From Streptomyces celluloflavus (GTDB lineage: Bacteria; Actinomycetota; Actinomycetes; Streptomycetales; Streptomycetaceae), in the NCBI GenBank assembly GCA_000720995.1, contig JOEL01000063.1:1-33879 (forward strand): 33,879 bases of DNA. Reading direction: 5' to 3'. Each line of letters starts with the position of its first letter. The first letter of the stretch is position 1. The notes beneath the pieces are model-generated. The model made no database searches and was not told the origin of the DNA. It saw only the letters and a program-made list of their open reading frames with translations. This document shows positions 1-33,879 of the stretch, in pieces. The position numbers were made by a program, and so were the translations under genes.

Positions 1-76
1 GTGGGGCGGGGGTGCCCGGGTGGGGGTGCCGGGCGGGGTCGCCGACCGGGGTGGGGGTCGGCGGGTATCCGGAGGG

Positions 77-439
77 TCACGGCCGGTCCGCCTCCGCGAT
101 GGCGGAGGACGTGGGCGCGGGCGCGCGGGTGCCGGTGAGCGCGCGCGGTAGAGGGATCGGACGACAGTCGGTGCTGCCGGGGCGGCTCGGGAGGCCGCGG
201 CCGGCGGTCACGGCGGTCACGGGCCGCGTACGACCGGGACAGCCGGGGCTGCCGGTGCGGTGGTTACGGGGGCGGGCGCCGGCGCAGGGCGTCGCACCGT
301 TCCGTCGGCCACCGGGGCGGTCCCCGTGGCGTCCGCCGCCGTGTGCCACGTCGGCCATACCGGTCACCACTGCCACGCCCACCACGCCCATCGCGCACAT
401 CACGTCCACCGCGCTCGTCATCAGCGTCACCACCGTCAT
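77..439 (-). CDS. Doubtful small protein with hydrophobic N-terminus
   Basis: A 120-residue reading frame with ATG start preceded by a good ribosome-binding sequence (GAAGGAGAC, five bases upstream). The first 32 residues (MTVVTLMTSAVDVMCAMGVV and onwards) are hydrophobic and could form one membrane segment. The rest is rich in Arg, Pro, Gly and Thr, with no recognisable domain, and looks like the composition any GC-rich frame gives. I do not recognise the family. The site before the ATG and the G/C-rich third positions favour a real gene; the low-complexity C-terminus argues against it. It lies downstream of the peptide-transporter operon on the same strand but about 740 bases away, so it is probably a separate unit. 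Confidence 0.3.
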   Translation of the reverse strand: MTVVTLMTSAVDVMCAMGVVGVAVVTGMADVAHGGGRHGDRPGGRRNGATPCAGARPRNHRTGSPGCPGRTRPVTAVTAGRGLPSRPGSTDCRPIPLPRALTGTRAPAPTSSAIAEADRP

Positions 440-1093
440 GTCCGTCTCCTTCGCCGTGACCGCCTCACCGCGCCGCCCCGCCCGCCCCCGCCGGTATCGC
501 CCGCCGGGGCACCCGGTCGGGCGGGACGGCACCGCCGGACGCGGTGCGGGGCGGAGAAGAGCTGCGCCGGGCAGATGCCACGAAATGCCGTATCCGCCCG
601 CCCGGCGGTGCGCGGGACCACGGCGCGCAGGACGGCGGCGCGTACCGCGGCCGTGAACCGTGCGGCGGTGCGCAGGGCGGCCGTGAACAGTGCGCGCGAC
701 CGGGGCGCGGCGGCCGGCCGGGCCCGGCGCTCCGGGGTACCGGGACGCGCGGGCGTCGGCGTACCCGGGTGCGGGGCGGCGCGTGTGAGGTGGTGCCCGC
801 GCGGCCGCGGCCCGTACGCGGTGACCGGGAACGGAGTGCCGAAGAAGCGTTTGGCCGGCGGTCCGGGAAGGGCGGCGCCGGTCAGGGCGCGGCGCGCGAA
901 GCCGGACTGGGGCTTCCGGTCCGTGAGCCCGCGCGCGAGCCGGTCGCACCCTCCGCGCGCCGCACCGGCCGCAGCGGGTCGGTCAGCCTTGCCGAACAAG
1001 CCGATTCGCACGTCCGCACCCCCGTTCTGCCTCTCGGCGTCCCCGGCGCGGCGGCTCGCCGTCACCGGTAGAAAGAAGCTACGCAGAGGGGCC
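440..1093. other. Stretch without a supportable gene
   Basis: Several long frames are open on both strands, but all encode Arg/Pro/Ala/Gly-rich sequence of the kind produced by GC-rich DNA with no stops. None has a convincing ribosome-binding site or domain. A 12-base direct repeat (GCGGCCGTGAAC) occurs at 647 and 677, a 30-base period. It reads as Arg/Ala-rich amphipathic sequence on the minus strand, but this is too little to call a gene. Confidence 0.4.
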
Positions 1094-1127
1094 GGTGGCG
1101 CGATGGACGGTTGTCCGTCGCACCACC
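1094..1127 (-). terminator. Candidate terminator hairpin after the peptide-transporter operon
   Basis: Arms GGTGG-x-GCGA-x-GGAC and the complementary 3' side enclose a four-base loop, giving 13 pairs with two mismatches, 51 bases past the ATPase stop codon. A second short hairpin (CGCCC/GGGCG) lies between it and the stop codon at about 1155-1168. There is no T-run, which is usual for Streptomyces terminators. Confidence 0.45.
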
Positions 1128-1177
1128 GGAAGGGGTGAACGCTCGTAACTTTTCGCCCCGGAGGGCGTTTCAACGCG

Positions 1178-2923
1178 CTATGTGGCGGACAGAGAGGGTG
1201 GTCGCGTCTCCTGGGCGGCGGCGCCGCGCAGTGCCCGCCGGTCCGCCGCGACCCGCGGATCGAGTACGGGCACGGCCGCCAGCAGCCCCTGGGTGTAGGG
1301 GTGCCGCGGGTGGTCGTACACGGTGTCGACCGGCCCTTCCTCCACGATCCGGCCCGCCCGCATCACCGCGACGCGGTCGCTGACCGCCCGTACGACGGCG
1401 AGGTCGTGCGCGATGAAGACCATGGCCAGGCCCAGCTCCCGCCGGAGTTCGCCGAGCAGCGCGATCACCTGCGCCTGGGTGGTCACGTCCAGCGCGGAGA
1501 CCGGTTCGTCGCAGATCAGCAGCCGGGGCGACGGGGCGAGTGCGCGGGCGATACCGACCCGTTGGCGCTGGCCGCCGCTGAACTCGTGCGGATAGCGGTG
1601 GTACCAGGCCGGGTCCAGCCCGACCCGCTCCAGCAGTTCCCGTGCGCGGCGCCCGATCCCCGCGTCGTCCAGCTCACCGGCGGCGCGCAGCGGGTCGGCC
1701 ACCGACTCGCCGATGGTGCGCCGCGGGTTGAGCGAGGAGACCGGGTCCTGGAAGACCATCTGCAACTCGCCGCGCAGGGGCCGCAGTTCGCGCTCCCCGA
1801 GGCGGCCGATGTCGCGGCCCCGGTAGCGCAGCGTGCCGGCGGTGGGGTCCAGGAGGCGTACCAGCATCCGGCCGACGGTCGTCTTGCCGCTGCCCGATTC
1901 GCCGACCAGGCCGACGGTCTCCCCGGCGCGTACGGTCAGCGAGACGTCCTGGACGGCGGTGGTCCGGCTCCCGCGCCGCCCGAACTCCCGGCGCAGACCG
2001 GTGGCTTCGAGCAGCACCTCGCCGGGGACGGGACCGGACGGGCCGGACGGGGCCGACGGCGCGGTGCGCGGCACGGGCGGCGCGGGCGGCTCCCCCGCTC
2101 CGCCGCGTACCGCGTCGATCCGTGGCACCGCCGCCAGCAGGTCCTTGGTGTAGGGCGCGCGCGGGGCGCCCAGCACCTCGCCGACCGGGCCGTGTTCGAC
2201 GGCGCGGCCGGCCCGCATCACCAGGACGTCGTCCACCCCGCCGGCCACCACGCCGAGGTCGTGGGTGACCAGGATCAGGCCCATGCCCGTCTCGGCCCGC
2301 AGGTCGTGCAGCAGGTCGAGGATCTGGGCCTGGACCGTCACGTCCAGCGCGGTGGTCGGCTCGTCGGCGATCATCAGCCGCGGCGCGCAGGCCAGCGCCA
2401 TGGCGATCAGTGCGCGCTGCCGCATCCCGCCGCTGAACTCGTGCGGCCGGGCGCGGGCGCGGCGGGCCGCGTCCGCGATGCCGACCCGGTCGAGCGCGGC
2501 GACGGCGCGGGCACGGGCGGTGCGCCGCGAGGCGTCCGGCCGGTGCACCCGGTAGACCTCGGCGATCTGGTCGCCGACGGCGTAGTACGGGTCCAGGGAG
2601 GACAGCGGGTCCTGGAAGATCATCGCGGCGGTCCCGCCGCGCAGCCGCCGCAGCCGCGGTTCCGGGGCGGTGAGCACGTCCAGGCCGTCGACGCGGACGG
2701 TGCCCTCGACCCGTGCGCCGGTGCCCCGGTGCAGGTCCAGCAGGGCGGCGGCGACGGTGGACTTGCCCGAGCCGGACTCCCCCACGATGCCCAGCGCGCG
2801 GCCGGGGGCGAGCGTGAAGGAGAGCCCGTCGACGGCCCGTACCCCGGTCCCCGGGGTGCCCGGGGCGTCGCCGGCCGGGAAGGTGACGGTGAGGTCGCGG
2901 ACCTCGACCAGTGCGGCGGTCAT
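1178..2923 (-). CDS. Peptide ABC transporter, fused double ATPase (DppD-DppF type)
   Basis: Cytoplasmic energy-coupling subunit of a dipeptide/oligopeptide importer; it hydrolyses ATP to drive the two permeases encoded just upstream. The 581-residue protein contains two complete ABC ATPase domains that are usually separate proteins. Domain 1 has Walker [10 protein letters not shown] at residues 48-56, signature SGGMRQR near 160 and Walker B/D-loop DEPTTALD near 188. A Pro/Ser/Gly-rich linker (about 260-310) leads to domain 2 with GESGSGKTT near 340, SGGQRQR near 444 and DEPVSALD near 470. Each domain ends with the oligopeptide/dipeptide extension ([24 protein letters not shown]). The ATG overlaps the permease stop codon in the ATGA arrangement, so translation is probably coupled. 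It is the last gene of the operon. Fused DppD-DppF ATPases are known in actinobacteria, and both domains look active. Confidence 0.93.
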
Positions 2924-3909
2924 CTGAGGGCCACCCTTCGGTCGGCGAGTGCGTACAGGACGTCGGCGACGGCGTTGGCGAGGACGACGGCCGCGCCGAT
3001 GCCGAGCACCGCCGCGACGACGACCGGCAGGTCCACCGTCCGCACCGACTGGACCAGCAGCTGGCCGAGGCCGGGCAGGCCGAAGAGGGTCTCGGTGAGC
3101 ATCGCGCCGCCGAACATCGTGCCGAGGTCGACGGCGTTGAGCGCGATGACCGGCGGCAGCGCGCCGCGCAATGCGTGCCGGCCGATGACCGACCGTTCCC
3201 GGACGCCGTAGGCGCGGAAGGTGCGGATATGGTCCTCGGCCAGTGTCTCCAGGGTCGAGGAGCGGGTCAGCCGGGCGTACTTGGCGGATTCCAGCAGGGC
3301 CAGCGTGGTCCAGGGCAGGAGCAGGTTCCAGGCCCACTGCTCGGGGTCCTCGGACAGCGGCACATAGGACGGGAACGGCAGCCACTGCAGGGCGGCGCAG
3401 AAGATCATCAGCAGGAGCAGTCCGGTGATGAAGACCGGGGTGGCGGTGCCGGCGAGGGTGAGTACGGTCAGCACCCGTTCGGTGATGCCGCCGCGGCGCA
3501 GCGCGGAGAGCAGTCCGGTGCCGACGCCGAGCAGCAGCCACAGCACCATCGCGCCGAACGCGAGGGAGGCGGTGACCGGCAGCCGGGCGGCGAGCAGTTC
3601 GGTGACCGGCTGGTCGTTGCGGTACGAGAGCCCGAAGCAGGGCGCCGGGCAGTGCAGTACGCCGGTTCCGGTGGAGTAGTCGCGGCCCGCCACGATGCCC
3701 TGGAGGAAGTGCAGGTACTGCGTCGGCAGGGGTTCGCCGAGGTTGAGCTGCTCGCGTACCTGGCGGATCTGTTCGGCGTTGCAGCGCGGTCCGCAGGCGA
3801 GGGTGGCGGGGTCGCCGGGGGCGACGTAGAAGAGGAGGTAGACGAGGACGGAGAGCAGGAAGAGGACGATGAGCGCGCCGCCCGCTCTGCGCAGGACGTA
3901 GCCGGTCAT
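2920..3909 (-). CDS. Peptide ABC transporter permease, DppB/OppB type
   Basis: Integral membrane subunit of the peptide importer (binding-protein-dependent transport inner membrane family), 329 residues, normal for DppB. It starts MTGYVLRRAGGALIVLFLLS, the typical first membrane segment, followed by the family motif YVAPGDPA. A large extracytoplasmic loop (about residues 35-105) contains four Cys (CGPRC and CPAPC) that could form disulfides. The EAA-like coupling loop that contacts the ATPase is around FRAYGVRERSVIGRHALRGALPP. The last transmembrane part has TETLFGLPGLGQLLVQ, another DppB hallmark. It overlaps both neighbours by four bases (ATGA), so the three genes are translationally coupled. 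The paired Cys motifs in the loop are less usual. Confidence 0.93.
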   Translation of the reverse strand: MTGYVLRRAGGALIVLFLLSVLVYLLFYVAPGDPATLACGPRCNAEQIRQVREQLNLGEPLPTQYLHFLQGIVAGRDYSTGTGVLHCPAPCFGLSYRNDQPVTELLAARLPVTASLAFGAMVLWLLLGVGTGLLSALRRGGITERVLTVLTLAGTATPVFITGLLLLMIFCAALQWLPFPSYVPLSEDPEQWAWNLLLPWTTLALLESAKYARLTRSSTLETLAEDHIRTFRAYGVRERSVIGRHALRGALPPVIALNAVDLGTMFGGAMLTETLFGLPGLGQLLVQSVRTVDLPVVVAAVLGIGAAVVLANAVADVLYALADRRVALR

Positions 3910-5021
3910 ACGGCGGCCTCCCGGGTCGGCCGGTCCGGTCCGGCGGGCGGCGCAGGTGTGTCCGCCGCTGCCGTATCCGTCACTGTCGTATCCGTCGCTG
4001 TCGTATGCGTCGCTGTCGTATGCGTCGCTGTCGTATCCGTCGCTGTCGTATGCGTCGCTCCCGTCGTGGCGGCGGCCGTGCGCCGCGCGCCCCGGGAGCC
4101 GCCGCGGGTGCCGACGCGCAGCCGGGAGCTCTCGCGCGGATCGAGGGCGGTGCGGATCGCGTCCCCCAGCACGGTGAACGCCAGGACGGTCACGAAGAGG
4201 CAGCCGGCGGGGAGCAGGACGTACAGGGGGTCGGCCCGGAACCATGTCGTGGCGGTGGACAGCATCTGGCCCCAGGACGAGGTGGGCGGGGTGACGCCGA
4301 TGCCCAGGAACGACAGCGACGCCTCGACGACGATGTTGGTCGGCACCAGGATCGCCGCGTAGGTGATCACCGGTGCGGCCAGTGCGGGCAGCAGTTCGCG
4401 CCGCGCGACCCGCCAGGGCGTGGCGCCGCCCAGCCGGGCCGCCGCCACATGGTCCAGTTTCTTCAGCGACAGCGTCTGGGCCCGCACGATCCGTGAGGTG
4501 CCGCCCCAGTTGAGCAGCCCGATGACGAGGACCAGCAGCAGCGGGCGGGGGAAGCCGACCGGTACGACGGCGGTCAGCGCGACGGCGAAGACCAGCATCG
4601 GCAGCGCCACCAGGACATCGGTGAGGCGGCTGAGGACGGTGTCGGCGAACCGGCTGCCGAAACCGGCCGCCAGGCCCACCGTGACCCCGATCAGTACCTG
4701 GACGACGGTCGCGCCGAGCGCCACCAGCAGGGAGACCCGGGCCCCGTACAGCAGCCGGGCGAACAGGTCGCGGCCGGTGCCCGGTTCGACGCCCAGCCAG
4801 TGGTCGCCGCTGATCCCGCCGTACGGGCCGACCGGCACGCCGCCGCGCGCCGAGTCGATGAGGTCGTCGTGGTAGGTGGTGGGGTCCTGGCCGGCCAGCG
4901 CCGACAGCAGGGGCGCGCCGAGGGCCAGCAGGGCGAGCACCACCAGGACGGCGGCGGCCGCGACGGCCGACGGGCGGGCCCGTAGCCGCCGCACCATCCC
5001 GGATCTCTGATATGCCGTCAT
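3906..5021 (-). CDS. Peptide ABC transporter permease, DppC/OppC type, with repeat tail
   Basis: Second membrane subunit of the importer, 371 residues. The N-terminus has one membrane segment (about residues 18-42), then the periplasmic-loop motif HWLGVEPGTGRDLFARLLYGAR typical of DppC. The EAA coupling loop is RLGGATPWRVARRELLPAL, followed by EASLSFLGIGVTPPTSSWG. ATG at 5021 was chosen because it matches the usual N-terminal length; it lies 17 bases after the binding-protein stop codon. The family normally ends soon after DPRESSRLR. Here about 60 further residues follow, dominated by Thr/Ala/His/Asp pentads encoded by a 15-bp tandem repeat. The tail should be cytoplasmic and is probably not needed for transport. 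The stop codon overlaps the next start (ATGA). Confidence 0.92.
   Translation of the reverse strand: MTAYQRSGMVRRLRARPSAVAAAAVLVVLALLALGAPLLSALAGQDPTTYHDDLIDSARGGVPVGPYGGISGDHWLGVEPGTGRDLFARLLYGARVSLLVALGATVVQVLIGVTVGLAAGFGSRFADTVLSRLTDVLVALPMLVFAVALTAVVPVGFPRPLLLVLVIGLLNWGGTSRIVRAQTLSLKKLDHVAAARLGGATPWRVARRELLPALAAPVITYAAILVPTNIVVEASLSFLGIGVTPPTSSWGQMLSTATTWFRADPLYVLLPAGCLFVTVLAFTVLGDAIRTALDPRESSRLRVGTRGGSRGARRTAAATTGATHTTATDTTATHTTATHTTATDTTVTDTAAADTPAPPAGPDRPTREAAV
3966..4055 (-). repeat. 15-bp minisatellite, six copies, in permease 3' end
   Basis: Six head-to-tail 15-base units on the plus strand, consensus CGCTGTCGTATSCGT, at 3966, 3981, 3996, 4011, 4026 and 4041. Copies differ by only one or two bases; a degenerate seventh begins at 4056. 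Read on the minus strand, each unit encodes a TAT(D/H)T-type pentad. The 15-base period keeps the frame, so copy number can vary without breaking the permease. Confidence 0.93.
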
Positions 5022-5038
5022 CTTCCGTACGCCCGGCC

Positions 5039-6778
5039 CTACTTGACCGAGACCTGGGAGATGTCGAGCACACCGTCCCAGTCGCTGATCACGATGTTCT
5101 TGACGTCCTTGCCGTAGAGCCGCTTGTAGACGGGGTGGAACAGCGGGACGGAGAGGGCCTGCGCGCCGATCTTCTTGTCCAGCGCGCCCCACCGCCGGGC
5201 GGCCGCGTCGAGGTCGGTCAGCTTGTTGATCTCGTCGATCTCCTGGTTGACGGCCTTGTCGTCGAGCTGCGCGTGGTTGAAGTTGTACGCGTCCTTGACG
5301 ATCTGCCGGCCGTCGTAGATCGGTGCGAGGAACGGTCCGCCGGACGGCCAGTCGGCGCCCCAGCCGGCGAGGAAGAGCCCCGGTTCGTCCGTGAGGCTGT
5401 GGATCTTGTTCTTGTAGTCGTTGTCCTCCAGGCCCGCCAGCTTGACGGTGATACCGGCCTTCTTGAGCGACTCCTGGACGGCGGTGGCGACTTCCGGGCT
5501 GGTGGCGAAGTTCTTGGCGGTGGAATGCGTGAGGGTGAGGGTCAGCCCGCTTTCGTGGCCCGCTTCCTTCAGCAATTCCTTTGCCTTCTCCGGATTTCCG
5601 GTGCGGCCGGCCGGGAAGGGGTCGTCGGGCGTGTAGCCGAAGGATTTCTGGTTCGGCAGGAAGGTGGTGGCGGGCTCGGCGAGGGAGGAGCCGCCGGCCG
5701 CGTTCACCACGCTCTGCCGGTTGATCGCATAGGAGATCGCCTGCCGCACCTTCGGATCGTCGAAGGGCTTCACCTTCGGGTTGAAGGCGAGGTAATTGGT
5801 GTAGCCGAAGCGGCCGGTGCCGACCCGTTTCTGCAGTTCCCTGTCGCCCGCGATCTGGGCGAGTTCGGCGGGGCCGAGGTTGGTGTCGGTGGTGACGGCG
5901 GCGGCGTCCGCGCCCGCTCCGGTGGAGAGCCGCTGGTTGATGACGGCCGGGTCGAGGCCGGAGGTCACCTCGATGGTGTCCGGATAGGCGTGCCGCTGCT
6001 TGTCCGTGCTCTGTGACCAGTGTTCGTTGCGCGCCAGCAGAATGCGCTCGCCGTCACCGGTGTTCTTGACGACCTTGTAGGGGCCCGAGGAGACGGGGTG
6101 TTCCTCGTATTTCGTGCCGGTGTCCTTGTTCCGCGGCACCGGCGCGAACTGCGTCTGCGTCGCCAGCAGCGGGAATTCCCCTTCGGGCTTCTTCAGATGG
6201 AAGACAAGGGTTTTCTTGTCGGGCGTCTCGATGGATTTCAGGCCGTCCTCGGACTTGTCCTTGTAGGGCCCCTGGTAGTCCTCGCCGCCGACCAGCCAGT
6301 CCCGCAGGTACGGGGCGCCGCCGGAGAGTTCGGCGGCGAAGGACCGCTCGATGCCGTATTTGATGTCGGCGCTGGTGATCGGCGAGCCGTCCTCGAACTT
6401 CAGGCCGTCCTTGAGGGTGTACGTCCACACGGTGGCGTTCTCGCTGGGCCGCCCGGTGTCGGTGGCGAGGTCCGGTACGGCCTTGGCGCCGGCCGCGCCG
6501 TTCTCGCGGTTGCGGGTGGTCAGCGTACGGAAGACCAGCGTCGGCACCTTGCCGCCGCCCGAGGTGTACAGGCGCGCGGGGTCGAAGTTGTTCTGCGGCT
6601 CGGAGTTCAGGACGGTCAGCGTGCCGCCCTTCTTCGGCGCGTCCCCCGCGCCGCCCCGGTCCGTGCCGTCCTTGGGTCCGCAGGCGACGGCGCCGACGGC
6701 CAGCGCGGCGGTCGTGGCGGCCGCGGCGACGCGGCGCGCGGTGGCGGACGGCTGACGGGGGTGGGCGGGCTCGGCCAT
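5039..6778 (-). CDS. Peptide ABC transporter substrate-binding lipoprotein (SBP family 5)
   Basis: Extracytoplasmic receptor that delivers peptides to the permeases encoded downstream. The 579-residue product has a signal peptide with paired Arg (SATARRVAAAATTAALAVG) and a lipobox ending AVAC, giving lipid-anchored Cys near residue 32. The mature part begins with a Gly/Lys linker and GGTLTVLNSEPQNNFDPARLY. It contains the family-5 pattern TYTLKDGLKFEDGSPITSAD, then FAFNP-like YLAFNPKVKPFDDPKVRQA and the C-terminal GWGADWPSGGPF. Length is normal for this family. ATG at 6778 gives a standard signal peptide; an upstream in-frame GTG at 6808 is possible. The ribosome-binding site is weak (GAAAGGCG). 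First structural gene of the operon, preceded by a probable leader peptide. Substrate specificity cannot be told from sequence. Confidence 0.93.
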   Translation of the reverse strand: MAEPAHPRQPSATARRVAAAATTAALAVGAVACGPKDGTDRGGAGDAPKKGGTLTVLNSEPQNNFDPARLYTSGGGKVPTLVFRTLTTRNRENGAAGAKAVPDLATDTGRPSENATVWTYTLKDGLKFEDGSPITSADIKYGIERSFAAELSGGAPYLRDWLVGGEDYQGPYKDKSEDGLKSIETPDKKTLVFHLKKPEGEFPLLATQTQFAPVPRNKDTGTKYEEHPVSSGPYKVVKNTGDGERILLARNEHWSQSTDKQRHAYPDTIEVTSGLDPAVINQRLSTGAGADAAAVTTDTNLGPAELAQIAGDRELQKRVGTGRFGYTNYLAFNPKVKPFDDPKVRQAISYAINRQSVVNAAGGSSLAEPATTFLPNQKSFGYTPDDPFPAGRTGNPEKAKELLKEAGHESGLTLTLTHSTAKNFATSPEVATAVQESLKKAGITVKLAGLEDNDYKNKIHSLTDEPGLFLAGWGADWPSGGPFLAPIYDGRQIVKDAYNFNHAQLDDKAVNQEIDEINKLTDLDAAARRWGALDKKIGAQALSVPLFHPVYKRLYGKDVKNIVISDWDGVLDISQVSVK

Positions 6779-6910
6779 GGCGGTGTTCGCCTTTCGCAGC
6801 GGGGGCACCCGCAGAAGGCGGCAGGGAGGGCGCGATGGCGCGCGAGGCCGCCCCTGCGGACGCGTGGAGAGATGCCTTACGCGGTGACGCGGGGGAATGT
6901 CCCGGCCCGG

Positions 6911-6960
6911 GGACGCGACCGGCACCGTGCCGTGTCACTCGCACGGCCGGGGCCGCGTCC
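6911..6960 (-). promoter_or_regulatory. Long hairpin in the mRNA leader of the peptide transporter
   Basis: Three successive complementary blocks: GGACGCG with CGCGTCC (7 pairs), CCGGC with GCCGG (5) and CGTGC with GCACG (5), separated by one- to three-base bulges around a ten-base loop. It begins 21 bases after the leader-peptide stop codon and lies about 130 bases ahead of the binding-protein start, where an attenuator would sit. Whether it terminates transcription or sequesters something is inference; no T-run follows. Confidence 0.55.
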
Positions 6961-6981
6961 TGGGGGAACCGGGGTGGGGCC

Positions 6982-7074
6982 TCAGCGACAGTCGATGTCG
7001 GCCACGGACTGCACGGACACGCCGATCAGCGCCAGCTCGATGGCGGCGTGTGCGGAGACGTGACGGTGCGGCAT
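6982..7074 (-). CDS. Probable 30-residue leader peptide of the peptide-transporter operon
   Basis: A short open frame starting MPHRHVSAHAAIELALIGVS and ending with ADIDCR. About nine in ten codons end in G or C, the bias of real genes here, although the frame lies in otherwise noncoding sequence. There is no ribosome-binding site, but a promoter with ideal spacing (TTGCCA, 17 bases, CAATGT) places the transcript start at the ATG itself, so translation would be leaderless. It stops 203 bases before the binding-protein gene and is followed by a strong hairpin. Actinobacteria carry short leader peptides with an RRH-type start and a Cys near the end upstream of sulfur and transport genes; the HRHV start and penultimate Cys (TGT codon) resemble these. 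A Cys-sensing attenuator is inference. It could instead be a small independent protein. Confidence 0.6.
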   Translation of the reverse strand: MPHRHVSAHAAIELALIGVSVQSVADIDCR

Positions 7075-7081
7075 GCGCAGA

Positions 7082-7110
7082 ACATTGAACGAATATTCGG
7101 TCCCTGGCAA
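7082..7110 (-). promoter_or_regulatory. Promoter of the peptide-transporter operon (leaderless)
   Basis: On the minus strand TTGCCA (5 of 6 bases of TTGACA) is followed after exactly 17 bases by CAATGT (TAnnnT-like). The predicted start is the A of the leader-peptide ATG at 7074. The -35 box overlaps the base of the upstream terminator hairpin by one base. Confidence 0.65.
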
Positions 7111-7136
7111 AGGTGTCTCGCGATGAGAGACACCTT
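7110..7136 (-). terminator. Terminator after the DUF3152 gene
   Basis: Perfect 10-bp inverted repeat AAGGTGTCTC / GAGACACCTT with a seven-base loop, 17 bases past the DUF3152 stop codon and followed on the minus strand by TTTGCC. It separates the hydrolase-DUF3152 unit from the peptide-transporter promoter. Confidence 0.75.
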
Positions 7137-7153
7137 GTCTCATCTCCGGCGGG

Positions 7154-8653
7154 TCACCGCTCGGTGGGGAACGGCCAGGAGTTGGGCCGGCAGGTCAGGC
7201 CCTTCGTCGTCAGGAACTTCGTCTGCTGCATCATCACGGGAGCGAGCGCGCCCTGCTTGGTGCAGCCCTCGTGGTTGTGTCCGAGCCGGTGGCCGACCTC
7301 GTGGTTGATCAGCATCTGGCGGTAGGCGAACAGCTCGTCGCGGCTGTAGGTCGTCGCGCCCTCCGCCCACCGGTACGCGTTGATCATGACGCGTTCGGTC
7401 GCCGCCGAATCGCAGGAGACGTTCTCCTCGGACGTGTCGAGACCCGATTTGGCACACCACACCGCGGTCGTCCCCGGGCTCGCCAGCGTGATCACGAAGT
7501 CGGCGTGGCCGGAGCCCACCCGCTGGAAGGTCCGGCGTCCGTCGTGTGCCCAGCTCCGGTCGTCGTTGAGGGTTTTGTGCACCGCGTCGGCGAACAGCTC
7601 GCCGTCCAGCGGCAGTCCGTCCTCGATGTCGACCCGATAGCGCAGCACCTGCCCGCGGCCGGGCGCCTTGGCGTCGCGGCCGACCGTCGTGAACGTGCCA
7701 CGGGCCGTCATCTTCTCGGCCAGCGGGAAGAGATGGGCCATCTTCTCGTCGTACGTGACGGGTGCGGCGTCCTTCGTCGGCCGGGCCTGCGACCGGCTGG
7801 CCTGGCCGTCGGTCCCGTCCACCCGGCCCTGCCCGCTGCTCGCCTGCGCCGCGCCGCCGTCCGCGTGCTGGTCGGCGACCTGTCCGGCGACGACCACCGC
7901 GAGCACCGTCGTCACGGCCGCGGCCGCCACACCGGTGAGCGTCCGGCCCTTGGTGCCCTTCCTGCCGCCGGTGTCCGCCCCGGCGAGCGGCTCCGCCCCG
8001 TCCGCCGCGTCCGCTGTATCCGTCACGGGCGGCCTGCCGCCCGGCGCGTCGCCGACCCGCCCGCCGTACGTATCCCCGCCGTCACCATCGCCGCCACGGT
8101 CGCGGTCCTCGGCGAACGCCTCCACGTACTCACGACGCGGCCCCGGCACCTGGCCGGACCCGGACAGCGGATTCCCGGCCACCTCGGCGCTCGGCGAACT
8201 CCCGCCCACCGAGGGCCCGTTGACCTGGCCCGTGAGCGTCCCGGCGCCTCCCGGGCCGGCGGCGGCTCCGAAGCCGTCCGCACCCACGGCACCCGGCATG
8301 CCCGGCGCACCGGGCCGGTCGCCGTACCCGCCGCCCGCCGGCTCGGGCATGCGCGGGCGGGGCACGGCCGGCACGCCGTGCGCCGGCGTCGCCGGGGGCG
8401 CGCCCCAGCCGCCGTCCGCCTCATGGCGTTCGGGCCGAAGGGCGCCGCCGCGGTGCGCGGTGCGCGGCGCGGGCACCGTCAGCCGCGGGCCGTCCGGCAT
8501 ACCGTCGCCCGCCGGGCCGCGCCGTCGGCGCCCGGACCCGGGTGCGGGTTCCCCACCGCCCGGCACGCCGTCACCGGGCCCGCCGGAAGGACCGGCCGTC
8601 CCGGGAGTCGGTGCTGCGCTCTCCGGCCGGCCTCGGCGGCTATGGCGTCCCAC
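7154..8653 (-). CDS. DUF3152 protein, membrane-anchored zincin-like
   Basis: 499-residue product starting with GTG. Residues 1-235 are a low-complexity Gly/Pro/Arg/Asp-rich cytoplasmic region. A single transmembrane helix (TLTGVAAAAVTTVLAVVVAG, about 238-257) follows. The C-terminal 180 residues are the extracytoplasmic DUF3152 domain, with INHEVGHRLGHNH near residue 450, an HExxH-like zinc-binding pattern in which the third His is in register with metzincin-type proteases. Cys at WCAKSG, SCDS, EGCTKQ and LTCRPN could pair. Metallopeptidase activity is inferred from the motif; the family is formally uncharacterised. The GTG lies eight bases past the hydrolase stop, with AGGAG inside the hydrolase end, so the two genes are coupled. 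In Mycobacterium the homologue (Rv3207c) neighbours TetR, DUF3107 and RhlE, as here. Confidence 0.9.
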   Translation of the reverse strand: MGRHSRRGRPESAAPTPGTAGPSGGPGDGVPGGGEPAPGSGRRRRGPAGDGMPDGPRLTVPAPRTAHRGGALRPERHEADGGWGAPPATPAHGVPAVPRPRMPEPAGGGYGDRPGAPGMPGAVGADGFGAAAGPGGAGTLTGQVNGPSVGGSSPSAEVAGNPLSGSGQVPGPRREYVEAFAEDRDRGGDGDGGDTYGGRVGDAPGGRPPVTDTADAADGAEPLAGADTGGRKGTKGRTLTGVAAAAVTTVLAVVVAGQVADQHADGGAAQASSGQGRVDGTDGQASRSQARPTKDAAPVTYDEKMAHLFPLAEKMTARGTFTTVGRDAKAPGRGQVLRYRVDIEDGLPLDGELFADAVHKTLNDDRSWAHDGRRTFQRVGSGHADFVITLASPGTTAVWCAKSGLDTSEENVSCDSAATERVMINAYRWAEGATTYSRDELFAYRQMLINHEVGHRLGHNHEGCTKQGALAPVMMQQTKFLTTKGLTCRPNSWPFPTER

Positions 8654-8661
8654 TGGGCCAA

Positions 8662-9651
8662 TCAGCTCCTGTCCGCGTCAGCGGATTCATCGTCGTCGAG
8701 CAGCTCGCGGAAGGCCCGCGCCACCGCCTCCGGATACTCCATCATCGCCACATGCCCCGCCTCCGGCAGCGTCAGCAGCCGCGAACCGCGGAACGCCGCG
8801 GCCGCCCGCCGTGCCATCCGGTAGGAGACCAGGCGGTCGCGTCCACCGTAGACGAGAAGGGTCGGCGCCAGCACCCGCTCCGCCTGACGCCACAGCCCGT
8901 GCTGCCCGCCGAGCGTGTACGCGTTCACCAGTCCGCGCGTGGAACGCTCGAAAGCCTCCCAGGCATAAGGGAGTTCACGCCGTTGCGCGTATTCGTCGAC
9001 GGCCGCGCCGAGCCCTTCGGGGGTGACCCGGCGGGGGTCGCCGTAGCAGAGCGCCAGCACCTCGCGGGCGCGCCGCTCGGGCGTCCAGTCCCGGGTCATC
9101 CGGCCGAAGAGCCGGGTGGCGCCCGGGACCGCGAGCAGCGCCGTCGGCAACGCCGACAGCTGCGGCGGCAGTTCGGGCAGCGCGGGCGAGATCAGCGTCA
9201 GGGTGCGGACGAGGTCCGGGCGCACCGCCGCCACCCGGGTCGCCGTGGCGCCGCCCATCGAGTTGCCGACCAGGTGCACCGGGCCGCGGCCGGCCGCGTC
9301 GAGGTGGCGGATGACGGCACGGGCCTGCGCGGAGAGGGAGTAGTTGCCGTCGTCCGGCGGCGGCGCGGTACCGAAGCCGGGCAGGTCGAGCGCCTCACCG
9401 GCCACCCGGTCGGCGAGCAGCGGCATCAGGGCGGACCAGTTCTGCGAGGAGCCGCCGAGGCCGTGGACGTAGAGCGCGGGCGCGCGGTCCGCCGCGGCGC
9501 CGTCCGGGGCGTCGGGGGTCCGCACGGTCAGCGTCAGGCCCGGCAGGGTCACGGTGCGCACCGTCTCCCCCGCACCCGCCCGGGGGCCGGGGCCGGCTGG
9601 CGGCACGGGGAGGGCGGCGGCCCGGGTGTCCGGCGACTCGGTCGAAGACAT
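8662..9651 (-). CDS. Alpha/beta hydrolase
   Basis: 329-residue cytoplasmic alpha/beta-fold hydrolase. Oxyanion-hole sequence VHGLGGSSQNW is near residue 62. Nucleophile elbow GNSMGG (Ser) is near 150. The acid is probably Asp in YGGRDRLVS, and the catalytic His is in PEAGHVAMMEYPE near the C-terminus, so the triad is complete. Substrate is unknown; esterase or C-C hydrolase activity is possible. The first 45 residues are Ala/Pro-rich and may be disordered. ATG at 9651 has no ribosome-binding site, but TAACAT ends eight bases upstream, suggesting a leaderless transcript. It is the first gene of a two-gene unit with DUF3152 and is divergent from the acidic small-protein gene. Confidence 0.9.
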   Translation of the reverse strand: MSSTESPDTRAAALPVPPAGPGPRAGAGETVRTVTLPGLTLTVRTPDAPDGAAADRAPALYVHGLGGSSQNWSALMPLLADRVAGEALDLPGFGTAPPPDDGNYSLSAQARAVIRHLDAAGRGPVHLVGNSMGGATATRVAAVRPDLVRTLTLISPALPELPPQLSALPTALLAVPGATRLFGRMTRDWTPERRAREVLALCYGDPRRVTPEGLGAAVDEYAQRRELPYAWEAFERSTRGLVNAYTLGGQHGLWRQAERVLAPTLLVYGGRDRLVSYRMARRAAAAFRGSRLLTLPEAGHVAMMEYPEAVARAFRELLDDDESADADRS

Positions 9652-9658
9652 GACATCG

Positions 9659-9688
9659 ATGTTACGAGATGATCACGCCGCCGATCAT
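9659..9688 (-). promoter_or_regulatory. Hydrolase promoter with inverted repeat over the -35 region
   Basis: A TAACAT box (minus strand, 9659-9664) sits 7 bases before the ATG. Immediately upstream, ATGATC and GATCAT form a perfect inverted repeat with an eight-base spacer (9669-9688) across the -35 position, where no TTG-type box is seen. This is a plausible operator; the TetR gene at 10215 is one candidate binder, without direct evidence. Confidence 0.4.
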
Positions 9689-9841
9689 GTGTTCGCCGTC
9701 ACACACCGTATCGCGCGGCCGCAGCCGTTCTCCTAGGCTCGTAGTCAAGGGCAGCCGCCCCGGCCCCCGCTTCCGGCCGGCCACCCGCCGGCCGGGCCGG
9801 AGTGCGAGAAGGCGCGTGAGCGCGCGAGAAAGGGAGCCACC

Positions 9842-10066
9842 ATGCCCGTCGACCCGAGCGACCCGGACACCTTCGGCGAGGACGACGCCAACGACGCGGC
9901 GGAGTTCGACGTGGAGGCCCCGGAAGCGGACGCCGCGGAACAGCACGCGGACCTCGCTCCGCATCGCGACGAGGCGCTGACCGGCACCGATCCGGACTCC
10001 GCGAACGAAGCGGACCGCGCGGAGCAGTCCCGCGTCGTGGAGCTCAACGAAGACGAATACCGATGA
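9842..10066 (+). CDS. Small acidic protein of unknown function
   Basis: 74 residues, very rich in Asp, Glu and Ala (MPVDPSDPDTFGEDDANDAA and on), with no hydrophobic segment; predicted to be soluble and probably disordered. The ATG follows a good ribosome-binding sequence (AAAGGGAG, six bases away). Codon use is normal for the window. It is transcribed divergently from the hydrolase and lies 148 bases ahead of the TetR gene on the same strand. I do not recognise a domain; similar short acidic proteins are common as hypotheticals in Streptomyces. Confidence 0.75.
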   Translation: MPVDPSDPDTFGEDDANDAAEFDVEAPEADAAEQHADLAPHRDEALTGTDPDSANEADRAEQSRVVELNEDEYR

Positions 10067-10214
10067 CCTGGCCCGTTATGTCGGCTTCCCACAGCGATCC
10101 CGGGGAGATTTTCTCGCCTGGGACCACGCACAGCCGGGTTACCCAAAAGTACGATGGCGGGCGCGGCGCCCCGTCTTGCGGACGCCGCGTACGGAACCAC
10201 TTCTGGGAGGCAGC

Positions 10215-10856
10215 GTGAGCGCCATCGAGCAGACCGAGGCGGCACGCCCACGAGGCACACGTCTGCCACGCCGAGCCCGGCGCAACCAGCTTCTGGGCGC
10301 CGCCCAGGAAGTATTCGTCGCGCAGGGTTACCACGCGGCCGCGATGGACGACATCGCCGAGCGGGCGGGCGTCAGCAAGCCGGTGCTCTACCAGCACTTC
10401 CCGGGCAAGCTGGAGCTCTACCTCGCGCTGCTGGACCAGCACTGCGAGTCCCTGCTGCACTCGGTGCGCACCGCGCTGGCGTCGACGACCGAGAACAAGC
10501 TGCGGGTCGCGGCGACGATGGACGCCTACTTCGCGTACGTCGAGGACCCGGGCGGCGCCTTCCGGCTGGTCTTCGAGTCGGATCTCACCAACGAGCCGGC
10601 CGTCCGCGAGCGGGTGGACAAGGTCTCGCTGGAGTGCGCCGAGGCGATCAGCGCGGTGATCGCCGAGGACACCGGCCTGTCCCGGGACGAGTCGATGCTG
10701 CTGGCCGTGGGGCTGGGCGGGGTCTCCCAGGTCGTCGCGCGCTACTGGCTCTCCTCGGAGAGCGAGGTACCCCGCGAGACCGCGGTGCAGCTGCTGACCT
10801 CACTCGCCTGGAAGGGCATCGCCGGTTTCCCGCTGCACGGCACCGACGCCCACTGA
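10215..10856 (+). CDS. TetR-family transcriptional regulator
   Basis: 213-residue DNA-binding regulator. The N-terminal TetR helix-turn-helix domain spans roughly residues 25-72, with AAQEVFVAQGYHAAAMDDIA and AGVSKPVLYQHFPGKLELY as recognition-helix hallmarks. The C-terminal ligand-binding/dimer domain (about 80-205) has no feature that names a ligand. GTG at 10215 is chosen because GGGAGG lies four bases upstream; the in-frame ATG 39 bases earlier has no such site. A possible -10 box TACGAT lies at 10150. In Mycobacterium a TetR gene (Rv3208) occupies the same place between DUF3152 and DUF3107, so this is probably a conserved actinobacterial regulator rather than one dedicated to a nearby transporter. 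Confidence 0.92.
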   Translation: MSAIEQTEAARPRGTRLPRRARRNQLLGAAQEVFVAQGYHAAAMDDIAERAGVSKPVLYQHFPGKLELYLALLDQHCESLLHSVRTALASTTENKLRVAATMDAYFAYVEDPGGAFRLVFESDLTNEPAVRERVDKVSLECAEAISAVIAEDTGLSRDESMLLAVGLGGVSQVVARYWLSSESEVPRETAVQLLTSLAWKGIAGFPLHGTDAH

Positions 10857-11023
10857 CCCGCCCCGGACGGGACGCCGACGGCGGCGCCGGAGGCACCCCA
10901 CGCGGTGTGTGTTCGCTGCCGGCGTTCCCCGCGGCGTCCTGTCCGTCCCCGTACCGGGCTAATGTGTGCTGCGTACGGCGCGGATGGCCGCGCACCCAAC
11001 TGACCGTCGGAGGGACATAAGCC

Positions 11024-11251
11024 GTGGAGGTCAAGATCGGCGTGCAGCACGCGCCCCGCGAGATCGTTCTGGAGAGCGCGCAGTCTGCTGAAGAGGTCGA
11101 GCGCGCGGTGGCTGACGCACTCGGCGGCAAGTCGCAGCTGCTGAGCCTGGTGGACGACCACGGTCGCAAGGTTCTGGTCCCGGCGGACCGGCTGGCCTAC
11201 GTGGAGATCGGCGAGCAGGCCGTCCGCAAGGTCGGATTCGGCGCGCTCTGA
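11024..11251 (+). CDS. DUF3107 protein (TB9.4-like)
   Basis: 75-residue soluble protein starting MEVKIGVQHAPREIVLESAQ, the conserved beginning of DUF3107, and ending VPADRLAYVEIG followed by ten residues. Length matches the family; the mycobacterial homologue is Rv3208A (TB9.4). Function is unknown. It starts with GTG after GGAGGG nine bases upstream. A TAATGT box at 10960 may be its -10 element, giving a short leader. A strong terminator follows the stop codon, so it is probably a single-gene unit. Small, abundant and conserved in actinobacteria. Confidence 0.92.
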   Translation: MEVKIGVQHAPREIVLESAQSAEEVERAVADALGGKSQLLSLVDDHGRKVLVPADRLAYVEIGEQAVRKVGFGAL

Positions 11252-11301
11252 GCGGGTGAGCAGGGGGCGCCGCACAGGGCGCCCGCGACAGCACGACACG
11301 G

Positions 11302-11338
11302 ACGGCGGTCCGGAGAGAAGCTCTCTCCGGACCGCCGT
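11302..11338 (+). terminator. Terminator after DUF3107
   Basis: Perfect 17-bp stem, ACGGCGGTCCGGAGAGA with its complement, closed by a three-base loop, 50 bases past the stop codon. Only two Ts follow, as usual in Streptomyces. Confidence 0.88.
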
Positions 11339-11497
11339 TCGCATGCGTCGGGGCAGTCGCTGACGTCCGTGAAGTCGCGGCCGCGCCCGGCCCGCAGGCC
11401 ATCCATGGTGAAAGGGTTGCTGACGGTGCCCCCTGGGTACGACCGCCTACGACCGGCTCGCTCGTCCGGCCGGCCTTGTGACGCGGGAGGGAACACC

Positions 11498-11767
11498 ATG
11501 ATCTGGGAAGCGCTCGGCGCCGTGATCGTCGGATTCGTCATCGCCCTGGCCGCCGTGCACTGGCTCGCCGACCGCTTCCCCGTGCGCACCCTGACGCTGG
11601 CCACCGGCCCGGTCGCCGCGCTCTTCGGGGCGCTGGTGACCCGTTCGATCCTGGGTCCCGCCCACAGCGTCCAGGTGCTGTTCGCCGCCCTGGCCATGGG
11701 CGTGGCACTGCTGTCGGTGCTGATCCGCCCGCCGCACAGCCGGCTGCGCCGGTCCGCGACGGCCTGA
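11498..11767 (+). CDS. Small integral membrane protein
   Basis: 89 residues with three hydrophobic segments: IWEALGAVIVGFVIALAAVH (about 2-21), LATGPVAALFGALVT (about 34-48) and VQVLFAALAMGVALLSVLI (about 58-76). It ends in a basic tail (RPPHSRLRRS), which would be cytoplasmic. ATG is preceded by GGGAGGG at good spacing. No domain recognised. It lies between DUF3107 and the convergent ferritin-like gene, in the slot that in Mycobacterium holds the unrelated-looking Rv3209. Confidence 0.82.
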   Translation: MIWEALGAVIVGFVIALAAVHWLADRFPVRTLTLATGPVAALFGALVTRSILGPAHSVQVLFAALAMGVALLSVLIRPPHSRLRRSATA

Positions 11768-11875
11768 CGCGCGTCCGGACCGGCCGTACGGGACACCGGT
11801 CCGGCCGGACACCGGAGCGGGCGGGGCAGTGACCCCGGGCCGCCGGACGGCCGGCGGCCCGCCGCTCCCGGGTCG

Positions 11876-12613
11876 TTACGCCGCCAGCCCCAGCGCCGCC
11901 ATCCGCTTGGTGTGCGCCTCGGTGATACGCGAGAACATCCGCCCGACCTCGGCCAGATCGAAACCGTCGGCCACCCCGCCGACCAGCATCGTGGAGAGCG
12001 CGTCGCGGTCCGCGACCACCCGCTGCGCCTGCGAGAGCGCCTCGCCCATGAGCCGGCGCGCCCACAGCGCGAGCCGCCCGCCGACCCGCGGCTCGGCGTC
12101 GATCGCCGCGCGGACCTTCTCCACGGCGAAGGTGGCGTGCCCGGTGTCGTCCAGCACCGTCAGCACCAGACCGCGGGTGTCGGAGTCCAGCCGGGCCGCG
12201 ACCTCGCGGTAGAAGTCACTGGCGATCGAGTCGCCGACATACGCCTTGACCAGGCCCTCCAGCCAGTCCGACGGCGCGGTCTGGCGGTGGAACTCGTCCA
12301 GCGCGGCGGCGAACGGCTCCATCGCCTCGTTCGGCTCCGCCTCGATCTGCGCGAGCCGGTCCCGCAGCCGCTCGAAGTGGTGGAATTCGGCCGAGGCCAT
12401 CTTGGCCAGTTCGGCCTTGTCGTCCATGGTCGGCGCGAGCTTGGCGTCCTCGGCCAGGCGCTCGAAGGCGGACAGCTCGCCGTACGCGAGTGCGCCGAGC
12501 AGATCGATCACGGCGGCCCGGTACTGCGGATCGGCGGATGCCCGCTCCCAGTCCTGGGCGGCGATCCCGGTGTGTTCTTGCACGTCAGCAGCGGCGTTGT
12601 CAGGCGTCTCCAT
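11876..12613 (-). CDS. Ferritin-like fold protein (MiaE-like family)
   Basis: 245-residue helical protein of the ferritin-like superfamily, related to a MiaE-type family common in actinobacteria. Candidate metal ligands are Glu in YGELSAFERLAED, the ExxH motif in SAEFHHFERLRDR, and Glu/His in DFYREV and TGHATFAVEKV, spaced as expected for a four-helix diiron bundle. Activity is not established. The mycobacterial homologue lies next to RhlE (Rv3210c/Rv3211), the same divergent arrangement as here. The ATG has no ribosome-binding site but TATTGT ends eight bases upstream, so a leaderless transcript is likely. It is convergent with the small membrane-protein gene. Confidence 0.88.
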   Translation of the reverse strand: METPDNAAADVQEHTGIAAQDWERASADPQYRAAVIDLLGALAYGELSAFERLAEDAKLAPTMDDKAELAKMASAEFHHFERLRDRLAQIEAEPNEAMEPFAAALDEFHRQTAPSDWLEGLVKAYVGDSIASDFYREVAARLDSDTRGLVLTVLDDTGHATFAVEKVRAAIDAEPRVGGRLALWARRLMGEALSQAQRVVADRDALSTMLVGGVADGFDLAEVGRMFSRITEAHTKRMAALGLAA

Positions 12614-12620
12614 GACCGGC

Positions 12621-12626
12621 ACAATA
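12621..12626 (-). promoter_or_regulatory. -10 box of the ferritin-like gene
   Basis: TATTGT on the minus strand, separated by seven bases from the ATG, which is the leaderless geometry. The -35 region is only GC-rich. Confidence 0.45.
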
Positions 12627-12797
12627 GCCCGCCCGGCGGCCGGGGGAAGGCCGCGGCCACCGCCCCCGCCGCACCTGCGCGAACGGCTCCCGGCCGCCGC
12701 GCTCCGGCGGTGCAGCGCGCCGCGGCGGATCCCCGCCCCGCCTTCCGCCCGTCCCGCTCGCTCATACAAGCCTTCGGGTGCCGCGGCGCATCCGGGG

Positions 12798-12803
12798 TAC
12801 AGT
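12798..12803 (+). promoter_or_regulatory. Possible -10 box of the RNA helicase gene
   Basis: TACAGT fits TAnnnT and is the best -10 candidate in the 228-base gap between the divergent genes; no good -35 box is seen. If used, transcription would start near 12810. That leaves a leader of about 30 bases (ATG at 12842) or about 270 bases (start near the helicase core at 13079). Confidence 0.4.
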
Positions 12804-12841
12804 GGTATGGGCCTGCCGAGTATCGGTGGGTCGTTCCATGA

Positions 12842-15358
12842 ATGCGGATGCCCGGTCGGTGGCCCGATCGGCTCCTCAAACCGACCGCCCTCCCCCGCGG
12901 CGCGTACGAGACGTACGCACAGCAGGAGGGACACCGCTCGCGGCAGGAGTGCCTGAGCGATGGCAGTGGTCCCGCGCCATCCGGCCCGTATCGGTCCGGT
13001 TCCTGTACGAACCCGTACGACGGTGCGGTACGACCCCCTTCGCCGCCTCATGCCGCGTCTCACAGAAGAGGCAAGATTCTGTCTACGTTCCGAGAGCTCG
13101 GGATTTTCCCCGAGACCGCCGAGGCCCTTGAGGCCGTCGGCATCACGTCCCCCTTTCCCATCCAGGAGATGACCCTCCCCGTCGCGCTCTCCGGCAGCGA
13201 CGTCATCGGCCAGGCCAAGACCGGCACCGGCAAGACCCTGGGCTTCGGCCTGCCGCTCCTTGAGCGCGTCACGGTCCCCGCGGACGTCGAGGCGGGCCGC
13301 GCGAAGCCCGCGCAGCTGACCGAGGCGCCGCAGGCCCTCGTGGTCGTGCCGACCCGCGAGCTGTGCCAGCAGGTCACCAACGACCTGCTCACCGCGGGCA
13401 AGGTCCGCAACGTCCGGGTGCTCGCCATCTACGGCGGCCGCGCGTACGAGCCGCAGGTCGAGGCGCTCAAGAAGGGCGTCGACGTCGTCGTCGGCACCCC
13501 CGGCCGGCTGCTGGACCTGGCAGGCCAGAAGAAGCTCAACCTCTCCGAGGTCAAGAGCCTGGTCCTGGACGAGGCCGACGAGATGCTCGACCTGGGCTTC
13601 CTGCCCGACGTCGAGCGGATCATCCAGCTGCTGCCCGCCAAGCGGCAGACGATGCTGTTCTCCGCGACCATGCCCGGCCAGGTCATCTCGCTGGCCCGCC
13701 GCTACATGTCGCAGCCCACGCACATCCGCGCCGCCGCGCCGGACGACGTCGGCCAGACCGTCGCCAACACCACCCAGCACATCTTCCGCGCGCACTCCAT
13801 GGACAAGCCGGAGCTGGTCGCCCGCGTCCTCCAGGCCGAGGGCCGCGGTCTGGCGATGGTCTTCTGCCGGACGAAGCGGACCGCCGCCGACATCGCCGAC
13901 CAGCTCGCCCAGCGCGGGTTCGCGTCCGGCGCGGTCCACGGTGACCTCGGCCAGGGCGCCCGCGAGCAGGCGCTGCGCGCCTTCCGCAACGGCAAGGTCG
14001 ACGTGCTGGTGTGCACCGATGTCGCCGCCCGCGGTATCGATGTCGAGGGCGTGACGCACGTCATCAACTACCAGTCGCCCGAGGACGAGAAGACCTACCT
14101 GCACCGCATCGGCCGGACGGGCCGCGCGGGCGCCAAGGGCACCGCGGTCACGCTCGTCGACTGGGACGACATCCCGCGCTGGAAGCTGATCAACAAGGCG
14201 CTGGACCTGCCGTTCGACGAGCCGGAGGAGACGTACTCCACCTCCCCGCACCTCTACGAGCTGCTCAACATCCCGGCGGGCACCAAGGGCATACTGCCGC
14301 GTGCCGAGCGCACCCGGGCCGGACTGGCCGCCGAAGAGGTCGAGGACCTCGGCGAGACCGGCGGCCGGGGACGCGGTCCGCGCAAGACCGCGGCCGCCGT
14401 GGTGGCGGAGCGCCCCGAGCGCACCCGTACGCCGCGCCAGCGCCGGCGCACCCGTGGCGGTACGTCGCTGGCGGATGCCGGGGCGACGGCCACCGACGCG
14501 AAGACCGCCGAGCCGAAGGCCTCCGGTTCGCTGGACACCGCTGAGGGCACCGAAGGACCGCGCCAGCCGCGGCGCCGTCGGCGTACCCGTGGCGCGGCCC
14601 AGGGTGGTGCGGCCCCGGCCGCGGCGCCCGAGGCCGTGGAGGTTGTGGAGACGGTGACCGACGCGGCTGCGGTCGCGGTCGCGCCGGCCGCCGAAGACGC
14701 GGCGGCACCCGCTGCCAAGCCGCGCCGGCGCCGTACCCGTACCGCCCGCCCCGAGGCTGTCGCCGAGGCCGCCGCCGACGCGGTCGGCACGGTCGAGGGC
14801 ACCGCCGTCGCGGCCGAGGCCGCGGCCGTCACGGAGCCGGCCGAGGCGCCCGCGAAGCCGCGTCGGCGCACCCGGAGCACGGCGAAGGCCACCGCGGAGA
14901 GCGCGGCGGCGGAGGCCGTCGAGGCCGCCGTACCGGCCGACGAGGCGCCCGCCAAGCCGAAGCGCACCCGCAAGACCGCCGCCGCCAAGGCCGCCGCGGA
15001 GACCGCGGTGGACACCGCCGAGGGCACCGAGGCGGCTGCCGCCGAGGCCCCCGTCAAGCCGAAGCGGACCCGCAAGACCGCGGCTGCCAAGGCCGCTGTG
15101 GAGGCCGTGGAGACGGCCGAGGGCACCGAGGCGGCTCCGGCCAAGCCGAAGCGCACCCGCAAGGCCGCCGCGAAGCCGGTGGCGGACGCGACCGCCGCCG
15201 AGGACGCCCCGGTCAAGCCCAAGCGGACCCGTAAGGCCGCCGCCGCCAAGCCGGCCGCGGCGGAGGTGGAGGCCCCGGAGGCCGCCGCCGAGGCCAAGCC
15301 GGTCCGGCGCCGCAGCCGCGCCAAGGCCGCCGCGCCCGAGGCGACGCCCGAGAGCTGA
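12842..15358 (+). CDS. DEAD-box ATP-dependent RNA helicase (RhlE-like) with basic tail
   Basis: Cytoplasmic RNA-unwinding ATPase. With the longest start it is 838 residues. Motifs: Q motif region TFRELGIFPETAEALEAVGI ... FPIQ, motif I AKTGTGKT (125-132), PTRELCQQ, TPGRLLDL, DEAD (243-246), SAT (274-276), ARGIDVEGV and HRIGRTGR (421-428); all are intact. From about residue 500 a low-complexity Ala/Lys/Arg tail follows, with QRRRTRG, RRRRTRT and four KPKRTRK blocks, likely to bind RNA. The start is uncertain. The only ATG codons (12842, 12848) lack a ribosome-binding site and add about 79 atypical residues. A CTG at 13079, seven bases after AGAGG, begins right at the conserved core. Between them there is no ATG, GTG or TTG in frame. 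Mycobacterial RhlE sits at the same locus. Confidence 0.9.
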   Translation: MRMPGRWPDRLLKPTALPRGAYETYAQQEGHRSRQECLSDGSGPAPSGPYRSGSCTNPYDGAVRPPSPPHAASHRRGKILSTFRELGIFPETAEALEAVGITSPFPIQEMTLPVALSGSDVIGQAKTGTGKTLGFGLPLLERVTVPADVEAGRAKPAQLTEAPQALVVVPTRELCQQVTNDLLTAGKVRNVRVLAIYGGRAYEPQVEALKKGVDVVVGTPGRLLDLAGQKKLNLSEVKSLVLDEADEMLDLGFLPDVERIIQLLPAKRQTMLFSATMPGQVISLARRYMSQPTHIRAAAPDDVGQTVANTTQHIFRAHSMDKPELVARVLQAEGRGLAMVFCRTKRTAADIADQLAQRGFASGAVHGDLGQGAREQALRAFRNGKVDVLVCTDVAARGIDVEGVTHVINYQSPEDEKTYLHRIGRTGRAGAKGTAVTLVDWDDIPRWKLINKALDLPFDEPEETYSTSPHLYELLNIPAGTKGILPRAERTRAGLAAEEVEDLGETGGRGRGPRKTAAAVVAERPERTRTPRQRRRTRGGTSLADAGATATDAKTAEPKASGSLDTAEGTEGPRQPRRRRRTRGAAQGGAAPAAAPEAVEVVETVTDAAAVAVAPAAEDAAAPAAKPRRRRTRTARPEAVAEAAADAVGTVEGTAVAAEAAAVTEPAEAPAKPRRRTRSTAKATAESAAAEAVEAAVPADEAPAKPKRTRKTAAAKAAAETAVDTAEGTEAAAAEAPVKPKRTRKTAAAKAAVEAVETAEGTEAAPAKPKRTRKAAAKPVADATAAEDAPVKPKRTRKAAAAKPAAAEVEAPEAAAEAKPVRRRSRAKAAAPEATPES
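14954..15240 (+). repeat. Repeats encoding KPKRTRK blocks in the helicase tail
   Basis: Four copies of a sequence encoding KPKRTRK begin at 14954, 15056, 15143 and 15214, separated by Ala/Glu-rich spacers (two share DTAEGTEAA or ETAEGTEAA). Spacing shrinks from 102 to 71 bases, always in whole codons, so this is a decayed in-frame tandem array in the style of histone H1-like tails. Confidence 0.85.
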
Positions 15359-15374
15359 CCCCTGGTGGTTCGCC

Positions 15375-15411
15375 ACGGCCCGGCCCCCGCATCGCGCGGG
15401 GGCCGGGCCGT
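15375..15411 (+). terminator. Terminator after the RNA helicase
   Basis: Perfect 16-bp GC-rich stem (ACGGCCCGGCCCCCGC and its complement) around a five-base loop, starting 16 bases past the stop codon. Confidence 0.88.
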
Positions 15412-15453
15412 TCGCCGTGGGGGCGGGCCGATCATGGCGGCGACCAGCACCGA

Positions 15454-15459
15454 TAGCCT
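15454..15459 (+). promoter_or_regulatory. -10 box of the second hydrolase gene (leaderless)
   Basis: TAGCCT within GATAGCCT, six bases before the ATG at 15466, with no ribosome-binding site; the typical leaderless arrangement. No clear -35 box. Confidence 0.5.
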
Positions 15460-15465
15460 CGGTCC

Positions 15466-16332
15466 ATGAGCAGGCCGCCCACTCTCACGCTGCCCCCGTG
15501 CGCCCGCGCGTACTCCCTCACCACCGAGCGCGGTGCGTTTGCCGTGCACGATGCCCGGCCCGTCGGTGTGCCGGCCGGCACCGCCCTCCTGGTGCCCGGC
15601 TTCACCGGGAGCAAGGAGGACTTCATCGCCCTTCTCGCACCGCTCGCCGCGGCCGGGTTCCGGGCGGTCGCGGTGGACGGGCGCGGACAGCACGACTCTC
15701 CCGGGCCGCGCGACGAATCGGCGTACGCCCAGGGCGAGTTGGCCCGCGATGTGCTGGCCCAGGCCACCGCGCTGACGGCGTCCGGCGGCGGGCCGGTGCA
15801 TCTCCTGGGGCATTCGCTGGGCGGTCTGGTCACCCGGGCCGCCGTGCTGCTCGACCCGGCGCCGTTCCGTTCCCTGACCGTGCTCAGTTCCGGGCCGGCC
15901 GCCATCGACGCGGCCCAGCGGGCCCGGGTGCGGACGCTGATCGAGGCGCTCGGCAGACTGGACATGGAGTCGGTCTGGCGGGTGATGCGCGCACTGGATC
16001 CGCCGGAGGCGGCGGACGGGGCGACGCCGCCGGAGATCGGCGCGTTCCTGCGCCGAAGGTGGCTGAACACCGTCCCCGAGCAGCTGATCGCGACCGGGCG
16101 GCAGATGACCGAGGAACCCGACCGGGTCGCGGAACTGGCGGCCGTACCGCTGCCCAAGCATGTCGTCTCCGGGGCCGTCGACTACGCCTGGCCGGTACCG
16201 CTGATGGACGCGATGGCCGACCGGCTGGCCGCCCGGCGCACGGTCATCGCGGACGCCGCCCACTCCCCCAACACCGAACGCCCCGAGGAGACCGCCGCGG
16301 CGCTGAGCGCATTCTGGAACGGTCTGGGGTAG
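15466..16332 (+). CDS. Alpha/beta hydrolase
   Basis: 288-residue soluble alpha/beta hydrolase. Oxyanion region LVPGFTGSKEDF is near residue 43 and the strand motif AVDGRGQHDSPGP near 70. Nucleophile elbow GHSLGG is near 115. The acid is probably Asp in SGAVDYAWPV, and the catalytic His is in ADAAHSPNTERPE near the C-terminus. The triad is complete; substrate unknown. The ATG lacks a ribosome-binding site and follows a TAGCCT box at leaderless distance. It stands alone between the helicase terminator and the SRPBCC gene 153 bases downstream. Confidence 0.9.
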   Translation: MSRPPTLTLPPCARAYSLTTERGAFAVHDARPVGVPAGTALLVPGFTGSKEDFIALLAPLAAAGFRAVAVDGRGQHDSPGPRDESAYAQGELARDVLAQATALTASGGGPVHLLGHSLGGLVTRAAVLLDPAPFRSLTVLSSGPAAIDAAQRARVRTLIEALGRLDMESVWRVMRALDPPEAADGATPPEIGAFLRRRWLNTVPEQLIATGRQMTEEPDRVAELAAVPLPKHVVSGAVDYAWPVPLMDAMADRLAARRTVIADAAHSPNTERPEETAAALSAFWNGLG

Positions 16333-16485
16333 GCGGTCGGGCGGAGCACCTGGGCGGGGCACCTGGGCCGAGTGGCCCCCCAGCGGCGGCTCCGGCAGGA
16401 CAGCTCCGCCCCGCTCGACGACTATCGACAGGGGGCCGCGCCCCGGCCCGGCCCCTTCCCGGTGACACGCAAAGGATTCAGGACC

Positions 16486-16947
16486 ATGACGGAGAACCCG
16501 CAGCAGACGGCGGACGGCATCACCCTCACCCGCACCCTCGACGCACGCCGTGACCTGGTGTTCCAGGCGTGGACGATTCCCTCGCACTTCGGCCACTGGT
16601 TCGGCGGGGAGCTGGATGTGCCCGTCGACCGGATGACGATGGATGTCCGGCCGGGCGGCGTCTGGAGCCTGGTGATGCGGACGCCGGACGGCGGCGAGAT
16701 GCCGTTCTCCGGCGTCTACCGCGAGGTCGCGGCGCCCGAGCGGCTGGTGCTCACGCTCAAGGACGCCGCCGCGCCGAGCGAGGCGGCGGGCGAGACGGTA
16801 CGGGTCACCTTCACCGATCTCGGGGGCCGTACGGAGATGGCCTTCCACCAGGGCGGCGGCAATCTCACCGCGGAGCAGTACCAGCAGGCGAAGGCGGGCT
16901 GGGAGAGTTTCTTCGACCGGCTCGCGGAGCTGCTCGCCAGGGCCTGA
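16486..16947 (+). CDS. SRPBCC / AHSA1-type domain protein
   Basis: 153-residue single-domain protein of the START/SRPBCC fold, Activator-of-Hsp90-homologue-1 subgroup. Family marks are TRTLDARRDLVFQAWTIPSHFGHWFG at the N-terminus, the central MDVRPGGVWSLVMRTPDG, FSGVYREVAAPERLVLT and the C-terminal GWESFFDRLAELL helix. Members bind hydrophobic ligands or act in stress responses; the ligand here is unknown. ATG follows AAAGGA nine bases upstream. ArsR-type regulators often accompany this family, but none is present here. Confidence 0.9.
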   Translation: MTENPQQTADGITLTRTLDARRDLVFQAWTIPSHFGHWFGGELDVPVDRMTMDVRPGGVWSLVMRTPDGGEMPFSGVYREVAAPERLVLTLKDAAAPSEAAGETVRVTFTDLGGRTEMAFHQGGGNLTAEQYQQAKAGWESFFDRLAELLARA

Positions 16948-16972
16948 TCCCACCGGGGTCCGGACCTGCCTT

Positions 16973-17031
16973 GTGACGGTGCGGTCGCCGGGGCCCGGAC
17001 GGTCGGGTGACGGTTCGGCTGCCGGGGCCCG
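16973..17031. repeat. Imperfect 25-base direct repeat
   Basis: GTGACGGTGCGGTCGCCGGG at 16973 recurs at 17007 with two changes (GTGACGGTTCGGCTGCCGGG), a 34-base period, in the convergent gap between the SRPBCC and NYN genes. No hairpin terminator is obvious there; the role is unknown. Confidence 0.6.
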
Positions 17032-17093
17032 CGCCGCGTTTCGTATCCGGGTCCGAGGCAGGTCCGGGCTGCGCCGAGTACCACAATCGCGTA

Positions 17094-18020
17094 CTAGTAC
17101 TGCCCCTGTACCCGCTCCCAGAAGCCGTCCCGCAGCGCCCGGCGCAGGTCCGCGCGGCCGCGCAGCGAGTGGCGCAGCAGCGCCTCCGCGGCGGTCAGCA
17201 GTTCCTGGTCGACGGTGCCGGGCAGATACGGGTGGCCGGGCAGCAGTTCGGCGACCCAGCCGCGGCCGCGCTCGGCCAGCCACTGGGCGGCGACCCGGGC
17301 GCCCACGAAGCGCACCTCCTCGCGGGAGGGCGCCGGGCCCTCGGCCGCCGCCGGGTCCCCGAAGTCGACGCCGGCCCGCCGGGAGACGTACGGCTTGCAG
17401 AAGTCCAGGTCGAAGGTGCGCTGGCTGTCGACCTCCCACAGCAGCGGCTCTGCCTGGTTGCGCCCGCCCGCGGCCTCGATGCCCCACAGGTGCACCCGCG
17501 CGCCGTACCCCTGGGCCGCCTCCACCGCGGAGACCAGGTCCTCGTCACCGCCGATGAGTACCGCGTCGCTGATCGCACGGTGCCGGGCCAGCGACTCCAG
17601 GTCCGTGCGGATCAGGGAGTCGACGCCCTTCTGCTGGTTGTTGGCGTTCAGATTGCCGAGCCTGACCTTGACGTCCGGCAGCTCGGCGATCCGCTGCTGT
17701 TCCTGGGTGTGGATGCGGCGGCGCGCGCCGTCGTACCAGTAGACGCGGAGCAGCCGGCTGTCCGGGAAGATCGTCCGCGCCTTGTCGATGAAGGCTTCGA
17801 TGATGCCCTCGGCGTCCAGGTCGAACGCCTTGCGGTCCTCCGTGCCGGTGACCAGGCGGCCCGCCGCGGCGTAGACATAGCCGGCGTCCACGAAGGCCGC
17901 GTGGGTGGACGGGGTGGTGGCGACCTCCGCGAGCACTCGGGTGAGCAGCTCGTTGGTGCGCTCGATGCCGGCGGCCAGCGCGGCGAGATCTGTGGGGCCC
18001 GTGGGCTCGACGTCGTTCAT
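17094..18020 (-). CDS. NYN-domain (PIN-like) nuclease-family protein
   Basis: 308 residues. A short N-terminal helix (DLAALAAGIERTNELLTRVL) precedes a NYN domain (about 40-215), the LabA/DUF88 branch of PIN-like ribonucleases. Acidic residues expected at the metal site are visible in AAFVDAGYVYAA, KGVDSLIRTDLESLA and LIGGDEDLVSAV. The C-terminal 90 residues (from about EEVRFVGARVAAQWLAERG) form an additional helical region of OST-HTH-like length, but I cannot assign it. RNase activity is inferred from the fold. ATG at 18020 lacks an obvious ribosome-binding site. It is divergent from the 50-residue protein gene across an AT-rich control region. Confidence 0.88.
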   Translation of the reverse strand: MNDVEPTGPTDLAALAAGIERTNELLTRVLAEVATTPSTHAAFVDAGYVYAAAGRLVTGTEDRKAFDLDAEGIIEAFIDKARTIFPDSRLLRVYWYDGARRRIHTQEQQRIAELPDVKVRLGNLNANNQQKGVDSLIRTDLESLARHRAISDAVLIGGDEDLVSAVEAAQGYGARVHLWGIEAAGGRNQAEPLLWEVDSQRTFDLDFCKPYVSRRAGVDFGDPAAAEGPAPSREEVRFVGARVAAQWLAERGRGWVAELLPGHPYLPGTVDQELLTAAEALLRHSLRGRADLRRALRDGFWERVQGQY

Positions 18021-18125
18021 ACCGGCTCCATTGTCCGGGCGGTGGCTGCGCGGGTACAACCGCGCCGGGCGCCCGCCGCCCGCCACGGCAAATATTTAGA
18101 CCATCGAAACTTTTCCTTAGCGTAG

Positions 18126-18152
18126 GGAATGATTGCACGGAGCATCTCGTTG
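18126..18152 (+). promoter_or_regulatory. Predicted SigR-type (disulfide-stress) promoter
   Basis: GGAAT at 18126-18130 and GTTG at 18149-18152 are separated by exactly 18 bases, matching the published Streptomyces SigR consensus GGAAT-N18-GTT. Transcription would begin near 18160, about 80 bases ahead of the 50-residue gene. The surrounding AT-rich island supports a promoter here. Confidence 0.65.
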
Positions 18153-18238
18153 TACCCCTTGGGAACGCCCGGCAGCGCGGCCGGGCTCGCCCCGCCACAG
18201 AGTTCTCCGCAGGAGGATCGGACGAAGGGAGAAGCCAT

Positions 18239-18391
18239 ATGCGCTTCGAGATCATGCGCCTGGACGACGCCGACGGCACCGCCGTGGACAGCACCGTCGT
18301 GGACGCCGCCTCCGTCAACCGGATCGTGCAGCAGGCCGCAGCCGTCGGCCAGCGCATCTATATCCGCCCCGCCGACACCGCCGCCCGTTAA
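18239..18391 (+). CDS. 50-residue conserved small protein
   Basis: Short soluble protein (MRFEIMRLDDADGTAVDSTV and on, ending IYIRPADTAAR). ATG is preceded by AAGGGAG seven bases away, and further upstream by another AGGAGG. Codon bias is that of a real gene (nearly all third positions G or C). The pattern of beta strand, helix (SVNRIVQQAAAVGQ) and strand (RIYIRPA) suggests a compact fold without Cys. I recall near-identical hypotheticals in other streptomycetes but no function. A SigR-type promoter upstream and a strong terminator downstream make it a single-gene unit possibly induced by thiol oxidation. Confidence 0.8.
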   Translation: MRFEIMRLDDADGTAVDSTVVDAASVNRIVQQAAAVGQRIYIRPADTAAR

Positions 18392-18429
18392 CACCCACAC
18401 CGCCGCCCGACGAGCCTGAAGGCCATGAG

Positions 18430-18472
18430 GCGAAGTGCCCCCGTACGAACACGTCGTACGGGGGCACTTCGC
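18430..18472 (+). terminator. Bidirectional terminator
   Basis: Perfect 19-bp stem (GCGAAGTGCCCCCGTACGA and its complement) with a five-base loop between the convergent small-protein and MarC genes; it can serve both. Confidence 0.92.
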
Positions 18473-18486
18473 GGTTCCGGGCCGGG

Positions 18487-19092
18487 TCAGGAACCCTGGA
18501 TCACCTGTGTGACGCCGTTGATGATCTGCTGCACCGCCAGCGCGGAGAGCAGCATGCCCGCCAGCCGCGTCACCAGCACCACCCCGCCGTCCTTGATCAC
18601 GCGAATGATCAGCAGCGAGAACCGCATCACCAGGTAGAGCACCACATGGATCGCGACGATCGCCGTCCAGACCGACAGCTGCGCGGTGAAACCGTGCGCG
18701 TGCTGCACCGCCAGGATCACCGACACGATCGCGCCCGGACCGGCCAGCAGCGGCATACCGAGCGGCACCAGTGCCACATTGACGTCCTTGGTCTGGGTCG
18801 GCTCCTCGGACTTCCCGGTCAGCAGGTCGAGCGCGATCAGCAGGAGCAGCAGACCGCCCGCGATCATCAGCGCCGGGGTCGTGATGTGCAGCCGCCCCAG
18901 GATCTGGGTGCCGAAGACGCCGAAGACGGCGATGACGCAGAAGGCGACGACCGCCGCCTGCCAGGCCATCCGGCGCTGCACCTTGGCCGGCCGGCCCGAG
19001 GTCAGGGCCAGGAAGATCGGGGTGATCCCGGGGGGATCCATGATCACAAATAGCGTGACAAAGAGGGTACTGAAGACAGCGACGTCAAACAC
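18487..19092 (-). CDS. MarC-family integral membrane protein
   Basis: 201-residue protein with six predicted transmembrane segments. Family marks are FVIMDPPGITPIFLALT at the N-terminus and, in the second half, LVPLGMPLLAGPGAIVSVIL, the repeated MarC signature (PLxxPGxI). The ending TRLAGMLLSALAVQQIINGV is also typical. Function is unresolved; the family was once linked to multiple antibiotic resistance but that was not upheld. GTG at 19092 gives normal family length; an in-frame ATG 54 bases upstream (19146) would add a basic extension. The ribosome-binding site is poor for both. Confidence 0.9.
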   Translation of the reverse strand: MFDVAVFSTLFVTLFVIMDPPGITPIFLALTSGRPAKVQRRMAWQAAVVAFCVIAVFGVFGTQILGRLHITTPALMIAGGLLLLLIALDLLTGKSEEPTQTKDVNVALVPLGMPLLAGPGAIVSVILAVQHAHGFTAQLSVWTAIVAIHVVLYLVMRFSLLIIRVIKDGGVVLVTRLAGMLLSALAVQQIINGVTQVIQGS

Positions 19093-19146
19093 GGTGATGG
19101 CCTTGCGCGAGGTGGTACGAGGGACACGAGAGACCCTGGGTCTCAA

Positions 19147-19386
19147 GCTGGACGGGCACCGCGGACGGAGTCCCGTAGGGGAAGGAGGTCAGCAGGGAAG
19201 GGGCCGGAGAGAAGGAAGAGGAGGGAGGGCCCGCGGCGTACGGGGCGGGGTCGGCGCGCGGGGCGGCCGCGCCGGACGGCCGGGGTGATCCGGTCGCGTG
19301 GGGCGGCGGTCCGCGGCACGCCGTTCATCGCCGGCCGCCCGGGGCCGGTCCGCCGCCGGGGCGGCCCGCCGGTGCCCGGTGCGGGG
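19147..19386. other. Intergenic gap with a polypurine tract
   Basis: About 240 bases between the PHP and MarC genes, both minus strand. It contains a strongly purine-skewed stretch (19175-19229), including 24 consecutive purines at 19206-19229. No gene or clear promoter box is seen. Confidence 0.4.
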
Positions 19387-20241
19387 TCAGCCGCCCGCGC
19401 CGGGCACGGGGAAGGCGCCGGTCGCGCGGCGCACGATCTCGCCGTAGATCTCGGGGTCGGTGGTGTACTCGCCGAGCCGGCAGGTCTTGCGGCTGCCGTG
19501 GTAGTCGCTGGAGCCGGTGGGCAGCAGCCCGAGGTCGCCGGCCAGCCCGCACAGCCGGGCGCGGGTCGGTGCGTCGTGGTCCATGTGATCGACCTCGATG
19601 CCGTCGAGACCGGCCGCGGCCAGTTCCGCGATCGCGCTCTCCGGTACGACGCTGCCGCGCTTGACGGCCAGCGGATGCGCGAAGACGGTGACCCCGCCCG
19701 CGGCCTTGACCAGCCGGATCGCGTCGAAGGGGTCGAGTTCGTGCTTGCCGACGTAGGCCCGGCCGTCGTTGGCGAGCCACTGCGGGGTGAAGGCGTCGGA
19801 GACGGACGGTACGACGCCCAGTTCGACGAGGGCGCTGGCGACATGCGGCCGCCCGACGGCGCCGTCCCCGGCGATCCGCGCCACCTGCTCCCAGGTGACC
19901 GGCACCCCGAGGTCGCGCAGCTTGCCGACCATGGCGCGGGCCCGCGGCACCCGGTCGTCCCGGACGAGCTCCCGCTCGCGGGCGAACTCCGGCTCCCGGG
20001 GGTCGAAGAGGTAGGCGAGCAGATGCAGGCTCACCCCCTCGATCCGGCAGGAGAGTTCGGCGCCGGTGACCAGCGTCAGCCCGGCGGGCAGCGCGGCGCG
20101 CGCCTCGGCGTGGCCGCCGACGGTGTCGTGGTCGGTCAGCGCGACGACGTCGAGACCGCAGGCCGCGGCGTTGCGTACCAGTTCGGCGGGGGTGTCCGTA
20201 CCGTCCGACGCGGTGGAGTGGGTGTGCAGATCGATGCGCAC
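19387..20241 (-). CDS. PHP-domain phosphoesterase (TrpH/RNase AM-like)
   Basis: 284-residue soluble metal-dependent phosphoesterase. Metal-binding motifs of the PHP fold are in order: DLHTHSTASDG at residues 4-14, LTDHDTVGG near 36, GAELSC near 61, FAHPLAVKRG near 190 and SSDYHGS near 240. The central insertion RPHVASALVELG is typical of the TrpH/YciV branch. Characterised relatives are 3',5'-nucleotide phosphatases and 5'-3' exonucleases that trim RNA 5' ends; the activity here is inferred. ATG opens directly with the first strand, the normal start. A possible -10 box TATCCT lies about 70 bases upstream (20311-20316). Confidence 0.92.
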   Translation of the reverse strand: MRIDLHTHSTASDGTDTPAELVRNAAACGLDVVALTDHDTVGGHAEARAALPAGLTLVTGAELSCRIEGVSLHLLAYLFDPREPEFARERELVRDDRVPRARAMVGKLRDLGVPVTWEQVARIAGDGAVGRPHVASALVELGVVPSVSDAFTPQWLANDGRAYVGKHELDPFDAIRLVKAAGGVTVFAHPLAVKRGSVVPESAIAELAAAGLDGIEVDHMDHDAPTRARLCGLAGDLGLLPTGSSDYHGSRKTCRLGEYTTDPEIYGEIVRRATGAFPVPGAGG

Positions 20242-20379
20242 GACGCGGACTCCAGACTGCTGCGGGACGGGCGGGGAACGGGCGCACGGGGCACCTGAGG
20301 GGACTCCAGCAGGATACCGGCCGCCGTACCCGCCCCGGCCGGACGGCCGGTCCGGACGGCCGCCCGCGGGAGGTGCGGC

Positions 20380-21018
20380 CTAGTTCAGGATCCGCGGTGA
20401 GAGCGCCCCGCACGGCAGCAGGTCCACCTCGGCGCCCGCCTCCCGCAGGTCGGTGAGGACCAGTTCGTCGTACATCAGCAGCCCCGACTCCTCCGGCCAG
20501 GCGATCGCCCACAGCCACAGTCCGCGCGCCTCGCCCGCGAAGACCGCGCGGTCCGCGGGGGCGCCCTCGACATGCCACATCGGGGTCGGGCGGCCGGCGG
20601 CCAGCACCTTGGCGTGCGGCGGCTTGTCCATGCGCAGGCAGGAGCCGGGGTCGGGGCCGTCGATACCGGCGTAGCGGGCGCCGAGTCCGACGCCCAGTTC
20701 CTCGGCGATCAGCAGGAGTTCACCGGGACCGCCGAGCGGTCCGGGGCCCGAACAGGCCACCGCCGTCGCCCGGCCGCCGCTGCGGTCGTCGCCCGCGCAG
20801 GCCACGCCCGTGAACAGCCAGCCGACCGGCAGCGGCCAGGGCATCCACACGGGGACCTGGGCGCGGTGTACGACGACGCCGAGCGCCTCGACGCTCGGTG
20901 GGACGACCGGCTGGAGCGGGTGCACGGTGCCGTGCACGGCGCACTGCCAGGAGTCGGAGAAGAGACCGGGCGCCCGCACCCGGCCACCGCACTTCGGGCA
21001 ACTGGGTTCGCCCCTCAT
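20380..21018 (-). CDS. DUF6758-type protein with zinc-ribbon N-terminus
   Basis: 212 residues. The N-terminus has CPKCGG (Cys 7 and 10) and WQCAVHG (Cys 26, His 29), a likely zinc ribbon. The rest is a Trp/Pro/Gly-rich alpha/beta domain (VWMPWPLPVGWLFTGVACAG, MDKPPHAKVLAAGRPTPMWH) that I associate with DUF6758, a family annotated in Streptomyces without known function. Length is typical. ATG at 21018 has AGGAGG upstream at rather long spacing (13 bases). It is divergent from the MFS transporter across a 226-base region. Confidence 0.85.
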   Translation of the reverse strand: MRGEPSCPKCGGRVRAPGLFSDSWQCAVHGTVHPLQPVVPPSVEALGVVVHRAQVPVWMPWPLPVGWLFTGVACAGDDRSGGRATAVACSGPGPLGGPGELLLIAEELGVGLGARYAGIDGPDPGSCLRMDKPPHAKVLAAGRPTPMWHVEGAPADRAVFAGEARGLWLWAIAWPEESGLLMYDELVLTDLREAGAEVDLLPCGALSPRILN

Positions 21019-21142
21019 AACGTCCCACGGTCCTCCTGGGCCGCCGCCGCGTCAAGGACGATCACCCGTCCGGTGTGCCCGGAATCACGCCCCGGCGGCG
21101 GGCCGCGGGGCGGCCGTCACCACCCCCAGAGGTAGTTGTAGC

Positions 21143-21172
21143 TTGCATTCTTTAGATCGTCTAACTTATTGT
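21143..21172 (+). promoter_or_regulatory. MFS promoter with MarR-type operator in the spacer
   Basis: TTGCAT (21143-21148) and TATTGT (21167-21172) are 18 bases apart. Within the spacer lies the perfect palindrome TTAGA-TCG-TCTAA (21152-21164). It resembles the TTAG...CTAA sites bound by MarR/SlyA regulators, placed where a bound dimer would block RNA polymerase. The region is conspicuously AT-rich for this genome. Confidence 0.65.
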
Positions 21173-21244
21173 GTGTAAACGACAACGATTCGCGGAGGTC
21201 AGGGACCGGCCGCGACCGGGGAATACGGAAAGGGGATGCGCGGC

Positions 21245-22531
21245 ATGCGGAGCAGCGGCCACGGCGACGGCGCCGAAGACGATCCATTCGAGGGGGGCGG
21301 GGCGTCGATCCTGCGCCAGCCGAAGGCCGTATGGGCCACGGCCGGCGCCTCGGTCGTGGCCTTCATGGGCATCGGCCTCGTCGACCCGATCCTCCCCTCG
21401 ATCGCCAAGGGCCTGCACGCCTCGAACAGTCAGGTCTCCCTCCTCTTCACCTCCTACTTCCTGATCACCGCCGTCGCGATGCTGGTCACCGGCTTCGTCT
21501 CCAGCCGCATCGGCAGCCGCAAGACCCTGCTGGCCGGCCTGGCACTCGTGGTGGTGTTCGCGGCGCTGTCCGGTATGTCGGGGTCCGTCGGCCAGCTGGT
21601 CGGCTTCCGGGCCGGCTGGGGCCTGGGCAACGCGCTCTTCGTCTCCACCTCGCTCGCCGTGATCGTGGGCGCGGCCAATCCCGTCGGGCCCGCGCGCGGG
21701 AGCCGGACGGGCGGCAGCGCGGTGGCGATCCTGCTCTACGAGTCCGCGCTCGGCCTGGGCATGGCCTGCGGCCCGCTGCTCGGCGCGGTCCTCGGCGACA
21801 TGAAGTGGCGCTACCCGTTCTTCGGCACCGCCGTCCTGATGGCCGTCGGCTTCCTCGCCATCACGGCCTTCCTCAAGGAGCAGCCGAAGCCGGCCCGCAA
21901 GACCTCGCTGCTCGATCCGGTCAGGGCGCTCGGCCACGGCGGACTGGCCTCCGCCGCCGCCTCCGCGTTCTTCTACAACTACGCGTTCTTCACGGTGCTG
22001 GCCTTCACCCCGTTCGTGCTGAACATGTCGCCGTACCGGTCGGGCGGGGTCTTCTTCGCCTGGGGTGTGCTGCTCGCGGTGTTCTCGGTGCTCGTCGCGC
22101 CCCGGCTGCAGCACCGCTTCGGGTCGCTGAAGGTCCTGGGCGGCTCGCTGGTGCTGCTCGCCGTCGACCTGGTCGTCCTCGGCTACGGCAGCCACACCAC
22201 CGCCATCGTCTGCACGATCGTCTCCGGCGCCCTCATCGGCCTGAACAACACCGTCTACACGGAGCTGGCGCTGGGCGTCTCGGACGCGCCGCGGCCGGTG
22301 GCCAGCGCGGGCTACAACTTCGTGCGGTGGTTCGCGGCGGCGGCCGCGCCGTTCCTCGCGCCGAAGATCGAGGAGTGGACCGATGTCCACATCCCGTTCG
22401 TGGTCGCGGCCGCCGCGGCGGTGATCGGCGCCGTCATCGTCGCCGTCCGCCGCCGGGCGCTGACCCTGGAGGCCGAGGAACTGGCGCCTGCGCACGCCAC
22501 GGAGGACGGCGTCACGGTCTTCGCCAACTGA
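21245..22531 (+). CDS. MFS transporter, drug-exporter type
   Basis: 428-residue secondary transporter with 12 predicted membrane helices and a central cytoplasmic loop. N-terminal motif VAFMGIGLVDPILPSIAKGL is the D1-type motif of proton-coupled drug exporters. The loop FVSSRIGSRKTLLAG is motif A (usually GxLaDrxGrkxxl), and LLYESALGLGMACGPLLGAVLG is the antiporter motif C. It probably exports small hydrophobic compounds; substrate unknown. ATG at 21245 is chosen because AAAGGGG lies eight bases upstream; another in-frame ATG nine bases earlier overlaps that site. It has its own promoter with a MarR-like operator and its own terminator. Confidence 0.92.
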   Translation: MRSSGHGDGAEDDPFEGGGASILRQPKAVWATAGASVVAFMGIGLVDPILPSIAKGLHASNSQVSLLFTSYFLITAVAMLVTGFVSSRIGSRKTLLAGLALVVVFAALSGMSGSVGQLVGFRAGWGLGNALFVSTSLAVIVGAANPVGPARGSRTGGSAVAILLYESALGLGMACGPLLGAVLGDMKWRYPFFGTAVLMAVGFLAITAFLKEQPKPARKTSLLDPVRALGHGGLASAAASAFFYNYAFFTVLAFTPFVLNMSPYRSGGVFFAWGVLLAVFSVLVAPRLQHRFGSLKVLGGSLVLLAVDLVVLGYGSHTTAIVCTIVSGALIGLNNTVYTELALGVSDAPRPVASAGYNFVRWFAAAAAPFLAPKIEEWTDVHIPFVVAAAAAVIGAVIVAVRRRALTLEAEELAPAHATEDGVTVFAN

Positions 22532-22536
22532 AGACC

Positions 22537-22581
22537 CGGCAGCCCGACCGTCCGCTCGCACAGCGGGCGGCCGGGCTGCCG
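22537..22581 (+). terminator. Terminator after the MFS gene
   Basis: Long GC-rich stem, CGGCAGCCCG-a-CCG-t-CCGCT and its near-complement (two mismatches) around a short loop, six bases past the stop codon. It lies between convergent genes and may work both ways. Confidence 0.8.
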
Positions 22582-22624
22582 CGCGGTCACAGCCGTCGCC
22601 GGGGCCCGCGCCGCGTCCCGCCGT

Positions 22625-23212
22625 TCAGTCGTCGAGCGGCACGCCCTTGCGCAGCGGATCGCGCAGGTCCGTTCCGTTGCGCAGCCACCGCTCCTCCAGC
22701 GCCTCCGCCCCGTGCACCCGTTTCCAGGCGGCCTCGTTGGGCGTCATCGGCAGCAGCGGCAGGAAGCGGACCGGCTCCAGCGGCTCGTCGAGCGCCAGAT
22801 CCTCGACGAGCCCGCCGGGCGCGGCGACCAGCACCGAGGTGAAGGCCGCCCCCGGCCAGAGCGGTTCGCCCACGTCCAGCGACGCCCCCGGCATCACGAT
22901 CACGCCCTCGACCTGCGGGGACGCGGCGAGCACGGCGAGCGGCCGGAGCACCTTGCCGGTGTCGGCGCGGCCGCCCCGTACGGACAGCACGAGTTCGGCG
23001 CGCGGGCCGCGCAGCGGATCCGCCAGGACGGCGGTGGGGTCGGCCATGGGGTGGGCGGACATCCCGAGCGTGGCGTAACGGATGACCCCGTCGTCCACGA
23101 AGCGGAGCACCTCGATACGGTCGGTCCCGAGGAACGTGACGGCGGCGCGCGCGTCCGGTTCGCCCAGGGCCGTACGCAACCGGGCTTCGACCAGCTCAAG
23201 AACGTCAGACAT
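22625..23212 (-). CDS. Suppressor-of-fused domain protein
   Basis: 195-residue soluble protein of the bacterial SUFU family. Recognisable blocks are ARAAVTFLGTDRIEVLRF, YATLGMSAHPMADP, RAELVLSVRGG, and the C-terminal FLPLLPMTPNEAAWKRVHGA. Bacterial members are of unknown role; many are thought to be immunity or regulatory proteins. ATG at 23212 gives the family-typical start; TATGCT lies six bases before it, so the mRNA is probably leaderless. An upstream in-frame start at 23245 would add 11 residues across that box and is less likely. It is convergent with the MFS gene and divergent from CorA. Confidence 0.88.
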   Translation of the reverse strand: MSDVLELVEARLRTALGEPDARAAVTFLGTDRIEVLRFVDDGVIRYATLGMSAHPMADPTAVLADPLRGPRAELVLSVRGGRADTGKVLRPLAVLAASPQVEGVIVMPGASLDVGEPLWPGAAFTSVLVAAPGGLVEDLALDEPLEPVRFLPLLPMTPNEAAWKRVHGAEALEERWLRNGTDLRDPLRKGVPLDD

Positions 23213-23218
23213 GCCGCG

Positions 23219-23224
23219 AGCATA
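23219..23224 (-). promoter_or_regulatory. -10 box of the suppressor-of-fused gene (leaderless)
   Basis: TATGCT on the minus strand six bases before the ATG, with a weak TTTGCC-type -35 box 16 bases upstream. Confidence 0.5.
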
Positions 23225-23273
23225 GGACGCGTATCGAACGGGCAAAGCGGCGCCTTGGCGCTCCGGACGGCTG

Positions 23274-23651
23274 ATAGCCTTGCCGTCTGGTAAGGGAGTG
23301 ACGTCGTCCCCCAGCGGGGACCGGCCGGAGGAGGTGGGGCTGCGGTGGATCCAAGTCGACCTTGCAGTACCGATAGTTCTCCTGTCATCCCCTTCGCACA
23401 GCGCGTCCGCTGAACCGAGGGCTTCCGTACCCCGTCGCTCAGCGGCGAAACCCGTGAAGTGCCTTTGCGCCGGATGTAGATGACGGAAGAGCGCCTTCGA
23501 CTCTTTGTTCCGTGTTTTCTGCGAACTGCCGTCAGCACCACCGCACGGAGCGCCGCCCGCTTTGCGGACGTACGGCCGATGACGCCGCGTACGTCCACGT
23601 TCCGGGCAGCGCTGCGCACCCGCTGACGGCCGGCCAGTGAAGGAGCCTGCC
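23274..23651 (+). promoter_or_regulatory. Long structured leader of the CorA gene
   Basis: About 370 bases separate a possible -10 box (TAGCCT, 23274-23279) from the CorA start. They contain hairpin GTCCCC/GGGGAC (about 23308-23328), a 22-codon upstream ORF, the pair CCGCTGA (23407-23413) with TCAGCGG (23439-23445), hairpin AAGAG/CTCTT near 23487-23505 followed by unusually T-rich sequence (CTTTGTTCCGTGTTTTCTGC), and a 9-bp stem GGACGTACG/CGTACGTCC (23566-23596). I see no match to the M-box magnesium riboswitch core. The arrangement suggests a cis-acting RNA control element; the signal is unknown. Confidence 0.5.
23345..23413 (+). CDS. Possible upstream ORF (22 codons) in the CorA leader
   Basis: GTG start nine bases after a near-perfect ribosome-binding sequence (GGAGGAGGT); peptide begins MDPSRPCSTDSSPVIPFAQR. 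Many codons are rare in this genome (AGT, CGA, CCT, TCT), so it is not under normal coding bias. Translation through rare Ser/Pro/Arg codons could be the regulatory act. Its stop codon lies in one arm of a 7-bp stem. In Salmonella, corA is controlled by a short leader ORF; similarity here is only of design. Confidence 0.4.
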   Translation: MDPSRPCSTDSSPVIPFAQRVR

Positions 23652-24764
23652 TTGTCGGTGATCCGCGATCTGCGCGCTGCCGTCCGCCCGTCCCGGCGCC
23701 GTGACGACGCCCCGTACAGCTGCGAGAAGCCCGTCCCGGTCTGCCCGAACAGCGCGATCGTCGACTGCGGTGTCTACCGCGAGGGCCGCCGGGTGAGCCG
23801 GCATCTCAGCCCGGCCGAGGCCATGGCGAGCGTCCGGGCCGACGGCGGTTTCGCCTGGATCGGGCTGCACGAGCCGTCCGAGGCCGAATTCGCCGGTATC
23901 GCCCAGGAGTTCGGGCTGCACCCGCTCGCCGTCGAGGACGCCGTGCACGCCCATCAGCGGCCCAAGCTGGAGCGGTACGACGACACCCTCTTCACCGTCT
24001 TCAAGACCGTCCACTACGTCGAGCACGCCGAACTGACCGCGACCAGCGAGGTCGTGGAGACCGGTGAGGTGATGTGCTTCACCGGCCGGAACTTCATCGT
24101 GACCGTGCGGCACGGCGGCCAGGGTTCCCTGCGCGCCCTGCGGCACCGCCTCCAGGACGACCCCGAGCTGCTGGTCAAGGGCCCCTCCGCCGTGCTGCAC
24201 GCCATCGCCGACCAGGTGGTCGACGGCTATATCGCGGTGGCCGGCGCGGTCCAGGACGATATCGACGAGGTGGAGATCGACGTCTTCAGCTCGGGCTCCG
24301 ACGGCAGGGGCTCCGCGAAGGGCGGCGACGCCGGGCGGATCTACCAACTCAAGCGCGAGGTACTGGAGTTCAAGCGCGCCGTATCGCCGCTGCTGCGGCC
24401 GATGCAGCTGCTGAGCGAGCGCCCGATGCGGCTGGTCGACGCCGATATCCAGAAGTACTTCCGGGACGTGGCCGATCACCTGGCGCGCGTCAACGAACAG
24501 GTGCTGTCCTTCGACGACCTGCTCAACTCCATCCTCCAGGCCAACCTCGCGCAGGCGACCGTCGCGCAGAACGAGGACATGCGCAAGATCACGTCCTGGG
24601 CGGCGATCTTCGCCGTGCCGACGATGATCGCCGGGATCTACGGCATGAACTTCTCGTTCATGCCGGAGCTGAAGTGGAAGTACGGCTATCCGGCGGTGCT
24701 GCTGGTCACGGTCGCCATCTGCTGCGGCATACACCGCGGTTTCAAGCGCAACGGCTGGCTCTGA
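23652..24764 (+). CDS. corA: CorA-family magnesium/cobalt channel
   Basis: 370-residue cytoplasmic-membrane divalent-cation channel. The N-terminal 300 residues are the cytoplasmic funnel domain (FAWIGLHEPSEAEFAGIAQE, PLAVEDAVHAHQRPKLERYDD, long stalk helix with NEQVLSFDDLLNSILQANLAQ). Two membrane helices follow: SWAAIFAVPTMIAGIYGMNF, ending with the essential GMN motif at 331-333, and YPAVLLVTVAICCGIHRGF; the basic tail RGFKRNGWL is typical. TTG at 23652 is chosen because AAGGAG lies six bases upstream; a GTG 15 bases earlier overlaps that site. It has an unusually long structured leader. An MgtE-N/CBS protein, also magnesium-related, lies 1.6 kb downstream. Confidence 0.94.
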   Translation: MSVIRDLRAAVRPSRRRDDAPYSCEKPVPVCPNSAIVDCGVYREGRRVSRHLSPAEAMASVRADGGFAWIGLHEPSEAEFAGIAQEFGLHPLAVEDAVHAHQRPKLERYDDTLFTVFKTVHYVEHAELTATSEVVETGEVMCFTGRNFIVTVRHGGQGSLRALRHRLQDDPELLVKGPSAVLHAIADQVVDGYIAVAGAVQDDIDEVEIDVFSSGSDGRGSAKGGDAGRIYQLKREVLEFKRAVSPLLRPMQLLSERPMRLVDADIQKYFRDVADHLARVNEQVLSFDDLLNSILQANLAQATVAQNEDMRKITSWAAIFAVPTMIAGIYGMNFSFMPELKWKYGYPAVLLVTVAICCGIHRGFKRNGWL

Positions 24765-24840
24765 CGCGACCGGCGGACGGGACCGGCACGGGGCCGTCCG
24801 CACCGGCCCGCCGTCCCGGGGCGGCCGGTCCGCCGCCCAT

Positions 24841-24846
24841 TAGGCT
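24841..24846 (+). promoter_or_regulatory. -10 box for the gene at 24854 (leaderless)
   Basis: TAGGCT seven bases before the ATG, with no ribosome-binding site between them. Confidence 0.45.
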
Positions 24847-24853
24847 GAGCCGT

Positions 24854-25393
24854 ATGACGGAGACGGTGTCACAGGCGTTGCAGGACCGAGCGCTCATCGA
24901 GGAGGCCACCAAGAAGTCCGGCCTCATCTGGGTGCGGGGCGCGACGGGCCCGGCGCGGGCGCTGTGGCACCTCTGGCAGGACGGCGCGGCGGTGCTGGTC
25001 GGGGACGGCGCGGGCGAGCAGCCGCTGGCGGATCTGGGGCTCGCCGACGGCGCGGCCGCCACGGTCACCGTCCGCAGCAAGGACAAGGGCGGCCGGCTGG
25101 TGGCCTGGCAGGCGCGGGTCGTGGAGCTGGCGCCGGACGGTGCGGCGTGGCGGGCCGCGGTGGACGAGCTGAAGGGCAAGCGGCTCAACGCCCCGGACGC
25201 GCAGACGCTCACGGAGCGCTGGGCGCGCGAGTGCCGGGTGCTGCGGCTGGAGCCGGTCGGGCCGGCCGGGCAGCGGCCGGGTGCCATGCCGGAGGAGTCG
25301 CACGCCGCGCCGCCGCTGCCGTCGCCGGCCCTCACCCGCCGCCCCGTCCCGGCCGCACTCCCGAAGCTGCTGCGCCGGGGCCGCAAGGGCTGA
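24854..25393 (+). CDS. Conserved hypothetical protein, possible split-barrel fold
   Basis: 179 residues. The N-terminal two thirds read like a compact alpha/beta domain: LIEEATKKSGLIWVRGATGP, ALWHLWQDGAAVLVGDGAGE, then TVTVRSKDKGGRLVAWQARV and a helix AWRAAVDELKGKRLNAP. This order faintly resembles flavin-binding split barrels, but I see no cofactor motif and would not name it. The C-terminal 40 residues are Pro/Ala-rich and end in a basic RRGRKG tail. Leaderless-type start. It is separated from CorA by 89 bases and convergent with the lipoprotein gene 33 bases away. Confidence 0.8.
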   Translation: MTETVSQALQDRALIEEATKKSGLIWVRGATGPARALWHLWQDGAAVLVGDGAGEQPLADLGLADGAAATVTVRSKDKGGRLVAWQARVVELAPDGAAWRAAVDELKGKRLNAPDAQTLTERWARECRVLRLEPVGPAGQRPGAMPEESHAAPPLPSPALTRRPVPAALPKLLRRGRKG

Positions 25394-25426
25394 GGGGCCG
25401 TCCCGGCGGCCCGTTGCCCGGTCCGG

Positions 25427-26206
25427 TCAGCCGCTGCCGGCGATCTGCTTGCCGTAGTCGACGATCTGGTCCTGAGCCGGGGGCTGGAGATCGACGGGCT
25501 TGCCCCAGTCGCCGAGGCGGACCTCGCCCGCACCGCCCGCGCGCCGCAACCGCAGCGGGTACGGCTCGCCCTCCAGGGACACGTCCAGGCTGTTGCCGCC
25601 CGCGCCGCCGGTGAGGCGGATGGTGCGGACGCCGTCGAGGGTGCCGCGGTCGCCGGTGGCCGGTGTGCCGTGCGGCCCGAGCAGACTGGCCAGCAGCATC
25701 TTCTTGTCCGTGAAGCCGCTGAAGCGCTTGTAGACCGGGTCCGTGGCGGGCACCTTGACGTATTTGCCGCCGAGTTTGGCGGCGGCGGTGCCGCCCGGCG
25801 GGGTGGCTTTCTCGCTCTTCTCGCCGGCCCAGAAGCCGGCGTCCGCCTTCAGATAGAGCGCCGTGTCGATCCGCAGCAGCTGGAACGCGGAGTCCTTGGT
25901 GGTCAGTTCGCCCCGGGCGCCGTCCTTCGCCAGCCGCATGTCGAGCTGGTAGGTGCGGTCCTGGCTGACGACCTTGCCGGAGAGCCGGACCGTACCGGCC
26001 TGTTCGGCCGCCGCCCGCGCCTTGGCCTCGATCGTCGCGGCCGGCAGTTTGCCCACGCCGTTGGTGCCCGCGTCCGGATCCTCCCCGGCGCAGCCCGCCA
26101 GCGCCGCGGCCAGCGCCGCGCACACCGCCCCCGCGAGCGCCGCCCGTCCCGTGCGACGGGAGCCGGTCAGGGGTCGGGGGCCCGTCCCCGAGGGGATTGC
26201 AGTCAC
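25427..26206 (-). CDS. Secreted lipoprotein of unknown function
   Basis: 259 residues starting with GTG, nine bases after GGAGG. The signal peptide has a basic start (TGSRRTGRAALAG), a hydrophobic core and lipobox LAGC, with Cys at about residue 39 as lipid anchor. The mature part has strands such as TVRLSGKVVSQDRTYQLDMR, ALYLKADAGFW and GKYVKVPATDPVYKRF. This pattern recalls LppX/LprG-like lipid-carrier lipoproteins (a half-barrel of long strands), but sequence alone is not decisive. The end, VDLQPPAQDQIVDYGKQ, is also typical of such proteins. It is divergent from the MgtE-N gene across 195 bases. Confidence 0.82.
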   Translation of the reverse strand: MTAIPSGTGPRPLTGSRRTGRAALAGAVCAALAAALAGCAGEDPDAGTNGVGKLPAATIEAKARAAAEQAGTVRLSGKVVSQDRTYQLDMRLAKDGARGELTTKDSAFQLLRIDTALYLKADAGFWAGEKSEKATPPGGTAAAKLGGKYVKVPATDPVYKRFSGFTDKKMLLASLLGPHGTPATGDRGTLDGVRTIRLTGGAGGNSLDVSLEGEPYPLRLRRAGGAGEVRLGDWGKPVDLQPPAQDQIVDYGKQIAGSG

Positions 26207-26401
26207 GTCGGTTCTGCCTCCTGATGCGGATGACCTGGACAGCGGTACGGAGCGTACCCGGGCGGTGCGCGCTTTTCCGCGTCGTGCGTGGCGGCCACCG
26301 TACGGCCTCGCTCACCGGGGCGGAGCCGGGCCGGGCGCGTTAGCCTGAACCCGGATCGAGGCCCCATTCCGGGTAAATCAGGAAAAAGGGAGGCACTCTG
26401 C

Positions 26402-27772
26402 ATGGCGGTGGCGACTCCCCGGGTATTCGTCTCCCATCTCTCCGGCGTCGCCGTCTTCGACCCGAACGGCGACCAGGTCGGCCGGGTCCGCGACCTGGTC
26501 GCGATGTTGCGGCCCGGCCGGGGCGAGGGCGGCGCGCGGGCGGCGGGCGACCGGCCGCCGCGGCTGCTCGGGCTGGTCGTCGAGGTGGCCGGCCGGCGCC
26601 GGATCTTCCTGCCCATGACCCGGGTGACCGGTGTGGAGTCCGGCCAGGTCATCACCACCGGCGTGCTCAACATGCGGCGCTTCGAGCAGCGCGCGTCCGA
26701 GACCCTGGTCTTCGGCGAGCTGCTCGACCGGCGGGTCCGGCTGATCGAGACCGGTGAGGAGGTCACCGTCCTCGACATCGGCATCACCCAGCTGCCGGCC
26801 CGCCGCGACTGGGAGATCGACAAGGTCTTCGTACGCAAGGGCGGGAAAGGCGCGCTGCGCGAGAGGTTCCTGCGGCGCGAGACGCCTGCCGCGCAGGGCG
26901 GCGGCGGGCGGCGGACGGGCGAGGCGCTGACGGTCGAGTGGTCCGCGGTGACCGGCTTCTCGCTGGAGGAGCACGGGCAGGGCGCGGAGAGTCTGCTGGC
27001 CACCTTCGAGCAGCTGCGCCCGGCCGATCTCGCGGGCGTACTGCACCACCTCTCCCCCAAGCGCCGCGCCGAGGTCGCCGCGGCGCTCGCCGACGACCGG
27101 CTCGCCGACGTCCTGGAGGAGCTGCCGGACGACGACCAGGTCGAGATCATCGGCAAGCTCCAGGACGAACGGGCCGCCGACGTCCTGGAGGAGATGGACC
27201 CGGACGACGCCGCCGATCTGCTCGCGGAGCTGCCGGAGGAGGCGAAGGAACGGCTGCTGACGCTGATGCGGCCGGCGGAGGCCGCGGACATGCGGCGGCT
27301 GATGTCGTACGAGGAGCGCACGGCGGGCGGTCTGATGACTACCGAGCCGGTCGTGCTGCGGCCGGACGCGACCGTGGCGGACGCGCTGGCACGGGTCCGG
27401 GACCCGGACCTCTCCGCCGCGCTGGCCGCCCAGGTCTATGTCTGCCGGCCGCCGGACCAGACCCCGACCGGCACGTTCCTGGGCCTGGTGCACTTCCAGC
27501 GGCTGCTGCGCGACCCGCCGTTCACCCTCGTCAGTTCGCTCGTCGACGCCGATCTGCCGGCCCTGGCGCCGGACACCGCGCTGACCGAGGTGGCCAGCTA
27601 TCTGGCGACGTACAACATGGTCGCGGCGCCCGTCGTCGACGAGAGCGGATCGCTGCTGGGCGCGGTCACCGTCGACGACGTACTGGACCATCTGCTGCCG
27701 GAGGACTGGCGGGAGACCGAGATGCACGGCGCGGCGGCGGCCGGCCGGACCCCGCGCTTCGAGGAGGGCTGA
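26402..27772 (+). CDS. Soluble MgtE-N / CBS-pair protein
   Basis: 456 residues. The N-terminal 150 residues form a PRC-barrel-like part (VFDPNGDQVGRVRDLVAMLR, LGLVVEVAGRRRIFLPMTRV and a second copy-like segment RRVRLIETGEEVTVLDIGI). Residues about 195-310 are the MgtE N-domain superhelix (RPADLAGVLHHLSPKRRAEVAAAL, DVLEELPDDDQVEIIGKLQ, DVLEEMDPDDAADLLAELP, GGLMTTEPVVL). Then two CBS domains run to about 440. The five-helix MgtE channel domain is absent, so this is not itself a transporter. In MgtE these domains sense cytoplasmic Mg2+; the same role as a free regulator is inferred. ATG follows AAAGGGAGG. It is coupled to the DUF1003 gene one base downstream. Mycobacterial counterpart: Rv1232c. 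Confidence 0.9.
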   Translation: MAVATPRVFVSHLSGVAVFDPNGDQVGRVRDLVAMLRPGRGEGGARAAGDRPPRLLGLVVEVAGRRRIFLPMTRVTGVESGQVITTGVLNMRRFEQRASETLVFGELLDRRVRLIETGEEVTVLDIGITQLPARRDWEIDKVFVRKGGKGALRERFLRRETPAAQGGGGRRTGEALTVEWSAVTGFSLEEHGQGAESLLATFEQLRPADLAGVLHHLSPKRRAEVAAALADDRLADVLEELPDDDQVEIIGKLQDERAADVLEEMDPDDAADLLAELPEEAKERLLTLMRPAEAADMRRLMSYEERTAGGLMTTEPVVLRPDATVADALARVRDPDLSAALAAQVYVCRPPDQTPTGTFLGLVHFQRLLRDPPFTLVSSLVDADLPALAPDTALTEVASYLATYNMVAAPVVDESGSLLGAVTVDDVLDHLLPEDWRETEMHGAAAAGRTPRFEEG

Positions 27773-27773
27773 C

Positions 27774-28355
27774 ATGGGCGCCGGGGAGCGGCCGGGCGGC
27801 CCGGAGCGGCCGCGGCCCCACGGGGCCTCCGCGGTGCGGCGTGGCGGCCCGGAGCGGCCGCGGGTGCGCCTGGACCAGCCGCGGGTACCCCGCCGCACCT
27901 TCCTGCCCGAGTACGACCCGGAGGCGTTCGGGCGGCTGTCGGAGAAGATCGCCCGCTTCCTGGGGACCGGCCGGTTCATCGTCTGGATGACGGTCATCGT
28001 GATCGTGTGGATCGGCTGGAACGTGACCGCGCCGGGCCGGCTGCGGTTCGACGAGTACCCGTTCATCTTCCTGACGCTGGCGCTCTCGCTCCAGGCGTCG
28101 TACGCGGCGCCGCTGATCCTGCTGGCGCAGAACCGGCAGGCCGACCGCGACCGGGTCACCCACGAGCAGGACCGCAAGCAGAACGAGCGCTCCATCGCCG
28201 ACACCGAGTACCTGACCCGGGAGATCGCGGCGCTGCGGCTGGGCCTGGGCGAGGTCGCCACCCGCGACTGGATCCGCTCCGAGCTCGAAGACCTGCTGAG
28301 GGATCTGGAACTGCGTCGGATGGTCGACGCGGAGAGTGACGAACGCGACCGGTGA
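27774..28355 (+). CDS. DUF1003 membrane protein
   Basis: 193 residues. A basic Pro/Arg-rich N-terminus (1-45) is followed by the DUF1003 core: FGRLSEKIARFLGTGRFIVW, helix MTVIVIVWIGWN, the conserved FDEYPFIFLTLALSLQASYAAPLILLAQNRQADRDR, and an acidic coiled-coil-like tail (RKQNERSIADTEYLTREIAALR). Two transmembrane helices. Function unknown; the family often accompanies CorA or MgtE-type proteins. ATG starts one base after the MgtE-N stop codon, with GAGGAGGG inside the previous gene, so the two are translated together. Confidence 0.92.
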   Translation: MGAGERPGGPERPRPHGASAVRRGGPERPRVRLDQPRVPRRTFLPEYDPEAFGRLSEKIARFLGTGRFIVWMTVIVIVWIGWNVTAPGRLRFDEYPFIFLTLALSLQASYAAPLILLAQNRQADRDRVTHEQDRKQNERSIADTEYLTREIAALRLGLGEVATRDWIRSELEDLLRDLELRRMVDAESDERDR

Positions 28356-28386
28356 GAGTCCTTTCCGGAGGCCCCCACCGGCGCCG

Positions 28387-28392
28387 TACCAT
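28387..28392 (+). promoter_or_regulatory. -10 box of the Mrp gene (leaderless)
   Basis: TACCAT six bases before the ATG at 28399; no ribosome-binding site between. It lies 31 bases past the DUF1003 stop codon, so Mrp may be both read through and independently transcribed. Confidence 0.45.
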
Positions 28393-28398
28393 CAGGGC

Positions 28399-29559
28399 AT
28401 GGCTACCGAATCACCCACAGGCCCCGCGCCGGCCGAGGAAGCGGTACGCGCCGCCCTCGCAACGGTGAACGACCCCGAGATCCACCGGCCCATCACCGAC
28501 TTGGGGATGGTCAAATCGGTGGAGATCGCGTCGGACGGGGCGGTCGCGGTGACGGTCTATCTGACCGTTTCCGGCTGCCCGATGCGGGAGACCATCACCT
28601 CCAACGTGCGCACGGCCGTGGAGCGCGTCGCGGGCGTCACGGGCGTCAGCGTCGAGCTGGAGGTGATGAGCGACGAGCAGCGGCGCGAGCTGGCGACGTC
28701 GCTGCGCGGCGGCACCGCCGAGCGCGAGGTGCCGTTCGCCCAGCCCGGTTCGCTGACCCGGGTCTACGCCGTCGCCTCCGGCAAGGGCGGCGTCGGCAAG
28801 TCGTCGGTGACGGTCAACCTCGCGGCGGCGATGGCGGCGGACGGTCTGAAGGTCGGCGTGGTGGACGCCGACATCTACGGCCACTCGGTGCCGCGCATGC
28901 TGGGCGCGGACGGCAAGCCCACCCAGGTCGAGAACATGATCATGCCGCCGTCGGCGCACGGCGTGAAGGTCATCTCCATCGGCATGTTCACCCCCGGCAA
29001 CGCGCCCGTCGTCTGGCGCGGCCCGATGCTGCACCGCGCGCTCCAGCAGTTCCTGGCCGACGTCTACTGGGGCGACCTCGACGTCCTCCTTCTCGACCTG
29101 CCCCCGGGCACCGGCGACATCGCGATCTCGGTCGCCCAGCTGGTGCCGAACGCCGAGATCCTGGTGGTCACCACCCCGCAGCAGGCCGCCGCCGAGGTCG
29201 CCGAGCGGGCCGGTTCGATCGCCGTGCAGACCCACCAGAAGATCGTCGGCGTGGTGGAGAACATGGCCGGACTGCCCTGCCCGCACTGCGACGAGATCGT
29301 CCATGTCTTCGGCACCGGCGGCGGCGAGCGGGTCGCCGAGGGGCTGACGAGGACCACCGGCACCCAGGTGCCGGTGCTCGGTTCGATCCCGATCGACGTC
29401 CGGCTGCGCGAGGGCGGCGACGAGGGCAAGCCGGTCGTGCTGAGCGATCCCGACTCCCCCGCCGGTTCGGCGATCCGCGCCATCGCGGGCAAGCTGGGCG
29501 GCCGCGCGCGCGGTCTGTCGGGCATGTCGCTGGGGATCACCCCGCGCAACAAGTTCTGA
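28399..29559 (+). CDS. mrp: Mrp/ApbC-family iron-sulfur carrier ATPase
   Basis: 386-residue cytoplasmic P-loop protein that loads or carries Fe-S clusters. The N-terminal 95 residues are a DUF59/MIP18-type domain (AALATVNDPEIHRPITDLGM, VSGCPMRETI). Residues 120-370 are the ATPase: deviant Walker A GKGGVGKSS at 128-136, DADIYGHSVPRML, LDLPPGTGDIAIS, and TTPQQAAAEVAERA. The cluster-binding pair CPHC is at 294-297. All key residues are present. Starts with ATG at leaderless distance from a TACCAT box. In Mycobacterium (Rv1229c) it also lies between MgtE-N and TatB/HtrA genes. Confidence 0.95.
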   Translation: MATESPTGPAPAEEAVRAALATVNDPEIHRPITDLGMVKSVEIASDGAVAVTVYLTVSGCPMRETITSNVRTAVERVAGVTGVSVELEVMSDEQRRELATSLRGGTAEREVPFAQPGSLTRVYAVASGKGGVGKSSVTVNLAAAMAADGLKVGVVDADIYGHSVPRMLGADGKPTQVENMIMPPSAHGVKVISIGMFTPGNAPVVWRGPMLHRALQQFLADVYWGDLDVLLLDLPPGTGDIAISVAQLVPNAEILVVTTPQQAAAEVAERAGSIAVQTHQKIVGVVENMAGLPCPHCDEIVHVFGTGGGERVAEGLTRTTGTQVPVLGSIPIDVRLREGGDEGKPVVLSDPDSPAGSAIRAIAGKLGGRARGLSGMSLGITPRNKF

Positions 29560-29598
29560 GCGCCGGGGGGCCGGGTGACCGGCTCCCCTACGACGCGA

Positions 29599-29630
29599 AG
29601 GGGCGGGACCGTGGTACCGGTCCCGCCCCT
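29599..29630 (+). terminator. Bidirectional terminator between Mrp and the next gene
   Basis: Perfect 13-bp stem, AGGGGCGGGACCG and its complement, with a six-base loop, 39 bases after the Mrp stop and 20 bases from the convergent gene's stop. Confidence 0.88.
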
Positions 29631-29650
29631 CGTCCGTGCCCCGCCGCCGT

Positions 29651-30298
29651 TCAGCCCTCGTACGCCGCCAGGTCCTTGACTATCGAGAAGGCCAGGCCGT
29701 AGGCGCTCATCCCGCGCCCGTACGCACCGATGTGCACGCCCTCGGGGTCCCCGTCCGCCGAACCGGCCAGCACCCAGCCGTACTCGGACTCGCGGTAGCG
29801 GAACGCCGTCGGGGCGCCGTCCACCGGCAGTATCAGCTCGCTCCAGCCCTCGCCGTCGAGTTCGTCGGCCAGCTCCCAGGCGATCATCGTCTGCTGGTCC
29901 AGCCAGTCCTGGCGCAGCGACCGGTCCATCTGGGAGGGCCAGGTGTGCGCGAGCAGTCCGGCCCCGGCGAGCCAGGCGGCCGTCGAGACCGAGGTGGCCT
30001 CCAGAAAGCCGGTGTCGTCCGCGCTGGGCCGTACGGGGCGGCTGGCGACCGTCACCACGACCGCGAACCGGTGGGTCTCCTTGGCGGTCTCCACCCGTAT
30101 GGTGGGCTCCTCGCCATGGCCGGTGGCGCCGTGTTCGACGGTGCCGTCGGCGGCCGCGCCGACCCGCATCAGCCAGCGCGGCCCGGTGTACGCCTCGTCG
30201 AGGCCGTACCACGGGAACGCGGCCAGCAGATAGCCGTCGACCTTCCGGCCGTCGTCGGTGGGTGCCGTTTCCGGCTCTGACCGACTCGTCGTCTCCAT
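29651..30298 (-). CDS. Conserved hypothetical protein downstream of TatB
   Basis: 215 residues, soluble, no signal peptide (METTSRSEPETAPTDDGRKV). The body contains GYLLAAFPWYGLDEAYTGPRWLMRV, a Trp-rich middle (HTWPSQMDRSLRQDWLDQQT) and a C-terminal half with FRYRESEYGWVLAGSADGDP and IGAYGRGMSAYGLAF. I do not recognise a domain; it occurs as a hypothetical beside the Sec-independent translocase gene in streptomycetes. ATG follows AAGGAGG ten bases upstream. It lies 119 bases downstream of TatB on the same strand and may share its transcript. Confidence 0.82.
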   Translation of the reverse strand: METTSRSEPETAPTDDGRKVDGYLLAAFPWYGLDEAYTGPRWLMRVGAAADGTVEHGATGHGEEPTIRVETAKETHRFAVVVTVASRPVRPSADDTGFLEATSVSTAAWLAGAGLLAHTWPSQMDRSLRQDWLDQQTMIAWELADELDGEGWSELILPVDGAPTAFRYRESEYGWVLAGSADGDPEGVHIGAYGRGMSAYGLAFSIVKDLAAYEG

Positions 30299-30417
30299 CT
30301 GCGCGGAGCCTCCTTGTTGCCCTGCGTCGTGGGCGGCCCGCCCCCCTCGGGCGACCTCACCCCGGACACCGGGAGCATAGCCATAGGGGTCGGCGCAGCC
30401 GGGCAACCGGCGGGATG

Positions 30418-30924
30418 TCAGGTGGCGTCGGAGTCGAACGGCGGACGCTCGCCGGGCGCCAGGCCGCCGGTCCTCTTGACCAGGTCGGGCCCGCCCGAGG
30501 CGGCCGGGGACTCCTTCGACAGATTCAGGCGGGAGCCGTTCCCGGAAGCGGCGGACGTGGCCGGCTCGGCCGGATCGGCCGGTGCGCTCTCCCGGCCCTG
30601 CACGACGTCCGTGAGCTCGGTCATCTCCTGCTTGAAGTCGAATCCGTTACGGATCTCCTGAAGCTCCTTGAGGCCGTACTCGTCCTTCTCCAGGACGTGC
30701 TTGCGGACGAAGTTCTTGGGCTTGAGGTCCTCGAACTCGAAGTCCTTGAAGTCCGGCCCCAGCTCGCTGCGGATGTCCTCCTTGGCGCTGTCGGAGAACG
30801 CCCGCACCTTGCGGATGAAGCCCATCACGTCCTGGATGACCTTGGGGAGCTTGTCCGGACCGAAGATGAGCACCGCAAGGACGACGATCGCCACCAGTTC
30901 GAGGGGTCCTATGTCGAAGAACAC
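30418..30924 (-). CDS. tatB: Sec-independent protein translocase subunit TatB
   Basis: 168-residue component of the twin-arginine translocase. The N-terminal helix MFFDIGPLELVAIVVLAVLIFGPDKLPK has the conserved Glu and the FGP hinge of TatA/TatB. An amphipathic helix (VIQDVMGFIRKVRAFSDSAK) and a long charged cytoplasmic tail follow, longer than in TatA. GTG at 30924 is chosen because AAGGAG lies seven bases upstream and the product then begins at the conserved FFDIGPLELV. TatB binds twin-Arg signal peptides with TatC, which is not in this window. In actinobacteria tatB commonly follows the sigE-rseA-htrA group; the HtrA-like gene is directly upstream here. Confidence 0.93.
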   Translation of the reverse strand: MFFDIGPLELVAIVVLAVLIFGPDKLPKVIQDVMGFIRKVRAFSDSAKEDIRSELGPDFKDFEFEDLKPKNFVRKHVLEKDEYGLKELQEIRNGFDFKQEMTELTDVVQGRESAPADPAEPATSAASGNGSRLNLSKESPAASGGPDLVKRTGGLAPGERPPFDSDAT

Positions 30925-31040
30925 CTTGCAGCTCCTTGGGGTATCACGGCCTTCGGTGGCCTTCCGGGCCAGGCCGGCTCTCACGGTACCTGGCCCGGTG
31001 CGTCGGGCGGGAGTCACCCGCGCCAACACCGTGCAAACGA

Positions 31041-33879
31041 TCAGCCTGCGGCGGACGAGCCGAGAGTGAGTTCCACGGCCTGCTCCTTGCCCCCGCGCTG
31101 GAGGGTCAGGGTCAGCGTGTCGCCCGGCCGGTGGCTGCGGACCTTGACGATCAGCTCCTCACCGCTGTGCACCGGCGCGCCGTCCACCTTGGTGATCACG
31201 TCGCCCGCCCGGATCCCGGCCTTCGCGCCCGGACCGCCGGGGGTGACCGGCGGGGTGTCGTCCGTGCTCTGCGGGCCGACCCGCGCGCCGTCGCCGTCGT
31301 ACTCCATCTCCAGCGTGACGCCGAGGACCGGATGCGTGGCCCGGCCGGTGTTGATCAGTTCCTCGGCCACCCGCTTGGCCTGGTTGATCGGTATGGCGAA
31401 GCCCAGGCCGATGCTGCCGCCCTGGCCGCCGCGGCTGCCGTCGTCCAGACCGCCGCCGGTGTCGGCCGCGCGGATCGCGCTGTTGATGCCGATCACCCGC
31501 GCCTTGGCGTCCACCAGCGGGCCGCCGGAGTTGCCCGGGTTGATGGGCGCGTCCGTCTGCAACGCGTCCACGTACGACACCTCGCCGCCGTCGCCCTTCT
31601 CACCGCCCGCGGTGATCGGGCGCTGCTTGGCGCTGATGATGCCGGCGGTGACGGTGTTGGCGAGGTCGTACGGCGCGCCGATCGCCACGACCGGGTCGCC
31701 GACCCGCACCGAGTCGGAGTTGCCGAGGGCGAGCGGGCGCAGCCCGGTGACGCCCTGGACCTGGACGACGGCGAGGTCATAGCCGCCGTCCTTGCCGATG
31801 ACCTTGGCCTTGGCGGTCTGGCCGTCGCTGAACGTCACGGATATCCGGCCGTCGGTGCCGGCCGGTTCGACGACGTGGTTGTTGGTGAGGATGTGCCCCT
31901 GCCGGTCGAGGACGAAGCCGGTGCCCGTGCCCTGTTCCGCGTTGCCGCGTACGTGGATGGTCACCACGCTCGGCAGCGCGGTCTGCGCGATCCCGGCGAC
32001 GCTCTCGGGGCTGCGGCCCCCCTGTTCGCCGCCGGCCTGCGGAAGCTTGATGTCGTGGAAACCGCCGTTGCGCTCGACGTAGGCGCCGATCCCGCCGCCG
32101 ACACCGCCCGCGACCAGCGCCAGCGCCAGCGCCCCGACCACCAGCGGTCCCCGCCGGCCGCGCCGGACGGCCGGCGGCGGCACACCGGGACCGCCGTGCA
32201 GCGGCACGCTCCAGGGGTCGTACTGCTGCCATGCGTCGCGCGGGAGGTGCGGGGCGGTGCCGGGCCCGGGGGCGTTCCCGGGGGCGTTCCCGGACAGGGG
32301 GACGGGTCCGCGGCCGTGGTCGGGTGCCGGTCCGTGCGGATGTCCTGGTGCCTGGCCGTGGGCATACGGGTGCGCGTAGCCGGACGTACCGGGCATCGGC
32401 ATCGGCTGCGGCTGCGGCTGCGGCTGCGGCTGCGGCTGCGTGGCGAACGGGCCGGTGGCGGGGTGGTGAGCGGGAGCGGGAGCGGGAGCGGGCTGAGGCT
32501 GGTGTGGCGACTGGGTCTGGGGCTGCTCGGGCGGCAGGGGGTGGCCACCGCCGGTCCGCTCCCGCTCAACCGCCGCCCGCGCACCGGCGGACCGGGGCCC
32601 ACCGTCACCGGGCCGCGGCACGAACCCGCCATCGGGCACCCGCTCCGACTCCCCGGCCGGCCCTGCCACGGCCTCCGCCTCCTGGCCGGTGGGTGGTGTG
32701 GGGGTGGGTGGCGGTACGGCGGTGGGCAGTACGGGGGTGGTCTGGGCTGCGGTGGTCTGGGCGGGGGCGGGCTTCCGTAGGTCTGGCTGGTGTGGTTCGG
32801 GCTGCGGGGAGCCGGGATCGTCGGTCGGGCGGGGGCTCTGTGCACCGGCCGCGCCTGCTGGGTACGTGTCGGACGTCCCCGCCTGGTACGTGTCGGCCGC
32901 TCCAGCCGGGTGGCGAGGGTCGCCGCCAGGCGCGGACTTCTGCAGGTCCGGGCGGTGTGGTTCTGGCTGTTGCGGTTCCGGCTGCGGGGAACCGGGACCG
33001 TCGGCCGGGCGGGGGCGCTGTGCACCGGCGGCCGGGTACGCACCGGCCGCTCCGGCCGGGTACGCGTCAGGCGTCCCTGTCAGATATGCGTCGGCCGTCC
33101 CCGCCAGGTACGCATCGGCCGCCCCGGCCGGATGGCGAGGATCGCCGCCGGGCTCGGCCGGTGAACGGCCGTCGCCCGCCGCCCCGGGGGCGGCCATCGG
33201 CTGCGCGGGCGGTACGGATATCCCGGCGCCGCCCGGGTGGGACGCGCCAGGCATCGGAGCCTGCGGCGGCAGGGCGCCCGGTACGGCCGGGGCCGACGCG
33301 CCGTACGCGGGCAGCGGTCCGGCGGGCGGCGGGGGTACGGCGCCGTGGGCTGCGGGCAACACCGGACGCTGCACGGGCGGCGCGGGCGCCCACGGCCCGG
33401 GACCGCCGTACGGAGGCGTGCCGTACGGGTCCTCCGGATGGAGCGGCCGCTGCCGGGGTGCGGCGCCGCCGGCCTCGGCCGCGACGGCGACGCCCACCGG
33501 CATCTCGGCCCGGATCTCACCCACCGTCTCGTCCCACGCACCGACGGGCACCCGGCCGGGCGTCACCGTCGGCATGACGGAAGTACGTGCGTGGTCCGGC
33601 GACGACGCGGCGGGAGGTACCGCACGATCATCCGTCGACACGGTGGGAGGAAGGACGCCGTCAGCCGTAGGTGCTCCAACCCGCGCCTCCGTCAGCCGCT
33701 CGGCCAGCACCGTCGGCACGACGGCTGTCTCGTCCCACGCACCGGCGGGCACCCGGCCGGGCGTCACCGTCGACTCGGCGGGAGTACGGGCGTAGTCAGC
33801 CGACGACACGGCGGGAGGTACCGCACGATCATCCGTCGACACAGCAGGAGGAAGGGCACGGTCAGCCGTCGCTGCCCCG
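31041..33879 (-). CDS. HtrA/DegP-like membrane serine protease (5' end outside window)
   Basis: Envelope quality-control protease; at least 945 residues are in the window and the frame is still open at the edge. The N-terminal ~600 residues are cytoplasmic, Pro/Ala/Gly/Gln-rich and repetitive. A membrane helix (GPLVVGALALALVAGGVGGG) is followed by the extracytoplasmic trypsin-like domain. The triad is complete: His in ILTNNHVV (near 31879), Asp in GGYDLAVV (near 31775) and Ser in PINPGNSGGPL (codon 31527-31529). One PDZ domain (about HPVLGVTLEMEYDG to LTLTLQRGGKE) ends the protein. Related mycobacterial HtrA (Rv1223) precedes tatB in the same way. The extracytoplasmic part is of normal size; the N-terminal extension is exceptionally long. 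Confidence 0.93.
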   Translation of the reverse strand, partial: GAATADRALPPAVSTDDRAVPPAVSSADYARTPAESTVTPGRVPAGAWDETAVVPTVLAERLTEARVGAPTADGVLPPTVSTDDRAVPPAASSPDHARTSVMPTVTPGRVPVGAWDETVGEIRAEMPVGVAVAAEAGGAAPRQRPLHPEDPYGTPPYGGPGPWAPAPPVQRPVLPAAHGAVPPPPAGPLPAYGASAPAVPGALPPQAPMPGASHPGGAGISVPPAQPMAAPGAAGDGRSPAEPGGDPRHPAGAADAYLAGTADAYLTGTPDAYPAGAAGAYPAAGAQRPRPADGPGSPQPEPQQPEPHRPDLQKSAPGGDPRHPAGAADTYQAGTSDTYPAGAAGAQSPRPTDDPGSPQPEPHQPDLRKPAPAQTTAAQTTPVLPTAVPPPTPTPPTGQEAEAVAGPAGESERVPDGGFVPRPGDGGPRSAGARAAVERERTGGGHPLPPEQPQTQSPHQPQPAPAPAPAHHPATGPFATQPQPQPQPQPQPMPMPGTSGYAHPYAHGQAPGHPHGPAPDHGRGPVPLSGNAPGNAPGPGTAPHLPRDAWQQYDPWSVPLHGGPGVPPPAVRRGRRGPLVVGALALALVAGGVGGGIGAYVERNGGFHDIKLPQAGGEQGGRSPESVAGIAQTALPSVVTIHVRGNAEQGTGTGFVLDRQGHILTNNHVVEPAGTDGRISVTFSDGQTAKAKVIGKDGGYDLAVVQVQGVTGLRPLALGNSDSVRVGDPVVAIGAPYDLANTVTAGIISAKQRPITAGGEKGDGGEVSYVDALQTDAPINPGNSGGPLVDAKARVIGINSAIRAADTGGGLDDGSRGGQGGSIGLGFAIPINQAKRVAEELINTGRATHPVLGVTLEMEYDGDGARVGPQSTDDTPPVTPGGPGAKAGIRAGDVITKVDGAPVHSGEELIVKVRSHRPGDTLTLTLQRGGKEQAVELTLGSSAAG
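32403..32438 (-). repeat. Hexanucleotide repeat (CGGCTG)6
   Basis: Six perfect tandem hexamers encoding a Gln-Pro run in the cytoplasmic region of the HtrA-like protease. Being in frame, copy changes only alter tail length. Confidence 0.92.
32468..32491 (-). repeat. Hexanucleotide repeat (GAGCGG)4
   Basis: Four perfect tandem hexamers encoding an Ala-Pro run, 30 bases from the CGGCTG array, in the same protease. Confidence 0.88.
32780..33160 (-). repeat. Diverged internal duplication in the HtrA-like protease
   Basis: The protein segment GGDPRHPAGAADAYLAGTAD and onward to PGSPQPEPQQPEPHRPDLQK recurs downstream as GGDPRHPAGAADTYQAGTSD to PGSPQPEPHQPDLRKP, with a shorter middle. Within each copy, (A/S)D(A/T)Y(L/P/Q)AG-type units repeat again. 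This is an older duplication than the 201-bp repeat. Confidence 0.8.
33528..33879 (-). repeat. 201-bp tandem repeat running off the window edge
   Basis: Matching blocks lie exactly 201 bases (67 codons) apart: CTCGTCCCACGCACCG at 33528 and 33729, and the 34-base block ending ATCATCCGTCGACAC at 33641 and 33842. At least 1.7 copies are visible and the sequence after 33842 continues the pattern. Near-identity implies a recent duplication. Confidence 0.88.

Follow-up and report, generated by a model that had tools for sequence, protein, structure and literature searches.

A putative leaderless cysteine-sensing leader peptide ahead of a peptide-import operon in Streptomyces celluloflavus

An operon for peptide import lies on the minus strand of a 33,879-nt stretch of Streptomyces celluloflavus DNA (the window; contig JOEL01000063.1), and a short open reading frame precedes its first gene (Table 1). 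Is this frame a leader peptide, and to what signal would it make the importer respond? A first-pass annotation, made from the letters alone, had proposed that ribosomes stall at a Cys codon near its end and so control read-through into the transporter. We arrive at a related reading, in which a leaderless cysteine-sensing leader-peptide attenuator controls the peptide-import operon, and put its probability at roughly 0.66. The leader itself is real and conserved, and it is probably cysteine-sensing.

Table 1. Coordinates of the leader, its promoter, the downstream operon and predicted RNA elements in the window.
Feature	Positions	Strand	Basis or remark
Promoter: −35 TTGCCA (7110-7105), 17-nt spacer, −10 CAATGT (7087-7082)	7082..7110	−	Sequence reading; ATG 7 nt downstream
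Leader peptide, NF042937 (Ms4533A family), predicted leaderless	6982..7074	−	30 aa, ATG 7074 to TGA 6982; NF042937 match
Putative sensing Cys codon TGT, penultimate sense codon	6988..6990	−	TGT in 151/151 distinct loci
Element E1, stop codon and next nucleotides	6973..6984	−	Predicted pairing with E2 in free RNA, mean probability 0.35
Large GC-rich hairpin	6911..6960	−	20 pairs with bulges; no U-tract
Element E2, TCCGCAGGGGCGGCCTC	6844..6860	−	Predicted to pair with E1 (free RNA) or E3 (leader end masked)
Element E3, GCCGCCTTCTGCG, anti-Shine-Dalgarno	6810..6822	−	Predicted Shine-Dalgarno pairing 0.74 free, 0.05 with leader end masked
Shine-Dalgarno GAAAGG of binding-protein gene	6790..6795	−	Sequence reading
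SBP_bac_5 peptide-binding lipoprotein	5039..6778	−	PF00496, 9.8e-79
Permease (BPD_transp_1, OppC_N)	3906..5192	−	Domain matches; true start probably inside ORF
Permease (BPD_transp_1, OppB-like)	2920..3957	−	Domain matches
Fused double ABC ATPase (two ABC_tran, oligo_HPY)	1178..3541	−	Domain matches; true start inside ORF

The leader frame and its promoter

Read on the minus strand, the frame at 6982-7074 encodes a peptide of 30 residues, MPHRHVSAHAAIELALIGVSVQSVADIDCR. The codon bias described in the first-pass annotation holds: by our own count, 27 of the 30 codons end in G or C. A profile search aligned the peptide over its full length (residues 1-30 of 30) with the NCBIfam model NF042937, "Ms4533A family Cys-rich leader peptide", at 51.6 bits with a cut-off of 31. 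The peptide did not match NF042934 (cis_reg_atten) at E ≤ 10 in the profile search, and Rfam gave zero matches at E ≤ 1 between positions 6500 and 7300. Judged from its sequence, the frame is a leader peptide. It contains exactly one Cys and thus no Cys run; 31 of 151 distinct leader loci likewise have a single Cys, and CC is present in 31 of 151. The Cys close to the stop codon, which had been singled out as the key site, is invariant in all 151. In two loci of one relative (L028 and L138), ten codons follow the Cys and not one. The N-terminal part of the window leader carries His3, His5 and His9.

The suggestion that the ATG coincides with the predicted start of a promoter with canonical spacing agrees with promoter geometry in the relatives, where the same arrangement recurs. 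In a tally that scores the best hexamer, the −10 ended 6-8 nt upstream of the leader ATG in 135 of 151 distinct loci, the chosen hexamer lying 17-18 nt from the ATG in the remaining 16. The spacer between −35 and −10 was 17 or 18 nt in 144 of 151; the −35 matched TTGACA at 6/6 positions in 122, and the −10 was CATATT in 117. In the shuffled control all distances were populated. A Shine-Dalgarno (SD)-like 4-mer stood upstream of the leader in 1 of 151 loci and upstream of the binding-protein gene in 149 of 151. This geometry fits leaderless translation of the leader from a transcript that would start at its ATG. A generic sigma-70 scan of the window missed the leader promoter, its −10, CAATGT, being a poor one. 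Leaderless mRNAs arise from 21% of primary starts in S. coelicolor (PMC4895711).

Linkage to peptide import and to sulfur genes

The binding-protein gene starts at 6778, as first annotated. The first-pass reading hung on conservation of the peptide in relatives that have the same importer, and the two do go together, by sequence comparison, in the relatives examined. NF042937 scored above cut-off in 71 of 150 congeneric genomes, with one copy each, and a binding-protein ortholog of at least 73% identity was found in 71 of the 150, the next best among the matches listed being 47%. By hand comparison of the match lists for these congeners, 70 genomes had both leader and ortholog and 78 had neither. 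In the genome with a leader and apparently no ortholog (G118), a 72% binding-protein match was found within the leader locus, and in that with an ortholog and apparently no leader (G126), a leader plain by eye scores 25.6 bits, under the cut-off. All 85 of 85 distinct leader loci lie upstream of an orthologous binding-protein gene, at a distance of 63-313 nt. Conversely, when the search began from the gene, the 80 best-matching of 229 named loci, 79 from Streptomyces records and one from Kitasatospora, all had a leader within 700 nt (80/80). In loci long enough to show them, the same-strand downstream genes are the permeases (79/79 and 79/79) and the fused ATPase (75/75). On the upstream side, a DUF3152 gene is kept in 63 of 73 loci.

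The sulfur link proposed in the first-pass annotation gains support from outside the genus. Among 394 genomes drawn from the class, NF042937 scored above cut-off in 36, of which 16 belong to the window's genus and 20 to a second family (f6), by inference the Mycobacteriaceae. There, 21 of 21 leaders (one sub-threshold leader included) precede a gene whose product is homologous to one and the same binding protein of a sulfate ABC transporter, and 3 of 3 of these proteins tested exceeded the TIGR00971 cut-off. A leader from a third family, at 29.9 bits just under the cut-off, adjoins a downstream sulfatase gene (PF00884). The number of Cys residues is one in the window leader and two to four in most f6 leaders. 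Because the same leader accompanies genes for sulfate import, for peptide import and, perhaps, for a sulfatase, and other explanations are hard to find, a shared cysteine or sulfur signal behind Ms4533A-type leaders is likely.

The window's genome also contains NF042934 leaders, four above cut-off and three weaker, all on other contigs. The first ORFs 3′ of them carry PALP, NIR_SIR, rhodanese, ABC permease, flavin reductase, symporter and cysteine dioxygenase domains. PALP proteins are cysteine synthase-like and NIR_SIR proteins sulfite reductase-like. For the cysteine dioxygenase-domain gene, a rule by which low cysteine switches expression on would make little sense.

Canestrari et al. (2020) reportedly described cysteine-responsive attenuation by mycobacterial polycysteine leaderless short ORFs, in which ribosome pausing is said to expose a downstream ribosome-binding site. 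The window leader resembles those attenuators in being a putatively leaderless short ORF with Cys near its end and in lying ahead of possible sulfur-supply genes, but it lacks a Cys run and precedes a peptide importer. It shares with NF042937 leader_Ms4533A the full-length match, the leaderless geometry, the Cys beside the stop codon and the body LALI.V...VAD..C, although the Streptomyces members precede an oligopeptide importer and the f6 members a sulfate importer. The NF042934 leaders of Streptomyces, present in this same genome, also use TGT for their motif Cys but have a different peptide motif, HVDL.R..SA.C. Like the classical trp, leu and ilv attenuators, the system combines a leader ORF holding a regulatory codon with, in many relatives, hairpins behind it; unlike them, the window has a single obligatory regulatory codon and no U-tract terminator.

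Cysteine leader peptides are therefore a kind already known, and this one falls within a named NCBI family. Cysteine leaders upstream of mycobacterial cys operons, without terminators and with Rho suggested, were predicted in 2005 (PMC1262725), and conserved Cys-rich leaderless frames were observed in 2015 (PMC4633059). The 2020 work on mycobacterial polycysteine attenuators is cited in both PMC9094748 and PMC13236596. For S. lividans, one study presents eight leader peptides and, in its available text, assigns none to cysteine (PMC8079986). Among the literature matches listed, we recognised no description of the link to peptide import, of the single-Cys variant with a conserved body, or of the codon rule set out below.

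Codon choice, peptide conservation and RNA folding

The putative sensing Cys codon is the rare TGT in 151 of 151 distinct loci, a count which, like those that follow, comes from related loci and is thus not independent. By comparison, 288 long ORFs from the named loci contain 644 Cys codons, of which 63 (9.8%) are TGT; among the remaining Cys codons of the leaders themselves, TGT makes up just 8 of 153. The motif Cys of NF042934 leaders is TGT in 23 of 23 parsed, compared with 2 of 23 for their other Cys codons, and f6 leaders have TGT at the sensing site or beside it in 21 of 21, where the background is 17 of 86. By these tallies the UGU rule extends over two families and over two peptides that are unrelated to each other. 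The final U of the codon is, in one clade, itself paired within the stop-codon hairpin described below, and RNA structure could partly explain the choice of UGU. A single tRNA-Cys decodes both UGU and UGC, so theories built on tRNA isoacceptors do not predict the rule, and its explanation must lie in wobble-decoding speed or in RNA structure. Such theories address attenuator codon choice (PMC1183508).

The peptide body is also under amino-acid-level selection, as in arrest peptides. Counting back from the Cys, pN/pS was 0.30 for codons −19 to −10 and 0.33 for codons −5 to −1, compared with 1.14 for codons −28 to −20 and 1.13 for codons −9 to −6. Because pS was lower in the −19 to −10 block (0.24 vs 0.44), constraint at the RNA level is at work there too. 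The body is common to f6 leaders as well; four of them, on comparison, show 9-12 identical residues of 22, 3-9 of those through different synonymous codons.

The 17-pair hairpin of the first-pass annotation exists, at 6960-6911, as 20 pairs with bulges; it is weakly significant, with 10 of 200 shuffles folding equally well (z −1.79), and unremarkable in a region this rich in GC. As a conserved switch it is not supported: it has no U-tract, and in the nearest named relative (L125, binding protein 86% identical) the sequence differs at the hairpin site and no hairpin is recognisable by eye. A generic terminator scan found no terminator-like site in the window, and 36 of 100 shuffles folded as well as the whole 315-nt leader region (z −0.19). 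Folding predictions point instead to SD masking as the better guess for the window, with E1:E2 and E3:SD pairing as one state and E2:E3 as the other. When the leader end was masked, E2:E3 pairing was predicted at 0.61 and SD accessibility rose from 0.23 to 0.48.

This fit may be due to chance, since masking had no general effect across loci and in six relatives. Simulated in 83 of 85 loci (L107 and L011, with uncertain gene starts, were excluded), masking changed mean SD accessibility from 0.18 to 0.17, with a gain above 0.2 in two loci and a loss above 0.2 in three. In the six relatives no gain in SD access exceeded 0.02, and L128 lost some. SD masking was consequently rejected as a general mechanism, there being no mean effect over the 83 loci. 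Duplex tests placed SD sequestration above shuffles in one clade only (82 loci; L011, L105 and L107 dropped). When exact complements of the SD were sought, GGUCGUC had a 7-nt match in 31 of the 36 loci that use it as their SD, yet also in 21 of 45 others, and a search for partners before SD emergence gave a noisy outcome.

The downstream RNA looks, in sequence, like a transcription attenuator in many relatives. In 103 of 151 loci the stop codon lies in a hairpin arm whose perfect partner follows at 15-50 nt; the window has no local partner, and its clade mostly lacks one. The arm GACGC has its partner GCGTC in 87 of 102 loci, compared with 11 of 49 loci with other arms. Those other arms have their own perfect partner in 16 of 49 (1.6 expected), including the pairs GACAC:GTGTC (5/7) and GACGT:ACGTC (5/8). 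By duplex energy the stop-codon helix exceeded shuffles in three of five clades (22 of 82 loci overall at rank ≤0.05); the two exceptions are the window's clade (2/12 at that rank) and a second clade (0/9).

Comparative folding for terminator and antiterminator structures, which the first-pass annotation had called for, gave terminator-like hairpins, with stems that differ between groups, in 52 of 149 loci compared with 15.6 in shuffles, and the window is not among them. An antiterminator helix is mildly supported: it reached shuffle rank ≤0.1 in 20 of 73 loci (67 loci with other stems were excluded), and for two of the three stem classes, partners borrowed from other clades did worse than the locus's own. 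For the stop-codon helix, one of the three classes showed the reverse, the borrowed partners giving the stronger pairing. In a clade of 29 sequences, pairing in both helices reaches 99.1%, with zero two-sided changes. A small hairpin around the UGU inside the leader had a mean of −4.88 (−3.47 in shuffles) and reached rank ≤0.05 in only 2 of 82 loci.

Proposed mechanism and its rivals

In the reading that we favour, RNA polymerase would start at the A of the leader ATG and a ribosome would load at the 5′ end. It would read 28 codons and then meet UGU, the single Cys codon that is obligatory, just ahead of the stop. If charged Cys-tRNA were scarce, it would pause there and cover the first nucleotides after the leader; the downstream RNA would refold and the importer operon would be expressed, so that low cysteine would mean ON. 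In relatives, the first arm of the stop-codon hairpin would lie under a ribosome that had paused at UGU, as in the logic of classical attenuation. Against this reading, theory predicts a less sensitive sensor where a single regulatory codon is obligatory (PMC1183508).

The most serious rival, which we regard as somewhat unlikely, is that the nascent chain itself arrests the ribosome: the body (AAIELALIGV...VAD), lodged in the exit tunnel, would cause the stall jointly with the terminal Cys, and the peptide would be what senses cysteine or another sulfur metabolite, beyond any slow decoding at a single codon. The two constrained blocks (pN/pS 0.30 and 0.33) with a free stretch (1.13) between them are in its favour, as are the body shared with f6 leaders partly via different synonymous codons (9-12 of 22 residues identical) and the sufficiency of a single Cys in 31 of 151 leaders. 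However, the lower pS of the conserved block (0.24 vs 0.44) indicates that constraint on the RNA contributes to this pattern. That the leader is a plain one, whose translation shields the nascent RNA from Rho or couples to the gene without any specific hairpin switch in this clade, is unlikely. It would account for a window that lacks a U-tract terminator and folds like its shuffles, and for the large hairpin not being recognisable in L125; Rho was moreover proposed earlier for mycobacterial cys leaders (PMC1262725). Against it, stop-codon and terminator-like hairpins are above chance in other Streptomyces.

His3, His5 and His9 of the window leader might instead suggest a general sensor of amino-acid or translation stress, responding to His or to any slow decoding and not to cysteine. 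This is very unlikely, as the N-terminal codons −28 to −20 are unconserved (pN/pS 1.14) while all of the 151 loci keep the Cys, and as most f6 leaders carry at least two Cys residues and every one of the 21 lies upstream of sulfate genes. The idea that the frame is a chance ORF or a piece of some longer protein, as a short frame within a GC-rich intergenic region could be, deserves almost no weight: conservation refutes it, through the NF042937 match, the 71 of 150 genomes, the 85/85 and 80/80 loci and the codon selection.

The cysteine-sensing attenuator may also belong to something larger. A speculative but possible extension is that actinobacterial cysteine leaders form one ribosome-read regulon whose sensing codon is UGU and never UGC in any family, that the Ms4533A nascent chain adds to the stall, and that the module has moved among sulfate import, peptide import and sulfatase genes. 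If this extension is true, a "general" peptide permease of Streptomyces would be a dedicated sulfur scavenger. For Streptomyces, a transporter whose annotation says no more than generic peptide permease would gain a specific signal from the leader, namely cysteine shortage, and the leader would serve as a cheap marker of sulfur-scavenging operons.

Cysteine codons in a second leader family

The NF042934 leaders of Streptomyces (loci L205-L241, from 31 genomes) form a family that is unrelated to the Ms4533A family, to which the leader peptide ahead of the importer belongs. The Cys codon of their motif was TGT in all 23 of the 23 leaders that were parsed, and the remaining Cys codons, outside the motif, were mostly TGC.

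Sequences flanking the importer leader

The gene for a DUF3152 protein, on the same strand as the leader, retained its upstream position in 63 of 73 loci. Between the end of this gene and the leader promoter lies a 10-bp inverted repeat, AAGGTGTCTC...GAGACACCTT, which ends on the opening base of the leader −35 box. The repeat could be the terminator of the DUF3152 gene, or an operator. Several relatives that belong to the same clade also have GAGACAYC-like letters at this position.

Features discussed, with their coordinates
Feature	Sequence	Coordinates	Strand
Inverted repeat	window	7110-7136	
DUF3152 protein gene	window	7154-8653	-
cis_reg_atten leader, then cysteine dioxygenase-domain gene	L205	1551-2186	
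Ms4533A-like leader, then sulfatase gene	L117	2980-5561	

In the clade in which the binding-protein gene has the Shine-Dalgarno sequence GAGAGGTCGTC (e.g. L056 and L045), a long and strongly conserved non-coding stretch, GACGCCGGGGCAGACGTCTG...CGTCTCAC..CGTC..CGTCTC, was placed between the Shine-Dalgarno sequence and the terminator-like hairpin.

Leaders ahead of sulfur-related genes

In another actinobacterial family, an Ms4533A-like leader (29.9 bits, sub-threshold) precedes a sulfatase gene. A cis_reg_atten leader lies upstream of a cysteine dioxygenase-domain gene in L205, an arrangement at odds with a simple model in which lack of cysteine acts as the inducer. The metL leader of the S. 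lividans methionine importer has several Cys codons at its end, GARCMCRRMCAF, as given in Table 4 of PMC8079986, and, although interpreted as a methionine leader, may instead be a cysteine one.
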